Origin: Euhalothece natronophila Z-M001
GTDB lineage: Bacteria > Cyanobacteriota > Cyanobacteriia > Cyanobacteriales > Rubidibacteraceae
DNA length: 64,000 nt
NCBI RefSeq assembly: GCF_007904085.1
Contig: NZ_CP042326.1
Coordinates: 806,001-870,000, forward strand
Direction of reading: 5' to 3'
The position numbers and the translations under genes were made by a program. Position 1 is the first letter of the stretch, and each line of letters opens with the position of its first letter. The notes under the pieces are model-generated. The model had not been told where the DNA came from and did not search any database. It saw only the letters and a list, made by a program, of their open reading frames with translations. Shown one piece after another: positions 1-64,000 of this stretch.

Positions 1-734
1 TTATAGCGAGCTAATGTTCCTTGATAAGTTGCTCTGACTTGTTCTTGATTTTCTTCAATTGCATCGAGTCGAGCGGATAAAGCCTGTGCTGTTTGTTCAG
101 GAGCAATTAAGTTATTTTGTTGACGAAATGCTTTTAAGTTATCCTCCATTTCCCTTAAGTTTTCTCGCGTGATCGTAATCTGCTCATTCGTAAAACTAAG
201 CCCTTGCGTTAACCGTTGCTCTTGTTGTTCTAAGTTATACTCTTGATACACTTCTAACATTACTGCCAAAACGTCTTGGGTTTTTATGGGATCATCATCG
301 ATATATTCGGCTTGAAATAACTTAGTAACCTCATTATCTTCTTCCACTCGTTCTAGTGCTAAACTATTGCGAATACTAGAGATAGTTAAATCAGGATAAT
401 CATCTTGTAAACGTTCAACTGCTTCTTGTAATAATCCCGAACTTCGCATCAAATTAAGTTGTGTATAGTAATCAACTTCAAGAGTATTTTCGGTTAAATT
501 AGAAAATTCTCTTTGATTGGGATCAATTTGATAGTTGGGTTCTACTAAAATTTTGATACTGCTTTGATAAGTTGGTTTTCTTTGCAATGCTAACCATCCA
601 GATGCAGAAAATATAATTAAAAATGTAACAACAAACCAGTAACGTCTCCGCCAAAACATTCCAAAGACTTGACCGTAACCAAAATCATCACGTTCTGAAT
701 AGTAGTTATTTGTGTCTGTTTTTGAAGTCATCAT
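1..734 (-). CDS. Wzz-type polysaccharide chain-length/co-polymerase protein (3' end outside window)
   Basis: The reading frame runs from ATG at 734 (a second ATG lies at 731) leftwards past base 1, so about 244 N-terminal residues are seen. After a short polar N-terminus there is a basic stretch (FWRRRYW) and one membrane segment (FVVTFLIIFSASGWLAL, about residues 33-49), then a Wzz-like periplasmic part (PTYQSSIKILVEP) and a long helical, Gln/Glu-rich region typical of coiled coil. This architecture is that of exopolysaccharide chain-length determinants and of the membrane part of BY-kinases; the window ends before any kinase domain could be seen. It is the last gene of a minus-strand run with two glycosyltransferases, 49 bp upstream, which supports a role in capsule or EPS export. 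Family assignment is firm in kind, not in exact subtype. Confidence 0.75.
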   Translation of the reverse strand, partial: MMTSKTDTNNYYSERDDFGYGQVFGMFWRRRYWFVVTFLIIFSASGWLALQRKPTYQSSIKILVEPNYQIDPNQREFSNLTENTLEVDYYTQLNLMRSSGLLQEAVERLQDDYPDLTISSIRNSLALERVEEDNEVTKLFQAEYIDDDPIKTQDVLAVMLEVYQEYNLEQQEQRLTQGLSFTNEQITITRENLREMEDNLKAFRQQNNLIAPEQTAQALSARLDAIEENQEQVRATYQGTLARY

Positions 735-783
735 AGTTTTCAATTAAGTGATAGCTAGTTAGATTAAGTGTTTATTGTTAATA

Positions 784-1914
784 TTAAACAAGTTTTATTT
801 GATTTAAATTCAATTTTAATTTTTCATTAAGATTCATTTGAGCCTCTAAAATTTTCATAATTTTTTCAAAAAATACTTTTTCTGAAAAGTTGCTTAGAGC
901 ATGTTCTCTAATGTTTTGATAATCCCAAGAATGGGATGCAGCTTGGCAAAGTGCTTTATATAAAGCATCAGGGGTTTGTTGCTTAAATAGAAGACCTGTA
1001 TATTCATGAATTTGTGTATCTAAAATGCCACCAGCACCATAAGCAATAACAGGAGTTCCACTTAAGTTTGCTTCAATGGGAACTAAGCCATAATCTTCTA
1101 GCGCTGCCACAATGACTCCTTGTGCCTTTGACATGAAAAATTTTCGTAATTCATCATTGACAAACCCTAAAAATTTAATATTGTCTAAGGCTTTTTTCTC
1201 TAAATAAGCTCGCTCAGGTCCATCGCCAATTATGAGCAATGGCCATCCTAACCAATTAAAAGTCTCAACGATAATGTCAATGCGTTTATAACTAATTAAT
1301 CGAGAAGAGACTAAATAGTATGGTTCTTTTTGATCAGAAAATATAAAGTTATTGGTATCAACTGGATAATTAACAACCAATGCATCGCGCTTGTAAATAT
1401 TTTGAATACGTTTAGCCACAGTCGTTGAATTGGCAATATAAATATTCGGTTCTTGTGCATAGCGAAAGTCTTGTTGTTTAAGAGTGTTAAAAATTGAATT
1501 TAAAAGGGGAGCAAAAGAACGGTAATTGTGATACTCTTGCAAATAAAATTGTGTATTCCAAATAAAGCGAGTTACATTGTGACAAAAGCAAACATGAATT
1601 GCATCTTCTCTTTTTTTTACTGCCTTGGCGAAACTCGAAGTGCTACTAATAATTAAGTCATATTGCCTTAAATCAAGGCTTCTAAAAGCAGGAAAATATA
1701 AAGGAGCAAATAAACGAAAATATCGCTTAGAAAAGGGGACAGTTTGTAAAAACGTTGTGTAAATCTTTCGCTCATTTAAAGAAATTGTCTGCTTTGGGTC
1801 ATAAACAGAGGTAAAAATATCCGCTTGGGGAAAGTATCGACACAACAGTTCAAAGACGCGTTCTGCGCCCCCCCGTTGTGTGAGGTAATCATGGACTAAC
1901 GCGATTTTTAGCAT
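784..1914 (-). CDS. Family 4 glycosyltransferase (GT-B fold)
   Basis: This 376-residue protein transfers a sugar from a nucleotide-sugar donor in surface polysaccharide synthesis. It opens with IALVHDYLTQRGGAERVFE, the usual N-terminal acceptor-side motif of GT4 enzymes (glycine pair for backbone contact). The C-terminal Rossmann half shows LVSSRLISYKRIDIIVE, then IIGDGPERAYLE and the donor-site motif EDYGLVPIEANLSGTPVIA, with the E(x7)E spacing partly kept. Length is normal for the family. It sits 19 bp downstream of another GT4 gene and 49 bp upstream of the Wzz-like gene, all on the minus strand, so the three probably form one operon. The sugar specificity cannot be read from sequence. Confidence 0.85.
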   Translation of the reverse strand: MLKIALVHDYLTQRGGAERVFELLCRYFPQADIFTSVYDPKQTISLNERKIYTTFLQTVPFSKRYFRLFAPLYFPAFRSLDLRQYDLIISSTSSFAKAVKKREDAIHVCFCHNVTRFIWNTQFYLQEYHNYRSFAPLLNSIFNTLKQQDFRYAQEPNIYIANSTTVAKRIQNIYKRDALVVNYPVDTNNFIFSDQKEPYYLVSSRLISYKRIDIIVETFNWLGWPLLIIGDGPERAYLEKKALDNIKFLGFVNDELRKFFMSKAQGVIVAALEDYGLVPIEANLSGTPVIAYGAGGILDTQIHEYTGLLFKQQTPDALYKALCQAASHSWDYQNIREHALSNFSEKVFFEKIMKILEAQMNLNEKLKLNLNQIKLV

Positions 1915-1933
1915 AGTTATTTCCGATTGATAA

Positions 1934-3082
1934 TTAAGTTAAAACTTTCTCTAAAACAGCATTGAAATTGTTCAGAGATTGCGTTAAAGAAAACTTTTGT
2001 TGTGCTTGTATCGCTCCTTGTTTAGCAATCTGGGAAGATAAAGCGCGATCGCGCAGTAGGGTTTGAATAATTCGGGTTAGGGCTTCAACATTCCCAGGAG
2101 GAAATAAATAGCCATTGTAACCATCCTCAATCAGTTCTATTGCCCCCCCATTCGCCGCTGCAATAATTGGTGTTCCAGCGAATTGAGCTTCGATAATGGT
2201 TCTGCCAAAGGGTTCTGGCGCAGTAGAAGGATTGACAATTACATCACACGCTTGCATTAAACTGGGAATATCATGGCGAAATCCCAGCCAATGCACTCGC
2301 CCAGCTAGTTCAGGTAAATCACTGAGTGCTTTGAGTTTTGCCACATACTCTGTTTCTCCAAATAAAGCGTCCCCCACCATCAACACATGAACCCCAGTTA
2401 GCTTTCGCAAAGCCTCTAATAAAATATGCTGTCCTTTCCAATAAGATAAGCGACTAAATATTCCCACAAGAGGGGCATTGCCAATTCCAAGTTCATTTCT
2501 TAAATTGTCAAGGTTTAGAGGTTGTTGAAAGCGATGAGGAGAAATTCCGTCGTAAACCACATTGACTAACGCTGAGTTTCCACCGAGTTCGACAAAAGCC
2601 TTCCCTGTAGCTTGGGAGTTGACAATGACTTGACAGGCAAAATAATTGGCTAAAGTGACTGCCACTCGACAATTAATCCAACTAAAGTGGTCAGCGGTTA
2701 AAATATCACGTAAGTGCCAAATAACAGGAGGAGAACCTCTGAGCCTTGCTAAGGCAGCAATGATAAATGCCTTTTGAGAATTAGCATGGATGAGTTGGAA
2801 CGATCGCGCGATCGCGCTCACTTTGCCTGCTAGCTCCCATAATGCCGACACAGCTTGCAAACTCTTCCAATTAGAAGTTGCCCGAATGGATAAAACTGAC
2901 TCGGATGCCGGAAGGACTTGAACCTTGATGCCGATTTTACATAATTTTTCGGTTAATTCCCCGTCACTTAAAAGCAATACCTCACTAGATTCTTGATAAG
3001 CCTCAGCGAGATCCAATAAACACAGTTCTCCCCCTCCTAATACTGCAGAATGGTTGAGAAAAAGAATACGAGGTTGTTTCAT
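1934..3082 (-). CDS. Family 4 glycosyltransferase
   Basis: This is a GT-B glycosyltransferase of about 382 residues. I place the start at 3082 (MKQPRILFLNHSAVLGGGE) rather than the longer frame from 3121, because the GT4 domain begins immediately after this Met and the 13 extra residues look non-conserved. Visible motifs are the N-terminal GGGELCLLDLA, the interdomain GIFSRLSYWKGQHILLEAL, and the donor-binding APEPFGRTIIEAQFAGTPIIAA with GGAIELIEDGYNGYLFPPG. It likely adds one residue of an exopolysaccharide repeat unit. It is first of the three visible minus-strand polysaccharide genes; no promoter was identified with confidence in the 190 bp upstream. Confidence 0.83.
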   Translation of the reverse strand: MKQPRILFLNHSAVLGGGELCLLDLAEAYQESSEVLLLSDGELTEKLCKIGIKVQVLPASESVLSIRATSNWKSLQAVSALWELAGKVSAIARSFQLIHANSQKAFIIAALARLRGSPPVIWHLRDILTADHFSWINCRVAVTLANYFACQVIVNSQATGKAFVELGGNSALVNVVYDGISPHRFQQPLNLDNLRNELGIGNAPLVGIFSRLSYWKGQHILLEALRKLTGVHVLMVGDALFGETEYVAKLKALSDLPELAGRVHWLGFRHDIPSLMQACDVIVNPSTAPEPFGRTIIEAQFAGTPIIAAANGGAIELIEDGYNGYLFPPGNVEALTRIIQTLLRDRALSSQIAKQGAIQAQQKFSLTQSLNNFNAVLEKVLT

Positions 3083-3271
3083 CAAGATTAATGTCCTAAC
3101 TGGATAAAATTTAATCGTCATTCAGACACACTTGTCCTATGTCTTAGCGTGATTCAAGTGCACTCATGGTGTCTTCTCAAATAACGCTCGATGGTAATAC
3201 CACCGCCAAAAAATCAATATTTAGGAATCTATAAGAACGAATTGAAACAGAGATATAGTTAGCTTGCTACG

Positions 3272-3667
3272 TTAAGAAACAAATACTCCTCGACTTGCCC
3301 GATAACTATATTCACTCACCGAAGGATTCGGATGATCAGGGTTAATCAAATTAGTTGTTTGTTGCCAATGATGAGGTTGAGCAATAAGGGTTTTAATCTG
3401 ACGATTTTCTCGCTGAGAAACCAGCAACCACATTTTTCCGTCATCGCCACAGAAAAACTCTTCTAACCACGTGTTAGTATCTAAGTATGCTCCTTTTCCC
3501 GCTAGCAATTTTGCTTTTTTACTTGAAACTCCCAAATTTTCTTTAATCTTAGCGGCATCTTTGTAAACCATATGATACTTTTCGCTACCACAACGCCAGA
3601 GTCTTTCTTGACAGTAAGGGCAATAGAACTTAGATGTCTTTTTGTAACGACTGCGTTTATTCGGCAT
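3272..3667 (-). CDS. Small zinc-ribbon protein of unknown function
   Basis: I take the start at 3667 (MPNKRSRYKK) instead of 3682, because a basic N-terminus directly before the cysteine pair looks native; this gives 131 residues. The protein has a CPYC pair near residue 16 and a single later Cys (FFCGDDGKMW), with a CGSEK motif between, so a small metal-binding ribbon is plausible but only partly conserved. The middle is basic and helical (KENLGVSSKKAKLLAGKGAYLD). The rest has no domain I recognise. It is monocistronic, divergent from the ATPase gene at 4017. Similar small zinc-ribbon proteins occur across cyanobacteria, but no function can be stated. Confidence 0.6.
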   Translation of the reverse strand: MPNKRSRYKKTSKFYCPYCQERLWRCGSEKYHMVYKDAAKIKENLGVSSKKAKLLAGKGAYLDTNTWLEEFFCGDDGKMWLLVSQRENRQIKTLIAQPHHWQQTTNLINPDHPNPSVSEYSYRASRGVFVS

Positions 3668-4016
3668 AATACACTTCCTCACATCAGGGTTGCCTTCAGT
3701 AAAACCTCTGCTTTGGTATTTGGTCTCTTAAGAAATTAAGGTTTATTACTTAAGTAATATCCTATAGGTTTTTTATCAATGGTGCAGTGATTAAATGGTG
3801 AGGGAAAAGTTATAGAAAAGTAATCAAGGGAATATGATGCCTACTTAGTGGGGATTTTGAAGATTTTAGTCTTTATAAAGTTCTCAATAAAAGTAACTAG
3901 GATCAAGCAAATTAACTTAACTGTAAAACATGATTCAGTAATTCCTGTCAAGTATTAATTACAATATCTATAACCCCTTAAGGTAATACTTAGTTCTTTA
4001 GACTACATGACTAACT
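3668..4016. other. Divergent intergenic region, 349 bp
   Basis: This AT-rich stretch separates two divergent genes (minus-strand zinc-ribbon protein, plus-strand ATPase). I see no ORF, tRNA, HIP1 site or strong hairpin in it. It must hold both promoters, but I could not pick a convincing -35/-10 pair for either. Confidence 0.5.
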
Positions 4017-5345
4017 ATGAATATAGATCAAGCTTTACTGGTGGTAGAGGAAGCGATTAAACCTAATTACTTAAATCGAACACAAGAGTTAGTCCTTCGT
4101 CATACCCTTGCCGGCAAAACCTATTCAGAAATCGCCACCGAACATAACTATGATATGGAATATATTAAATATGTGGGCTGTGAGCTATGGCGACTCCTAT
4201 CTAAGTCATTTGGAGAACCTGTCAATAAAAGTAATTTCCCAAATTACATTAAGCATTGCGTTCGTAACAATGCAGATCACTCGAAAAATATAGAACATCA
4301 GAGTCAGCTAACGGAGTCCGATAGTGGATTCTATTTTGATTGGGGAACTGCCCCAGATGTCTCCAACTTTAAGGGACGAACAGAGGAACTCGAACAACTG
4401 AAAAAATGGACTTTAGACAAAGATTGTCATTTAGTTTCTCTACTTGGGCCAGTGGGAATTGGTAAAACGGCTTTGGCTACGTCCTTTGGAGAACAATATA
4501 GAGAGCATTTCCAGTTCATTTTGTGGCGCTCTCTCCATAACCCACTTCCACTAGGAAAATTTCTTAATTCTCTTCTCAACACCCTCCCCATGGAAAAAGG
4601 GGGAATCCCTGAGATGACTATTGAGGATAAGATGTTGCAACTTTTAAATTTTCTCCGTCAACATCGTTGCTTATTGATTTTAGATGGATGGGAAACCTTA
4701 TTAGAAGCAGGAATTTCACCGAGTCACTATTATCCTTCTTACCAAGAATATGATCGGTTTTTGCAGTTGCTGGCTAGCAGTCGGCATCAAAGCCTTGTTC
4801 TTGTTACGAGTTCACAGAAGCCCTTTGGTTTGGGACCTTATGAGGAAGACACGGCTCAGACAATGATCTTAAACGGATTATCTAGTGCGACCTTACAAGA
4901 AATTTTTCGTCCATCCTTTCCAAATTGGGAATCTGATGAAGATTGGCAATTGTTATTTGAGCGTTATAGCTATAACCCAAAACTGATCAAAACAGTCATC
5001 ACCACGATCCAAGAAGTTTTTCACGGAAATTGGGCGGTAATCAGAGATTCTAACTTTATCTGTCAAGAGATCCATCTCTTTTTAAAGTCAGAGTTTGAAC
5101 GCTTACCCAAGTTAGAGAAAGAAATTTTGTGTTGGTTATTAATTGATCGCTTTGTCGGTACTAGTACGCAATTAAGGAGTAACCTAGTTCAATCAGCTTC
5201 CTATACCCGTTTTTTAGAAGCATTGGTTTGTTTGCAACAGCGAGGTTGGATTGAGAAGAATGAGGATTGCTATGTGCTGAAATTTGTATCAATCAATTTT
5301 TTAACTTATCAAGTGGTTAAGAGTTTTATTGGTGAAAAAGGGTGA
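4017..5345 (+). CDS. STAND-class NTPase with N-terminal HTH and NB-ARC core, no sensor repeats
   Basis: This 442-residue protein starts with a helix-turn-helix-like domain (about residues 1-85, LNRTQELVLRHTLAGKTYSE) of the kind found at the N-terminus of cyanobacterial NB-ARC/WD40 and vWA-MoxR-associated proteins. An NB-ARC core follows: FKGRTEELEQL at about 116, the P-loop GPVGIGKTA near 144-152, and Walker B LLILDGWE near 217-224. A winged-helix-like module ends the protein (FERLPKLEKEILCWLLI, then LQQRGWIE). Most relatives continue into WD40 or TPR sensor repeats; this one stops exactly at that junction with a clean stop codon. The family includes signal-transducing and defence ATPases; which applies here is unknown. 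Confidence 0.75.
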   Translation: MNIDQALLVVEEAIKPNYLNRTQELVLRHTLAGKTYSEIATEHNYDMEYIKYVGCELWRLLSKSFGEPVNKSNFPNYIKHCVRNNADHSKNIEHQSQLTESDSGFYFDWGTAPDVSNFKGRTEELEQLKKWTLDKDCHLVSLLGPVGIGKTALATSFGEQYREHFQFILWRSLHNPLPLGKFLNSLLNTLPMEKGGIPEMTIEDKMLQLLNFLRQHRCLLILDGWETLLEAGISPSHYYPSYQEYDRFLQLLASSRHQSLVLVTSSQKPFGLGPYEEDTAQTMILNGLSSATLQEIFRPSFPNWESDEDWQLLFERYSYNPKLIKTVITTIQEVFHGNWAVIRDSNFICQEIHLFLKSEFERLPKLEKEILCWLLIDRFVGTSTQLRSNLVQSASYTRFLEALVCLQQRGWIEKNEDCYVLKFVSINFLTYQVVKSFIGEKG

Positions 5346-5484
5346 CACTGCCATGAAAAGCCGACTATAAGCCTCTTTTGTCACTCTTAGATTATTCGAC
5401 GAGCTTCTCCCATTACAGCCAACGGAGGAAAATCAGGGTTTGACCCCAGTTTGATCAAAGGGGAAGAGTCTCAGATATTTTTAT

Positions 5485-5513
5485 TTGACTAATCAACTAT
5501 TTAGTTATATAGT
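5485..5513 (+). promoter_or_regulatory. psbA promoter
   Basis: TTGACT at 5485-5490 and TATAGT at 5508-5513 are separated by exactly 17 bp, a near-consensus sigma-70 promoter. It lies 57 bp upstream of the psbA ATG at 5571. It is intact, although the gene it serves is interrupted. Confidence 0.75.
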
Positions 5514-6376
5514 AGAAATGTGTCGAAATTAAGGCACTAAATTTGGTAGTGGATTTGATGGATTCAAGTTATGACGGTAACTTTACAACAAGAAAATCAA
5601 AACCTTTGGGAGCGGTTTTGTCAGTGGGTAACCAGCACTGAAAACCGTCTTTACATCGGCTGGTTCGGAATTTTGATGATTCCCACCCTTTTAACAGCGA
5701 CAACTTGCTTTATCATTGCCTTTATCGCTGCTCCGCCTGTAGATATCGACGGTATTCGGGAACCTGTAGCTGGTTCGCTTCTGTATGGCAATAACATTAT
5801 CAGTGCTGCGGTAGTGCCAAGTTCTAATGCCATTGGGTTACACTTGTATCCAATTTGGGAAGCTAGTAACCTAGATGAATGGCTCTACAATGGTGGTCCT
5901 TATCAACTCATTGTCTTTCATTTCCTGATTGGAATTTTTGCTTATTTAGGACGGGAGTGGGAACTTTCCTATCGTCTGGGAATGCGTCCTTGGATTGCTG
6001 TTGCCTTCTCTGCTCCCGTTGCTGCTGCTACTGCGGTATTATTCATTTATTCAGTTGGACAAGGGAGTTTCTCTGATGGAATGCCTTTAGGTATTAGTGG
6101 AACTTTCAATTTTATGTTCGTGTTACAAGCTGAACATAATGTTTTAATGCACCCTTTCCATATGCTAGGTGTTGCTGGAGTTTTTGGTGGTGCGCTTTTT
6201 GCTGCCATGCACGGTTCTCTCGTCACTTCCAGCTTAGTGCGTGAGACTACTGAAAACGAAAGCCAAAACAATGGCTATAAATTTGGACAAGAGGAAGAAA
6301 CTTATAACATTGTTGCTGCTCATGGCTACTTTGGTCGCTTAATTTTCCAATATGCTAGCTTCAACAACAGTCGTAG

Positions 6377-6379
6377 TTT
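6377..6379. repeat. Target-site duplication, left copy
   Basis: TTT directly before the left IS end GGGATTTGC. It matches TTT at 7670-7672, and removing one copy with the IS restores the psbA codons AGT TTG CAT. Confidence 0.75.
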
Positions 6380-6406
6380 GGGATTTGCAATAAAAAAGGA
6401 TACCCA

Positions 6407-7608
6407 TCAGAACGAACCAACAGTAACTGACCATTTGGGCAAAGATTCTGAAGGATGCCAATCAACTCGATAGTCTGCTAAAGACTCAGGGTCAACTTTG
6501 ACACCAGTTTGATAAAGCTTAGTGACATGGTGAACCACAGGCTGAGAACCTTTCCAACTCATCTTACTTGCCCATCTCAGAGCCGTGTCAATAGAGTCCA
6601 GAATCGCTCCGTTCCAGAATTGTTCAAGGGCAGCCCAACAACGCTCAATGGGATTGTATTTACTATGATAGGGAGGATAGTAAATTAAGCGAATCTGGAG
6701 CTGGTAATGACGAGAAAATTCTACAATCCTTTTGATGAACTGAGTGCGATTGGAACGGGTAGCACTGCCGCCATCCAAGTTAATGGCTAAGGTGTTAACC
6801 TCGGGAAAGTTTCCTTGATTGCTTTTCCACCAGTGCTCTAGACAATCAACAATGAAATCTGAGGTTTCAGGGGACTCACTCATGTAAAGAGCTAAGTTGT
6901 CTGTACGGAGGTTAAGAATCCCAAAGGGAAGTAGAGTCGTGTGCCATTGAGTATCATGGTCATCGGCTTGAGGGGGAGCTTGGCGACGGTCTTTCCCACC
7001 CCGTGAGAGGTTTCCTAGTTTGACTTTGGCTTTCGAGTCAATTGAGATGCGTAAGACGGTTGGGTCATCATCGGCCGCTTGATTAGCTGTTGCCACTTGT
7101 TCAAAAATAGCATCAGTTTCAGGGATTTTCTTCAATGGCTTGGTTTTTAAGGTTTTTTTAAACGGTAGCCGAGGCGATTTAACATTGCTCCAATTGTTTG
7201 TCGGGTTGGTAATTGTTCATCGCTGTATCCTTTTTCCCTAATCAGAGCATTTCTCACCGCTTGAGCACTCATGCGGCTATACTGAAATGTGGTTTGGAAT
7301 TTTGGGTCGGCTTGAGATTGTTCCTCTACTAGGTCGCGAATCTCCTTTCCTAAATTGGGCAAGTTTTCTTCGCTTTTTTTCCGACCCCGCTCCTGATACT
7401 TGTCCTGATAGGAGATTCCCCTTTCCAGATGGTCAAGACCTCTTTGAACACACACTCTCCCCCAACCCATTTGCCTTTCTGTCCGACGGGCTGAACCTTG
7501 AAAGTAGTCAAGGCACACCTGAGCGACAAACACTCGTTTTTTCTCTCCTGTTAATTTTCTCGCTGCATCTTTAAGAGTTCTTTTGAACTGTTCGTTTAAC
7601 TCTTGCAT
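6407..7608 (-). CDS. ISAzo13-family DDE transposase made by -1 frameshifting
   Basis: Frame A (7608-7147, 153 residues) gives the N-terminal DNA-binding part ([20 protein letters not shown], with [10 protein letters not shown]). Frame B (to 6407) gives the catalytic part. In frame B the acidic residues are visible in [13 protein letters not shown] and YNPIERCW, consistent with a DDE catalytic site, plus [16 protein letters not shown], typical of the Rhodopirellula-type DDE domain. The two frames overlap at an A7 run (plus-strand 7153-7159); frame B lies -1 to frame A and is open back through this run, so a -1 slip on A AAA AAA yields one protein of about 400 residues, the normal length of the family. 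Frame B alone has only a TTG start at 7135. The frameshift is inferred from this layout. Confidence 0.85.
7153..7159 (-). other. Putative programmed -1 frameshift site in the transposase
   Basis: On the minus strand seven A residues read A AAA AAA in frame A, followed by CCT TAA. A one-base back-slip gives AAA ACC TTA and enters the catalytic frame. The frame A stop at 7147-7149 lies two codons after the slip. Confidence 0.65.
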
Positions 7609-7669
7609 CCTCTTTTTACCAATATCATCTCTTCTAGTTTCTTGGGTAATTCATTTTTTCGCAAGTCCC

Positions 7670-7672
7670 TTT
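7670..7672. repeat. Target-site duplication, right copy
   Basis: TTT directly after the right IS end GCAAGTCCC; the psbA sequence resumes with GCATTTC. Confidence 0.75.
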
Positions 7673-7967
7673 GCATTTCTTTCTCGCCGCTTGGCCAGTG
7701 ATTGGAATCTGGTTTGCTGCGATGGCAGTTTCCTCTTTTGCTTTTAACATTAACGGGTTTAATTTCAACCATTCTGTTTTAGATAGCCAAGGTCGTGTGA
7801 TTCATACTTGGGCAGATGTTTTAACCCGCGCTAATTTAGGGATTGAAGTTATGCATGAGCGTAATGTTCATAATTTTCCCTTGGACTTAGCTTCTGGTGA
7901 AACTACTCCCGTTGCTATGAAAGCTCCTGAAATTAACGGCTAGTTTTCAAATCACTAACTCAATGTT

Positions 7968-7987
7968 CCCCCCTCTGGGGGGTTGTT
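7968..7987 (+). terminator. psbA rho-independent terminator
   Basis: Six C, a TCT loop and six G, followed by TTGTTT, 25 bp after the psbA stop. It is intact. Confidence 0.75.
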
Positions 7988-8122
7988 TCGTTCTCGGGGT
8001 TAAAATGGAAAGGAATCATCTGAAACCCTTCTATAGTGGCGGTAATCACGATTATTTCTTCTGATATAGAACGAAGCATAAACCAAGCTGTAAAGGGCTT
8101 TTGCCTCCCCATCTCCCGATTT

Positions 8123-8143
8123 CCCCTCCAGAGGGGGTTTTTT
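8123..8143 (+). terminator. Second plus-strand terminator-like hairpin
   Basis: CCCCTC, CA loop, GAGGGG, then G and six T on the plus strand. It lies about 135 bp after the psbA terminator with no plus-strand gene between, and its T-run touches the stop codon of the minus-strand methyltransferase gene. On the minus strand it lacks a T-run, so it is not an obvious terminator for that gene. Confidence 0.55.
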
Positions 8144-8915
8144 AATGGTAATTTTGTCGTTTCGCTTCGTAGAGTAAAAGGGAAGCCGCGATCGCGACAT
8201 TTAAGGATTCTACCTCATTAGCGAGAGGAATTTTAATCTGTTCTGTAGCTAAATGGGCTAACTCAGGAGATAATCCAGCCCCTTCATTTCCCAGTAAAAT
8301 CAGTGTTGGCTGTTGAAAGTCCACTTCCCAGTAGGTTTTCTCGGCGTAAGGCAGGGTTGCCAACACTTGCCCAGAAAATTGTTTTATGAGAGTAGCAATG
8401 TCACTGCTTACTGTCATGGGAAGACGAAACCACGCCCCCACCGAAGCCCGTAAAACTTTAGGATGATCAAATTCAACACTGTTTTCAGTTGCCCAAATGC
8501 CGTCCACTCCTGTTGCAACGCCGGTGCGGATGATAGTTCCCATATTACCGGGATCTTGTAAATGTTCTACAATGAGTCCCAGTTGGAGGTGAGAGAGAGT
8601 AGCCTTATTCAACGATGGACGAGTGGCAGTGGCAACGATCCCATCAGGATTAATGGTGGTCGCGATCGCGCTTAAAACCTCTTCTGATACGACTTCGATC
8701 CGTTTTCCTAATCCTTCAAGTTTAGGGCACAACTCTGGGTTCTTCTCTTGCCAGTGAGGGGTATAACAAACTGCTTCGAGATCATATCCCGCCTCACAAG
8801 CCGCCTCTAGCAAATTCGTTCCTTCCAGTAACAATAAATTTTGCGCTCTTCGATGTTTACTGTTATGGAGTTTTCGGATTTGCTTAATGAGAGGATTTTT
8901 AATACTACTTAACAT
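8142..8915 (-). CDS. TrmH/SpoU-family RNA 2'-O-methyltransferase
   Basis: This SPOUT-fold enzyme transfers methyl from S-adenosylmethionine to a ribose 2'-OH in tRNA or rRNA. Motif 1 (EHLQDPGNMGTIIRTG), motif 2 (LILLGNEGAGLSPE) and motif 3 (IKIPLANEVESLNVAIAAS) are all present, forming the trefoil-knot SAM site, after an N-terminal substrate-binding domain (NPLIKQIRKL, LLLEGTNLLEAA). I start it at 8915 (MLSSIKNPLIKQ, 257 residues). The longer frame from 8933 adds only MTNDAN, which is a translation of the heptamer repeat that abuts the gene and is unlikely to be native. Exact target (rRNA G2251/tRNA G18-type) is not decidable. The gene stands alone, convergent with psbA. Confidence 0.83.
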   Translation of the reverse strand: MLSSIKNPLIKQIRKLHNSKHRRAQNLLLLEGTNLLEAACEAGYDLEAVCYTPHWQEKNPELCPKLEGLGKRIEVVSEEVLSAIATTINPDGIVATATRPSLNKATLSHLQLGLIVEHLQDPGNMGTIIRTGVATGVDGIWATENSVEFDHPKVLRASVGAWFRLPMTVSSDIATLIKQFSGQVLATLPYAEKTYWEVDFQQPTLILLGNEGAGLSPELAHLATEQIKIPLANEVESLNVAIAASLLLYEAKRQNYH

Positions 8916-8921
8916 ATTAGC

Positions 8922-8974
8922 GTCATTGGTCATTAGTCATTAGTCATTGGTTTACAAACGACAAAGGACAAAAC
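8922..8974. repeat. Heptamer array plus ACAAAGGACAAA block
   Basis: Four tandem heptamers of TTGGTCA/TTAGTCA type (8922-8950) run into TTTACAAACGACAAAGGACA. This is one of several copies of the same composite in the window. The remainder of the 337-bp space before 9253 is AT-rich and shows no gene; an AAGGAG ribosome site sits just before the GTG at 9253. Confidence 0.8.
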
Positions 8975-9252
8975 AATTAAGAATGTACTCCACGAGAGTG
9001 AAAACTGCTGTAGTTGTGCTCTAATCAGTGACTAACTTCTAGTCTAAGGCTTTCACTTTAACAATCGGTATGAAGATAGAAATGGAAATATAACTTATCA
9101 AAAGTTAATCAAAGATTTATTAACATTCCCTAAAAATCTGTAATTTATTTTACAAAATAGAAGTATAAAGAAAGCAATATTTTTGCAATGCTGATTGGAC
9201 TCAATTAAACAATCCTGAACTACTATAACGGTTATTAAGAAGGAGAACGACA

Positions 9253-11424
9253 GTGGAATCCCCTATTCCTCAAAAGGTTAAACAAAAGTTATTAGAAGCT
9301 CTAAAACTAGATGTGCAGTTAAATCTATTAGAGCGGGCGATTAATGCCAGTAGTAATGGCATTATCATTACTGATTACCAACAAGAAGATAACCCCATTA
9401 TCTATGTTAATGAGGCTTTTGAAAGGATCACAGGCTACTCCTTTAATGAAGTAGCCGGTCATAACTGTCGTTTCTTACAAGGAAACAATCGTCAACAGTC
9501 GGGAGGTGAAACCATAAAAACTGCTCTCCAGCACGGAAAAGAATGTTGTACTGTGGTCAAAAATTATCGTAAAGATGGTAGTGAGTTTTGGAATGAACTT
9601 TATATTGCTCCTGTCACCGATGCTAGCGGAACCATTACTAATTTTATTGGCGTTCAAACGGATATTACCAAGCGTAAACTTGCAGAAGAAAACTTGAAAC
9701 AAAGTGAACAACAGTTTCGTATTGCTTTTGAATATGCCCCAGTAGCCATGGCTTTAGTAAGTCTAGATGGCAGTTTGTTAGACGCTAATGAGAGTTTATG
9801 TGATCTCCTTGGGTATTCCAAAAAAGAGTTAATAGCGCGATCGCTGCTTGAAATTAGTCATCCTGAAGACATCACAGAAGGAAAACTTCTTTATCGGCGT
9901 TGTTTACAGGGAGAAATCAGTCACTTCCAATTAGAAAAACGTTATCTCACCAAAGACGGTGGTGCAATTTATGCTTTAGTTAAGGTAGCTTTAGTTCGGG
10001 ATCAAGAGAACCTCCCCATCCACTATATTGTCCAAATTTGGGATCTCAGTTGTAATTTAGACAAGCAACCAGAAAAAAAAGTAGAAGGAATTTCTAAATA
10101 TCAGCTGACAAATCATAACTTACGGAATCATCTACATTATGACGGCTTAACAGGATTACCCACTCGTATCCTCTTTGAAACCTCCTTAGAACAAGCCCTG
10201 CGACAAACTAAAAAGCAAGGTGCGGTTTTCTTTCTAGATTTAGATCGGTTTCAAGTAATTAATGAGAGTTTAGGGCATAGTGTCGGGGATCAACTATTAA
10301 TGATCGTTGGTTCTCGCTTAGAGGCTTGTTTAGCTGAGGGTGATTTCATAGCGCGATCGGGCGGTGATGAGTTTGCAATTTTTGTCGGTGGCATTACGAC
10401 TCTACTAGAAGCCATAAGTGTCGCAAAAACCTTTCAAGAGAAACTCAGTCAGCCCTATACCATCAACACTCCAGAAGGAAAAATTACCACCAGTTATCAC
10501 TTCATTAATACCTCAGTCGGCATTGCCCTTGGTTATCATCATGACGGAAAAGCCAGCCAACTCTTACAAGATGCCGAATTTGCCATTGGGCGAGCGAAAA
10601 AAAGAGGCAAAGGTAGCATCGAAGTTTTTGATCATACTTTGCGACAAAGAGCTTTACGTCAATCTAAAATTGAAACCGATCTCAAGCAAGCAATTTCTCA
10701 GGGTGAAATCTACTTAGAATATCAACCAATTATTAATCTTGAGACAGAAAAATTAATGGGGTTTGAAGCATTAATGCGATGGCAGCATAAAGAGTTAGGC
10801 ATGATTTCTCCTGGGGAGTTTATTCCCATTGCAGAAGAAACAGGCTTAATTGTTCCTATTGGCTACTGGGTGTTATCTCAAGCCTGTGAGCAACTAAAAA
10901 AATGGCATGAATCATTCCCTGAGTTTGAAGACTTGATAATGAGTATTAACTTATCAGCATTGCAAATTAAAGATCCTGCTTTAGTAAAAACGGTGCAAGA
11001 AATCTTACAAGCCAATAACCTATCAGGGAATAAGCTGAAATTAGAAATTACAGAAACCACATTAATTGAGAATGTGGAGTTAGCCAGTGAACAACTCAAG
11101 AAATTAAAGGCTAATCAAATTCAAATTAGTCTTGATGATTTTGGCACTGGATATGCCTCTCTCAGTTATTTACAACGATTTCCCGTGGATGTCTTAAAAA
11201 TTGATCGCTCCTTTGTTTCTGTCATGGCTCCAGATAACCATAACTTCAAAATTGTGCAAGGAGTCATTTCCTTAGCTCATGCTTTGAACATGACGGTGAT
11301 TGGAGAAGGAATTGAAACTAGCTATCAAGAGCAAGAATTAGCCTCTCTCGGGTGTGAATTTGGACAAGGCTACTATTTTGATAAACCTCTTGATGCTGTT
11401 TGCGCTACCAAACTCCTAAACTAA
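9253..11424 (+). CDS. LOV-PAS-GGDEF-EAL protein (light-regulated c-di-GMP turnover)
   Basis: The 723-residue protein has a first PAS domain (about residues 25-140) with the flavin-binding LOV motif NCRFLQGNNRQQ. C72 is the expected photoadduct cysteine, so a blue-light LOV sensor is likely. A second PAS follows (about 150-275). The GGDEF domain (about 295-455) has an intact SGGDEFAIF at about 368-376, but the inhibitory I-site reads AEGD instead of RxxD. The EAL domain (about 475-720) keeps FEALMRW and DDFGTGYASLSYL, so both making and breaking of c-di-GMP are possible. No membrane segment is seen, so it is cytoplasmic. The start is GTG at 9253, chosen for its AAGGAG 8 bp upstream. It ends 1 bp from the convergent sigma factor gene. 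Confidence 0.88.
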   Translation: MESPIPQKVKQKLLEALKLDVQLNLLERAINASSNGIIITDYQQEDNPIIYVNEAFERITGYSFNEVAGHNCRFLQGNNRQQSGGETIKTALQHGKECCTVVKNYRKDGSEFWNELYIAPVTDASGTITNFIGVQTDITKRKLAEENLKQSEQQFRIAFEYAPVAMALVSLDGSLLDANESLCDLLGYSKKELIARSLLEISHPEDITEGKLLYRRCLQGEISHFQLEKRYLTKDGGAIYALVKVALVRDQENLPIHYIVQIWDLSCNLDKQPEKKVEGISKYQLTNHNLRNHLHYDGLTGLPTRILFETSLEQALRQTKKQGAVFFLDLDRFQVINESLGHSVGDQLLMIVGSRLEACLAEGDFIARSGGDEFAIFVGGITTLLEAISVAKTFQEKLSQPYTINTPEGKITTSYHFINTSVGIALGYHHDGKASQLLQDAEFAIGRAKKRGKGSIEVFDHTLRQRALRQSKIETDLKQAISQGEIYLEYQPIINLETEKLMGFEALMRWQHKELGMISPGEFIPIAEETGLIVPIGYWVLSQACEQLKKWHESFPEFEDLIMSINLSALQIKDPALVKTVQEILQANNLSGNKLKLEITETTLIENVELASEQLKKLKANQIQISLDDFGTGYASLSYLQRFPVDVLKIDRSFVSVMAPDNHNFKIVQGVISLAHALNMTVIGEGIETSYQEQELASLGCEFGQGYYFDKPLDAVCATKLLN

Positions 11425-11425
11425 T

Positions 11426-12550
11426 TTAAAGCCATCCTTTCAGACGACGTGCCACTTGTGGGCGACGTAGCTTTCGCATTGCCTTACTCTGAATTTGGCG
11501 GACTCTTTCCCGAGACAAATTAAACATTAGTCCCACTTCTTCGAGAGTATAAGGATGACCATTATTTAAGCCATAGCGCATCGAAATTACATCTTTTTCC
11601 CGTTCAGTAAGAACATCACTCAACACATCTGAGATTTCCTGATTCATCATGGCATCATTCATTTGTTCTTCAGGAAGTCTCATCTCATGGTCTTCTAGTA
11701 ATTCCATCAACTCAGTATCTTCGCCTTTTCCCACTCGATGATTCAGAGAAAGAGACTGGCGACGCAACTGCATCAGTTGATGTAATTGGGAGACGGAAAC
11801 ATCTAATTCTTTTGCTAATTCTGCCTCAGTGGGAGTCCGTTTCAACTCCTGTTTTAAGTCTCGTTGGGCTTTTTTCAACTTGTTGAGCTTCTCTACAATA
11901 TGGATGGGAAGCCGAATTGTTCGCGCATCATTGGCAATGGTTCGGGTAATTGCTTGGCGAATCCACCAATAAGCATAAGTAGAAAATTTATAGCCTTTAT
12001 TGGGATCAAACTTTTCCGTAGCACGATTTAAACCTATTGATCCTTCTTGAATTAAATCCAAAAATGGAACGCCACGATTAAGATATCGTTTTGCAATGGA
12101 AACCACTAACCTTAAATTAGAACGAATCATCCGTCGCTTTGCCATCCGCCCTTGATATAGTTTTCGCTCTAATTCTTTCACCTCCATCTCAAAAACACTT
12201 GCCAGTTCTTCCTTACTCGGAGATGTTCCTGAGGCTTCAGCTAATTCTTGACGCTTATTTTCGGCATCTGCTAAAAATTTAACCTGCTTGGCTAACTCAA
12301 TTTCTTCATCTGGTTGCAACAGGGGATAACGAGCCATTTCCTTAAAAAATGCACCTACGGTATCCTCATTTTTACTCCCCTTCTCTGAATCACTGCCTTG
12401 ACTGGTATTCTCCTCTGAAAAATCTACTTCTACCAACTGGGTGTCTGAGGCCTCGACTTCCTCAGAAAGTAGGCTTTCAAGCCCCTCTTGTGGATTTAAG
12501 GTTTCCGTGGGCTGGAGATCTTGACTGGTCGTTACTGTAAAGTCTGTCAT
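11426..12550 (-). CDS. sigC: Group 2 sigma-70 factor, SigC-like
   Basis: This sigma factor directs RNA polymerase to promoters. Of its 374 residues, the first 80 or so are acidic and non-conserved. Region 1.2 reads DTVGAFFKEMARYPLL, region 2 has NLRLVVSIAKRYLNRGVPF with YKFSTYAYWWIRQAITR, and region 4 ends in the helix-turn-helix YTLEEVGLMFNLSRERVRQI. The region 1.2 sequence and the C-terminus RRPQVARRLKGWL fit the SigC branch of cyanobacterial group 2 factors rather than the housekeeping SigA, which has a different region 1.2 and C-terminus. SigC is linked in other species to stationary, heat and nitrogen responses. The group 2 call is firm; the letter is from memory of the family. Confidence 0.8.
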   Translation of the reverse strand: MTDFTVTTSQDLQPTETLNPQEGLESLLSEEVEASDTQLVEVDFSEENTSQGSDSEKGSKNEDTVGAFFKEMARYPLLQPDEEIELAKQVKFLADAENKRQELAEASGTSPSKEELASVFEMEVKELERKLYQGRMAKRRMIRSNLRLVVSIAKRYLNRGVPFLDLIQEGSIGLNRATEKFDPNKGYKFSTYAYWWIRQAITRTIANDARTIRLPIHIVEKLNKLKKAQRDLKQELKRTPTEAELAKELDVSVSQLHQLMQLRRQSLSLNHRVGKGEDTELMELLEDHEMRLPEEQMNDAMMNQEISDVLSDVLTEREKDVISMRYGLNNGHPYTLEEVGLMFNLSRERVRQIQSKAMRKLRRPQVARRLKGWL

Positions 12551-12805
12551 AGTAAATTAATTAATATTAGGTAGTAATTGAGGTAACAGAAGTATGAATT
12601 ATGGGTATGTCATCAAATTAACAGCTTAAGTTTATTTTTTTAGCAGAATTGCTACAGTAGTTTTTGTGGCTATTTTAACGATTACAATATTTTTTTTCTA
12701 GAAATTCTCATCAAGCAGGATTTTGGAAGATTTTTTAGATCCTCTAACGGTAACATTTCATAAGGTGAGCTTAAATGCTTTAGGTATAAACATCAACTAT
12801 CGGAA

Positions 12806-14224
12806 GTGAGAAATTTGATGATGGGAGAACAACAATCATGGATCTGGCGATCGCGCCCTTTAGAACAACTAACGGGATCAGAGATTTTTCAACGCTTATT
12901 TAATAATGATTCTCCTTATGGGGTGTTATTAGAAAGTCCCTTTCCCATGGTTGGTGATCAACCCCAACTCAATCGCTTCTCTCTCTGTGCTGGTAATCCT
13001 CGCATTAATGATGAGGGAAGGTGGCAAGTGTGGACTCCCCCTGTGGGAGAAATTCTTCCTTGTTTGCGTTATTTATCTCAACGCTGTTCGGGTTCGGTTC
13101 CAGAATCCGTGCGTCATCTTCCCTTTACTGGTGGCTATTTCGGTTGGTTAGGCTATGATTTAGCTTGGGAAATTGAAACCTTACCCCAATTAAATCGAGA
13201 TCCTCTTCCCTTTCCCGTTGCCTACTGGTATGAGCCAGAAATGTTTGCTGTCTTAGATCATCAAGAACAAGTGTTATGGCTAGCGGGAAGGACTCAAGAA
13301 CAGTTAGATAAATTAGAAATCGCTTCTCAAACCCCCTTACCCAAACTTCCAGTTCCAGAGAACACAGCTACAGAAGTGTCTCCCCCGACATTTCTCACTG
13401 CGGCAGAAGAGTATCAAGAAATGGTACGTCGTGCCAAAAACTACATTCATGGGGGAGATATTTTCCAAACTAATCTTTCTCTACGTTTTGAAGCCACTAC
13501 TCAAGGTAGCAGTTGGCAAATTTATCAAGCCCTACAACGGATTAATCCCTCTCCCTTTGCGAGTTATTGGCGGACTCCCTGGGGGGATGTTATTAGCTGT
13601 TCTCCTGAACGCTTGGTACAACGACAGGGAAACCTTTGTCAAACTCGCCCCATTGCTGGTACTCGCCCTCGTGGGGAAACCTCCGAAGCTGATGCTGCCT
13701 TAGCGACAGAATTACGTCAAAATAAAAAGGAACAAGCTGAACATATTATGTTAGTTGATCTCGAACGAAATGATTTAGGGCGAGTGTGTCAGTGGGGAAC
13801 TGTAACAGTAGATGAGTTATTAACCATTGAACGTTATAGTCATGTGATGCATCTGGTTAGTAATGTGCAGGGAAAATTAGATGATCACTATGACAGTGCT
13901 GATTTAATTCGGGCGTTATTTCCAGGGGGAACCATTACTGGCTGTCCGAAAGTGCGTTGTTTAGAGATTATTGAAGAATTAGAACCGTTTCGTCGTAGTT
14001 TATTTTATGGTTCTTGTGGCTATTTAGATCAACGGGGAGATTTAGATTTAAATATTCTGATTCGCACTTTACTATACCAACAAGGAACAGTGTGGGGACA
14101 AGTTGGGGCAGGGGTAGTTGCTGATAGTGATCCTCAGAAAGAGTGGGAGGAGTCTTTGAATAAGGGAAAAGCTCAAGTTAGCGCGATCGCGGCTTGGATG
14201 AAAACAGACTCAAGTGATACTTAA
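12806..14224 (+). CDS. Chorismate-binding enzyme, TrpE/PabB family
   Basis: A 472-residue frame from GTG at 12806; ATG at 12818 or 12821 may be the true start. The fold is that of anthranilate or aminodeoxychorismate synthase component I, which aminate chorismate using ammonia from a glutaminase partner. Visible are SPERLV, RPIAGTRPRG, HIMLVDLERNDLGRV, and FPGGTITGCPKVRCLEIIEE followed by GSCGYLDQRGDLDLNILIRT. The residue after PI is Ala, as in anthranilate synthase, where classical PabB enzymes have a Lys that attacks the ring. The FPGGxITGxPK segment and length are PabB-like. No glutaminase subunit gene is adjacent. I therefore leave the product open between the two. Confidence 0.75.
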   Translation: MRNLMMGEQQSWIWRSRPLEQLTGSEIFQRLFNNDSPYGVLLESPFPMVGDQPQLNRFSLCAGNPRINDEGRWQVWTPPVGEILPCLRYLSQRCSGSVPESVRHLPFTGGYFGWLGYDLAWEIETLPQLNRDPLPFPVAYWYEPEMFAVLDHQEQVLWLAGRTQEQLDKLEIASQTPLPKLPVPENTATEVSPPTFLTAAEEYQEMVRRAKNYIHGGDIFQTNLSLRFEATTQGSSWQIYQALQRINPSPFASYWRTPWGDVISCSPERLVQRQGNLCQTRPIAGTRPRGETSEADAALATELRQNKKEQAEHIMLVDLERNDLGRVCQWGTVTVDELLTIERYSHVMHLVSNVQGKLDDHYDSADLIRALFPGGTITGCPKVRCLEIIEELEPFRRSLFYGSCGYLDQRGDLDLNILIRTLLYQQGTVWGQVGAGVVADSDPQKEWEESLNKGKAQVSAIAAWMKTDSSDT

Positions 14225-15235
14225 ACCATACATGATTGAGCCTAATAATCCCACTTGCGAATTGAGAACAATATGAATCGGAACAGCGTCTAGAATGGGA
14301 CTCACTCGCCCTTTTTGCTTAAACACTTCTAGAAAACGACTGTTTTTAATTAAGGATAAATTTTTAGCGGCAATTCCTCCAGCAATATAAAGTCCACCAT
14401 AGGGCATTAATTTTAAGGCTAAGTTCCCTGCTTCTGCTGCATAGGCTTCAATAAAAATTTCCATTGTCTTCTCAGATAGAGGATCTGTTTCTGCTTGGGC
14501 TGCTTGAGAAATTACTGCGGCTGGATCAATTTCTGTCGTTTCCGTTTCCTCCCATTTTTTAATCATTTCAGCAACCGTAGAATTATAATCTGTAATTATC
14601 TTTAAGTCTCTTAATCCCTGATAAATAGAGACAATTCCCTGTCCAGAAACAACTCTCTCCACAGAAACACGATCAATCTGTTTTTGTTCCTTAATATATT
14701 CTAATAATCGAAATTCTAATTCAGAACGAGGAGGAAATTCAGTGTGTCCGCCTTCTGTTCCAAAAACGAGATAATCACCATTTCCAAGTGGCGTTAAAAA
14801 CCCTTCTCCTAACCCGGTTCCTGCGCCAATAACAGCAATGGGAGCATCATTTTGCGCTTCCACAGTTTGTAAGGTTTCTAATTCATTAGTTTTTAAGCCT
14901 AAGACTCCATAACTAATCGCAGCAAAATCATTAATTAAACTCACTGTTTCTAGGTTTAATTCTTCCTTTAAATGATTAGCATCTAACTGCCAATCTAGAT
15001 TTGTGAGTTGTGACACTTGCTTAACCACTGGCCCAGCAATCGCAAAACAAGCGCGATCGGGTTTATAATTAGTTTGACCAAGGAATTCTTGTACCATTGG
15101 TACTAAGTGAGGGTAACGTTGAGAAGGGTAGGTGATTTCGAGTAAATTATTGAAATTAACCGTGCTTTCGGTAACTTCTACTAACCGTAAAATGGTTTTT
15201 GTTCCCCCAATATCCCCAGCAATTAGTACAGTCAT
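14210..15235 (-). CDS. glk: Glucokinase
   Basis: Phosphorylates glucose with ATP to feed glucose 6-phosphate into glycolysis, the pentose phosphate pathway or glycogen turnover. The 341 residues show the phosphate-binding start LIAGDIGGTKT, catalytic-region LINDFAAISYG, VIGAGTGLGEGF, sugar-binding EGGHTEFPPR and C-terminal YIAGGIAAKN, all in the order of bacterial ATP-glucokinases. Its 3' end overlaps the 3' end of the convergent TrpE/PabB gene by 15 bp. It lies 11 bp downstream of the phosphatase gene on the same strand, so the two are probably co-transcribed. Confidence 0.92.
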   Translation of the reverse strand: MTVLIAGDIGGTKTILRLVEVTESTVNFNNLLEITYPSQRYPHLVPMVQEFLGQTNYKPDRACFAIAGPVVKQVSQLTNLDWQLDANHLKEELNLETVSLINDFAAISYGVLGLKTNELETLQTVEAQNDAPIAVIGAGTGLGEGFLTPLGNGDYLVFGTEGGHTEFPPRSELEFRLLEYIKEQKQIDRVSVERVVSGQGIVSIYQGLRDLKIITDYNSTVAEMIKKWEETETTEIDPAAVISQAAQAETDPLSEKTMEIFIEAYAAEAGNLALKLMPYGGLYIAGGIAAKNLSLIKNSRFLEVFKQKGRVSPILDAVPIHIVLNSQVGLLGSIMYGLSIT

Positions 15236-15246
15236 AGTTAGTTAAA

Positions 15247-15885
15247 TTAATTAAAGCGAATTATCTTTTCTACTTTTGAAAGATGAGAAGTATCCCCAGC
15301 AAATTCTACCTCCCAACTGCCCTGATTTTTCACCAATTTGGTGAGACAGCAAAAAGAAGCATGAATATTGATCGGTTTACCTAGTAGCCCTGCAATCGTT
15401 CCTAAAACTGAAGCACCATGTCCTACGAATAATAACTCACCCTCAAATTCCTGAGCAAGTTTCTGCGCTGTGAGTTCAGTTCTATAGTTAACGGTTTCTT
15501 CATCTTCTGGATACTTACTTCTCACTCGTGAAGTATAATTTAAATCAATGGGAGGATAATGCCGTGCTAAGTTTTGTGGCGAACGGATTTCAGGAGAATG
15601 ATCCATCCAGTTTGGATTTAACCATTCTCCTAGTCCTGATTCTAGTTTAATCGGTAAATCTAGAATTTTTGCAATCTCATGGGCTGTCTGAACAGTACGC
15701 AAAAAAGGAGAGCTAAAGATATGAGTAATATTTTCAGATTGCAGCCTTTCTCCCAGTTGTTTGGCTTGTGTAATTCCATCTTCTGCTAAATGTGGATCAT
15801 ACGGAAGTTCTGCTGTAATAAACCAGTCAGGGTTAACAAAGTCATATCGGTTACCGTGACGAGTAATCCAGATTGTATCTGCCAT
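15247..15885 (-). CDS. Histidine phosphatase (phosphoglycerate-mutase-like) family protein
   Basis: This 212-residue enzyme belongs to the branch of histidine phosphatases that use a phosphohistidine intermediate. It begins with IWITRHGNRYDF (the RHG motif), has IFSSPFLRTVQTA in the middle and LLFVGHGASVLGTIAG for the second catalytic His. The substrate is unknown; the operon-like position upstream of glucokinase suggests a sugar or small-molecule phosphate, but that is inference. The start at 15885 puts the RHG motif at residues 9-11, as is usual. Confidence 0.8.
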   Translation of the reverse strand: MADTIWITRHGNRYDFVNPDWFITAELPYDPHLAEDGITQAKQLGERLQSENITHIFSSPFLRTVQTAHEIAKILDLPIKLESGLGEWLNPNWMDHSPEIRSPQNLARHYPPIDLNYTSRVRSKYPEDEETVNYRTELTAQKLAQEFEGELLFVGHGASVLGTIAGLLGKPINIHASFCCLTKLVKNQGSWEVEFAGDTSHLSKVEKIIRFN

Positions 15886-15940
15886 ATAGCTTTACGAGCT
15901 TAATAAGTTGTCAAGGAGTATTTATATACTTTAACACTAA

Positions 15941-15976
15941 TTTGTCCTTCGTCTTTTGTCCTTCGTCCTTTGTTAT
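15941..15976 (-). repeat. GGACAAA-type block of the dispersed repeat
   Basis: The plus strand reads TTTGTCCTTCGTCTTTTGTC then CTTCGTCCTTTGTTA, the complement of the ACAAAGGACGAAGGACAAA block seen beside heptamer arrays elsewhere in the window. Here no heptamers accompany it. It lies directly before the ATG of the next gene. Confidence 0.65.
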
Positions 15977-15982
15977 TTAATT

Positions 15983-17551
15983 ATGAATAGTGAAGCTAAA
16001 ATTTTAGCCGTTGATGATGTTCCCGAAAACTTACTATTGTTATGTGAATTATTAGAAGAAAGGGGCTATAAAGTTAGTTTAGCTTCTGATGGGGAACTGG
16101 TTCTCAACAATATCCCTGATTGTCCACCTGATTTGATTTTACTTGATATTCGTTTATCGGGAATTAATGGTTATGAGGTTTGTTCTCGATTGAAAGCTAA
16201 TCCCAAAACGCAACATATTCCTATTATTTTCTTAAGTGTTCTTGAAGATCCAAGAGTTAAAGTAAAAGCGTTTAAGGTAGGGGGAGCAGATTATATCACT
16301 AAGCCTTTTCAAGAGGAAGAAGTCATTGCTCGTATTGAAAACCATCTCACGATTCAACGCCAAAAAGAAGAATTGGAAGAATTACAAGCTCAACTCATTA
16401 ATAAAAATACAGTTTTAGCAGAACAAAATAAGCATTTAAATGTGTTATTACAGCTAACAAAATTAATGAACACTGCGGAAAGTCTTGATGAGGCGATCGC
16501 GCAATTATTACCTCAAATTTGTAAAGTAATTGCTTGGGATTATGGAGAGGCTTGGATCTTAAATCCAGAAGGAACAAAATTAGAAAGAAGTGATTATTTT
16601 TATGTTAGCAACCCTGATTTTAATTGGCTAGAAAATAGCACAGATTATGATGAAGTTTTAGCAATTCAATCAGAATTAGTAGAATCTATTGCTCATTCTA
16701 AAAAAATTCAATGGCTATCTAATATTAGCGATATCGATACTTTTAATTTAAGCAGTGATTATCAAATTTTACAAGCAAAATTACAAGCAAGTGGCTTAAC
16801 AAGTCTCTTAGGATTACCCATTATTTTTAAGGAAGAAGTATTAGCAGTATTGATTTTTATGGGTGACCATTCGAGTTACCAAGAAGAAGGGGCAAGTGTT
16901 CCCGCATTTAGCCCAGATTGGTTAGATTTAATTCAATCTGTAGGAACGCAGTTGGGAGCCTTAATGCAACGTTTACGCACTGAAATTGCACTTAAAAAAG
17001 CCAATGAGAAACTACAACATTTAGTAGCTTATGATGGTTTAATGGAGATTGCAAATCGACGGCGATTTGATGAATATTTAGATGAACAATGGCGACAGGG
17101 AAAGCGCGATCGCGGAGAATTATCCTTAGTTTTATGTGACTTAGATGCGTTTAAGGCTTACAATGATACTCTCGGTCATCAAGCAGGAGACAAATGCTTA
17201 CAACAAGTGGCGAAAAAAATTCAAGAGGTAGTTAAACGTCCTATGGATTTAGTAGCGCGTTATGGAGGAGAAGAATTAGCAATTTTACTTCCTTATACTT
17301 GTCAAATTGGTGCGTTTCAATTAGCAGAACAAATTCGGGGAGCCGTAAAATCCTTAAAAATTGAGCATCCAAAATCTCCAGTAAGTGACTATGTTACCGT
17401 TAGCATTGGAGTTAGTAGTATCATTCCCCGAGATGACTGCGCTCCGAAACAATTAATCAGAATGGCTGATAAAGCACTTTATAAAGCAAAGGAAATGGGG
17501 CGCGATCAGGTTGTTTTGAATAACCAATCAACAGAAAATTATCTCATCTAA
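15983..17551 (+). CDS. Response regulator with REC, GAF-like and GGDEF domains
   Basis: I start at 15983 (MNSEAKILAVDDVPENLL, 522 residues), since the longer frame from 15956 only adds residues coded by a dispersed repeat. REC (about 1-120) has the acidic pair DD, the acceptor Asp in PDLILLDIR and the conserved Lys in DYITKPFQEEE. A coiled-coil linker (QKEELEELQAQL) leads to a GAF-like region (about 155-330). The GGDEF domain at the C-terminus reads ARYGGEELAILLP, with Leu where most cyclases have Phe; GGEEL versions are common among REC-linked cyclases and may be active. The likely role is phosphorylation-controlled c-di-GMP synthesis. No histidine kinase gene is adjacent. Confidence 0.83.
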   Translation: MNSEAKILAVDDVPENLLLLCELLEERGYKVSLASDGELVLNNIPDCPPDLILLDIRLSGINGYEVCSRLKANPKTQHIPIIFLSVLEDPRVKVKAFKVGGADYITKPFQEEEVIARIENHLTIQRQKEELEELQAQLINKNTVLAEQNKHLNVLLQLTKLMNTAESLDEAIAQLLPQICKVIAWDYGEAWILNPEGTKLERSDYFYVSNPDFNWLENSTDYDEVLAIQSELVESIAHSKKIQWLSNISDIDTFNLSSDYQILQAKLQASGLTSLLGLPIIFKEEVLAVLIFMGDHSSYQEEGASVPAFSPDWLDLIQSVGTQLGALMQRLRTEIALKKANEKLQHLVAYDGLMEIANRRRFDEYLDEQWRQGKRDRGELSLVLCDLDAFKAYNDTLGHQAGDKCLQQVAKKIQEVVKRPMDLVARYGGEELAILLPYTCQIGAFQLAEQIRGAVKSLKIEHPKSPVSDYVTVSIGVSSIIPRDDCAPKQLIRMADKALYKAKEMGRDQVVLNNQSTENYLI

Positions 17552-17678
17552 ATTTTAGTATCCTGAGGGGCATTATTAATTTTTTTATCTTGATGCGATG
17601 AGAAGATGCTCACGCTTTGCTCCGCCCCATTATACCGTCAGGTTAATGGGAGATGAATCGTCGCCCAAAAAAATAAAG

Positions 17679-19013
17679 TCCGACAGGACAACCTTAAATC
17701 TTTTGTGTTAGCATTAATTTAACCACAAAGTTCAGCATAAGATGTTTGTCTTAGAGTTTAAGGTCAAAGCCAAAAAAGCTCAATATCAAGCCATTGACGA
17801 AGCAATTCGGACGACACAATTCATCCGAAATAAGTGCATTCGTTACTGGATGGATAATCAAGGCGTTAATAAATACGCTCTCAACAAACTCTGTAAACAA
17901 TTAGCAGAGGAGTTTTCTTGGGCGAAAAAACTAAACTCTATGGCAAGACAGTCCGCTGCTGAACGGGCTTGGTCTTCAATTAGTCGGTTCTATGACAACT
18001 GTAAAAAAGGAATTAAAGGAAAGAAAGGGTATCCTCAGTTCCAAAAAAACAACCGCAGTGTTGAATATAAAACTTGCGGTTGGAAACTTGATCTCAATAC
18101 CCGAAAGCATATAACTTTCACTGACAAAAAAGGCATTGGTCGGGTTAAGTTAATTGGAACTAGAGACCTTCATTTCTACCATCCTGATGAAATTAAACGA
18201 GTACGGTTACTTCGCAGGGCTGACGGTTACTATTGTCAATTCCTGATTAATACAGAGGTAAAAGAACAACTAGAACCCACCAAGAGAACCATAGGATTAG
18301 ATGTTGGTTTAGAATCTTTCTACACTGACTCTGATGGTCAGAAAGAGCCTAATCCTCGTTTCTTTAGAGAGGGGGAACAGAAGTTAAAACGGCTTCAACG
18401 CCGTCTTTCTAAGAAACAGAAAGGATCATCTAATCGCAGAAAAGCAAGACAGAAGTTAGGGAAAGCACATTTAAGAATAAGTAGGCAACGTAAAGAACAT
18501 GGAAAGAGAATCGCACGTTGCGTAGTGAAGTCTAACGACTTCATCGCCTATGAAAACTTAAAGGTGTCTAACATGGTTAAAAACCACTGTCTAGCTAAGT
18601 CAATTTCAGATGTTGGTTGGTATCAGTTCCGAGTGTGGTTAGAGTATTTTGCACAAAAGTTTGGGAAGGTAGCGGTTGCTGTTCCTCCTCAATACACTTC
18701 TCAAGAATGCTCTAACTGTGGTCGAATTGTGAAAAAGTCTCTATCAACTAGAACCCATGCTTGTCAGTGTGGGACTAAATTGGATAGAGATGAAAATGCC
18801 GCGATTAACATTCTGAGAGAAGGACTCCGTACAGTCGGGCGGACTGGAACGGCTGGCTTCGAGCCAGACTCAAAGCTTGTGGAGAGACCCGCCTCTACTT
18901 CAGTTGTTTCCGAACAATTGGGGCAAGCGGACTCGTCTGCTGGAAACCTAGTTTCTAGTAGTTAGAAGCAAGAATCTCCCACTATAATCTCTGATTTAGT
19001 GAGAGAGCGTCAA
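17679..19013 (+). mobile_element. Solo TnpB (IS200/IS605-type) element 1
   Basis: The tnpB gene is bracketed by a left hairpin GTCC-GACA-GGAC (17679-17690) and a right-end hairpin (CTCCCACTA ... TAGTGAGAGAG, 18976-19007) followed by GTCAA at 19009-19013. The second TnpB element in the window has the same plan, including terminal GTCAA. No tnpA is present, so movement would need a transposase supplied from elsewhere. The left boundary is approximate. Confidence 0.6.
17742..18965 (+). CDS. tnpB: TnpB RNA-guided nuclease / IS605 OrfB
   Basis: 407 residues. TnpB proteins are RuvC nucleases guided by a right-end RNA of their transposon; they are the ancestors of Cas12. Seen here: the N-terminal helical start (FIRNKCIRYWMDNQG), RuvC-I IGLDVGL (Asp near 187), RuvC-II AYENLKVSN (Glu near 271), the zinc ribbon CSNCG ... 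CQCG, and RuvC-III LDRDENAAINIL (Asp near 349). All catalytic residues are kept, so it may be active. A tail of about 50 Ser/Gly-rich residues follows RuvC-III, likely because the guide RNA overlaps the end of the gene. It is clearly related to, but diverged from, the protein at 44176. Confidence 0.9.
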   Translation: MFVLEFKVKAKKAQYQAIDEAIRTTQFIRNKCIRYWMDNQGVNKYALNKLCKQLAEEFSWAKKLNSMARQSAAERAWSSISRFYDNCKKGIKGKKGYPQFQKNNRSVEYKTCGWKLDLNTRKHITFTDKKGIGRVKLIGTRDLHFYHPDEIKRVRLLRRADGYYCQFLINTEVKEQLEPTKRTIGLDVGLESFYTDSDGQKEPNPRFFREGEQKLKRLQRRLSKKQKGSSNRRKARQKLGKAHLRISRQRKEHGKRIARCVVKSNDFIAYENLKVSNMVKNHCLAKSISDVGWYQFRVWLEYFAQKFGKVAVAVPPQYTSQECSNCGRIVKKSLSTRTHACQCGTKLDRDENAAINILREGLRTVGRTGTAGFEPDSKLVERPASTSVVSEQLGQADSSAGNLVSSS

Positions 19014-19030
19014 TCTTGGTTGTTTATATT
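18830..19030 (+). ncRNA. Candidate omega (guide) RNA of TnpB element 1
   Basis: In TnpB systems the guide RNA starts within the 3' end of tnpB and ends outside the element, where flanking host DNA gives the guide. Here the expected scaffold covers the last part of the gene and the right-end hairpin to GTCAA (19013); the guide would begin with TCTTGGTTG. The 5' boundary is a guess and no RNA evidence is available. Confidence 0.35.
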
Positions 19031-19086
19031 TAATCGGTAATATCTACCTTCTAATACCGTTTTCAAAAAATCAGGTTACAGTAGAT

Positions 19087-19128
19087 CCCCCCTTCGCCCT
19101 GCTTAGTAAAGGGGGGTTGGGGGGAAGC
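19087..19128. repeat. C/G-rich intergenic hairpin repeat
   Basis: CCCCCCTT at 19087-19094 pairs with AAGGGGGG at 19109-19116, followed by TTGGGGGGAA. This type of palindromic element is widespread between cyanobacterial genes. The rest of the 217-bp space to 19231 shows nothing I can name. Confidence 0.6.
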
Positions 19129-19230
19129 CTTCGGCACGACTTTCAGCCTACGTATAGTAGCACTAGTTTATAGAAATGGTATAAGAGATGATTGGCTAGA
19201 TAAAACTAGACTTTTCAATACTTTAAGTAA

Positions 19231-20391
19231 ATGAGATTAATTACCAATTATCGTAATCATCAAATTATGCAGTGGGTAATTGTTATTATCCTGCTGTACT
19301 TTCTCTTAGTGGCAGTTCGCCTGATGAGTCTCGGCTTTCAACTGGCTTTAGGAGAAGAAGCAGAAGCCTTATTTACCTTTGCTACAAATCCATTTCTAGG
19401 CTTAATAATTGGCATTTTAGCGACAGCCATGATTCAGTCATCTAGCACTGTGATTTCTATAGTGATTGGTTTAGTTGCTGGAGGGCTACCCGTTGCAACA
19501 GCAATTCCCATTGTCATGGGGTCAAATGTGGGAACAACAATTACCAATACCATTGTCAGCTTAGGTCATGTTAAAGCCTCAGAAGAATTTAAACGCGCTT
19601 TTGCGGCTGCCACAGTTCATGATTGTTTTAATCTTTGTTGTTTACTGTTATTTTTTCCTTTAGAAATTGTCTTTCATCCTTTAGAAAAAATCGCTAATAT
19701 TTTAACTCAGTCTCTATTAGGGGCTAATCAAAATTGGTTATTTCTAAACTTTAATATTCTAGATTCTCTGATTACGCCTTTAATCACTCAATTAATGAAG
19801 CTGACGGAGAATTTACCACTAACGGTTAATGGAATTGTTTTTATTATTACTGGGATATTGCTAATTTTTGGATCAATTTTTTATCTCAGCAAAACTTTAA
19901 AATCTTTGTTAGTGGGGAAAGCAAAAGAGATATTACATCGCGCCATTGGTAGCGGTACATTGGCCAGTATTTTAGTAGGAATGGGAATTACAGGGTTAAT
20001 TCAATCTTCTTCTGCGACAACTAGTTTAATGATTCCACTAGCAGGGAATGGAGTTTTTACCTTAGAACAAATTTATCCTTTTACGTTAGGAACGAATATT
20101 GGCACTTGTTTAACGGCTCTAATTGTTGCCACAGCCTTAACAGGAAAAGCTGCGTTTGCTGGGCTAGAAATTGCCTTGGTTCAATTATTATATAATACTT
20201 TAGGCGTTTTGATTATTTATTCTGTGCCTATTTTACGGGATATCCCACTACAAGGAGCGCGTTTTCTCTCCGAGACAGCAGTTAAGTATAAGTGGGCAGC
20301 GTTGGGATATATCGTATTCATTTTCTTGGTATTGCCAGCAATTTGTTTGGGAATTACAAATCAAGGATTTCTAAGTATTTCGTTTTATTAA
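19231..20391 (+). CDS. Na+/phosphate cotransporter family protein
   Basis: A 386-residue polytopic inner-membrane protein with about eight hydrophobic segments. Two inverted-repeat signature motifs, MIQSSSTVISIVIGLVAGG and LIQSSSATTSLMIPLAGNG, define the NptA/SLC34 Na+/Pi symporter fold; each is followed by a glycine-rich GSNVGTTITNT or GTNIGTCLTAL segment. The C-terminal PhoU-like regulatory domain of larger homologues is absent. It probably moves phosphate (import, or export of excess) driven by sodium, a useful trait in saline habitats, though that is inference. It is followed 102 bp later by a DUF4126 membrane protein on the same strand. Confidence 0.85.
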   Translation: MRLITNYRNHQIMQWVIVIILLYFLLVAVRLMSLGFQLALGEEAEALFTFATNPFLGLIIGILATAMIQSSSTVISIVIGLVAGGLPVATAIPIVMGSNVGTTITNTIVSLGHVKASEEFKRAFAAATVHDCFNLCCLLLFFPLEIVFHPLEKIANILTQSLLGANQNWLFLNFNILDSLITPLITQLMKLTENLPLTVNGIVFIITGILLIFGSIFYLSKTLKSLLVGKAKEILHRAIGSGTLASILVGMGITGLIQSSSATTSLMIPLAGNGVFTLEQIYPFTLGTNIGTCLTALIVATALTGKAAFAGLEIALVQLLYNTLGVLIIYSVPILRDIPLQGARFLSETAVKYKWAALGYIVFIFLVLPAICLGITNQGFLSISFY

Positions 20392-20493
20392 AATTTACGT
20401 TCTAAAATTAGGTAATACAAAACTTGCACACCGCGCCTACTGGACACACTAAACATAATTAAATAAGGTTCAAGGTAAATCACTGAGAAGTCT

Positions 20494-21078
20494 ATGGAAA
20501 TTTTAATTGCCATTTGTTTAGGAGTCACGCTGAGTGCTGCTTGTGGGTTTCGGATTTTTATTCCTCCGTTGATCATGAGTGGTGCAGCCTTGTATGGAGA
20601 TTTGGAGTTAGCGTCTGAATTTGCATGGATGGGAACTCCCGTTGCACTGATTACTTTTGCTGTTGCAACGGTAGTGGAAATTACTGCCTATTTTCTGCCT
20701 GTGGTGGATAATTTGTTAGATACTATTGAAATTCCCGTTGCGATCACCATTGGGACGGCAATTTCGGGATCAATGTTAGGAGATGTGGATCCAGTTTTAC
20801 AATGGAGTTTAGCTGCGATCGGAGGGGGTGGAACGGCGGGAACTGTGGAAGGATTTACCAGTGTCACTCGACTCGCATCAACGGGAATGACAGGGGGATT
20901 GGGTAATGTGATTATTTCGACGATAGAAGCCTTAAGCGCAACCGTTTTAACGCTTTTAGGGTTGTTTGTGCCTCTTTTAGCAGGCGTGGTGGTACTTTTT
21001 ATCTTAATTGTAGCTGGACGAAAATTAATTCGCTTTTTCACGAAAAAAAGGCGCGATCGAGAGAAAGTTAATAATTAA
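20494..21078 (+). CDS. DUF4126 membrane protein
   Basis: A 194-residue hydrophobic protein with four to five membrane segments. It starts MEILIAICLGVTLSAACGFR and has conserved-looking loops (ITAYFLPVVDNLLDTIE) and a long glycine-rich region (AAIGGGGTAGTVEGFTS), which I recognise as the DUF4126 family. A basic tail (RKLIRFFTKKRRDRE) probably faces the cytoplasm. Function is unknown. It follows the phosphate symporter on the same strand with a 102-bp gap, so co-transcription is uncertain. Confidence 0.75.
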   Translation: MEILIAICLGVTLSAACGFRIFIPPLIMSGAALYGDLELASEFAWMGTPVALITFAVATVVEITAYFLPVVDNLLDTIEIPVAITIGTAISGSMLGDVDPVLQWSLAAIGGGGTAGTVEGFTSVTRLASTGMTGGLGNVIISTIEALSATVLTLLGLFVPLLAGVVVLFILIVAGRKLIRFFTKKRRDREKVNN

Positions 21079-21518
21079 TAATTTATGGCGTAAGAGGTAA
21101 TAAACAGAATTATGGCGAATATTTAGCGAGACTTAGACCAAATACCGAACGCGATCGCGCTTCAACCTCCCCAGTTAGTAGAGATGATGCGAGAGGAAGT
21201 AGAACAAATGCAGAAGTCATATAGCAATCCCAAGTCATTTGTAAATTCGGCTGTGACTGAAACCCTTACTGTGTAAAGCGCAATTTTTCACGAATCATTT
21301 AGGATTGCTATATCAGTATCTTTGATTTATTACTAGTTCTCTATCTAAATCACAATCTAGATCATTATTAATCTACTTTTATCCCATCCCATCTCCACAA
21401 TGCTTTAAAATAGTTACGATACTATTATTATGTGATAGAACTTATATCCAATTCCAAAACTCTTAGAACTAATTGTCCTAGTTTTTACTTGATCTTATAC
21501 AAGCAGTATTAGGAAATC
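21079..21518. other. 440-bp intergenic region with MITE and a broken reading frame
   Basis: Bases 21111-21276 read MANI, a stop, then RDLDQIPNAIALQPPQLVEM and on to a stop in the MITE, so this may be the relic of a small gene; I cannot name it. The MITE (21219-21313) lies inside. The last 200 bp before the TPR-GTPase gene are AT-rich and show no clear promoter. Confidence 0.5.
21219..21313. mobile_element. 95-bp MITE with 23-bp terminal inverted repeats
   Basis: The left end ATATAGCAATCCCAAGTCAT and the inward-read right end ATATAGCAATCCTAAATGAT match at all but three positions and continue a few bases further. There is no coding capacity. The outer TA bases on both sides would fit a TA target duplication of an IS630-type parent, if the ends are taken as TAGCAATCC. 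Confidence 0.7.
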
Positions 21519-24500
21519 ATGCTAAATTTAAATGTGATAAAAGGGATTGCTCGTAAAGAAATCGGAGATATAGAAGGCGCGATCGCTGATTTTAATGAGG
21601 CGATTCGTTCTCAACCTGACGATGATTTTGCCTACCTTCAGCGAGGGCTAATTCGCAAGGATCAACTCAATTTTGATGATGCGATTGCTGATTATACTGA
21701 GGCAATTCGTCTTAATCCTGATTATACTGAGGCTTATTATGAGCGTGGGCTGGCTCGTATTGGTCAAGGGAATTTAGAAGGTGCGATCGCTGATTTTACT
21801 GAAGCAGTTGGTCTTAATTCTGATTATACTGAGGCTTATTATGAGCGTGGGCTGGTTTATCTTGAGAAGATGAACTTAGAAAGCGCGATCGCTGATTTTA
21901 CTGAAGTAGTTCGGGTTAATTCTGATTATGCTGAAGCCTATTATAACCGAGGAAAAACTTATTGGCAACAAGGGAATTTAGAAAGCGCGATCGCTGATTT
22001 TACTGAAGTAGTTCGGGTTAATCCTGATTATACCGAAGCCTATTACAGCCGAGGAAAAACTTATTGGAAGCAAGGGAATTTAAAAGAGGCGATCGCTGAT
22101 TTTACCAAGGTAATTCGTGTCAAGCCTGATTATACTGACGCTTACAATGATCGAGGGCTGGTTTACCTTGAGAAAGGAGATTCAGATAGCGCGATCGCTG
22201 ATTTTAATGAAGCCATTCGTCTAAATCCTGATGATCCTCAAGCCTACTATAACCGAGGAAATGTTCGCTCTAATCAAGCAGATTTAGATAGCGCGATCGC
22301 TGATCTTAATGAAGCCATTCGTCTAAATCCTGATGATTCTGAAGTCTATAAACAACGAGCAATTTTCTATTATAATCAAGGCTACTTAGAAAGCGCGATC
22401 GCTGATTTAAATGAAGCCATTCGTCTGAATCCTGATGATCCTCAAGCCTATAAGAAACGAGGATTTGCTTACTATAATAAAGGCAACTTCAAGGGAGCAA
22501 TCGCTGATTTAAGCAAGCAAGTTGTCTTAATTATCATTACTAGCTTTTTTTGGGTAGTAGAAAAGTTATCTCCAAAGTCTCTTTTAGCTGCTAATCAGTC
22601 TTTTCCAAAACTTAAACCAGTAAAATTCCCCATTAATGAAACACAGATATGGAAACTCTTGTTCTCACTTAGTCGCTTCAAGTTTGCCCGTTATTTAGCA
22701 TTGAAAGCGATGAATTATGACTTTATTAGAAATTGGGTAATTAAAAGGGCTCAGTCTGAAATTTCAGGACAGGTATCGGAGATATGGAATTGGTCATCAG
22801 CGCAACTAGGAAATTTTTTTGAGGGTGCAATTGATTCTAAAGAGGATCAAAATAAAAATCATTTTAAGGGTTTAGATAAGGGGACTAAACTAGAAAATAT
22901 TTTATGGAATGATCCTGACTATCAAAATGGAATTAAACAGAGCGCGATCGTCTCCCATGAAGATTATCCATTTGCCAAAGATGCGTTAGAAAACACGGAA
23001 TTCAAACTGAAGGAATTAGAAGAGAAACTGACTCAAACCCTTACCGATATCAAAAATCAGATTAATCAACAAGCAAAAGCAGAAACCGCCCAAGAAGTGA
23101 TTGATCGTTTGGATGAAACAACTCAGGCTCTTAAAGAGGAAATTAAAACCAAACTGAAAGCAGTTCAAGATTCTCTAGAAGAGAAAAAGAGAAATCTGGA
23201 TTCTTTTACAATTGCGTTTATAGGAAGAACGAAAGCAGGTAAGAGTACCTTACATTCAATTTTAACTGAACAAGGATGGAGTGAGATTGGGGATGGAGAA
23301 CAACGCACAACTCGCCAAAATCGTTTTTATGAATGGAACAATATTCGCATCATCGACACCCCTGGAATTGGCGCACCGGGCGGTAAAACTGACGAAGAAA
23401 CTGCCCAAAGTATTATTAATGAAGCCGATTTAGTAGTTTTTGTTGTCACTAATGATAGTCAACAGGAAAGTGAATTTCAGTTTCTCAAACTATTAAAAGA
23501 GAATGCAAAACCCCTTTGTATTTTACTGAATCTCCGTAAAAACTTGAACGACTCACGACGAGGACAATATGAGTTGAAAAGACTTCTCGAAAATCCGAAT
23601 CGAGTCTTTGATAATAAAGAAATGCAGGGACATTTTAATCGCATTCGGGGTTATACTGAAAAATACTATGGTAATGATTATTTTAGCATTATTCCTGTGA
23701 TGCTATTAGCGGCGCAGCTTTCTTATGAAGATAAACATGAACACCAGAAAGAGGAACTTTGGGAAGCGAGTCGAATTGAGAATTTTTTAGAGCAAATTCG
23801 CTTATCTATAGTTGAACAGGCAGGAATTCGCCGTTCTCAAAACTTATTAGGCAGTACAGTAAAGGTAATTGAAGAAGCGAATATTTGGACGAAGGAGCAA
23901 GCCACTTCTTACCAGACTTTAGCGGAAACAATCAAGAATAAGCAAGAAACATTACAGCAGGATATTGATAAAGCCATTGAAGAAACAGAGAAAAATTTAG
24001 AAAGTATAATTAATGAATTGTTTGCAGAAATCAGAAAGATCGTACCAGAGTTTGCTGATCAACATTGGAATGATTCAGCAGATGAGCTAGAAAAAGCATG
24101 GAAAGTAAAACTTAATTATCTAAATTTTGAAAAAAAGCTCAATGATAGTCTTGAAGAAGAAAGTAATCACTTTACTAATAAAGTCCAGCAATTACTAGAA
24201 GAATTAGGAAAAGATTTACAGTTTACTGCAAAGTCAGGAGGAATTAAAGGTTTTAAGTTGAATGATCAAAATCCCTATCACTTGAAAGAAGCCCCAGGTT
24301 TGGCAGGTGGGTTATTTGGAATTGCTGGTGCTATTGCTTTTTTAGTGCCAGGTGGCTTTATTCCAGGTATAGTTATGGAAGTTGTTGGAGCTGTGATAGG
24401 TTTAATTGCCAAGCCTAAAGCTGAGATTAAGAAAGAAGCTATTAATAAAATTACCAAATCATTACGACAGCAGATTGATCAAAAAGAAAAAGAATTGACT

Positions 24501-26654
24501 AATCAAGTAACCGCAGCATTTCAGAGACATTGTAACCCAGTTAAGAGAGAAATAAATACTTATCTTGATCAACTCATAAGTGGCTTAACAACGATTTCTG
24601 AGGAATTACAGACAACTGAATATAACTTAGAAGAACAAGTTAATTTTCTCAACTGCGCTTACGGAAAACGGATTATAGATTGGAGTCAAAACCATTATGA
24701 ACCTCTTACTCAAGAGGCAATTAACCATGAGATAGTTAGTGTCAACCGAGAAATTGGCAAAAGGATTACGATCAAAGCCAAAAATCAGTTGACTATCACT
24801 CGCAGCCAAGAAGAACTAGACTCGATATTACAAGAAAAAGTCATACTTCAGATAAGTGATATCCCTAAAAAAAGAGCATCTAAAAGGAGAAAACAAATGA
24901 ATACTTATCATCACTACGATTCTAAATTTGAAGTGAATGAAATTAGCCAACGCTTTCACACTCACTTAAACCAATTTAAGCAAATCCTATCTTCTCAAGA
25001 AGAGGAACAATTAAAAGAAATTCAGAATCAGTTAAGTCAGGAATTAGATCACTATTACCAACATGGAATCCTGACGATTGCCTTCATTGGACAATATAGC
25101 GCAGGAAAATCTACCATTATTTCTGCTTTAACAGGAAAACGAGATATTTACATTGATGCAGATATCGCTACCGATACCACAGCACTTTATGACTGGAATG
25201 GCATCAAAATTATAGATACCCCTGGACTTTATACAGAGCGAACCGAGCATGATCAAATTACTTATGATGCCATTGAAAAAGCTGATTTATTGGTGTTCTG
25301 TTTAACCAATAATCTCTTTGATCAGATTACCGCCGATAACTTCAAAAAACTTGCGTATGATAAAGAGTATGCTGGAAAAATGATGTTAGTCGTTAATAAA
25401 ATGTCTCAAGAAGCAGGGGAACAACAGGAGTTAATTGAGAATTATAAAAAAACTCTTGCCAAAACTTTAGAACCTTATCCGTTAGAGAATTTTTCGCTAT
25501 CTTTTATTGATGCCAAAGATTACTGTGATGGAATTGACGAAGAAGATGATTTATTAATTGAATTAAGTGGGTTTTCTGAGTTTCTCCAATCTCTAAATCA
25601 GTTTATAGAAGAAAAACGAATTATGGCTCGTCTCGATACACCAGTACGGATTACATTATCTAAACTCAATGATGCAGAGTTAGCGGTACAACGGGATGAG
25701 AATGAAGAAGATGATTATTTAGAATTAGTCAATCGTTGTGCAAGAAGAGTCGAAGAGGAAAGAAAGCGTTTTCGCACAGAAGTTAAGACAATTGCTCTGG
25801 AACTAAACTCAAAAGTACGGAAAGAAGCAACTCCTTTAGTTGATAAAATAGGAACGATTGAGAGTCAAGAAGAAGCGAATAAATTAAGTAATCAAGCAGA
25901 TGAAAATATACAACAACACTGTGACTCAGCTCAAAAATCACTTGAAAATGTAGCTAACAAGGCTCAAGTTTCTCTAAGGGACTCTCTTCAGGAACTTTTA
26001 GATGCAGAGTTTACCCAAGTTTTGATCGAACGTTTAGAAAAACAGACTAATGTATCTCCCGATGGACTCCATAGAAGTGAAGGTAGAGAAGAACAACTGA
26101 ATGAGCTTCTAAAATTGGGAGAGTTTGTTAGTAATAACTTATATCAATCTGCGCAAAATTTTATTCCATTAGTGGGAAAAGATGGATTTTTATCCAGTTG
26201 GAATGTAATTGGAAGTCCTTTGCATAAAGGAGTTTATGAAGTTGGCAAATTTCTTGGTGTAAACTTTAAGCCGTTTCAGGCAGTTAACATAGCTAAAAAT
26301 CTTGGGAATGCAGGTAAAGTTGCTGGTAAAGTTTTGGGGCCAGCTATGGTCATTGTGACAGCTGCAATGGAGGTTAAAAACTTTCAAGAAGAAAAACAAA
26401 AAAGTGAAGAACTTTCTGAAGATTATAAACAAATCAATAGTCAATTTACTGAGTTAGCTCAACAATTCCAAACCCAACTTGAAAGTATCGCGCAAGAGGT
26501 AGAGAAACAAATCTACGATGAAACAGCAGAAAAAATTGAACAAATGCGAGAAGCTCACAATCAGAACATTAATCAAAATCAGGAACAAGTACAACAATTA
26601 GCCAAGTTACGTCAAGAGTTTAAACAGATTCTCTCAGAAATTAGCTCATATTAG
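21519..26654 (+). CDS. TPR protein fused to two dynamin-like GTPase modules
   Basis: A 1,711-residue protein. Residues 1 to about 340 are ten 34-residue TPRs (GAIADFNEAIRLNP type), a protein-binding platform. A short hydrophobic break (VVLIIITSFFWVV) and a helical linker lead to GTPase 1: P-loop FIGRTKAGKST near 567-577 and switch/G3 IIDTPGIGAPGG near 610. A long coiled coil follows, with a hydrophobic hairpin (LAGGLFGIAGAIAFLVPGG, about 927-960) that resembles the membrane-inserting paddle of bacterial dynamins. GTPase 2 has FIGQYSAGKST near 1189-1199, IIDTPGLY near 1231 and VVNKMS near 1291, then more coiled coil and a second weakly hydrophobic stretch (about 1585-1625). Two tandem GTPases recall Bacillus DynA. 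The likely job is membrane binding or remodelling, possibly in stress or phage tolerance; that is inference. No partner gene is evident apart from 26936, which lies downstream on the same strand. Confidence 0.85.
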   Translation: MLNLNVIKGIARKEIGDIEGAIADFNEAIRSQPDDDFAYLQRGLIRKDQLNFDDAIADYTEAIRLNPDYTEAYYERGLARIGQGNLEGAIADFTEAVGLNSDYTEAYYERGLVYLEKMNLESAIADFTEVVRVNSDYAEAYYNRGKTYWQQGNLESAIADFTEVVRVNPDYTEAYYSRGKTYWKQGNLKEAIADFTKVIRVKPDYTDAYNDRGLVYLEKGDSDSAIADFNEAIRLNPDDPQAYYNRGNVRSNQADLDSAIADLNEAIRLNPDDSEVYKQRAIFYYNQGYLESAIADLNEAIRLNPDDPQAYKKRGFAYYNKGNFKGAIADLSKQVVLIIITSFFWVVEKLSPKSLLAANQSFPKLKPVKFPINETQIWKLLFSLSRFKFARYLALKAMNYDFIRNWVIKRAQSEISGQVSEIWNWSSAQLGNFFEGAIDSKEDQNKNHFKGLDKGTKLENILWNDPDYQNGIKQSAIVSHEDYPFAKDALENTEFKLKELEEKLTQTLTDIKNQINQQAKAETAQEVIDRLDETTQALKEEIKTKLKAVQDSLEEKKRNLDSFTIAFIGRTKAGKSTLHSILTEQGWSEIGDGEQRTTRQNRFYEWNNIRIIDTPGIGAPGGKTDEETAQSIINEADLVVFVVTNDSQQESEFQFLKLLKENAKPLCILLNLRKNLNDSRRGQYELKRLLENPNRVFDNKEMQGHFNRIRGYTEKYYGNDYFSIIPVMLLAAQLSYEDKHEHQKEELWEASRIENFLEQIRLSIVEQAGIRRSQNLLGSTVKVIEEANIWTKEQATSYQTLAETIKNKQETLQQDIDKAIEETEKNLESIINELFAEIRKIVPEFADQHWNDSADELEKAWKVKLNYLNFEKKLNDSLEEESNHFTNKVQQLLEELGKDLQFTAKSGGIKGFKLNDQNPYHLKEAPGLAGGLFGIAGAIAFLVPGGFIPGIVMEVVGAVIGLIAKPKAEIKKEAINKITKSLRQQIDQKEKELTNQVTAAFQRHCNPVKREINTYLDQLISGLTTISEELQTTEYNLEEQVNFLNCAYGKRIIDWSQNHYEPLTQEAINHEIVSVNREIGKRITIKAKNQLTITRSQEELDSILQEKVILQISDIPKKRASKRRKQMNTYHHYDSKFEVNEISQRFHTHLNQFKQILSSQEEEQLKEIQNQLSQELDHYYQHGILTIAFIGQYSAGKSTIISALTGKRDIYIDADIATDTTALYDWNGIKIIDTPGLYTERTEHDQITYDAIEKADLLVFCLTNNLFDQITADNFKKLAYDKEYAGKMMLVVNKMSQEAGEQQELIENYKKTLAKTLEPYPLENFSLSFIDAKDYCDGIDEEDDLLIELSGFSEFLQSLNQFIEEKRIMARLDTPVRITLSKLNDAELAVQRDENEEDDYLELVNRCARRVEEERKRFRTEVKTIALELNSKVRKEATPLVDKIGTIESQEEANKLSNQADENIQQHCDSAQKSLENVANKAQVSLRDSLQELLDAEFTQVLIERLEKQTNVSPDGLHRSEGREEQLNELLKLGEFVSNNLYQSAQNFIPLVGKDGFLSSWNVIGSPLHKGVYEVGKFLGVNFKPFQAVNIAKNLGNAGKVAGKVLGPAMVIVTAAMEVKNFQEEKQKSEELSEDYKQINSQFTELAQQFQTQLESIAQEVEKQIYDETAEKIEQMREAHNQNINQNQEQVQQLAKLRQEFKQILSEISSY
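24884..24899 (+). promoter_or_regulatory. Internal ribosome site and ATG at the second dynamin half
   Basis: AAGGAG at 24884-24889 lies 7 nt before an in-frame ATG at 24897 (residue 1127 of the 1,711-residue protein). It precedes GTPase 2. Translation from here would give a free second dynamin of 585 residues. It may instead be a relic of two once-separate genes. Confidence 0.5.
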
Positions 26655-26935
26655 AACTCATTTTTCAGCGCATCCAGCATGAAAATAAATCGGTACGGGC
26701 ATCAGCATTAGTTTTAATTTCCAGCATCAGTACAGCCTCTGCTCATCAAATGCCTGACTTCTATGAGGCAGCCGATAAAACTACTGATTGGGCATGTGAG
26801 CGATTATATCAAAAACAACGCAATTTCATGTATCCTAGATCCCCTATGGGGATGAACTTCGATATTCCCACAAAACTCTGGGAACTCTCATTAACAACAC
26901 TCGTCTTAAAACCAGAACAGCTATATGCCAAAAAA

Positions 26936-27448
26936 ATGATGTCTAAAAATCTCTGGCTAAAATATCTACCAGTGTTTCTCCTTATAGGAGGATTTTTTCA
27001 ACCCTTGGCTATGGCACAACCCCCTCAAAATCCTCAAACAGAACCGCAACTTTTAACCCAAGGTAGAGGGGTTGGTAATTCTGGTCGAGGCAACCCTGGT
27101 CGAGGTAATTCTGGTCGAGGTAATCCTAATCGAGGTCGTTCAGGAAATGGATCCTCTACTCAACAGGAATTAATTAATGTTTCCATTGATAAAAGAGAAA
27201 TTCGTGACTTTGTAGAAAGAAGAGACTATACAGGGTATAGCAGTTTGCCTCCTGGTATTCGTAGAAACCTCGCTAGAGGAAAACCCATTCCGCCAGGTAT
27301 TGCCAAGCAAAGAAGAGTTCCTACTCGTTTACAGGAAAGGCTTCCTGACTATTCTGGATACGAATGGCGAATTTATGGCAATGACTTGGTGTTAGTTGCA
27401 ACTGCAAATGGAATTATTGCAGAAGTTCTTTCTGGCATTTTAAGATAA
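26936..27448 (+). CDS. Secreted CigR/RcnB-like protein
   Basis: I start at ATG 26936 (MMSKNLWLK), because a classic signal peptide follows (LPVFLLIGGFFQPLAMAQ, cleavage near AMA-Q), giving 170 residues. After the signal comes a Gly/Arg/Asn-rich run made of 15-bp direct repeats (GRGNPGRGNSGRGNPNRGR) and then a folded C-terminal domain with SSLPPGIRRNLARGKPIPPG and a closing YGNDLVLVATANGIIAEVL, typical of CigR-like anti-virulence and RcnB-like periplasmic proteins. It likely sits in the periplasm; its function here is unknown. The frame is open upstream to about 26656 without ATG before 26750 and that stretch does not look like part of this family; it may be remains of another gene. Confidence 0.7.
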   Translation: MMSKNLWLKYLPVFLLIGGFFQPLAMAQPPQNPQTEPQLLTQGRGVGNSGRGNPGRGNSGRGNPNRGRSGNGSSTQQELINVSIDKREIRDFVERRDYTGYSSLPPGIRRNLARGKPIPPGIAKQRRVPTRLQERLPDYSGYEWRIYGNDLVLVATANGIIAEVLSGILR

Positions 27449-27452
27449 GTGC

Positions 27453-28091
27453 CTATTCTCCTAACGTATAGGCAAGTTTATCAGCAATTCCTTCTACCCA
27501 TTTTTCATCCTGTTTTGTGTAGCTACGAGGGGCATTTGCCACAACAAATAATGCCCCTTTTTTCCCCATAGGCTGACAAATTAAGGCTTGAGAATTTTCT
27601 GGAAGATAGTCAAATTCTATTTTGCCAGGATAAAGATTTAAATTGACCAAATAAACAGGTTTTTGCTTTTCTAAGACTCGCTTGAGAATTGCCCCTGGGG
27701 TAACTTCTGCTTTTGGGGCTAAAATGCCTCGCCGTAGTAAAACTTTGCCATCATAATAGATTAACAGCGATCGCGCTGGAGTATTCGTTAACAACATCAG
27801 AGAAGCCCATGCTAACTCTGCCTTCACTTCCTCTGATAAATCCTCAGCTAACTCAAACCCCTCTTCTCCCACTAACTCTACAGCCTCTGGGGGACGCGGT
27901 TGCACTCGTTGCCAAATTAATCCCACTAAAATTAGAATCGCACTGAGAAAAACCCCCATAGCATCAGAACGGGCTTGAGAAGACGTTAAAGAGGTAGTGA
28001 CTAAGCGATTAATTAATAAAAGAGTGCCGCCTACCCCTCCAACAACAAGAGGTAGCAGGCGTAAAACCCAATTGGGATCAGAGGTTTTCAT
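27453..28091 (-). CDS. Complex C cofactor assembly subunit B-like protein (CCB2/CCB4 family)
   Basis: Proteins of this cyanobacterial and chloroplast family help attach the extra c-type haem to cytochrome b6 of the cytochrome b6f complex. The 212 residues begin with two membrane segments (LLPLVVGGVGGTLLLINRL and MGVFLSAILILVGLIW), followed by a soluble domain (about 65-212) with LAWASLMLLTNTPARSLLIY and LICQPMGKKGALFVVANAP. This layout and sequence are what I know of the family. It lies 24 bp downstream of rpaB on the same strand, so it is probably co-transcribed with this light-stress regulator. Its stop is 4 bp from that of the convergent CigR-like gene. Confidence 0.78.
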   Translation of the reverse strand: MKTSDPNWVLRLLPLVVGGVGGTLLLINRLVTTSLTSSQARSDAMGVFLSAILILVGLIWQRVQPRPPEAVELVGEEGFELAEDLSEEVKAELAWASLMLLTNTPARSLLIYYDGKVLLRRGILAPKAEVTPGAILKRVLEKQKPVYLVNLNLYPGKIEFDYLPENSQALICQPMGKKGALFVVANAPRSYTKQDEKWVEGIADKLAYTLGE

Positions 28092-28115
28092 ATTAAGAAA
28101 GAATTATCGCCCTGA

Positions 28116-28862
28116 TTAAGATTTTTCCTCGCCAGGTTCCATGACTCGCTGAAACATATACCCTGTTCCCCGAGCGGTTAAAATTAACTCTGGGTTACTG
28201 GGGTCATCTTCCAGTTTAGCCCGTAAACGGGAAATATGGACATCTACCACCCGTGTATCCACATGACGTTCAGGGGTATAACCCCAAACCTCTTGCAGAA
28301 TTTCTGAGCGAGAAAACGCCTCTCCCGAACGACCCACCATCAGTTCTAGGAGACTAAACTCCATTCCTGTTAAACGGATGCGTTCATCCCCTTTATAAAC
28401 TTGGCGGCGGTTAGTATCAATTTTAATTGAACCCACCTGAATTACCCCAGAACTGGGAATCCCTGAGAGTCCTTCTTTATCCACTCGCCTTAAAACTGAG
28501 CGGATACGGGCTTCTAACTCTTTGGGAGAAAAAGGCTTAACGACATAATCATCTGCTCCTAATTCTAGCCCAGTAATGCGATCAGCAACATCTCCTAGAG
28601 CCGTTAGCATGATAATAGGAATATCCGATTCTTTCCGCAATTCTTGGCAAACGCCATAACCATCTAGTTTCGGCATCATCACGTCTAATACGACGAGATC
28701 AGGCTGATTTTCGTTAAACGTGGCAATGGCTTCTTCACCATCAGCGGCGGTGACAACATCATAACCAATCATGGATAAACGGGTTTCTAGAATGCGACGA
28801 ATACTCGCTTCGTCGTCAACGACTAGAATTTTTTCTTTATGATTTTCCAAATTACTCAACAC
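28116..28862 (-). CDS. rpaB: OmpR-type response regulator RpaB
   Basis: RpaB is the essential cyanobacterial regulator (chloroplast ycf27) that binds HLR1 sites and controls photosystem and high-light genes downstream of the kinase NblS. The 248 residues contain a REC domain (ILVVDDEASIRRILETRLS; acceptor Asp in LVVLDVMMPKLDGYG; Lys in DYVVKPFSPKELEAR) and a winged-helix output domain with WGYTPERHVDTRVVDVHISR. The sequence is extremely close to what I recall for RpaB over its whole length. A weak start alternative does not affect the domains. It leads the two-gene unit with the haem assembly factor and is divergent from radA (197-bp spacer). Confidence 0.93.
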   Translation of the reverse strand: MLSNLENHKEKILVVDDEASIRRILETRLSMIGYDVVTAADGEEAIATFNENQPDLVVLDVMMPKLDGYGVCQELRKESDIPIIMLTALGDVADRITGLELGADDYVVKPFSPKELEARIRSVLRRVDKEGLSGIPSSGVIQVGSIKIDTNRRQVYKGDERIRLTGMEFSLLELMVGRSGEAFSRSEILQEVWGYTPERHVDTRVVDVHISRLRAKLEDDPSNPELILTARGTGYMFQRVMEPGEEKS

Positions 28863-29059
28863 TCCTTATTTTTTCTAAATGTTTTTACTTATTGTTTCTA
28901 TTTCTAGAATATCCTTTAGAGAGAGATTCTTAGCGACTACGTTATCTTCTCTTCCTGAAAATAATCAATTTCTAACATTGGTTTTAGGTTTATAAACTGT
29001 AAGGATACATCTTAACAATTTAAAACCAGTTGCAGAAAGTCTATTAATGTTCATTTAAA

Positions 29060-30574
29060 ATGTCTAAAGCGAAAGTTATCTATGTTTGCAGTGCTTGTGG
29101 TGCTGAACATAACCAATGGTTTGGAAAATGTTCTAGCTGTGGAGCGTATGGGACATTAGAGGAAGAATTTGTCACTTCAGTGAATGCGAACCCTCGTACA
29201 GGATGGCAGTCGAATAAAGATTCTACCACTGTTACTCATAATAAGCCTCCGAAGGCTCGGATTTCCCTCAAGTTTTCTCAAATTAAAGATGATGAACAGC
29301 CTCGCTATCCTTCAGGTTATGGGGAGTTAGATCGCGTGTTAGGTGGCGGAATTGTGCCAGGTTCCTTGGTTTTACTTGGGGGTGATCCTGGGATTGGCAA
29401 GTCAACGCTATTATTACAGGTGGCAAACCAAACCGCCAATAGCCAGCGAACCTTATATGTTTCTGCGGAAGAGTCTGGGCAGCAGGTAAAGTTACGGGCT
29501 TCTCGCTTAGGAGTGGGGTTAACTGATTCTCCTGATGATCAGGTAGAGGAGAGTAATGGTCGTAAGCCCAAAAGTATGAGCCATGAAAATCTTTATGTGT
29601 TACCAGAAACGGATTTAGAAGAAATTTTACGGGAATTAGAATCTCTCAAACCCCTACTAGCGATTATAGATAGTATTCAAACCCTTTATTTTGCCTCTTT
29701 AAGTTCTGCACCTGGTTCAGTTGCCCAAGTGAGGGAGTGTACTTCGGCGTTAATGCAGGTGGCAAAACGGGAGAATATTACCCTGTTAATTGTTGGTCAT
29801 GTGACCAAAGAAGGCGCGATCGCGGGGCCAAGGGTATTAGAACATTTAGTGGATACTGTACTGTATTTTGAGGGCGATCGCTATGCGTCTCACCGCTTAT
29901 TACGGTCGGTGAAAAATCGCTTTGGGGCAACCCATGAAATTGGGGTGTTTGAAATGGTGGATCATGGCTTGCGAGAGGTGGAAAATCCCTCAGAGTTATT
30001 TTTAGGGAATCGGGATGAAGCAGTGCCAGGAACAGGAATTGTGGTGGCTTGTGAAGGCACTCGCCCCATTGTTGTGGAGTTACAAGCTCTTGTCAGTCCT
30101 ACCAGTTATACTTCCCCCCGTCGGGCAACAACAGGGGTAGATTATAACCGACTGCAGCAAATTTTAGCAGTTTTAGAGAAACGGGTGGGGATTCCCTTAT
30201 CAAAGTTAGATGCTTATGTGGCAACGGCTGGGGGGTTAGGGGTAGAAGAACCAGCAGCAGATTTAGGGATTGCTGTCGCTGTGGTTGCTAGTTTTCGCGA
30301 TCGCATTGTGGATCCGCGCACGGCTTTAATTGGAGAAGTGGGCTTAGGGGGACAAGTGCGCTTAGTTTCCCAGTTAGAATTACGGATTAAAGAGGCGGCG
30401 AAATTAGGGTTTAAACGCGCGATCGTTCCCCAAGGGCAAAGTCTTCCTGATCTGGGCATTGAAATTATTACCGTTAGCAAGGTTATTGATGCCATTGTCG
30501 CTGCTATTCCGCCTCAACCCCGTTATGGAGAAAATGATGAGGTTTCCATTTCAGAAGAAGACGAAGAAGGATAG
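29060..30574 (+). CDS. radA: DNA repair protein RadA
   Basis: RadA is a RecA-like, hexameric branch-migration ATPase in homologous recombination. The 504 residues show the N-terminal C4 zinc finger (VCSACGAEH ... CSSCGAYG), Walker A GGDPGIGKSTLL, Walker B LLAIIDSIQT, the RadA-specific KNRFGATHEIG, and a C-terminal Lon-protease-like domain (GLGVEEPAADLGIAVAVVAS). Length is slightly above the usual 450-460 because of a short insert after Walker A (DSPDDQVEESNGRKPKS). The gene is divergent from rpaB and 121 bp before pyrH; that spacer shows no gene. Confidence 0.95.
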   Translation: MSKAKVIYVCSACGAEHNQWFGKCSSCGAYGTLEEEFVTSVNANPRTGWQSNKDSTTVTHNKPPKARISLKFSQIKDDEQPRYPSGYGELDRVLGGGIVPGSLVLLGGDPGIGKSTLLLQVANQTANSQRTLYVSAEESGQQVKLRASRLGVGLTDSPDDQVEESNGRKPKSMSHENLYVLPETDLEEILRELESLKPLLAIIDSIQTLYFASLSSAPGSVAQVRECTSALMQVAKRENITLLIVGHVTKEGAIAGPRVLEHLVDTVLYFEGDRYASHRLLRSVKNRFGATHEIGVFEMVDHGLREVENPSELFLGNRDEAVPGTGIVVACEGTRPIVVELQALVSPTSYTSPRRATTGVDYNRLQQILAVLEKRVGIPLSKLDAYVATAGGLGVEEPAADLGIAVAVVASFRDRIVDPRTALIGEVGLGGQVRLVSQLELRIKEAAKLGFKRAIVPQGQSLPDLGIEIITVSKVIDAIVAAIPPQPRYGENDEVSISEEDEEG

Positions 30575-30695
30575 CTTTCTGACAAACTTTATGCCAAACT
30601 GCTATCTTAGATGTCTTTGGAGAACCACCTCCTCATCCTACCGGAAGGACATTATGATATTGAAAAACTAATATTCGAGCAGGTGTGCGAAAAGG

Positions 30696-31409
30696 ATGAG
30701 TTATAAAAGGGTTTTACTCAAACTAAGTGGTGAAGCATTGATGGGATCTCACCAGTATGGCATTGATCCCACAGTGGTAACCGAAATTGCTCAACAAGTT
30801 GCTGAAATTGTGGAAACTAATGTCGAAATGGCAATTGTTGTCGGTGGCGGCAATATTTTTCGGGGAGTTAAAGCAGCTTCTGGGGGAATGGATCGAGCTA
30901 CTGCCGATTATATTGGTATGATTGCAACAGTGATGAATGCTTTAACACTTCAGGATGCCCTAGAGCAAGCTGGAGTCCCGACAAGGGTACAAAGCGCAAT
31001 TACAATGCAACAAGTAGCCGAACCTTACATTAGACGACGTGCCATTCGCCACTTGGAAAAAAAACGAGTGGTGATTTTTGCGGCTGGTTCTGGAAATCCC
31101 TTTTTTACCACTGATACCACAGCAGCGTTGCGAGCCGCCGAAATTGATGCAGAAGTGCTATTTAAGGCAACGCAGGTAGATGGGGTCTATGATAGGGATC
31201 CCCATACTAATGCAGACGCTCGTTTGTTTGATAAGTTGAGCTATACTTATGTCCTTACGGAGGATTTACGGGTAATGGATGGTAGCGCGATCGCGCTCTG
31301 TCGCGATAATAACATTCCCATTGTTGTTTTTAATTTACGACAACGAGGCAATATCATGCGCGTTGTTAAAGGAGAATCTGTCGGAACATTGGTTGGAGGT
31401 AGTAAATGA
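30696..31409 (+). CDS. pyrH: UMP kinase
   Basis: Phosphorylates UMP to UDP in pyrimidine nucleotide synthesis, as a hexameric amino-acid-kinase-fold enzyme in the cytoplasm. The 237 residues match the family length and show [34 protein letters not shown] (UMP site) and [14 protein letters not shown]. The start at 30696 is preceded by AAAAGG. The stop codon overlaps the ATG of frr by 4 bp (ATGA), the classic pyrH-frr pair with translational coupling. Confidence 0.96.
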
Positions 31410-31954
31410 AATTATCTGATGTAGAAAGTAAAATGAAAAAAACTATTGAGGCGACCCAACAGTCCTTCAATAGTTTACGCACAGGACGAGCTAATTCTGC
31501 TGTATTAGATCGGGTTACGGTGGAATATTATGGTATGGAAACACCGCTAAAGTCGTTAGCGAATATTAGCACCCCCGATGCGACGACAATTTTGGTTCAA
31601 CCCTATGATAAAGGGAGTCTCGAACAAATTGAAAAAGCGATCTCCATGTCAGATGTGGGATTAACTCCCAATAATGATGGTGAAGTGGTGCGTCTCAATA
31701 TTCCTCCCCTAACCAGTGAACGGCGACAAGAATTAGTCAAACTTGCGAGTAAATATGCCGAAGAAGGACGGGTTTCTATTCGCAATATCCGCCGTGATGC
31801 CATTGAAGAAGTGCGAAAAAAAGAAAAAAATAATGACCTCTCAGAAGATGAATCCCGTGATATTCAAGATAAAATTCAGAAACTAACTGATAAGTATGTC
31901 AGTAAAGTGGATGAATTGTTAAAAGCAAAAGAAGAAGATATTACAACTGTCTAA
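31406..31954 (+). CDS. frr: Ribosome recycling factor
   Basis: RRF splits post-termination ribosomes together with EF-G. The 182 residues are of standard length and show the hallmark stretches [32 protein letters not shown], and [20 protein letters not shown]. It overlaps pyrH by 4 bp. After the stop, the 180 bp before pdhA hold one copy of the dispersed heptamer repeat and no gene. Confidence 0.96.
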
Positions 31955-32009
31955 AATTTCTGTAATTTTAACTCTGTGAAGACCAACGATAGCAGTTTTC
32001 ACGCTTCTT

Positions 32010-32056
32010 GAGGTTTTTGTCCTTCGTTGTTTGTAAACTAATGACTAATGACTAAA
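32010..32056 (-). repeat. Composite heptamer/GGACAAA repeat
   Basis: The complement reads two to three TTAGTCA heptamers, then GTTTACAAACAACGAAGGAC and AAA. It lies between frr and pdhA in reverse orientation to the copy at 8922. Confidence 0.75.
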
Positions 32057-32134
32057 TTTATACCTCAACAGAATTAAGAAGCTAGACTCAGTTGGTTTTC
32101 TCATTAACTGTCAACCTGTCATTTAATAAAACCT

Positions 32135-33169
32135 ATGGTCGCTGAACGAATTTTACCCACATTTCAACCACAAAGCACAGAAGTCACCCGCGAAGAAGGG
32201 TTAATGCTTTATGAAGACTTAACCCTCGGACGCTTGTTTGAAGACAAATGCGCGGAAATGTACTACCGTGGCAAAATGTTTGGCTTTGTTCACCTTTATA
32301 ATGGTCAAGAAGCCGTTTCTACAGGCGTAATTAAAGCCCTGCGTCAGGGAGAAGATTATGTCGCCAGTACCTACCGCGATCACGTTCATGCCTTAAGCGC
32401 TGGTGTTCCCCCAAGGGAAGTGATGGCAGAACTTTTTGGGAAGGAAACAGGTTGCAGTAAAGGGCGTGGCGGTTCCATGCACCTCTTTTCTGCACCTCAT
32501 AATCTTTTAGGGGGGTATGCCTTTGTTGCAGAGGGCATTCCCGTAGCAACAGGAGTTGCCTTTCAAACCAAATATCGGCGCGAGGCGCTAGGAGATGAAA
32601 GTTCTGATCAAGTAACCGCTTGCTTCTTTGGCGATGGGGCAACCAATAATGGTCAGTTTTTTGAATGTCTTAATATGGCTGCTCTCTGGAACTTACCCAT
32701 TTTATTTGTCGTCGAAAACAATAAATGGGCAATTGGCATGGCTCACGATCGCGCTACCTCTCAACCCGAAATTTACAAAAAAGCCAGTGCTTTCGGCATG
32801 GAAGGAGTAGAAGTCGATGGCATGGATGTTTTAGCAGTTCGTGATGCGGCTAAAGAAGCCATCAAACGCGCTCGTGCAGGGGAAGGGCCCACTATCATTG
32901 AAGCCCTTACCTACCGTTTCCGTGGGCATTCCTTAGCGGATCCTGACGAATTAAGACCTCCCGAGGAAAAAGACACTTGGATGGCAAGAGATCCCATTAA
33001 ACGACTCGCTGCCTATTTAGTGGAACAAAATCTCGCCACGCAACAGGAACTCTCTGACATTGAAGAGAAAGTTCAGAAGCAGGTAGATGATTCCGTAGAA
33101 TACGCTGAAAGTAGTCCTGAGCCTAGCCCAGAGGACTTGCGACGTTATATCTTTGCTGAGGATGAATAA
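32135..33169 (+). CDS. pdhA: Pyruvate dehydrogenase E1 component, alpha subunit
   Basis: The thiamine-diphosphate-binding half of E1, which decarboxylates pyruvate to feed acetyl-CoA synthesis. The 344 residues show the E1-alpha start [23 protein letters not shown] in part, the [12 protein letters not shown] loop, and the ThDP motif [20 protein letters not shown]-type (GDG to N, about 28 residues) ending [25 protein letters not shown] is the conserved phosphorylation-loop region of the family. No E1-beta or E2 gene is adjacent, which is usual in cyanobacteria where pdh genes are dispersed. Confidence 0.94.
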
Positions 33170-33179
33170 TTAAAGAATT

Positions 33180-33207
33180 GAGGGTTGAGAGTCGAGTCTC
33201 TTCCCTC
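33180..33207. repeat. 28-bp direct repeat, left copy, flanking a toxin-antitoxin pair
   Basis: Begins GAGGGTTGAGAGTCGAGTCT and ends CTTCCCTC; nearly palindromic, able to form a hairpin. It is identical to 33980-34007, exactly 800 bp away. It lies 10 bp after the pdhA stop and could act as its terminator. Confidence 0.8.
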
Positions 33208-33261
33208 ATCAGGGGTAGCAACTTCATTGCCAACCCCTCCCATGGCTTGCTGTCAACAAAG

Positions 33262-33681
33262 TTAGACACTGCTCGGAAGTAGGGAAGGAGCTTGCTTATT
33301 CGTAAAGCGATAAATCGAAAAGTCTCTCCGATCTAAGGTAAAAATTGTTTTGATCGCTTTTGTTTCAGCTAGATACATCAGACTAACATCAGCAAGTTGC
33401 GGTGTAATCTCTTGATATTTGTTTAAAATTTTTTGAAGCCAAGGCAGAGCTTCTGGAGACAGGGGTTCAAGAACAAATAAACCTTGCTCAAAAGCGAGAA
33501 ATAACCCTTGTAGGGCAGTCGGATTCTGTCTTAAAAGGTACTGAACTTCAGTTAGCACTGGCCAAGTTGTAATTAGCGGTGGGTTAATTTCCTTTAAGGT
33601 TTCCACACAAATTTCATGGTGACGATCCGAAGCAGAAAGAATCGCAACAATCGGCCCCGTATCAACAATTACCCGCCTCAC
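33262..33681 (-). CDS. PIN-domain toxin (VapC-like)
   Basis: A 139-residue PIN-fold ribonuclease, the toxin of a type II toxin-antitoxin pair. The metal-binding acidic residues are visible: VIVDTGPIVAIL (Asp7), LTEVQYLL (Glu), and near the end QLADVSLMYLA and FTLDRRDFSIY. Length is usual for VapC. Its ATG overlaps the antitoxin stop by 4 bp, so the two are translationally coupled. The cassette is inserted between pdhA and icd and is bounded by two identical 28-bp repeats. Confidence 0.85.
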   Translation of the reverse strand: MRRVIVDTGPIVAILSASDRHHEICVETLKEINPPLITTWPVLTEVQYLLRQNPTALQGLFLAFEQGLFVLEPLSPEALPWLQKILNKYQEITPQLADVSLMYLAETKAIKTIFTLDRRDFSIYRFTNKQAPSLLPSSV

Positions 33682-33935
33682 TCGCTAAATCCCTCAAAAT
33701 AGGATTCATTCGTACTTAAGTCACAGGGAAGCTCCTTTGTTATACCGATGATGCCCAGTGCTTTCGCAAGTTCGTAGCTGTTTGCTTGGGAAAGTGCTTC
33801 TTCGCAGTATTTTCGGAGTGCGGTTCGGACGATTTCTGATTCGCTTCTCTGCTCCTGCTGTGAAAGACGGGAAAGGAGCGAATATTCTTTTTCATCAAGG
33901 CGGATGGTAATTCGTTCTTCTTTCATGTCTGACAT
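33678..33935 (-). CDS. Ribbon-helix-helix antitoxin
   Basis: An 85-residue protein that starts MSDMKEERITIRLDEKEYSL; ATG at 33926 (MKEERIT) is an alternative start. The N-terminal half is a CopG/Arc-type ribbon-helix-helix DNA-binding motif (ERITIRLDEKEYSLLSRLSQ, then SESEIVRTALRKY). The acidic C-terminus would bind and block the PIN toxin encoded immediately downstream with a 4-bp overlap. Autoregulation of the pair is expected from the family. Confidence 0.82.
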   Translation of the reverse strand: MSDMKEERITIRLDEKEYSLLSRLSQQEQRSESEIVRTALRKYCEEALSQANSYELAKALGIIGITKELPCDLSTNESYFEGFSE

Positions 33936-33979
33936 TATTACAAATTTGGCAGACTATTGCCAAGCTCAAAACTTTACCA

Positions 33980-34007
33980 GAGGGTTGAGAGTCGAGTCTC
34001 TTCCCTC
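33980..34007. repeat. 28-bp direct repeat, right copy
   Basis: Identical to 33180-33207. It lies 11 bp beyond the 3' end of icd (minus strand), so it could serve as the icd terminator. Confidence 0.8.
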
Positions 34008-34018
34008 TAACTTAGCAA

Positions 34019-35446
34019 TTAATCATCAAAGTGATTAATAATGGCCTGGGCAAATTCTGAGCATTTTAAGGGAGGATCCACGGGAGGAGTCATCATTCGC
34101 GCTAAATCATAGGTGACTTCTTTTTGCGCGATCGCGCCACTAATTCCCTTCTGAATCAAGGCAGCTGCTTCAAACCAGCCCAAATACTCTAACATCATCA
34201 CCCCTGATAAAATTAGAGAACCTGGGTTAATGCGATCTAATCCTGCGTGTTTTGGGGCAGTGCCATGAGTGGCTTCAAAAATGGCACAGCGATCGCCGAT
34301 ATTTGCCCCAGGTCCCATGCCTAAGCCTCCTACCAACGCAGCGGCAGCATCTGATAAATAATCCCCATTCAGGTTCATTGTTGCCAAAATCGAATACTCA
34401 TCAGGGCGGGTTTGAATTTGCTGGAAAATGCTATCAGCAATGCGATCATTCACCATCACTTTATTTTTCCATTTCCCATCACCATGAGTTGGCCAAAGCT
34501 GATCTAAAACCCCTTGCACCTCGGTCATAATTTCCTGACGACGTTCTTGGGTTAACTGATCAAACCCCGGTTCTACCTGACGGGCATTTTCTTCTAAACT
34601 TAAGTCTGGATTCTTTTCCTTGTTACTTAAAATCCAAGACTCTCTTTCGGTAACACATTCTTCTCGAAACTCCGAGGTTGCCAACTCATAACCCCAGTCA
34701 CGGAATGCCCCTTCCGTGTATTTCATAATATTCCCCTTATGCACCAAGGTTACTTGCTGCTTTTCGGGAGGCAGTTGTAAGGCGTGTTTCATCGCCCGAC
34801 GCACCAGACGCTGTGATCCTGTTTTACTAATGGGCTTAATCCCAATTCCTGCATCAATGGGAACTTGTTTTTCTCCATGTTCAGGAGTATTAGGAATTAA
34901 ATCTTTATTGAGTAAATCAATTAACTTTCTTGCTGTTTCTGTTCCTTCCTTCCACTCAATTCCTAAATAAATATCTTCAGTATTTTCCCGATAAACAATG
35001 ACATCTAAGCGTTCAGGATGCTGATGAGGAGAGGGCGTTCCGGGATAATAACGACAAGGGCGAACACAAGCATAGAGATCATTAATCTGGCGCAGGGCGA
35101 CATTGAGAGAGCGAATTCCCCCACCCACAGGCGTAGTTAATGGCCCCTTAATGGCAACCCCATATTCCCGAATTGCTTGGAGCGTATCTTCTGGTAAATA
35201 CTGAAACGTGCCATAATGCTCGCAAGCCTCATCCCCAGCGTAAATTTTAAACCAATTAATTTTCTTTTGGTCACCGTAGGCTTTTTTAACCGCTGCTTCT
35301 AGGACTTTTTGAGTTGCTGGCCAAATGTCAATTCCTGTTCCATCACCGCGAATAAAAGGAATAATTGGGTCATCAGGAACAATGGGTTCACCAGCTTGGA
35401 AAGTAATTTTTGTTCCCTGATCAGGAGGAGCAATTTTTTCGTACAT
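34019..35446 (-). CDS. icd: NADP-dependent isocitrate dehydrogenase
   Basis: Converts isocitrate to 2-oxoglutarate, the carbon skeleton for ammonium assimilation and the nitrogen-status signal in cyanobacteria. I start at 35446 ([17 protein letters not shown], 475 residues), the size known for cyanobacterial ICD; the open frame extends to 35506 but the 20 extra residues look spurious. Visible: [20 protein letters not shown] (substrate Ser and Arg), [32 protein letters not shown], and metal-binding Asp in [17 protein letters not shown] with [11 protein letters not shown]. The gene stands alone on the minus strand. Confidence 0.94.
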
Positions 35447-35525
35447 AGTCGCTACAACATCAACAGAATAATGCTCAATCGTGCCACAGAAATCGGAAAT
35501 TAACAATTACTTTTTCAGGTGGCAA

Positions 35526-36272
35526 TTAGGAAGGTTTTATCTTGAGTTCATCTAGTTGCGCGATCGCGCAGTCCGCCTCTTCTAAATGATTTGCCTCACG
35601 ATTTTCCCAAGCAATGCCAATTACACCAGCCGCACCAGCTTGTTTAGCCATTTGCATATCCCCAGGCGAATCTCCCACCATCAAACTTTGATAGGCTTCT
35701 ACCCCCAATTTCTCACAAGTTTGCAAGAATAATTGCGGATCAGGCTTACTTACTTCCCCACTGCTTACCCCTTGCGCCAATTGAATATAAGACGAGAGAT
35801 CATGGCGCTGAATAAACGCTTCCACCCCTTCTGGCGTATCTGCAGATAAAATGGCTAATTTTAAGCCAGCTTGGGATAATGCTTGTAACGTTTCTAAACA
35901 CCCTGTAAATAGCGGAGAGGTTTCTGCATCAGGCGTAAAATGCTGATCCGCTTCCCAAAATGCTGCCTTAGCAATGTCTATCGACTCTAGCCAACCTCGT
36001 CCCGTTTCCGCCACATACGCAGCTGCTGCGATCTCATTTTCATAGCGACTTCCCACCGCCATTAACCCCATAGGATTAATTGTTCCTTCTTCAATTCCAA
36101 ATGCCATTAGGAGAGGATCGCCAATTCCTGGAATTTTGGCATCGAGGAGGCGAGCGCGTTTTTGTCCTAATTCTCGCAGAAATTGTTGGGAATCAGCTAA
36201 TGTTCCATCTTTATCGAAAATCACTGCTTTAATTCCAGAAAAGGTCTGATTCTGACACTTAATCGTTACCAA
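35526..36272 (-). CDS. HAD-family hydrolase
   Basis: A 248-residue phosphatase-type HAD protein. Motif I AVIFDKDGTLADSQ (nucleophile and acid/base Asp), motif II LAILSADTP, motif III with the Lys of SSGEVSKPDPQLFLQ and motif IV LMVGDSPGDMQMAKQAGA are all present, with a helical cap between I and II, as in phosphoglycolate-phosphatase-like members. The substrate is not predictable. It lies 10 bp downstream of the asparaginase gene on the minus strand, so the two are likely one unit. Confidence 0.82.
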   Translation of the reverse strand: MVTIKCQNQTFSGIKAVIFDKDGTLADSQQFLRELGQKRARLLDAKIPGIGDPLLMAFGIEEGTINPMGLMAVGSRYENEIAAAAYVAETGRGWLESIDIAKAAFWEADQHFTPDAETSPLFTGCLETLQALSQAGLKLAILSADTPEGVEAFIQRHDLSSYIQLAQGVSSGEVSKPDPQLFLQTCEKLGVEAYQSLMVGDSPGDMQMAKQAGAAGVIGIAWENREANHLEEADCAIAQLDELKIKPS

Positions 36273-36282
36273 CTGTTTCTCC

Positions 36283-37233
36283 TCACACTAAGGTTAATTC
36301 ACCGACAATTTCCAAACGCTTATGTTCATCAAGGGTAATAAACTTTTCTGCTAAACTATCAGACATACTAGGTGTAATCCAACCCATCTGCATTAATAAA
36401 TGAATGGCTGTGGCATATTTAGCTCGTTTTGAGCCATCTAAACTCTTAATGGCTAATCCCATGCCTTCCCCAATGCGTCCAATACACTGCACACCTTCTG
36501 CACCAGCTTTACTCACTAATTGCCCATTAGTAATTTTCATTAATTCCGTATCAAACAAGCCCTCCCCTGCAACCATTTCTGGATGGTGCGTCATGGCGCG
36601 GCTCATTCGTTCTAAATGCAGATTCTCTCCCGAAGATAAATGAGCAAATAAGGTAGCCATTTGGGAGAGTTGCATATAGTAAGTAGGTGCGCCACAGTCA
36701 TCTTGAACCCCAATAAATTCTGCTCCGGGCATTTGTAGCAATTCCCCAACAATTTTTAGGATATATTCTTGAATGGGACTGCGACGGCGAAGATAATTTT
36801 TGAGGGGCCACCCGTATTGTTGACAGACAGCTAACATTCCCGCGTGTTTCCCAGAACAACCATGTTGTAAGGGACTACTTTTCCCCGAAGGAATGGGACA
36901 TTGTAAAGCATCTGGTTCTACATCCGATCGCCATAAAATATTAAACACTTGTCGCGCTTGTTCCACAGTTCCCTGATGAGAGGCGCAAATAATAGCTAAG
37001 TCTTTATCAGTGAGATTAAATTCTTCAAATGCACCACTTTTAATCACAGGAAGGGCTTGAAAGGGTTTTAAGGAAGAGCGAATAAAAGAAGCCGTTTCAC
37101 AATGACCAGCAAAAGATAAAACGCGTCCTCGATCATCACAGACTAAGGCGTGAACTTGATGGATAGATTCAACAATTCCCTCTCGCAGGAGATGAACTTC
37201 GACTTCTGGGGTTTGCGTCCGTTTTTTGCTCAT
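36283..37233 (-). CDS. Asparaginase (bacterial L-asparaginase II family)
   Basis: 316 residues of the Asp_II family, a fold distinct from classical E. coli AnsA/AnsB, that hydrolyses asparagine to aspartate and ammonium. I see the family motifs FIRSSLKPFQALP, IICASHQGTVEQ, HGCSGKHAGMLAVC and GVQDDCGAPTYYM. No signal peptide is present, so it acts in the cytoplasm. It is followed closely by the HAD gene and preceded by the CGLD27 gene (8 bp), forming a tight minus-strand run. Confidence 0.85.
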   Translation of the reverse strand: MSKKRTQTPEVEVHLLREGIVESIHQVHALVCDDRGRVLSFAGHCETASFIRSSLKPFQALPVIKSGAFEEFNLTDKDLAIICASHQGTVEQARQVFNILWRSDVEPDALQCPIPSGKSSPLQHGCSGKHAGMLAVCQQYGWPLKNYLRRRSPIQEYILKIVGELLQMPGAEFIGVQDDCGAPTYYMQLSQMATLFAHLSSGENLHLERMSRAMTHHPEMVAGEGLFDTELMKITNGQLVSKAGAEGVQCIGRIGEGMGLAIKSLDGSKRAKYATAIHLLMQMGWITPSMSDSLAEKFITLDEHKRLEIVGELTLV

Positions 37234-37241
37234 AACTTTTT

Positions 37242-37748
37242 TTAATTAACTAGTAACCACGCGAGACTATCGATCGCGCTTAGGATTAACAAAACCAAAC
37301 CCGTCATCCGCAACCGTTGAAAAATGGGCTGAATTTGATAAGACACAATTAAACGATCGCGCGATAACACCTGTTCTGGCTTTTCCCAAGTTTGTCCATC
37401 GTACCAGCCTGACTCTTCATAGGGAATCAAGGCTTTTTCTAGGCGCGTGCGAATATAAGACCATCCTAAATATAATCTCACGAGAAAGAATACGACTAAG
37501 AGACTTGCCGCTAAACTCCCACAGAGAAAAAATTGAATTGGAGTCCCGGAAGGGGGAAAACTTGCTGCAGTAATGGGGCCAGCAATGATCCAACCCCATA
37601 TCCAAACCCAAAGTAATTTTCGCACATAGCCTCCACCCGTTAATGTGACCCAACGAAAGGGCCAAGAGGCTTTTAGTTTTTCATATTCATTAATGGGGAG
37701 TTGTTCAATGGGAACGGGACAAGGCTGAGATAGGGGGGAGTCTCTCAT
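37242..37748 (-). CDS. CGLD27/DUF1230-family membrane protein
   Basis: About 168 residues from ATG at 37748 (MRDSPLSQPCPVPIEQ); a longer frame from 37766 would overlap rsfS by 17 bp and is less likely. It shows QLPINEYEKLKASWPFRW at the start, two or three membrane segments (LWVWIWGWIIAGPITAA; SLAASLLVVFFLVRLYLGW; a C-terminal segment) and the conserved YEESGWYDGQTWEKPEQVL. This matches the cyanobacterial and chloroplast CGLD27 family (DUF1230). A chloroplast-lineage protein of this kind points to a photosynthesis-linked role, but none is established for this gene. Confidence 0.8.
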   Translation of the reverse strand: MRDSPLSQPCPVPIEQLPINEYEKLKASWPFRWVTLTGGGYVRKLLWVWIWGWIIAGPITAASFPPSGTPIQFFLCGSLAASLLVVFFLVRLYLGWSYIRTRLEKALIPYEESGWYDGQTWEKPEQVLSRDRLIVSYQIQPIFQRLRMTGLVLLILSAIDSLAWLLVN

Positions 37749-37749
37749 C

Positions 37750-38154
37750 TTACTTAACTGCTTCAAAGTCGATGCGTTTAGCGTGTCCCCAAAAGGCTTC
37801 TAGATCGTAAAATTCTCGCTCTTCGGGGAGTAAAATATGAGCAATTACATCGCCGTAATCCAGTAAAATCCAGTTCCGCTCCTTTTCTCCTTCAATTCGC
37901 ACTGGGGCATAGTTAAATTGTTTTTGGACGCTTTCTTGAATGGCATCAGAAATGGCTTTAACTTGGGTGCGAGAGTTACCGCTAGTGAGAACAAAATAAT
38001 CGGCAAGATAGGAGACTTCTACTACTTCTAGCAACACAATATTCTCAGCTTTCCGACTATCCGCCGCATGGGCGATTGTCCAAGCGAGTTTTTCTGCTGC
38101 AGCAAAAGTGGGAGTAGGAATAGAATTGGTATCCTGTAAAGGCTGATGATTCAT
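37750..38154 (-). CDS. rsfS: Ribosomal silencing factor RsfS (Iojap)
   Basis: Binds uL14 on the large ribosomal subunit and blocks subunit joining when nutrients are short. The 134 residues contain the DUF143 core: IVLLEVVEVSYLADYFVLTS, RTQVKAISDAIQESV, the invariant W in ERNWILLDYGDVIAHI and the closing YDLEAFWGHAKRI. It ends 1 bp before the proposed start of the CGLD27 gene. yqeK lies 106 bp upstream on the same strand, the usual bacterial neighbourhood. Confidence 0.93.
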   Translation of the reverse strand: MNHQPLQDTNSIPTPTFAAAEKLAWTIAHAADSRKAENIVLLEVVEVSYLADYFVLTSGNSRTQVKAISDAIQESVQKQFNYAPVRIEGEKERNWILLDYGDVIAHILLPEEREFYDLEAFWGHAKRIDFEAVK

Positions 38155-38260
38155 GAAATAGGATTCTAATATTTGAACGTTACACGATAATTAGGAAGGT
38201 TGAACTTACTCCCAAGATAGCGTGAATTCTTGTTCTCAGGTATGAAATGGTTGAGAGACG

Positions 38261-38860
38261 TTAACATTTTCCAGCTTGCATGGCCCAATTGCGAGTCGCA
38301 ACAGTACGAGGGTGAATGGGGCGACCTTTTTGAATTAATTTTTTAATGGCAATATCACAGACTTGATAAACAGCCCGATAAAGGTTCTCTCTGGCTATTT
38401 CTCGCATGGTGTTTAATTCTTTTGTATCACCCCGATTTGGTTCGAGTTTATCGGCGACAAAAACAATACTGCTAAGGGGCAACATTCTTGCATTACCAAG
38501 GGTATGTTGCGCGATCGCGCTTAAAATTTCTTTATCTTTAACCCCAAAGGTATCTTCGGCAACAATGGCACTGACATCAGCGTGTAATAAGTGAGGACGG
38601 GTTGCACAAATTTCATCAATTTCTATCCCTTTTTGTTTTGCCATTGCTAATAATTGATCAGCAGGGAAATACTTAGCTAAATCGTGCATTAAGCCAGCCG
38701 TTTTTGCTTTTTCTACATCAGCATTATGGATAATTGCCAATTCTTTTGACATTTGTTCAACCCCTAATATATGTTCAACGCGAGCAGGGGGAACATTATT
38801 TTCTAGCCATGCAATTACTTTTTCTCGTTCTACTACCAAATTTTGCTCCTTATTAGTCAT
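38261..38860 (-). CDS. yqeK: HD-domain diadenosine tetraphosphatase (YqeK)
   Basis: A 199-residue HD-family phosphohydrolase that cleaves Ap4A symmetrically into two ADP. The metal motif is visible in order: VEHILGVEQM (His), AGLMHDLAKYF (HD), LLHADVSA (His) and AIAQHTLG (His), then FVADKLEPNRG, typical of YqeK. The ATG at 38860 lies inside the heptamer array, so MTN is repeat-coded; a TTG at 38839 has AAGGAG 6 nt upstream and may be the true start (192 residues). It precedes rsfS, as in many bacteria. Confidence 0.85.
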   Translation of the reverse strand: MTNKEQNLVVEREKVIAWLENNVPPARVEHILGVEQMSKELAIIHNADVEKAKTAGLMHDLAKYFPADQLLAMAKQKGIEIDEICATRPHLLHADVSAIVAEDTFGVKDKEILSAIAQHTLGNARMLPLSSIVFVADKLEPNRGDTKELNTMREIARENLYRAVYQVCDIAIKKLIQKGRPIHPRTVATRNWAMQAGKC

Positions 38861-39016
38861 TAGTCATTAGTCATTGGTCATTAGTCATTGGTCATTGGTC
38901 ATTAGTCATTAGTCATTAGTCATTAGTCATTAGTCATTGGTCATTAGTCATTGGTCATTGGTCATTAGTCATTGCTGTACAAACAACAAACAACGAAGGA
39001 CAAACAACAAAGGACA
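38853..39016. repeat. Seventeen-unit heptamer array with GGACAAA block
   Basis: Seventeen perfect heptamers, TTAGTCA or TTGGTCA, run from 38853 to 38971. With A/G for the variable third base the order is AAAGAGGAAAAAGAGGA, so units 3-8 and 12-17 repeat (63-bp shift). Two ACAAACAACAAACAACGAAG-type blocks containing GGACAAA follow to 39016. The array starts inside the yqeK 5' end and stops just before the 3' end of the next gene. Confidence 0.9.
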
Positions 39017-39018
39017 AA

Positions 39019-39417
39019 TTACTGTTCTGCTTCCCAGTCGGGGCAATTTTCATCATCCCAACCATAGGGATGCATCCCACAAACAAAGAGATTTCCCCCA
39101 TAAACATAACCATGATAATGGCGACAGCCGCGACAAGCCGGAAGCGTATTTTCATCGGGAGTTACTTTCGAGGTAAAGCCAAAATTGGAGGTGCTGCCAA
39201 AATTGTCTATTTCATCTTCTTCCCAAAATAAGGGTTCATAGATTTCGTTCAAAAAAATCTCAATTTCTTCATTAATGGTATTTTCCATGTCTTGTAAGGC
39301 CTCATCTAAAGACTCAGGAAATTCATTAGCAAATTGTTCAACTTCAGAGAAAAAATCTTCAATTCCTTCTCCAACGGCTTCGCAAAAATCAAAAAAGTCT
39401 TTTGTCCAATTATTCAT
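39019..39417 (-). CDS. Acidic protein with Cys/His motif, unknown function
   Basis: 132 residues in two parts. Residues 1 to about 75 are strongly acidic, aromatic and helical (WTKDFFDFCEAVGEGIEDFF). The C-terminal 45 residues carry CRGCRHYHG ... FVCGMHPYGW ... ENCPDWE, four cysteines with histidines that could bind zinc or an iron-sulfur cluster. I know similar proteins only as cyanobacterial hypotheticals. It lies 9 bp after the larger unknown gene at 39427, so the two are likely co-expressed. Confidence 0.7.
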   Translation of the reverse strand: MNNWTKDFFDFCEAVGEGIEDFFSEVEQFANEFPESLDEALQDMENTINEEIEIFLNEIYEPLFWEEDEIDNFGSTSNFGFTSKVTPDENTLPACRGCRHYHGYVYGGNLFVCGMHPYGWDDENCPDWEAEQ

Positions 39418-39426
39418 TGTTCTTAA

Positions 39427-40641
39427 TTAAGTTTCAGTGTCTTCTGAAGTTATTACTAACTCTGGAATGATTTCCCATTCTAGAGTTTCATGTTCCTGTT
39501 CTGCTTGATTATTTGGCTTTGACCAAACGTATTCTTTTTTAGGTTTAGGTTTTTTGTCTTTAACAATTGTATTTGGAAGATTCGGTAATGTTGGCGATAT
39601 TGTCTTTTTATTTTCCTTCTTAGAAACTAATCTAGGAGGTAAAACTCCTTGCCATTTTTTCTTGGTAAAGGAAGAAGTTTTTTTAGGTAAAGGGGATAAG
39701 GGCGCAGGGGGATGGAAGATAGTAGGAGAAGTGATAGTGCTGGCAATGAGAGATTCTAGTTTTTCCCAAGTTGCTGTTACACTAAAAGTTTGCTCTGCTA
39801 ATACCTGAGGGGAGTTTTTTTCACTGGTGTCGGTGAGGGTAATTTCTCCTTGAAGAAGATACGTATTGCAAGGTTTAGCAAGGGTAACAGAATAACAAAA
39901 CGGAAAGGGGAAAGACGAGGGAAAAATAGGAGGGGATAATTTGGTGACTATTTCTCCTGTTCTGGGATCGCGTAAGACTATATCAAGATGCAATTCAGCA
40001 GGAGGGGAGGGGGAATGGCTACTGATTTTCCCAGAAATAATAATTGGCTTATTGAGAGGGGCGGTAAATGATTCTTGATCCAGATTTATAGAATATTGCG
40101 TTTGTTCTGAATTACCTTTGGGGAGGAGATGGGAAGGAAAATCTGAGAAAACTTCCTCTATCACCTCCTCTAGCATTTGATCAGTATCATTAAGTACACG
40201 CGATCGCAGGCTTTCTAAACTTTCTTCTTGAGAGGTGGCTGCTAGCTCTCCGGTTTTTTCTGCTTTTAATTGGATCGCTGCTTTTTCTAGGTGTAAGGTT
40301 ACTCTTGGAGCGAGTTTAATTTCCCAGTCTGGCTCAGTTAAAGCCTGAGTTAATTCTCGACGACATTCAATTTCCCAAAACCCTGGTTTTAATTGGATCT
40401 CCTCAACTAACATCCCAAAACCGTTTTCATCTAACTGACAAAAATGCTGAAATTTTGGTGTTCGCGTGAGGGTTTCTCGGTTTTGACGCGTTTTAACTTC
40501 AACTTCAATTAATTCATGGGCATGGTGAGGAGCACGGGCAAAAAGGCAATACCTTCCACTGGGAATATCTGGTTGACTTGAGTTGAGTCTAAACCAATTT
40601 TCTTCGCCAATTGTTTGTAGGAAAAATTCCCAATTTGCCAT
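39427..40641 (-). CDS. Conserved cyanobacterial protein of unknown function
   Basis: 404 residues, no signal peptide or membrane segment. The N-terminal 125 residues look folded (ENWFRLNSSQPDIPSGRYCL, then WEIECRRELTQAL). A middle part around 180-285 resembles an Ig-like or beta-sandwich domain (IIISGKISSHSPSPPAELHL, LQGEITLTD). The last 110 residues are Pro/Lys/Ser-rich and probably disordered (FHPPAPLSPLPKKTSSFTKK). I do not recognise a family with a known role. It starts 12 bp downstream of hisS on the same strand and is followed by the Cys-motif protein 9 bp later. Confidence 0.65.
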   Translation of the reverse strand: MANWEFFLQTIGEENWFRLNSSQPDIPSGRYCLFARAPHHAHELIEVEVKTRQNRETLTRTPKFQHFCQLDENGFGMLVEEIQLKPGFWEIECRRELTQALTEPDWEIKLAPRVTLHLEKAAIQLKAEKTGELAATSQEESLESLRSRVLNDTDQMLEEVIEEVFSDFPSHLLPKGNSEQTQYSINLDQESFTAPLNKPIIISGKISSHSPSPPAELHLDIVLRDPRTGEIVTKLSPPIFPSSFPFPFCYSVTLAKPCNTYLLQGEITLTDTSEKNSPQVLAEQTFSVTATWEKLESLIASTITSPTIFHPPAPLSPLPKKTSSFTKKKWQGVLPPRLVSKKENKKTISPTLPNLPNTIVKDKKPKPKKEYVWSKPNNQAEQEHETLEWEIIPELVITSEDTET

Positions 40642-40653
40642 GACTCTTTCGGG

Positions 40654-41937
40654 TTAGGCGCTTGCAGAAGCCTCTAAAATTTGCTGATGGAGCTTTTCGG
40701 GATCAGCCAGTAATTGACTTTGTTCGATAACTGACTGCTGTTGGCTTGCCATCCATTTTAAGTTAACAGTTCCCTGATCAACTTCTTGATCTCCTAAAGT
40801 TAAACAAGCGATCGCGCCATGACGATCAGCTCGCTTAAATTGTTTTTGGAAGTTACTGTTACTTAGGTCTAATTCTACCCTAAATCCTTGATAACGCAAT
40901 TTCTGCGCTAAAATTAGAGCTTGACCAGGAGCGCGATCGCCCCGAGACACCACATAAAAGTCTAGACGCGGTTTGGGAACTTCTTTAAGATTCTTTAAGA
41001 GTAGAATCAAGCGTTCCATACCAATCGCCCATCCCATTGCAGGGGTATCCTTGCCTCCAAGTTGGGAAATTAAGCCATCATAACGTCCGCCACCACACAC
41101 GGTAGCTTGCGCGCCTAAATCTTCTGATTGTATTTCAAAGGCAGTATGGGTGTAATAGTCTAAACCTCGCACTAAATTGGGGTTAATTATATAATCAATC
41201 CCAAGAGCGGTTAGTTGTGCTTTCACTGCTTCAAAATGCTGTTGAGAGGTTTCTCCAAGATAATCAATTAAGCGTGGGGCATCTTTTAAGAGGGCTTGGG
41301 TTTGTTCGTCTTTACTGTCGAGAATACGAAGAGGGTTGCGAGTGAGACGCTCTTGAGAGTCGGGATCTAGCTTATTTTGGTAGGGTTTTAAATAGGCAAT
41401 GAGAGCTTCTCGATACCGTTGCCGATCCTCGGCATTACCCACTGAGTTTAAATGCAGGGTTAGGTGTTTTAATCCTAATGTATTTAGAATATCCGTTGCT
41501 AGCGCGATCGTTTCCACATCTGCGAGAGGAGAGGGAGAGCCGATTAATTCTAGCCCAATTTGGTGAAATTGCCGTTGTCGTCCCGCTTGAGGGCGTTCAT
41601 AGCGAAACATGGGGCCGGCATACCAGAGACGTTGAATCCCTTGGCTGTGCAGTCCATTTTCAATAAAAGAGCGAACTACCCCTGCTGTTCCTTCTGGTCT
41701 TAGGGTACAACTACGATCGCCGCGATCGCGAAACGTGTACATTTCTTTACTCACTACATCTGTGGCTTCTCCAATTCCCCGTTCAAAGAGGGCAGTTTGT
41801 TCAAAAATTGGAGAGCGAATTTCGGTGTAGGCTGCGCGAGTAAAAATATTTTTGGCAACGGTTTCCACTTGCTGCCAGTAATTAACCTCCTCGGGCAAAA
41901 TATCTCTTGTGCCTCGTAAGGCTTGAATATCAACCAT
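40654..41937 (-). CDS. hisS: Histidyl-tRNA synthetase
   Basis: Charges tRNA-His; class II synthetase, homodimer in the cytoplasm. The 427 residues show [16 protein letters not shown], motif 1 [19 protein letters not shown], motif 2 [18 protein letters not shown] and [19 protein letters not shown], the His-specific [14 protein letters not shown], motif 3 [13 protein letters not shown], and the C-terminal anticodon-binding domain. It is the first of three closely spaced minus-strand genes with 39427 and 39019. Confidence 0.96.
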
Positions 41938-42251
41938 AGCTTCTATCTATCGTGAGCCATTACATTGTACCGAGAAATGAGCAAAGACTGTTGAGCATCA
42001 GCCTTCCCAACGTTATTTTCTCTTAGTCTAGTGCAGATCCGCAGAAGTAATTGACCCGTAAACAACAAGCTAGCTTAATCCTGTTCAAAAGGAGCTTACC
42101 ACCTTGCACTACTCTGCTTGCAAAATTAGAGATCTTCGCTTATTATGATAATAATTATCATTAAAATGATTGACTTGCTCAATTCTATGAATCCTTGTCA
42201 ATACTATTTTTTTGAAGAAAACTTTATAACGTTAGTTAGTGGTGTGAGGTA
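41938..42251. other. Divergent 314-bp region between hisS and the porin gene
   Basis: Apart from the Fur box at 42146-42160, it contains AT-rich sequence with no ORF. The porin promoter should lie here, but no -35/-10 pair with good spacing stood out. Confidence 0.55.
42146..42160 (+). promoter_or_regulatory. Fur box upstream of the iron-uptake porin
   Basis: TGATAATAATTATCA is a perfect 7-1-7 palindrome and matches the Fur consensus core. It lies 92 bp before the porin ATG. Iron-replete Fur binding here would repress the gene. Confidence 0.75.
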
Positions 42252-43916
42252 ATGATGGCTAGCTTGAAATTGATTCCTTTAATGAAAGTGGCTCCTGTTC
42301 TTGTAGGAGTTTCCTTCATAGCAGCACAAGCTGACCCCATTTTGGCAGAAAGTGCTGGCTCATCCGAACAAGATTTATTGCAACAGATTGACAATTATAA
42401 TAACGAAGGTGGCGACTCCCTCGGTGAAATTGATCAAGTGAACAACGTTAACCAATTAGAAGACGTTTCCCCTGATGACTGGGCGTTTGAAGCCCTGCGT
42501 AACTTAGTAGAACGCTACGGCTGTATCGCAGGTTATCCTGATGGCACTTTCCGAGGTAATGAGCCGATGACTCGTTATGAGTTTGCCGCTGGTTTGAATG
42601 CTTGCTTACAACAAATTGAACAGTTAATTGCCGCTGATGATCAAGTTGATGAGGGAGATTTAGAAACCCTAGAGCGTCTAGTACAAGAATTTGAAGCGGA
42701 GTTGACCACTCTCGGAACCCGTGTTGATGACTTAGAAGGGCGTGTTGGTCAACTCGAAGATACTCAATTTTCCACCACGACTCAGTTAAGTGGTGGCGTT
42801 GATTTTGCTCTCACTTCGGGGTTTGGCAGTAGCAAAGCAACACTTGATGGTAGTAACGATATAGATACTGATAGCAATATTGGTTTCCTTTACAAAGCTG
42901 ACTTAAACTTTGATGCAAGCTTTACAGGGCGCGATCGGCTCCGAGTTCGGTTACGCTCTGCTGATGGAGATGGCTTCACTCAACGTGCTACTCATGAAGA
43001 GGGAAGAGATGGCTTTGCTGGTGATTTAACTCGTCTTGATGATATCCGAAGTACGGATGGTGATTTTGTACTAGATACCCTAACTTATCGTTTTCCTCTT
43101 GGTGAAAGAGCAACTATTGTCGTTGGAGCTAACGATATTGACCCTGACGAAGCCTTTGAATATAACTTTGGTAGTGGCTTCATTCTTAATGACTTCATTG
43201 ATGGCGGGGATATTTACACATTTGAAGGTGATAACCTTGGTATCTTTCCCGGTGGTCGTGGCGATGCTGGAATTAGCACCAGCTTTAATTTAACTGACAG
43301 AATCTCTGTTGGGGCTGGTTATACTGCCGATGGTGGTGATGCTCGAGATCCCCAAACTGGCTTATTCCAAGACTATAGCGCAGCGGCTAACATCAACTAC
43401 GCTGGCGATCACTTTGATATTGGTCTTGGCTATGGTCGCACAGCTATTGGTTCTGAGGCTTTTGACATTGACAGCGCTTTTGTAAATGGTACTAGTGATA
43501 TTGAAGATGGCAGTTTCACCCAAGATGCAGTAGGTCTCCGTGGCGCGGCTCGTCTCGGTCGTCGCACAGAAATCGGTGGCTGGGTAAGCTACGTTGATCG
43601 TAACTTTGATGTAGATGGGTCTAGTGATAGTCAAGATGACTGGGCCTTTGGGACTAATGTTGCCTTCTTTGACGTTGGTCGAGAAGGAAGTAAGTTAGCT
43701 ATTGGTTTTGCCAGCCCTGCTCAAGCCAGTGACTTTGAGGTCGGAGGAGAGGACATTCAACTCGATCGCGCTTATGTAGCTGAAGTTTCCTATGACTTCC
43801 CTGTTAACGATAATATTTCCGTTATCCCAGGTGTCATGGCTGTGTTCAATCCTGAGAACAACTCTGATAACGATAATGTTTACGTGGGCGTTCTCCAAAC
43901 TAGCTTTTCTTTCTAA
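42252..43916 (+). CDS. SLH-domain iron-uptake porin (OprB-like)
   Basis: An outer-membrane beta-barrel protein of 554 residues. It has a signal-like N-terminus ending near QADPILAES, one SLH domain (about 70-125: LEDVSPDDWAFEALRNLVER, GCIAGYPDGTFRG, MTRYEFAAGLNACL) that anchors to the peptidoglycan-linked wall polymer, a coiled-coil stalk (LETLERLVQEFEAELTTLGT), and an OprB-type barrel ending in the expected C-terminal aromatic (LQTSFSF). Members are the main porins of cyanobacteria, and several carry out inorganic iron uptake. The perfect Fur box upstream supports that role here. An ATG immediately downstream (42255) is an alternative start. A GCCTCA/TGAGGC stem with an 18-nt loop follows the gene. 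Confidence 0.87.
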   Translation: MMASLKLIPLMKVAPVLVGVSFIAAQADPILAESAGSSEQDLLQQIDNYNNEGGDSLGEIDQVNNVNQLEDVSPDDWAFEALRNLVERYGCIAGYPDGTFRGNEPMTRYEFAAGLNACLQQIEQLIAADDQVDEGDLETLERLVQEFEAELTTLGTRVDDLEGRVGQLEDTQFSTTTQLSGGVDFALTSGFGSSKATLDGSNDIDTDSNIGFLYKADLNFDASFTGRDRLRVRLRSADGDGFTQRATHEEGRDGFAGDLTRLDDIRSTDGDFVLDTLTYRFPLGERATIVVGANDIDPDEAFEYNFGSGFILNDFIDGGDIYTFEGDNLGIFPGGRGDAGISTSFNLTDRISVGAGYTADGGDARDPQTGLFQDYSAAANINYAGDHFDIGLGYGRTAIGSEAFDIDSAFVNGTSDIEDGSFTQDAVGLRGAARLGRRTEIGGWVSYVDRNFDVDGSSDSQDDWAFGTNVAFFDVGREGSKLAIGFASPAQASDFEVGGEDIQLDRAYVAEVSYDFPVNDNISVIPGVMAVFNPENNSDNDNVYVGVLQTSFSF

Positions 43917-44117
43917 GACTTACTAGCCTCAGGGGACAACTGCGATTCTTGTGATGAGGCAACTGGGGGTGGGAACTCCACCTCCGCATTTCAGCCCGAC
44001 TCCGATTTGGGCTAGTTCAGAGGCAAAAAAGCGAACCTCTAGGTGAAAGATCTTCATATAGCTTACCATATCTTTGGGTCTAAAGCCTCGTCCTTTTAGG
44101 ACGACTTTACTAGAATT

Positions 44118-44146
44118 TTGACAGCGGTAAAACTATCTGCTAGACT
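44118..44146 (+). promoter_or_regulatory. tnpB promoter, element 2
   Basis: TTGACA at 44118-44123 and TAGACT at 44141-44146 with 17-bp spacing, 30 bp before the tnpB ATG. Confidence 0.6.
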
Positions 44147-44175
44147 GAAGTTAATTAAGCTGGCTAGGTTGAGCC

Positions 44176-45471
44176 ATGTTAGTTAGAGAAGCCAAATTAA
44201 AACATGCTACACCCCAACAATACCAAGCACTTGATAATGCTATCCGTACAGGACAGTTCATCAGAAATAAATGCTTGCGTTATTGGATGGACAACCATGG
44301 TGTAGGGAAGAGTTCTATGGACTCTTTATGTAAAGAATTAGCCCAGGAATTCCCCTTTGCTAAACAACTCAACAGTATGGCTCGACAAGCCCACGCTGAA
44401 CGTGCATGGTTAGCTGTTAAACGGTTTTACGAAAACTATAGAAATGGTGTTAGACCAGTCGGTTATCCTAAGTTCAAAAAGAACTCACGTTCGGTGGAAT
44501 ATAAGACCAGTGGTTGGAAACTGTCAGACGATGGTTTTTACATAACCTTCAAAGACGGCTTCAAAGCTGGAACTTTCTCTCTCTACTGTAATGGTAAGGC
44601 TAGGGAAGACATTCTGAGAAGCAAGATCAATCGGGTTAGAGTAATCCGTCGTGCTGACGGCTACTATGCTCAGTTTGTTTTAGAAGCAGACCGAGTTGAA
44701 GAAGGAACTTATACAGGGGAAGTTATTGGCATTGATCTAGGTCTAAAGTATTTTGTCAAAGACCAAAATGGCAATGAAATCATCTACCCTCAGTTCCTAA
44801 GAAAGTCTGAATGTAGGCTGAAAAAACTCCAACGTCGTCTGAGCAAAAAGTATCGTCATGGTCAGAAACAATCAGCTAATTATCACAAAGCACGAGTTCA
44901 ACTAGGTAAACAACATCTTAAAGTTCAACGTCAGCGTAAAGACTGGGCTTTGAAACAAGCTCGGGCGCTAGTGGCATCTAACGATGTCGTGGCGTATGAG
45001 GATTTAAGAGTTTCTAATTTAGTCAAAAACCATAATCTAGCCAAGTCCATTTCTGATGCAGCATGGAGTCAATTCACACAGTTTCTAGACTATTACGGCA
45101 AACTTTGGGGTAAGGTAGTTGTAGCTGTTAACCCTGCTTTCACTAGTCAAGATTGTCATAACTGTGGACACAGAGAGAAAAAGTCATTAAGTACAAGAGC
45201 ACATCAATGTTCTAACTGTGGAACTGAACTCTGTCGTGATCAAAATGCTGCTATCAACATTCTTAAGAGAGGAATGGAAATTATAGGAATGGAATGGAAT
45301 AACAGTACCCAAGGGCATTGGGAAACTGCCTCTTCGGAGGGAACGACTGGGGAAATAAACGCCTCTACTACTTCAAAGGGTTCTAATTTGGAGTCTTTTG
45401 GAGTAGCAAGCGTTGTTGAGGAACCAGTAATTTCCGAACCTGTGAAGGCTGAAGAATCCCCACGCCTTTAG
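44176..45471 (+). CDS. tnpB: TnpB RNA-guided nuclease / IS605 OrfB
   Basis: 431 residues. RuvC-I VIGIDLGLKYFV (Asp near 193), RuvC-II AYEDLRVSNLV (Glu near 275), zinc ribbon CHNCGHREKKS ... CSNCG, and RuvC-III LCRDQNAAINIL (Asp near 355) are all present, so nuclease activity is plausible. The N-terminal FIRNKCLRYWMDNHG and LNSMARQAHAERAW resemble those of the copy at 17742, but the two proteins differ enough to be separate lineages. The long Ser/Glu-rich tail after RuvC-III probably reflects overlap with the guide RNA and right end. Confidence 0.9.
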   Translation: MLVREAKLKHATPQQYQALDNAIRTGQFIRNKCLRYWMDNHGVGKSSMDSLCKELAQEFPFAKQLNSMARQAHAERAWLAVKRFYENYRNGVRPVGYPKFKKNSRSVEYKTSGWKLSDDGFYITFKDGFKAGTFSLYCNGKAREDILRSKINRVRVIRRADGYYAQFVLEADRVEEGTYTGEVIGIDLGLKYFVKDQNGNEIIYPQFLRKSECRLKKLQRRLSKKYRHGQKQSANYHKARVQLGKQHLKVQRQRKDWALKQARALVASNDVVAYEDLRVSNLVKNHNLAKSISDAAWSQFTQFLDYYGKLWGKVVVAVNPAFTSQDCHNCGHREKKSLSTRAHQCSNCGTELCRDQNAAINILKRGMEIIGMEWNNSTQGHWETASSEGTTGEINASTTSKGSNLESFGVASVVEEPVISEPVKAEESPRL

Positions 45472-45505
45472 GCTGGGGAGTATGTCAATCATTATTATTC
45501 ATCAG
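45330..45505 (+). ncRNA. Candidate omega (guide) RNA of TnpB element 2
   Basis: Expected scaffold: 3' part of tnpB through the right-end hairpin to GTCAA at 45488; the guide would start with TCATTATTATTC, i.e. the coding end of the host gene at 45489. The 5' boundary is a guess; inferred by analogy to known TnpB systems only. Confidence 0.35.
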
Positions 45506-45994
45506 TGGTTGCACCACCATATAGCCAATTCCAGTAAAAGTCACAATAATCATTAAAATTACCGCTATAACTAGCCAGCCATTGACTTCCTCAGAAGTAG
45601 AATTGTCTCGTTTTTTCCGAGGATAAGACTCAGTTTGCTCAGTAAATAAGGTTTCTGACTCAGGAAGATACTCTACCGCACCTTCTCTGTCTAAATCTAC
45701 CTGCTGAGAGTCAGGAGAATTAGACCTCCAAAAATGACTAGGTGGTGAGGGAGATTGCTCATCACTTAAAATACTCTCTAGTCTTTCTACAGATTGCGAG
45801 AGTTTACTAATTTCTAGGCGCAAACTTTGATTTTGCTGATAAAGATGTTGATTTTCTTGTTTTAAATTGTCTAATTGGTTTTTTGTTGCTTGCAGTTCCC
45901 CTGCTAATTCTCGATACACCGACATGGGAACCGTGGGTAAATTTTTCTGTTGAGAAGGGGTAGAAATACTCTGATAACGAGGATGAGATGTCAT
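45485..45994 (-). CDS. Coiled-coil protein with C-terminal membrane anchor
   Basis: About 169 residues from ATG at 45994 (MTSHPRYQSIS). Residues about 30-75 form a strong coiled coil (ELQATKNQLDNLKQENQHLY). A Pro/Ser/Glu-rich linker follows, and the last 30 residues hold one membrane helix (GWLVIAVILMIIVTFTGIGY), so it is a tail-anchored inner-membrane protein. Its C-terminus (QPLMNNND-stop) runs into the right end of TnpB element 2. It lies 26 bp downstream of thiD, in the ftsQ-ftsZ-thiD run. Coiled-coil plus anchor next to ftsZ is suggestive of a division role but is no proof. Confidence 0.65.
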   Translation of the reverse strand: MTSHPRYQSISTPSQQKNLPTVPMSVYRELAGELQATKNQLDNLKQENQHLYQQNQSLRLEISKLSQSVERLESILSDEQSPSPPSHFWRSNSPDSQQVDLDREGAVEYLPESETLFTEQTESYPRKKRDNSTSEEVNGWLVIAVILMIIVTFTGIGYMVVQPLMNNND

Positions 45995-46026
45995 AAGCAA
46001 TGAATCGTTATGTATGCGGGCAAAAT

Positions 46027-46833
46027 TTAAGAATCTTGGTTTAAGGGAAAGAAATGTCCCACAGGTCCTGATCCTTTTCCTAAGTCTAAAGCATATTCGA
46101 GAGCAGTGGTGAGATATTGCTTACTCTTTTCTACAGAACTTTTTAAGTGATTTCCTAAAGCAATATTTGCCGCGATCGCTGCCGATAGGGTACAACCAGT
46201 ACCATGATTATTCTTAGTTTCTACATTTTTCGTTTTCAAAATCTCCCAGTCTTCTCCATCAAACCAAACATCGACCCCTCTTAACTCTTGAGGCATTGCC
46301 CCTCCTTTAACTAGTACAGCTTTAGCGCCTTTTTCGTGAATAATTGCCGCTGCTTTTTTCATTTCCTCAAGAGTATTAATCTCTTGCCCACTGAGAATTT
46401 GTGCTTCATAACGATTAGGAGTAACTAAGATCGCGAGCGGAACTAAATGCTGGCTTAAAACCTCTACTGCCAAATCATCAATTAACTGCGCCCCACTACG
46501 AGACACCATGACGGGATCAACTACTAAATAGGGTTGTAACTCATAATTTTCAATTTGACGCACTGTAGCTTCAATAATTCCCTGATTCAGCAACATTCCA
46601 GTTTTAATCCCCTGCACCCCTAAATCACTAATTACAGAGTCAATTTGAGCGGCTACCATTTCTGGGGAAAGGGCATCCACTTGTTGCACCCCCACTGTAT
46701 TTTGAGCGGTCACACAAGTAAGAGCACTCATGCCATGAACCCGATGAAAGGCAAAAGTTCGTAGATCAGCTTGAATCCCGGCCCCACCTCCACTATCAGA
46801 ACCAGCAATAGTCAACGCAGTTGGACAAGACAA
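46027..46833 (-). CDS. thiD: Hydroxymethylpyrimidine/phosphomethylpyrimidine kinase
   Basis: Phosphorylates HMP twice to HMP diphosphate for thiamine synthesis. The 268 residues carry LTIAGSDSGGGAGIQADLRT, the GVQGIKTGMLLNQGI loop, LVVDPVMVSRSGAQLI, LVTPNRYEAQILSGQ, and the catalytic anion hole NNHGTGCTLSAAIAANIALG with the conserved Cys/Asp-type GTGCT motif. Length and order are as in ribokinase-family ThiD. It lies 16 bp downstream of ftsZ. No TPP riboswitch is visible, as expected within an operon. Confidence 0.93.
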   Translation of the reverse strand: MSCPTALTIAGSDSGGGAGIQADLRTFAFHRVHGMSALTCVTAQNTVGVQQVDALSPEMVAAQIDSVISDLGVQGIKTGMLLNQGIIEATVRQIENYELQPYLVVDPVMVSRSGAQLIDDLAVEVLSQHLVPLAILVTPNRYEAQILSGQEINTLEEMKKAAAIIHEKGAKAVLVKGGAMPQELRGVDVWFDGEDWEILKTKNVETKNNHGTGCTLSAAIAANIALGNHLKSSVEKSKQYLTTALEYALDLGKGSGPVGHFFPLNQDS

Positions 46834-46849
46834 GGTTAATTTTTCCTCC

Positions 46850-48106
46850 TTAGCGACGGCGACGACGTTGTAAAAAGTCGGGAATGTCTAACCCGCGGTT
46901 TTCTTGGGGATCAGCTTGAGGCTGAGATTCAGATTTCTTTTTCTCAGGAGTGGGATTGGGATTTTTTGTCGTAGTCTTGCTTTCTTTTTTCTGGGGTTTC
47001 TTTTTTTCCTCTCCTGAGAACCCCGTAGCAATTACAGTAATACGCAGTTCTCCTTCCATTTTTTCGTCATCAATCACCGCCCCAAAAATGATATTGGCTT
47101 CTTGATCCACTCCTTCATAAATCGTTTCGGCGGCAGTATTCACTTCATGGAGGGTTAGATCACTGCCCCCCGTAATATTAAAGACAACCCCTTTTGCACC
47201 CTGAATAGATGACTCTAAGAGGGGAGAAGAAATGGCTTGGTTGGCAGCCTCCGCAGCCCGTGACTTTCCTGAAGCCGTGCCAATGCCCATTAACGCTGAA
47301 CCAGCATCAGCCATCACCGCCCTAACATCAGCAAAATCAACATTTACTAGCCCTGGAATCGTAATAATATCAGAAATACCCTGAACTCCCTGTCGCAGAA
47401 TATCATCGGCAACTCTAAACGCTTCCTGGACTGGCGTTTGTTCATCAATTACCGAAAGCAGTTTATTATTAGGAATAACAATCAGGGTATCAACTCGGGT
47501 TTGTAGTGCGGAAATCCCTTCCTCAGATTGGGCCGTGCGTCGGCGACCTTCAAAAGTAAAAGGACGAGTGACCACACCCACTGTTAAACACCCCATTTCT
47601 TTTGCCACTTCCGCAACAATGGGCGCTGCACCAGTACCAGTTCCCCCTCCCATTCCTGCTGTAATAAACGCCAAATCAGTATCTTCCAGGGCATTAGCAA
47701 TTTCATCTCGGGATTCTTCGGCAGCTTTTTGCCCAATAGAGGGATTGCCTCCTGCTCCTAAGCCACGGGTTAATTTTTCTCCAACTTGTAGGCGGTTCGG
47801 GGCAGTGGCTCGGGAAAGTGCTTGGGCATCGGTATTAATTGCCCAAAATTCAACGCCTGTCAAATCACTGGCAATCATACGATTAACAGCATTACAACCG
47901 CCACCGCCAACACCAATTACTTTAATTCTGGCCAAATTTCCTGGCACAATATTATCACTCCTTGGTTCTTCTTTTACAGGTTTATGATAGTCATTATGGG
48001 AAGAATTGAGTAGTTCTTCGATATCATCAAATTCATAGTCATCCTCTTTTGAATTACTAAGGTAAGAGGAGTTACTGGGAGTGCGCTGTTGATCGTCACT
48101 ATTCAT
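46850..48106 (-). CDS. ftsZ: Cell division GTPase FtsZ
   Basis: FtsZ polymerises into the ring that organises the divisome. The 418 residues begin with a 55-residue polar extension ([20 protein letters not shown]), usual for cyanobacterial FtsZ. The GTPase domain has [14 protein letters not shown], the tubulin signature [20 protein letters not shown], and [21 protein letters not shown] Lys/Pro linker precedes the conserved C-terminal tail [14 protein letters not shown] that binds partners such as Ftn2. It is 175 bp downstream of ftsQ on the same strand. Confidence 0.97.
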
Positions 48107-48281
48107 TTTGATACAGATTAGATTTGCTAAGTGTTCAGTATTTTAGGAGAGTTAATTTCAGCAATAAAAAATAAATTCACAGTTCGATAGAATTTTCAGT
48201 AAGTATAACTGTAAAAACTGCTTAATTTCCTTGAAGGAACCTATGCTTAAAAATTATCTATCATTCCTTCTCAATGATCAA

Positions 48282-49103
48282 TTATCCCTCCTGAGTTAAT
48301 TCAACTAAAATTAAGTTGGGGTTTTTGAGGTTGATATGCCTAATCTGATTGGGTGGCACTTCTTGAGGTAAATTCCGAAGTTGGGCTAACATTTCCAGTT
48401 GCTGGGAAAGATGTTCAATATTTCCTCCTAGGTGAATACTTCCTAACTCAGTTTCCAGAATCAAATTTGCAGGATTTTGCCAATTGATGGTTTTAACATC
48501 AAGGGACATAGCTTCTATTTTTGGGTAAACTTTCGCCCATTGTAAGCGATAATGGGCACGATATCCAATTACTTTGATAACATCGGCAGGAAGTGCTTCT
48601 GAGGACTGGTATTTCTCTTGCGACATCCATCTTCCGTTGGCATCAATATAACCCTCTTCAAGAGGAGCAACCGTTGTTGGGCTGGAAATCGTTTTGGCTA
48701 CAGGAGGAGATTCTTTAACAGCAATAGTTAAACGAGAAGGGTAAAGTTCACGGGTAACAGTAACTTCTTTAATTGGAGCTTGCTTTTCTAGGGTACCTTT
48801 AATTTTATCAGGGGAAAGGGTGATAACTGGTTCAGATGTGGCTTCTGCTAGCAGGTCATAGATAGCTTCACTACTTAAATATTCATTGCCTTGTATAACC
48901 ATTTCTTCAGGTTGTCGCAGTCCCCATTGGGGGAGGAAACTAGCCCAGGCTAATCCTCCCGTGATTGTTGTTACAATAAGAGTACGCCAAACAGACTGCA
49001 GCATCTTGAGTTGTCGTTGACGTTTAAGGGCAACTCGCCGTTGTCGAATATCAGGATGGGCATAATAAGTAGAAGTCATGTTTTTTGCTGAAATTGCTTC
49101 CAA
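48282..49103 (-). CDS. ftsQ: FtsQ/DivIB division protein
   Basis: A single-pass membrane protein of 273 residues, recruited to the septum. N-terminal basic cytoplasmic part (RQRRVALKRQRQLKML), one membrane segment (LIVTTITGGLAWASFL, about 43-60), then a POTRA domain (IQGNEYLSSEAIYDLLAEAT) and a beta-rich domain (ELYPSRLTIAVKESPPVAKT) ending near the C-terminus. ATG at 49079 (MTSTYYAHPDIRQRR) is an equally good start. It leads the ftsQ-ftsZ-thiD run; no ddl or murC gene is adjacent in the window. Confidence 0.87.
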   Translation of the reverse strand: MEAISAKNMTSTYYAHPDIRQRRVALKRQRQLKMLQSVWRTLIVTTITGGLAWASFLPQWGLRQPEEMVIQGNEYLSSEAIYDLLAEATSEPVITLSPDKIKGTLEKQAPIKEVTVTRELYPSRLTIAVKESPPVAKTISSPTTVAPLEEGYIDANGRWMSQEKYQSSEALPADVIKVIGYRAHYRLQWAKVYPKIEAMSLDVKTINWQNPANLILETELGSIHLGGNIEHLSQQLEMLAQLRNLPQEVPPNQIRHINLKNPNLILVELTQEG

Positions 49104-49222
49104 AATTGTCCTTGGCGATTTTTTTATATTTTTAAGTTATCGCATGAATGAGTAGTTTGCGAAATATATTGTTTCTAACTACTTATAAAAAGCTGTGCTA
49201 GTCTAGGCATAACCCCCTCATA

Positions 49223-50545
49223 ATGATAGTCACTAAAATTGTCTTTCACCTTGGATTTATGATGATGATGAAACGCGGATTAGTTCTTGGAGCAACTGCA
49301 GCAATGGTTACAACGGTTGCTGTTACTGGTGCTGGACTTCATTTTTCCCAAAGTATGGCGTTTTTTCAAGAAAGCCCTAAGGAATTGGTAGATGAAGTCT
49401 GGCAAATTATCAATCAACAATATGTAGATGCTACGTTTAATCAAGTTGATTGGCGAGCAGTACGAGAAGAGTATTTAGATCGCTCTTATGACAGTAAAGA
49501 AGAGGCTTATGACGCGATCGAGGAAATGCTCAAAGAACTCGATGATCCCTACACTCGCTTCATGAATCCTGAAGACTTTCAGAATTTACAAATTGATACT
49601 TCTGGGGAGTTAATTGGGGTCGGAATTCAAATTTCTTTAGATGAAGACACTGATTATATTCGAGTCATTTCTCCCATTGAGGATAGTCCAGCTTTTGATG
49701 CAGGGATTGAGTCCCGAGATTTGATTACAGCTATTGATGGTCGTAGCACTGAGGGGATGGATCTCAATGAGGCGGTAAATTTAATTCGTGGGGAACCGGA
49801 TACCCAAGTAACGTTAACTATTCAACGGGGTGAGGAACAGCGAGAGTATGAAATTACTCGTACTGAAATTGAAGTGCGCCCAGTGAGAACTCGCTTACAA
49901 GAAACTCCTGATGGTCAAAATGTTGGCTATATTCGCCTGAATCAGTTTAATTCTAATGCTGCTGATGAAATGCGTAGTGCCATTGAGGATTTTGAAGAAC
50001 AAGGGATTTCAGGGTATGTATTAGATTTACGGTCAAATCCTGGGGGACTTTTACAAGCAAGTGTGGAAATTTCTCGGATGTGGCTGGATGAGGGGACAAT
50101 TGTTTCCACAGTTAATCGCCAAGGAAAGGTAGATGAACAAAGTGCGAATGGTACAGCTTTAACGGATAAGCCCTTAGTGGTGTTAGTCGATGGTGGCTCG
50201 GCTAGTGCTAGTGAAATTGTATCTGGGGCTTTACAGGATAATAGCAGAGCTGTTGTGGTCGGAACACAAACTTTTGGAAAAGGTCTAGTGCAGTCTGTGC
50301 GTGGCTTAGGGGATGGCTCTGGCTTAGCAGTGACGATTGCTAAGTATTTAACCCCAGATGGTCGGGATATTGATGAAAAAGGAATTGATCCTGATGTGGT
50401 ATTAGAGATTGATGAAGACAAGGAAGAAGAGTTGCGCTTAAATCGGGATACCTTAGGAACGTCCGATGATCCGCAATTTTCGGAGGCTCTCTCTATCTTA
50501 CAAACTGAAATTAGCCGTCAAGGACAACAAGCGGAGGCTAATTAG
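49223..50545 (+). CDS. C-terminal processing protease (S41 family)
   Basis: A 440-residue periplasmic or lumenal serine protease of the Ctp type. The signal anchor is MKRGLVLGATAAMVTTVAVT; four ATGs stand in tandem at 49259-49270, and the last (M16) is a plausible start. A PDZ domain spans about 110-200 (LIGVGIQISLDEDTDYIRVI, DLITAIDGRSTEGMDLNEAV). The catalytic core has YVLDLRSNPGGLLQASVEIS, the Ser in LVDGGSASASEIVSGAL near residue 327 and the Lys in GTQTFGKGLVQSV near 352. In cyanobacteria CtpA matures D1; which paralogue this is cannot be told. The next gene starts 2 bp later. Confidence 0.88.
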   Translation: MIVTKIVFHLGFMMMMKRGLVLGATAAMVTTVAVTGAGLHFSQSMAFFQESPKELVDEVWQIINQQYVDATFNQVDWRAVREEYLDRSYDSKEEAYDAIEEMLKELDDPYTRFMNPEDFQNLQIDTSGELIGVGIQISLDEDTDYIRVISPIEDSPAFDAGIESRDLITAIDGRSTEGMDLNEAVNLIRGEPDTQVTLTIQRGEEQREYEITRTEIEVRPVRTRLQETPDGQNVGYIRLNQFNSNAADEMRSAIEDFEEQGISGYVLDLRSNPGGLLQASVEISRMWLDEGTIVSTVNRQGKVDEQSANGTALTDKPLVVLVDGGSASASEIVSGALQDNSRAVVVGTQTFGKGLVQSVRGLGDGSGLAVTIAKYLTPDGRDIDEKGIDPDVVLEIDEDKEEELRLNRDTLGTSDDPQFSEALSILQTEISRQGQQAEAN

Positions 50546-50547
50546 GG

Positions 50548-50889
50548 ATGAGGGTGTTATTAAAGTTAATTGGTTTAGCACTCATGATTTACGGAATCTA
50601 CCTCTTTGGGCAGAATATTGAATTTACCACTGAGGTTTCCCCTTACTGGTGGCGTGGGGTGAGTGCTAAGGGTTCTATCCTATTTCTGACGGGAGGGGTC
50701 TTAGCGTTCTTTTTTGCACCAACAGAAGGCAAGTTTTTAGGAACAGCCGCGATCGCGATCGGAATTTTGTTAGTGTTTATTAGTAGTCGAGCAATTCTTA
50801 AACCCACTACCCTTTGGCAATTTGTGGGCTCTTTAGCCTGTTTTGTCAGTGGCTACCAGTTGATTACTACCGGACGCTTAAGGTTATAG
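50548..50889 (+). CDS. Small membrane protein of unknown function
   Basis: 113 residues with an N-terminal hydrophobic segment and probably two or three more (VLLKLIGLALMIYGIYLFG; GSILFLTGGVLAFFF; TAAIAIGILLVFISS; LACFVSGYQLITTG). No family recognised. Its start lies 2 bp after the stop of the Ctp protease gene, so the two are co-translated from one transcript, and a role with the protease is possible. A GGTGGG/CCCACC hairpin follows. Confidence 0.7.
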   Translation: MRVLLKLIGLALMIYGIYLFGQNIEFTTEVSPYWWRGVSAKGSILFLTGGVLAFFFAPTEGKFLGTAAIAIGILLVFISSRAILKPTTLWQFVGSLACFVSGYQLITTGRLRL

Positions 50890-50900
50890 TTCACCTGTAA

Positions 50901-50920
50901 GGTGGGAAATTTAACCCACC
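50901..50920. terminator. Hairpin between convergent genes
   Basis: GGTGGG, AAATTTAA, CCCACC: a compact stem between the plus-strand gene ending at 50889 and the minus-strand gene ending at 50933. It could serve both; neither side has a long T-run. Confidence 0.45.
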
Positions 50921-50932
50921 CTAACGGCTTTT

Positions 50933-51355
50933 CTAAGATTGAGAAGAGCCAGAATCTTTGTCAGCTCCAGTTAAAATTGACCAAGCTGTGGTCGCTGCTT
51001 CGTTTAAGCGATTTCCGAAGTCTTCTACTTCTCTGACTAAGGATTCCCAGTTTTCTTCTGCATCTTTTTGAATTAGTCGGATTGACTCTTCTACTCTTTC
51101 GGGATCAAAATTGAGTTGTTCGATCTCCGCTCGTGCATTACGTACTGCTTCTAGGTAATTCTCTTTAGCAAATTCTCCCGCTTTGTGGGTTTCTGATTGA
51201 GCTTTTCGAGTAATTGCCTCGATGAGTTGCTTAGTTTCTTCTCTCACTGGCTCAGACGCATCAGAGAGATTTTGATTCACCAAGGAATTAGTCCGTTCAC
51301 TCACTTCAATGGAGCTACTTTGAGGGATATTGGAAGATTGAGTTTGTTCTGTCAT
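50933..51355 (-). CDS. Coiled-coil protein of unknown function
   Basis: 140 residues, no membrane segment or signal. Polar Ser/Gln-rich ends flank a long helical, charged centre (SEPVREETKQLIEAITRKAQ, EFAKENYLEAVRNARAEIEQ), then a second helix with VEDFGNRLNEAATTAWSIL. It resembles stress or late-embryogenesis-like cyanobacterial helical proteins only in general composition. Its ATG at 51355 has GGAGGAAAC upstream in the complement, a good ribosome site. Function is unknown. Confidence 0.6.
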   Translation of the reverse strand: MTEQTQSSNIPQSSSIEVSERTNSLVNQNLSDASEPVREETKQLIEAITRKAQSETHKAGEFAKENYLEAVRNARAEIEQLNFDPERVEESIRLIQKDAEENWESLVREVEDFGNRLNEAATTAWSILTGADKDSGSSQS

Positions 51356-51480
51356 GGTTTCCTCCTGAAATTAATAAATTTACAACTTAGATAATAAACT
51401 TAAGCACTATATATGAGCTTCATGTCTATTAATCATGATAGCTTGGACGGCAAGACTTCCCTACAATAGAACAGTAGTGA

Positions 51481-52536
<1,056 letters not shown>

Positions 52537-52557
52537 ATCAATCTGAGTCAATTCTAT

Positions 52558-52578
52558 CCACGGGGTTTAATCCCGTGG
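52558..52578 (+). terminator. Hairpin after hemB
   Basis: CCACGGG, loop GTTTAAT, CCCGTGG, 21 bp after the hemB stop. There is no T-run, so it may instead be an intergenic REP-like element; the rest of the 178-bp gap shows nothing. Confidence 0.5.
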
Positions 52579-52714
52579 TCGTTCAATCAGAAATAATTCA
52601 GCCAAATTGGAAATTAAGCAATGTTGGTTTCCCTTTCGCGACAACTTTTGTATAAGTAATGAAGTTATATCAGATGCCAATTATTTTTTTATTGTAAGTT
52701 AAAAACAAGGAGAA

Positions 52715-53287
52715 CTAACGGATAGAGCTAGAAGAAGGAAACAGATCGCAAGGAGACAGTTGCAATGTTTTTAGACCCCTTAAAATAGGTAGAGGTTGAT
52801 CACCTTGATGCATTGTGGGTTGTTCTCCTTTTGGGAAACTAATCACTCTTTTTTCTTGGGCATCAATTAGCCATCCTAGTTGTGAGCCTTGTTGTAAGCA
52901 AGTTAAGATATTAGAGAGGGCATGAGTTGAGTTTTCTTCAGGAGATAAAAATTCAATCACCCAATTGGGGATAAGTTCTTGATTGAGTTTGAGGTTGCCC
53001 TGACTATCCACAGGTAAATTATTCCAATTAAAAACTGCAATATCAGGAACGAGAGAATATTGATTACCAAAGGTACACCGCAAATTAGTAAAGGCATAAG
53101 CAGTTTTTTGCTTTTTACCTGTTTGATTAATTGCTACAAATAAACGATTTAAAACTCTCTCTTGTCTTCCTCGCATCCGAGGCTTCTGATAGATTTTACC
53201 GTTAAAATATTCGCGGGGTGGGCTAATTTCGGGAAACTGCAGAAAGTCTTGTAGAGAAAATTGAGAGGAACTTTGTAAAAGGGACAT
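52715..53287 (-). CDS. Uma2-family (DUF820) putative PD-(D/E)XK nuclease
   Basis: 190 residues of the large Uma2 family, very numerous in cyanobacteria, with a restriction-endonuclease-like core. I see SLVPDIAVFNW (core Asp), WVIEFLSPEENSTHALSNIL (core Glu) and LGWLIDAQEKRVISFPKGEQ. Function of Uma2 proteins is not established. The gene is single, with no partner. Confidence 0.8.
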   Translation of the reverse strand: MSLLQSSSQFSLQDFLQFPEISPPREYFNGKIYQKPRMRGRQERVLNRLFVAINQTGKKQKTAYAFTNLRCTFGNQYSLVPDIAVFNWNNLPVDSQGNLKLNQELIPNWVIEFLSPEENSTHALSNILTCLQQGSQLGWLIDAQEKRVISFPKGEQPTMHQGDQPLPILRGLKTLQLSPCDLFPSSSSIR

Positions 53288-53404
53288 AAAAATTAGTCAA
53301 CGATGGTAACTCCAGTATTGAACAGTATGATGAAATGACGTAAATTGCAAGCATTGAGTAAAATAGAACTAACTTCACCTAGCTGACTATTCATTAAGGA
53401 TCAA

Positions 53405-53968
53405 ATGACTCGAAAAACACCTAGAAGAAATTCCAGTACATCTCGCGGTTACTATGATGAGTCTCCCTCACGGGAAAAATCTTCTTTCTTTAATCTCAAT
53501 CGTACCTATTTGGCAATTTTAGGCGGAGTTCTCATCTTGGGAATTGGGATCGGTATTGCTTTTAGTTCCACTGCTAACTTCAATACTGAAAATGTTGCTT
53601 CCCGAGTTGTCATTGATCGAAGTGCACCCAACCCAGAATTTTGCGCTCAATACGGTGCTAGTGCCATTGTTACTGACATGAGAGTGTTTATGACACTCAA
53701 CCCTTTTAGTGTTTATGTAACGCAACCTAGTATGGTTCCAGGTTGTGTCATGCGGAGCACTAACTGGTCAATTTTAGAAGATAAAAATTTACTAAGTCAT
53801 CAAGAAGTACAACAGTGTAAAAGACGTATGAATACTTTTGGGTTTACCGGTTCTTTGGAAAACTCTCCTAACATTAGCTGTATTTATCAAAATGACTCTG
53901 CTGGTAATCTATTTCGCCAAAATGGTTCTAATAATTTAACTCCAGTTCCTGAAAAAGATAACTTCTAA
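53405..53968 (+). CDS. DUF3172 membrane protein
   Basis: 187 residues with a polar N-terminus (TRKTPRRNSSTSRGYYDESP), one membrane segment (YLAILGGVLILGIGIGIAF, about 35-55), and a domain outside the cytoplasm or in the thylakoid lumen with four Cys (FCAQYGASAIVTDMRVFMTL, GCVMRSTNWSILEDKNLL, QQCKRRMNTFGFTG, NISCIYQND). I recognise it as the cyanobacterial DUF3172 family. No function is known. The Cys residues could form disulfides. The gene precedes ftn2 by 277 bp, which contain no other gene. Confidence 0.75.
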   Translation: MTRKTPRRNSSTSRGYYDESPSREKSSFFNLNRTYLAILGGVLILGIGIGIAFSSTANFNTENVASRVVIDRSAPNPEFCAQYGASAIVTDMRVFMTLNPFSVYVTQPSMVPGCVMRSTNWSILEDKNLLSHQEVQQCKRRMNTFGFTGSLENSPNISCIYQNDSAGNLFRQNGSNNLTPVPEKDNF

Positions 53969-54245
53969 GTGGTGAAATGAGCTTTGGGAAAATTATTCAG
54001 CTAGTGGAAATTTTTTCAGCAGTTCCGTCCCCTAATTTCCTTTTAAGTTATTATCGCTAATCCTTGGAAGGAGGGAGAGTTTATCGCTGAGAGCAGGTCG
54101 AGGATAAAAAATTGCTATAAGAATTACCACAATATGTTGGGAGATTCATCCTTAAAACGATTAAAATCAAACTGATAGAGGATATACTATTGTCCTCCAT
54201 CAGAGATATATAAACTGTAACCGCTCGAAGCTGGGGACGTTAACT

Positions 54246-56291
54246 GTGCGCATTCCACTTGACTATTACCGAATTATTGGTGGACACTTACAAGCAACTG
54301 CTGAACAAATTGAGCAGGCTTATCAGGATCGCCTTCGTCAAACTCCTCGTTCTGAATACAGTCAAGAAACTTTGGCTGCGAGAAAGGAGTTATTGGATTT
54401 AGCTTATGAAGTATTATCTGATCCTGAGCAACGTAGCGAATATGATGCTAATTATCTCCTAAGAAGTTATAACGTTGCAGAGGAAGAAACAATAATGCTT
54501 CCTCATATTCAAAGCGAAGAAGAGGGAGTCGCGATCGCGCCACAAACCCCTGTTCTACAGGTAGAATCCCCAGAACAGTTATTGGGGGCTTTATTAATTC
54601 TCTATGAACTCGGAGAGTATGAACAGGTCAGGGATTTAGTGTCATGGGTTTTAGCCCACCCTGAACGCGCTACTTTCTCACGGGCTCATACACTTTCCTC
54701 TTCGATGCAAGCAGATTTAGTTTTAACCTTGGTTCTATCTCATTGGGAACTAGGACGAGAATTATGGCGACAGGAACAGTATGAAGCGGCTGGAGAGTCG
54801 GTAAAGAACGGATATCAGATTTTAGAGGATTGGAATTTATTTCCCCAGCTGCGTGAAGAAATGGCAAATGAGTTGGAGAAACTTTCTCCTTATCGAATTT
54901 TTGAGTTAGTGTCTCAACGAGGAGAGAATGGGGAAAATGTAACAAAAGCTCTCGAACTTTTAGAAACAATGTTTGAAAAGCGGGGAGGAATTGATGGAGA
55001 AATCCCTGATAATTCAGGATTAGATATTGATGAATTTCTCCATTTTGTTCAACAAATTCGTGAGTATTTAACCGTTGCAGAACAAGAAGAACTTTTTACA
55101 AAAGAAGCGCACCGTCCTTCAGGAGTAGGATTATATTTAGCGGCTTGCGCTGCCACAGCTAGAGGATTTGCTTATTTAGAACCAAATTATATTTTTAAGG
55201 CAAAACGCTTTTTTAGAAAGTTAGAGCGGGATCATCAATATGAAACTAGTGAAACTGATGTCTATTTAGAACAATCAGTATGCGCTTTATTGCTAGGAGA
55301 AACGGAAACAGCAATTAGTTTGATTGAAAAAAGTAAAGATCAAAGCTCGATCGCGCGAATTAAATCCTATTCCAGTGAAGCAGGTGATTCCCCTGATCTG
55401 TTATTGGGATTATGTCGCTATGCAGAAGAATGGTTAGAATCAGTGCTATTTCCGAAGTTTTTGGATTTAAGGGATAAGTCTGCTTCTTTAAAGGATTATT
55501 TTGCTAGTAACTCAGTTCAGGAGATACTAGAGTCTTTTCAAGGCCCTCCTGCTTCCGAAAATGAAAATGAGCCAACTGAAAGTGAGGTTTTTAGTTTACC
55601 AGAAAGCTCCTCACCAGAAACAGAATATCAGTCTTCTTCCGCTTCTCCAAAACCATCTTTAAGAAGAAGACGTAAACGTCGTCCTCATCGCCGTTTTTCT
55701 TCTCCTGCCTCTCGAATATTGGTTTTAGTGGTGGTGGGGGGAGTAGGCTTAAGCGCGATCGCGTTAGTTTTACTCGGTATCTATCAAGGAGCAACTGCTC
55801 TTTGGGCAAATTTCTTTAATGATCGCGAACGCTTTGGTTTAGCGATTCAAGTGAATGATCCTCCCTTACCGATTCCCTCTTTAGAGTCTAATGATTCTCC
55901 TGTCATTTTAGATGAAGCTACTGCTGAAGAGATTGTTCGCACTTGGCTCAATAGTAAAGCTCAGGCTTTTGGCCCCCAATATGAAAAAGAAGCCTTTGAG
56001 GAAATTTTAACGGATTCTTTGCTTTCACAATGGCAAGCTCGTTCTGAAACTTTAGAAAATAATAACTGGCATCAATACTTTAGTCATAATATCAACATTG
56101 AAAGTATCGCATTTTCTCCAGATAATCCTAATGAAGGGGAAGTAATAGCAAACATTCGAGAAGTGTCTAATTTTTATCGGGATGGGGAACTCAGTGAAGA
56201 AGATTCCTATGATTCTACTTTAAGAGTGCGGTATGATGTAGTTCGCGATGATGAAACATGGCTCATTGACAGGATTCAGGTCTTAGATTAA
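54246..56291 (+). CDS. ftn2: Cell division protein Ftn2/ZipN (ARC6 homologue)
   Basis: Tethers FtsZ to the membrane and organises the divisome; orthologue of chloroplast ARC6. The 681 residues have a J-like N-terminal domain (DYYRIIGGHLQATAEQIEQA, then LAYEVLSDPEQRSEYD), a helical TPR-like region (about 100-420), a basic patch RRRRKRRPHRRFSS, one membrane segment (ILVLVVVGGVGLSAIALVLL, near 495-515), and the C-terminal DUF4101/IMS domain (ATAEEIVRTWLNSKAQAFGP to the end). The start codon is GTG at 54246. It is in the same window as ftsZ and ftsQ, but on the other strand. Confidence 0.9.
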   Translation: MRIPLDYYRIIGGHLQATAEQIEQAYQDRLRQTPRSEYSQETLAARKELLDLAYEVLSDPEQRSEYDANYLLRSYNVAEEETIMLPHIQSEEEGVAIAPQTPVLQVESPEQLLGALLILYELGEYEQVRDLVSWVLAHPERATFSRAHTLSSSMQADLVLTLVLSHWELGRELWRQEQYEAAGESVKNGYQILEDWNLFPQLREEMANELEKLSPYRIFELVSQRGENGENVTKALELLETMFEKRGGIDGEIPDNSGLDIDEFLHFVQQIREYLTVAEQEELFTKEAHRPSGVGLYLAACAATARGFAYLEPNYIFKAKRFFRKLERDHQYETSETDVYLEQSVCALLLGETETAISLIEKSKDQSSIARIKSYSSEAGDSPDLLLGLCRYAEEWLESVLFPKFLDLRDKSASLKDYFASNSVQEILESFQGPPASENENEPTESEVFSLPESSSPETEYQSSSASPKPSLRRRRKRRPHRRFSSPASRILVLVVVGGVGLSAIALVLLGIYQGATALWANFFNDRERFGLAIQVNDPPLPIPSLESNDSPVILDEATAEEIVRTWLNSKAQAFGPQYEKEAFEEILTDSLLSQWQARSETLENNNWHQYFSHNINIESIAFSPDNPNEGEVIANIREVSNFYRDGELSEEDSYDSTLRVRYDVVRDDETWLIDRIQVLD

Positions 56292-56345
56292 TTTGTCCTT
56301 TGTTGTTAGTCCTGCGTCCTTTGTTAACCAATAACTAATAACTAA
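56292..56345 (-). repeat. Degenerate composite repeat after ftn2
   Basis: TTTGTCCTTTGTTGTTAGTC then CTGCGTCCTTTGTTAACC and two AATAACT heptamer variants. Reverse orientation; it begins at the ftn2 stop codon and ends just before the malic enzyme gene. Confidence 0.6.
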
Positions 56346-56363
56346 AAAATATTAACTAATTCT

Positions 56364-57746
56364 ATGGTGAAGTTAACCCCCAATGCTAGTTACAGTTTAG
56401 CAATTCGGCTGTCTTATCCTAATCAAGTTGGGATGTTAGGAAAAATTACCAGCGCGATCGCGCAATGTGGGGGGAGTCTTGGCGATATTCTTCTTGAAAA
56501 CCAAACGCCAGCAGGTCAAGTTCAACGGCAATTGATTGTGGATGCTTATAGTGGTGAACAAGGAGAGGAGGTTTTAGAAGCCCTTCGTCAAATCCCACAA
56601 GTAGAAATCCTTGAAGCCTTAGATCGGACTTTTGAGTTACACCGTGGCGGAAAACTCCATACTCAGAGTCGCATCGCAGTTAAATCACAATCTGATTTGG
56701 CGATGGCTTATACACCAGGAGTAGGGAGAGTCTGTCGCGCGATCGCGCAAGATCCCGAAAAGGTTTTTTCCCTCACCATTAAAAGTAATACAGTTGCTGT
56801 GATTACTGATGGAAGTGCAGTTTTAGGGTTAGGCAACCTTGGTGCTGCTGGTGCTTTACCAGTAATGGAAGGAAAAGCAATTTTATTCAAAGAATTTGCT
56901 AATCTCGATAGTTTTCCGATTTGTTTAGATACCCAAGACACAGAAGAAATTATTACTACAGTCAAACACATTGCCCCCGTTTTTGGCGGGATTAATCTCG
57001 AAGATATTAGCGCACCACGTTGTTTTGAAATTGAACGGCGTTTAAGTCAAGAACTGGAGATTCCCGTTTTTCATGATGATCAACATGGCACGGCAATTGT
57101 TGTAATGGCTGCTGTATTCAATGCTCTAAAACTGGTTAAAAAAGCCTTAGGAGACCTGAAAATTGTGATTAATGGTGCAGGGGCAGCGGGTATCGCGATC
57201 GGGCGCTTATTGAAGCAAGCAGGGGCAAATCCAGAGCAAATTATTTTATGTGATTCTAAAGGGATTGTCAGCGAAAGTAGCCCTCATTTAACCCCTGAAA
57301 AACAGGAATTTGCCACTAAGCAAACTGGAAGCCTTGCTGATGCCATGAACAAGGCAGATATTTTTATTGGCGTAAGTGTGCCTAATATCGTAACCCCAGA
57401 CATGGTAAGCTCAATGGCAAACTCACCCATTATTATGGCAATGTCCAACCCGATTCCAGAAATTCAACCTGAATTAATCTCTGATCAAGTGGCTGTCATG
57501 GCAACGGGGCGCAGTGATTATCCCAATCAAATTAATAATGTGCTAGCTTTTCCGGGGATCTTTCGTGGTGCTTTAAATTGCCGCGCCTCTAGCATTAGTT
57601 CACAAATGTGTTTAGAAGCTGCAAGCGCGATCGCGTCCCTAATTTCTTCCGAGGAGCTTGCACCCAACTACATCATTCCCTCTGTTTTCGATCAACGAGT
57701 TGCTACTGCAGTAGCCAAAGCAGTGGAAAACACAGCTAGAAATTAG
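56364..57746 (+). CDS. ACT-domain malic enzyme
   Basis: Oxidative decarboxylation of malate to pyruvate. The 460 residues start with an ACT-like regulatory domain (about 10-85: LAIRLSYPNQVGMLGKITSA), then the malic enzyme core: YTPGVGRVCRAIAQDP, NTVAVITDGSAVLGLGNLG, GKAILFKEFANLD, INLEDISAPRCFEIE, VFHDDQHGTAIVVMAAV and the NAD(P)-binding VINGAGAAGIAIGRLL. The cofactor cannot be read with certainty. The stop codon is TAG of a repeat heptamer, so the repeat was present at or placed at the gene end. Confidence 0.9.
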   Translation: MVKLTPNASYSLAIRLSYPNQVGMLGKITSAIAQCGGSLGDILLENQTPAGQVQRQLIVDAYSGEQGEEVLEALRQIPQVEILEALDRTFELHRGGKLHTQSRIAVKSQSDLAMAYTPGVGRVCRAIAQDPEKVFSLTIKSNTVAVITDGSAVLGLGNLGAAGALPVMEGKAILFKEFANLDSFPICLDTQDTEEIITTVKHIAPVFGGINLEDISAPRCFEIERRLSQELEIPVFHDDQHGTAIVVMAAVFNALKLVKKALGDLKIVINGAGAAGIAIGRLLKQAGANPEQIILCDSKGIVSESSPHLTPEKQEFATKQTGSLADAMNKADIFIGVSVPNIVTPDMVSSMANSPIIMAMSNPIPEIQPELISDQVAVMATGRSDYPNQINNVLAFPGIFRGALNCRASSISSQMCLEAASAIASLISSEELAPNYIIPSVFDQRVATAVAKAVENTARN

Positions 57747-57825
57747 TCATTAGTCATTAGTCATTGGTTATTAGTTATTAGTCATTGGGCTACAAAGGAC
57801 AAACCACAAAGGACGAAGAACAAAA
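57744..57825 (+). repeat. Composite heptamer/GGACAAA repeat
   Basis: Starts with the malic enzyme stop codon: TAGTCATTAGTCATTAGTCA, then TTGG/TTATTAG variants, then ACAAAGGACAAACCACAAAG and GACGAAGAACAAA up to the ATG of the next gene. Confidence 0.85.
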
Positions 57826-57827
57826 TT

Positions 57828-59378
57828 ATGATTGCTCAAAGAAAGCTAGAAGAAAAAAATAATAAACGTCAAAAGAGAAAAAATAAATGGATCATTGGCT
57901 TTGAACAATTAATGGCATTTATTGCCTTGTTTAATTTAGGTTTAGTCTTTATTGATATTACTTATATCCCATTTCGTAATTTTTATCTAAGAGAATTTCG
58001 GTTATTTGTAGAGGGACTCAATTATATTCCTAGATCAGAATTTATTAGAGAATATACCCCATTTTTACTGGACGCTTATCGACAAATTCCCCGCTCTTTT
58101 CTAGAAGAAAATCCTCTCTTAGCAGAAGGATATGACCATGTGAAAGGGATTGAACCTCATCCCGATACTGAACGCTATTTACGCACGGTGGAAATTTTAC
58201 AACAACAAGTGAATCGAACGGGTTTAGAATCTACTCAAAGCCAGCGTATTTTAGCAGATTTGCGTCAGCAAAGTACAGAAATGATTCAGCAAAATCCTTT
58301 TGAGGTTGCTAATAAGACTGCCACTTTAGAAACGATAAAAAGGCGGATGCGCGATCACATGAGAGAACGTTCTTCTGAACAAGCCTTTCAAGAATTTTGG
58401 ACTGTTGAACATTTAACTGACCGCAATTATGATCGACAAATGCGCTTTTTTGATAACCAAATTGCGCCTTTGATTGAAACCAATTATTCTCGACAAATTG
58501 ATCCAGAGACAGGAGAATTTATTGATTGGTTTTGGTATTTAGACTTGCCATTTGTGATTTTATTTGCCTTTGAATTTTCTGTTAGAACTTATATCATTCA
58601 TCGTCGCCACACTGGTTTACGTTGGATTGATGGTATGTTGTGGCGCTGGTATGATGTTTTTCTATTTATTCCTATTTTTCGCTGGCTAAGGGTTATTTCT
58701 GTTACTACGAGAATTGATCAATCTGATTTAATTGAATTAGAATCAGTTAAACGACAAATTTCACAAGGATTTGTTGCTGGTATTGCTGAAGATATTACCG
58801 AAGTTGTTTTTGTTCGAGCGATTAATCAGATTCAAAAAGCCATTCGTGGTGGTGAACTAGAAAATGTTTTATCCCAAGTTAATAATGATGACTATATTAA
58901 CTTTAATGATACCGATGAAATTGCCGAATTAACTAAATTATTTATTAATTTGACTGTTTATCAGGTTTTACCCAAGGCTCGTTCTGATGTGGAAGCAGTA
59001 GTTCAACATAACTTTGTAAAAGTTTTAGATACTTCGCCAGCATTTCAAGGTTTACGTCAAATGCCAGGTTTCTATCGCTTTGAAGATCAAATGACACAAC
59101 AAATTGTGAGCTTAATCTATCAAGCCATTTATGATAGTATCTTGGTCGCCCTCGAAGATGATCCTGAGGGAGAAAAATTAATGAAGGAATTAAGTGATCA
59201 ACTTATGAAAATTTTAACCGATGAAATGCAGAATAAACAAACCTTAGAAACGATGCAATGGCTATTAATTGATCTGTTAGAAGAAGTGAAAATTAATTAT
59301 GTACAACGTCTCTCTCAAGAAGATGTAGATGAATTATTAGATCAAACCCGACGCTTACGAGAAGGGAAAAAAAATTAA
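57828..59378 (+). CDS. Large membrane protein with voltage-sensor-like segment, unknown function
   Basis: 516 residues. A first membrane segment (FEQLMAFIALFNLGLVFIDI, about 24-45) is followed by a soluble loop of about 185 residues (HPDTERYLRTVEILQQQVNR), then a cluster of hydrophobic segments (WYLDLPFVILFAFEFSVRTY; WYDVFLFIPIF; WLRVISVTTRIDQ). The order acidic-hydrophobic-basic, with FEFSVRTYIIHRRHTG and RWLRVI, recalls S2-S4 of ion-channel sensor domains. The C-terminal 200 residues are helical and soluble. I know it only as a conserved cyanobacterial hypothetical. The ATG is fixed by the repeat block ending 2 bp upstream. Confidence 0.65.
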   Translation: MIAQRKLEEKNNKRQKRKNKWIIGFEQLMAFIALFNLGLVFIDITYIPFRNFYLREFRLFVEGLNYIPRSEFIREYTPFLLDAYRQIPRSFLEENPLLAEGYDHVKGIEPHPDTERYLRTVEILQQQVNRTGLESTQSQRILADLRQQSTEMIQQNPFEVANKTATLETIKRRMRDHMRERSSEQAFQEFWTVEHLTDRNYDRQMRFFDNQIAPLIETNYSRQIDPETGEFIDWFWYLDLPFVILFAFEFSVRTYIIHRRHTGLRWIDGMLWRWYDVFLFIPIFRWLRVISVTTRIDQSDLIELESVKRQISQGFVAGIAEDITEVVFVRAINQIQKAIRGGELENVLSQVNNDDYINFNDTDEIAELTKLFINLTVYQVLPKARSDVEAVVQHNFVKVLDTSPAFQGLRQMPGFYRFEDQMTQQIVSLIYQAIYDSILVALEDDPEGEKLMKELSDQLMKILTDEMQNKQTLETMQWLLIDLLEEVKINYVQRLSQEDVDELLDQTRRLREGKKN

Positions 59379-59379
59379 C

Positions 59380-59415
59380 ATTTGTCCTTTGTAAACCAAT
59401 GACTAATGACTAATG
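59380..59415 (-). repeat. Composite repeat between convergent genes
   Basis: Plus strand: TTTGTCCTTTGTAAACCAATG and ACTAATGACTAATGACCA. It fills the gap between the membrane protein and wecB and supplies the wecB stop codon (TAG within a heptamer). Confidence 0.8.
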
Positions 59416-60537
59416 ACCATTTTGTGTACTTAAATAACGCTCAATAATCTTAACAATACGAGAAGCTGACTCACCGTCGCCAAAGGGATTAATTGCCATT
59501 GCCATTTGCTCATAAACGTCAGTATTTTCTAATAACTCACTGGTAACCGTAAGAATATTAAGAGCATTAGTTCCCACTAATCTCGCTGTTCCTGCTTGTA
59601 CTGCCTCTGTGCGTTCTGTATTTTCTCGTAAGACTAAAACAGGCTTTCCTAAACTGGGCGCTTCTTCTTGTAACCCCCCTGAGTCAGTTAATAATAAATA
59701 ACAACGTTGCATCGCTCCCACTAATTCAGAATAGTCTAAGGGTTCAGTTAAAAAAACCCGAGGATGATTTCCTAACGTTGCTTTAATGGGATTACGAACC
59801 TTAGGATTACGGTGTAAAGGGAGTAATAAGGCTGTATCAGGAAATTTGTCCAAAATTAATTGAAACCCTTCAATAATACCTGTTAGTGGTTCCCCCCAAT
59901 TTTCACGACGGTGAACCGTTGCCAATAGAACTCGATATTGATTCCAATTTAATTTTGAGATATTGCAAGGGGGATAACGCTGTGCCATAGTCAGTAAAGC
60001 GTCAATCACAGTGTTGCCAGTGAGATGAATCTCTCCAACCACTCCTGACTTTTGTAGGTTTTTGACTGCTGCTTGCGTAGGAGCAAAGTTAAGTTGGGCA
60101 AGTTGACTAATGAGACGGCGGTTTGCTTCTTCAGGATAAGGATTATAAATGTGATTAGAACGGAGTCCCGCTTCTACGTGAGCAATGGGAATTTGTTGAT
60201 AAAAGGCAGCAAGAGTCGCTGCAAAAGCGGTGGTGGTATCCCCTTGAGTCATTACTAAATCAGGCTTAAGCTCACAAAAAAGTTTTTCTAAGCCCTGAAG
60301 ACTCCGACAAGTAATATCACTCAAAGTTTGTTCAGCTTGCATAATTTCGAGGTCTTGATTTGATTGCAGCTGAAATAACTCCATTACTTGGGCAACCATT
60401 TCTCGATGTTGTCCAGTCAGGATAACAGAGGTATCTAGTAAGGGAGATTGCTGGCATTTTTTTATTACTGGAGCCAGTTTAATCGCTTCTGGTCGTGTTC
60501 CTAGAGTAATCCCAACTTTGTAGCGACAACTATTCAT
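59410..60537 (-). CDS. wecB: UDP-N-acetylglucosamine 2-epimerase (non-hydrolysing)
   Basis: Interconverts UDP-GlcNAc and UDP-ManNAc for cell-surface polysaccharides. The 375 residues have GTRPEAIKLAPVIKKC, ILTGQHREMVAQVMELF, VMTQGDTTTAFAATLAAFYQ, IAHVEAGLRSNHIYNPYPEE-type motif, LATVHRRENWGEPLTGI and LLLTDSGGLQEEAPSLGKPV with the catalytic Asp/Glu/His of the family. The gene is single and minus-strand. Its last residues QNGH end in a repeat heptamer, so the original stop may have been replaced. Confidence 0.92.
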   Translation of the reverse strand: MNSCRYKVGITLGTRPEAIKLAPVIKKCQQSPLLDTSVILTGQHREMVAQVMELFQLQSNQDLEIMQAEQTLSDITCRSLQGLEKLFCELKPDLVMTQGDTTTAFAATLAAFYQQIPIAHVEAGLRSNHIYNPYPEEANRRLISQLAQLNFAPTQAAVKNLQKSGVVGEIHLTGNTVIDALLTMAQRYPPCNISKLNWNQYRVLLATVHRRENWGEPLTGIIEGFQLILDKFPDTALLLPLHRNPKVRNPIKATLGNHPRVFLTEPLDYSELVGAMQRCYLLLTDSGGLQEEAPSLGKPVLVLRENTERTEAVQAGTARLVGTNALNILTVTSELLENTDVYEQMAMAINPFGDGESASRIVKIIERYLSTQNGH

Positions 60538-60642
60538 TATCCTCCCCCAGAAAAGCTAAATAAAAGGGAGAGTTAAAAAAAATATTGGTTACTATGTGAA
60601 TAGAAGGGGAATTGAACATACTTAAAATTTTATCCCAAAGTT

Positions 60643-61389
60643 CTACTGACGGATTTTACCAAATCGCCGATCGCGCTTCTGAAAAGCCTGTAATGCTTTA
60701 TGAAAAGCGTTGCGATCAAAATCTGGCCATAGGGTATCGGTGACATAGATTTCTGCATAGGCAAGTTGCCATAGTAAAAAATTACTAATTCGCATTTCTC
60801 CGCTAGTTCGGATTAATAAATCAGGATCTCGAATATTTGCAGTATAGAGATGTTCGGTAAATAAAGACTCATCAATGTTTTCAGGTTCAATTTTTCCCTT
60901 TTGTACCTGTTGCGCGATCGCGCGACAAGCCCTTAATATTTCCTGTCTTCCTCCATAATTTGTGGCTACGGTAAATTCAATCCCCTGATTATCTGCTGTT
61001 TTTTCCATTGCCTCAGCAATCTCTGCTTGTAACGACTCTGGAAGAGCGCTTAAATTGCCCACAAAGCGAATCCGCACCTGTTCGGTCATCATTTCCGTCA
61101 ACTCTCGACGTAATACCCGCTCAAATAAGGTCATTAAAAACGTCACCTCTTCTTCTGGTCGTCCCCAATTTTCTGTGGAGAAGGCATAAGCAGTTAAACC
61201 AGAAATTCCCCAATCACGACAACAACGCAGTAACTCTTTGAGAGCTTCAACTCCCTTGCGATGTCCCATTACTCGCGGATAGCCACGTTTTTTTGCCCAG
61301 CGACCATTACCATCCATAATGACCGCCACTTGTTGGGGAAGACGATTTTTATCTAAATCTGGAGGAAGTTCTTGTAAGACAGATGGCAT
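60643..61389 (-). CDS. uppS: Isoprenyl transferase (undecaprenyl diphosphate synthase)
   Basis: Makes the C55 carrier lipid for peptidoglycan and polysaccharides by cis-prenyl chain elongation. The 248 residues contain the signature [20 protein letters not shown], the [14 protein letters not shown] motif, [15 protein letters not shown], and [20 protein letters not shown] with [11 protein letters not shown], which bind diphosphate and Mg2+. It starts 3 bp downstream of the cdaA stop; the two are one unit. Confidence 0.94.
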
Positions 61390-61392
61390 CGG

Positions 61393-62328
61393 CTATTTTT
61401 TGCGATTAGATTTTGAGGATAAAAAATGGACACTTTTTTTAATAATCGCTTTTCCTTGAGAGCTAATTTCACGGGTTAAGCGACTAAAATCTTGAGCGAC
61501 AGTTTCTCTTTCTACACTAGGAGCAAACCTTAATTCTAACAGTTCCCTAAGACGACTTCGAGTCAAAGGTCTTTGTAAATTACCTTGTTCAGCTAAAGAA
61601 ATTGATCCCGTTTCTTCTGAAACAATAATGCATAAACAATCAGATACTCGTTCGGTAATACCAATAGCTGCCCGATGGCGGGTTCCTAATTGACGAGATA
61701 AACTTTTCTCCGTTAAGGGTAAAATAACAGAAGCAGCCACCACTCGGGATCCCCTCAATACCACTGCCCCGTCATGTAAAACGGTTGTCGTTTGGAAGAG
61801 GGTTTGAAGTAATTCGCTTGAAATTTCTGCATCTAAAATCACTCCCGCGTTTCTAAATTCTCTTGTATCAATGGGTTCATTGGTTTCCAATAACAGCAAA
61901 GCCCCAATCCGCTTTTGAGATAATTCTCGCACAGCATCTAAAATTTGATCCAAGATATTATCTGGTTGAAGCTGATCATTGCTAGAGGATGGAAATAATT
62001 GTCGTACTTCTCCACGTCCTAATTGTTCTAAAAAACGTCGAAACTCTGACTGTAGAATTACCAGTATTGCCACAGCCCCACCTGTTAATAGTTTTTCTAT
62101 CACCATTGGTAATACCGTTAGTCCCAGCCACTGGCTGAAATAACTCAGGGCTAGTAAAACACCAGAAAAAATCACAAATCCCTGAATAATCCAACGGGGG
62201 CGACTTTTTGATTCCCCTAAAGCGCGGATCGCAACATAAAAGAAAAGAACAGCTAGGGAGATATCAAAAAAGACTAGGGACCAATTAGGCAACCAATGAA
62301 GAAGATGAGATAAGCCTTGGGGGGGCAT
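61393..62328 (-). CDS. cdaA: Diadenylate cyclase CdaA
   Basis: Makes the second messenger c-di-AMP from two ATP. The 311 residues start with three membrane segments (LVFFDISLAVLFFYVAIRAL; FVIFSGVLLALSYFSQWLGL; LLTGGAVAILVILQS), a coiled linker, and the DAC domain (about 135-265) with the two catalytic motifs TVLHDGAVVLRGSRVVAAS (DGA) and GTRHRAAIGITER (RHR). c-di-AMP controls potassium and osmotic balance and, in cyanobacteria, night survival. The chain lysA, cdaA, uppS links it to wall precursor genes. Confidence 0.93.
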   Translation of the reverse strand: MPPQGLSHLLHWLPNWSLVFFDISLAVLFFYVAIRALGESKSRPRWIIQGFVIFSGVLLALSYFSQWLGLTVLPMVIEKLLTGGAVAILVILQSEFRRFLEQLGRGEVRQLFPSSSNDQLQPDNILDQILDAVRELSQKRIGALLLLETNEPIDTREFRNAGVILDAEISSELLQTLFQTTTVLHDGAVVLRGSRVVAASVILPLTEKSLSRQLGTRHRAAIGITERVSDCLCIIVSEETGSISLAEQGNLQRPLTRSRLRELLELRFAPSVERETVAQDFSRLTREISSQGKAIIKKSVHFLSSKSNRKK

Positions 62329-62466
62329 TATGGGTTAAACAGGCGAGATTGGACAATGTTATGAATACGTTATTTGATCTAGAAACTGTTGTGGGTTATT
62401 GATCACTTTATAGATACTTGATTAGTGAGAGCATCACTATTCTGTTTAAAGTTAACCAATAACGGA

Positions 62467-63849
62467 TTATTTATTTGCCTTCAGCCTTGTGGGTAAGCGA
62501 TCCTGAGCGATTAAATCTTGATAGGTTTCACGATCAATAATGACATCAGCGTTTCCCTCATGCACTAAAATCATAGCCGGACGTAACAGACGATTATAAT
62601 TAGAAGCCATGCTATAACCATAAGCACCGGTACTCATAACCACTAGGATATCGCCAGCAGTGGTAGGAGGCAACAACGCTTCTTTTATTAAAACATCTCC
62701 CGACTCACAATGTTTACCCGCCACAGTAACGGTTTTGTTTGCACTGGCTGACATTTGATTGGCTAGCAGCGATCGATACACAGACTCATAAGTAATGGGA
62801 CGGGCATTATCAGACATTCCTCCATCGACCGCAATATAGGTGCGTGTTTCAGGAACCGTTTTTTCTGAGCCAACAGTGTAAGCAGTAATCCCAGTGGTGC
62901 CCACTAAGGATCGCCCCGGTTCACAAATGAGCTTGGGTAAGTCAATATTAGCGTTTTCACAGGCTTCTTCTACAGCTTTAGCCACTGCTTGAGTCCATTC
63001 CTCAATACTAGGTGGATCATCTGCTTCGGTGTAGCGAATGCCTAATCCACCGCCCACATTTAATTCTCGAACGGGTAAGCCTAAATTCATGGCTTGTTTT
63101 AACCAATCTACTAAAACTGAAGCTAAATCTTGATGGGGTTGGCGTTCAAATATTTGGGAACCAATATGGGCATGAAGCCCAACAAAATCTAAATTAGGGG
63201 TTTGTTGGAGAAAATTAAAAACTTCTTCTACTTGGTTGGGATCAAAACCAAATTTACTATCAAGGTGTCCCGTGCGAATATACTCATGAGTATGGCACTC
63301 AATGCCAGGGGTGACCCTTAACATTACTTTGGTAGATGTCCCTTGGGCAATTGCGGCTAAAGTTTTTAGTTCTAGCCAGTTGTCTGCAACAATGGTGCAA
63401 CCACAGTCAATCCCTTCTCGGAGTTCCTGAGGGGACTTATTATTGCCATGAAAGTAAATTTTCTCAGGGGAAATCCCTGCTTGTAGAGCAGTGTAAAGTT
63501 CTCCCCCGGAGGCAACATCAATTCCTAACCCTTCGCTTCCCACTAAAGCGCAAATTCCTAGACAGTTGAGGGCTTTTGAGGCATAAATGACTAACGAGTC
63601 TCCAGAATAATGATTGGCAAATCCTTCTCGATACTGACGACAAGCGACACGAATACTGTGTTCATCCATAATGTAGAGAGGGGAACCAAACTTTTTTACC
63701 AGTTCAGTCACATCACAGCCACCAATTTCTAAATGATCTTGACTGTTTACTTTTGCCGTTAGGGGGAGTAATGATTGATTGGGAGAGTTAGCAATCTCCT
63801 TGAGAAAGTGGCTTCCTGCTGGCTGTTGGGTTGTTTCTGTTAAGACCAT
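62467..63849 (-). CDS. lysA: Diaminopimelate decarboxylase
   Basis: Last step of lysine synthesis; PLP enzyme with alanine-racemase-like barrel. The 460 residues have the PLP Lys in VIYASKALNCLGI, the barrel HTHEYIRTGHLDSKFG, GLHAHIGSQIFE, LNVGGGLGIRY, EPGRSLVG and the C-terminal CESGDVLIKEALLP. Meso-diaminopimelate is shared with peptidoglycan, so the link with uppS is logical. A 138-bp gap separates it from cdaA. It has a 5' polar extension of about 35 residues (TTQQPAGSHFLKEIANSPNQ). Confidence 0.93.
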   Translation of the reverse strand: MVLTETTQQPAGSHFLKEIANSPNQSLLPLTAKVNSQDHLEIGGCDVTELVKKFGSPLYIMDEHSIRVACRQYREGFANHYSGDSLVIYASKALNCLGICALVGSEGLGIDVASGGELYTALQAGISPEKIYFHGNNKSPQELREGIDCGCTIVADNWLELKTLAAIAQGTSTKVMLRVTPGIECHTHEYIRTGHLDSKFGFDPNQVEEVFNFLQQTPNLDFVGLHAHIGSQIFERQPHQDLASVLVDWLKQAMNLGLPVRELNVGGGLGIRYTEADDPPSIEEWTQAVAKAVEEACENANIDLPKLICEPGRSLVGTTGITAYTVGSEKTVPETRTYIAVDGGMSDNARPITYESVYRSLLANQMSASANKTVTVAGKHCESGDVLIKEALLPPTTAGDILVVMSTGAYGYSMASNYNRLLRPAMILVHEGNADVIIDRETYQDLIAQDRLPTRLKANK

Positions 63850-63917
63850 ACTTGCGTATTCTTGAAATTAAGACAATGATAATTCCATTATCGCTATAGA
63901 CGGGTAACAAAGCAAAA

Positions 63918-64000
63918 AGGATCACTAATTAACAAGATAACTTACGAATCAATGCAAATCACCCTGCTAATCAGTGATCCTCTCTCTCGTTGAGAGTTTT
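63918..64000 (+). other. Long inverted repeat plus hairpin with T-run at window end
   Basis: AGGATCACTAATTA (63918-63931) pairs imperfectly with TAATCAGTGATCCT (63968-63981). Immediately after is CTCTC-GTT-GAGAG-TTTT (63984-64000), a small terminator-like stem on the plus strand. No plus-strand gene lies upstream within 150 bp. It may be the end of a small RNA, or a leader of a gene beyond the window. Confidence 0.35.

What the first reader, a model, noticed from the sequence alone, without database searches (positions are those of the whole stretch)
21519..26654. 1,711-residue TPR protein with two dynamin-like GTPases
Ten TPRs, then two full GTPase modules, each with P-loop and DTPG, and a putative paddle helix between. 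Two-headed bacterial dynamins (Bacillus DynA) are known for membrane protection and phage tolerance, but a fused long TPR receptor in front is unusual to me. TPRs could sense a partner and recruit or gate the dynamin. It is the best candidate in the window for an undescribed system, possibly defence or membrane-stress related.
Basis: partly seen in the sequence, partly recalled or inferred. Interest (0 to 1): 0.8.

Follow-up and report, generated by a model that had tools for sequence, protein, structure and literature searches.

The report
TPR-fronted, two-headed Leo-type dynamin
A cyanobacterial gene encodes one giant membrane-remodelling protein made of two dynamin-like engines of an already catalogued pair (LeoBC and LeoA), but with a protein-binding repeat array in place of the family's usual front domain, an unusual swap seen only once here.

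Summary
The 1,711-residue ORF at 21519-26654 (+) is real: nine full TPRs, a truncated tenth, a linker of about 85 residues, then two dynamin-like GTPases with intact P-loops and DTPG motifs. The dynamin part is not undescribed: it is the LeoBC-LeoA pair (PADLOC 9e-131 and 5e-147), a known bacterial dynamin pair that defence finders list as 'Dynamins' (grouped with Eleos). Fold matches are LeoA, BDLP and IniA.

Unusual are the fusion of both heads and, above all, the front. In 80 related loci no ORF holds both heads; 45 of 59 full-length LeoBC proteins scanned carry TerB in front, and only the window's carries TPRs. The host's second copy (65% identical) is also fused but keeps TerB; homology between the copies starts abruptly in TerB's last helix. 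A congener's LeoBC lacks TerB altogether, so the front is variable. No other TPR-LeoBC was seen, though short arrays in unread frames are not excluded. Both heads are under purifying selection (dN/dS 0.26-0.30). A ribosome-binding-like site remains before LeoA.

Likely reading: a front-domain variant of a known membrane/defence dynamin, TPRs serving as adaptor. Function untested; an accidental fusion remains possible.

The parts
21511..21518 (+). Shine-Dalgarno-like AGGA just before the ATG
   Evidence: read in the sequence; not tested
21519..22514 (+). TPR array, residues 1-332: nine complete 34-residue repeats and a truncated tenth
   Evidence: Pfam TPR_11/TPR_1 E about 1e-69; spacing exactly 34; 102-bp DNA period; fold search top hits are consensus TPR superhelices
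22515..22769 (+). linker, residues 333-417, no detectable relative, mostly low model confidence, one hydrophobic stretch VVLIIITSFFWVV
   Evidence: tblastn of residues 329-425 against all loci then held: only its own copies at E below 0.1; own-genome DNA search: itself plus 32 bases of the shared LeoBC start in the paralogue; pLDDT below 50 over 339-379 and 381-425
22770..24893 (+). dynamin head 1 = LeoBC (residues 418-1125), beginning with the last helix of the otherwise missing TerB domain (QVSEIWNWSS)
   Evidence: PADLOC LeoBC 9e-131, best stretch 488-1107; 69% identical to the paralogue's LeoBC; P-loop 569, DTPG 613
24291..24416 (+). hydrophobic tip ('paddle') of head 1, residues 925-966
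   Evidence: Kyte-Doolittle 19-residue means 1.68-2.12; low pLDDT 917-962
24882..24899 (+). ribosome-binding-like AAAAGGAG and internal ATG (24897) at the former LeoA start
   Evidence: read in the sequence; a similar site in the paralogue; not tested
24897..26651 (+). dynamin head 2 = LeoA (residues 1127-1711)
   Evidence: PADLOC LeoA 5.3e-147, best stretch 1136-1709; top PDB fold match LeoA 4aur, E 1.7e-10

Best explanation
It is a Leo-type tandem bacterial dynamin in which both heads (LeoBC then LeoA) are on one chain, and in which the N-terminal TerB domain of its progenitor has given way to a TPR array, the join lying inside the last TerB helix, in an extra copy of the locus (shown by sequence comparison). 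Inferred mechanism: the two heads form the GTPase-domain dimer that separate LeoBC and LeoA chains are thought to form; the hydrophobic tips insert into a membrane; GTP-driven assembly tethers, fuses or seals membrane, protecting the cell when the envelope is damaged, phage infection being the favoured trigger. The N-terminal module (TerB in most relatives, TPR here) is the adaptor that docks the machine on a partner protein or holds it off until a partner binds; the swap would re-aim an old machine at a new partner. A retained ribosome-binding-like site suggests that free LeoA may also be made and co-assemble.
For: LeoBC and LeoA models match in order over nearly their full length. Fold matches LeoA, BDLP, IniA for the heads and TPR superhelices for the front (TM-scores low). 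TerB at E <= 0.01 in 45 of 59 A2 members, TPR families in the window member only. Of 92 domain matches in ORFs scoring 300 bits or more in the 80 loci, none begins after residue 166. A LeoA ORF of its own in 72 of 80 loci, both heads in one ORF in 0 of 80. Paralogue L002: TerB-LeoBC-LeoA in one ORF of 1398 aa, 65% identity over 1304 aa, homology beginning at window residue 418. dN/dS 0.258 (LeoBC) and 0.300 (LeoA) against the paralogue. Suggested heterodimer and membrane role: PMC4159319 (passages and section 16).
Against: No test of function in this lineage. TerB is not universal: the congener G001's LeoBC ORF (664 aa) begins at profile position 179, without TerB, as does L036, and 14 of 59 A2 members gave no TerB match, so the front may simply be dispensable. 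No clear defence island: of 10 window ORFs scanned, only the IS605/TnpB-type gene (Cas12f-like models) and a weak PDC-S03 match appeared. Neighbour tallies were inconclusive: 131 PADLOC families hit among 111 near ORFs, 80 among 83 far ORFs. The TPR version is a singleton, so conservation says nothing for it. Linker mostly of low model confidence.
Confidence: 0.55

Rival explanations
1. Accidental fusion: a duplicated Leo locus lost its TerB 5' end and was joined by illegitimate recombination to a TPR gene fragment and a stretch of formerly non-coding DNA; the TPR part is a tolerated passenger that supplies promoter and start codon, while the dynamin heads (and LeoA from its own internal start) still work.
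For: Abrupt junction inside TerB's last helix; linker without relatives and mostly of low model confidence; truncated tenth TPR; architecture found once only; TerB-less LeoBC in G001 and L036 shows that the front can be lost; internal ribosome-binding-like site before LeoA.
Against: The reading frame stays open over 1711 codons and nine TPRs keep their consensus; both heads are under purifying selection at dS 0.72-0.79, though this dates the duplication, not the fusion.
Confidence: 0.3
2. A housekeeping membrane-remodelling dynamin (thylakoid, envelope or vesicle maintenance) rather than a defence protein, with TPRs as a localisation adaptor.
For: Cyanobacteria carry many dynamin-like proteins with proposed membrane roles (PMC5827413, PMC9950537: passages); in ETEC the leo genes affect vesicle release (PMC4159319: passages).
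Against: Patchy presence: 48 of 388 genomes of the order sample and 11 of 386 of the phylum sample at E <= 1e-60, and 2 of 6 in the genus at E <= 1e-30, which fits an accessory role better.
Confidence: 0.25
3. Assembly or misjoin artefact that places a TPR gene in frame with a Leo gene.
For: Singleton architecture; repeats are prone to misassembly.
Against: The genome is in 5 contigs, rated 99.99 complete and 0 contaminated; the ORF is open across the junction; the linker DNA was found nowhere else in the genome. Reads were not available.
Confidence: 0.04

Closest known systems
LeoABC of enterotoxigenic E. coli (LeoA structure 4aur)
   Same: tandem pair of bacterial dynamin heads in the order LeoBC then LeoA; model and fold matches
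   Different: separate genes in ETEC, LeoBC even split in two (PMC4159319, section 16); the word TPR does not occur in that paper; here one chain with TPRs in front
PADLOC 'Dynamins' / DefenseFinder 'Eleos' (LeoA + LeoBC)
   Same: both component models hit strongly; Eleos is called a Dynamins-like defence system in PMC11811056 (passage)
   Different: fused in one ORF, N-terminal TPR; no phage test; DefenseFinder models not run here
TerB-LeoBC-LeoA paralogue in the same genome (L002:1207-5403) and a further fusion in genome G168 (L132:1458-5705)
   Same: both heads in one ORF
   Different: both have a TerB-like front (Pfam for L002; by eye for L132); neither shows TPRs
Bacillus subtilis DynA
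   Same: two dynamin heads in one chain; linked to phage resistance (PMC8844932, start of abstract in a search listing)
   Different: not compared by sequence here; no TPR known to me (recall)

Membership tests
Leo dynamin pair (PADLOC Dynamins: LeoBC + LeoA) | both component models match, LeoBC before LeoA | tested here: met
   LeoBC 9e-131 at 488-1107, LeoA 5.3e-147 at 1136-1709
Leo dynamin pair (PADLOC Dynamins: LeoBC + LeoA) | P-loop and DxPG in both heads | tested here: met
   569/613 and 1191/1233
Leo dynamin pair (PADLOC Dynamins: LeoBC + LeoA) | bacterial dynamin fold in both heads | tested here: met
   Foldseek: 4aur, 2j68, 6j72 for LeoA; 6j72, 2j68, 4aur among the matches of the TPR+LeoBC model, behind TPR proteins; E-values good, TM-scores low
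Leo dynamin pair (PADLOC Dynamins: LeoBC + LeoA) | two adjacent separate genes (usual form, not strictly defining) | tested here: not met
   one ORF here; in the 80 loci no ORF carries both heads, LeoA being found as an ORF of its own in 72
TerB-LeoBC form | N-terminal TerB domain on LeoBC | tested here: not met
   no TerB in window residues 308-527 at E <= 0.1; TerB in 45 of 59 A2 members; only TerB's last helix remains
Eleos / Dynamins anti-phage system | protection against phage | not testable with these tools
   family label only (PMC11811056, PMC10999152 passages)
DynA-type two-headed dynamin | closer sequence kinship to DynA than to Leo | not tested
   no DynA sequence was compared; the Leo models already match strongly

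The most novel reading that the evidence does not exclude
The N-terminal module of Leo dynamins is an exchangeable sensor/adaptor socket: TerB in the common form, TPRs here, nothing in some relatives (and a C-terminal YbjN-like tail in others), so that a single cell runs two two-headed dynamins with the same engine aimed at different partners by TerB and by TPR.
Probability: 0.3. Interest if true: 0.6.

Novelty: new variant of a known kind. Interest (0 to 1): 0.35.

Why it matters
How Leo/Eleos dynamins are recruited and triggered is not established in what I read. A natural copy with the front module swapped, beside a TerB-fronted copy in the same cell, is a ready-made comparison: exchange or delete the fronts and see whether location or trigger follows. 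The covalently fixed 1:1 head pair would also suit work on the proposed LeoA-LeoBC heterodimer.

Tried and rejected
Rejected: chance ORF (domains); non-dynamin GTPase fold (IRG and GIMAP proteins are in the list but behind LeoA, BDLP and IniA); a donor for the linker in the same genome (itself and 32 bases of the shared LeoBC start); an evident donor for the TPR array (best other match in the own genome 32% identity, best in the genus 52% over 99 residues); decayed TerB in the linker (only the last ten TerB residues align with significance); carriage by viruses or phages (47 pattern matches in viral contigs, none confirmed; no match in 50,697 phage records at E <= 1e-10); plasmid carriage of close relatives (4 of 72,556 records at E <= 1e-20, best 38% identity).

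Led nowhere: empty-site comparison. The neighbours DUF4126 and the RcnB-like gene were not found in the 5 other genus genomes, and in the 15-17.5 kb taken from each of the five beside the shared flank gene none of the window's genes from 9.3 to 27.4 kb was found, response-regulator cross-matches apart. Defence-neighbour comparison: 111 near and 83 far ORFs from loci L035-L082, out of 166 near and 123 far listed (itself limited to ORFs of 100-699 aa in loci with far genes; two L045 ORFs were also left out); 131 families hit near, 80 far, but the tool gives tallies by family, not by gene, so no enrichment can be claimed. The VIA-align library was not available.

Print. No title or abstract start listed showed a TPR-Leo or TPR-bacterial-dynamin fusion; some lists were cut (20 of 30, 20 of 40, 10 of 3,415). 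Subscription papers, including the original Dynamins/Eleos defence paper (recalled as Millman et al. 2022), were not seen.

Full report
Observation. The ORF 21519..26654 (+) is open for 1711 codons. Its front holds ten TPR anchors at exact 34-residue spacing, nine complete repeats and a truncated tenth (Pfam TPR_11 9.6e-70). Two GTPase modules follow, each with P-loop and DTPG (569/613, 1191/1233).

Identity. PADLOC profiles assign residues 488-1107 to LeoBC (9e-131) and 1136-1709 to LeoA (5.3e-147). AlphaFold models of residues 1-1125 (59-row alignment, mean pLDDT 72.2) and 1126-1711 (46 rows, mean 77.3) were compared with the PDB. LeoA of ETEC (4aur, E 1.7e-10), BDLP and IniA lead for the second head. 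TM-scores normalised by the query are low (about 0.13-0.30 for dynamins), which I take to be hinge differences between long helices; the E-values, not the superposition, carry the assignment. Parts of the TPR region and most of the linker have pLDDT under 50.

Relatives. A pattern scan of the genome-contig collection with an 8-row LeoBC alignment gave 87 relatives, of which 80 loci were kept. All 80 have LeoBC ORFs. In 72 of 80 a LeoA ORF of its own was found on the same strand, and in 0 of 80 one ORF holds both heads. In the other 8 no LeoA reached 90 bits; seven of these stretches end soon after LeoBC at a contig edge, L079 does not. From the 80 loci 58 full-length, closed LeoBC ORFs were aligned with the window (A2); shorter, split or open ones were left out, which favours proteins with a front domain. 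Pfam finds TerB at E <= 0.01 in 45 of 59 members and TPR families in one, the window (the first 25 of 53 families shown). A profile of the window's own TPRs hits no LeoBC ORF in the loci searched; it hits one neighbouring ORF, in L114.

TerB is not universal. The congener G001 has a 664-residue LeoBC that starts at profile position 179 and so has no TerB, and L036 starts at 183. The front of LeoBC is therefore variable or dispensable in some lineages, a point for the passenger rival as well as for the idea of an exchangeable socket.

Surveys. In 388 genomes of the order, 48 have a match at E <= 1e-60, at 51 places. Three open frames exceed 980 aa: the window (1713 from stop to stop), its paralogue (1411) and G168 (1417). 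G168 was read: a TerB-like front, LeoBC and LeoA in one ORF, apparently an independent head fusion, without TPRs. The other 48 places have frames of 980 aa or less, too short for an array like the window's in front of a full LeoBC; most were not read one by one, so a short TPR array is not excluded. A phylum sample gave 11 of 386, at places already seen. Both surveys scored at most two candidates per genome.

Origin. The same genome holds L002:1207-5403, TerB-LeoBC-LeoA, 1398 aa, 65% identical over 1304 aa. A small gene upstream of the Leo locus is shared by L002 and G001 (76% over 133 aa) and was not found in the window, so L002 seems to sit at the older locus and the window to hold the extra copy. 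In G001 the two heads are separate genes. dS is 0.72-0.79 between the window and the paralogue and 0.96-1.2 between either and G001; dN/dS is 0.26-0.30 between the copies. Homology between the copies starts at window residue 418, inside the last TerB helix, so the window's progenitor had a TerB domain. The linker before it has no relative among the loci held or in the genome. In both copies a ribosome-binding-like sequence precedes the former LeoA start, so the head fusion looks like loss of the LeoBC stop, and separate LeoA may persist (inference).

Mechanism. Shown: domain order, intact P-loop and DTPG motifs, selection on the heads, absence of TerB and presence of TPRs. From the literature: LeoA may need a heterodimer with LeoBC, and the leo genes influence vesicle release (PMC4159319, passages and section 16); LeoA+LeoBC are counted as an antiviral system (PMC10999152, PMC11811056, passages); Eleos is reported as enriched in Rhodococcus (PMC10482375, passages). 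Inferred: membrane tethering or sealing on GTP-driven assembly, with the N-terminal module as adaptor. The defence role here is unproven: neighbour scans were not informative.

Novelty. The system kind is known; the TPR front and one-chain form are a variant. The TPR form is a singleton in what was searched, which is why both adaptive swap and accidental passenger remain open.

Noticed in passing
L043:9605-12613, L051:7235-10168, L135 (minus strand, 980-residue open frame): LeoBC forms with a C-terminal extension; Pfam YbjN matched 2 of 59 A2 members (that these are L043 and L051 is inferred from their length), and L135 has a similar-looking tail by eye.
   Followed up: partly
L132:1458-5705 (-): Fusion of a TerB-like front, LeoBC and LeoA in one 1415-aa ORF in another family of the order.
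   Followed up: yes
L006:1495-3489 and L036:9983-12187: LeoBC ORFs that begin after the TerB part of the profile (no TerB), in a congener and in a Calothrix MAG.
   Followed up: partly
L114:3330-4217 (+): A TPR gene with seven TPR-profile matches lies upstream of LeoBC in a Fibrimonas MAG, with small ORFs between; the only + strand TPR ORF found by that profile in the loci searched.
   Followed up: partly
window 17742-18965 (+): IS605 OrfB/TnpB-type gene, matching Cas12f-like models, upstream of the locus.
   Followed up: partly
L002:766-1167 and L134:7199-7597: Small conserved gene (133 aa, hydrophobic C-terminal segment) directly upstream of the older Leo locus; the L006 version had no Pfam hit.
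   Followed up: partly
window ORF residues 665-675: Head 1 (LeoBC) lacks a canonical N/TKxD G4 motif; an LLN- or LIN-type sequence stands there in the eight aligned proteins of A1.
   Followed up: no
plasmid records CP067932.1, NZ_CP054968.1, NZ_CP116215.1: Partial LeoBC-like GTPase matches (30.5% identity over 53% of the query) on three Klebsiella plasmids.
   Followed up: no
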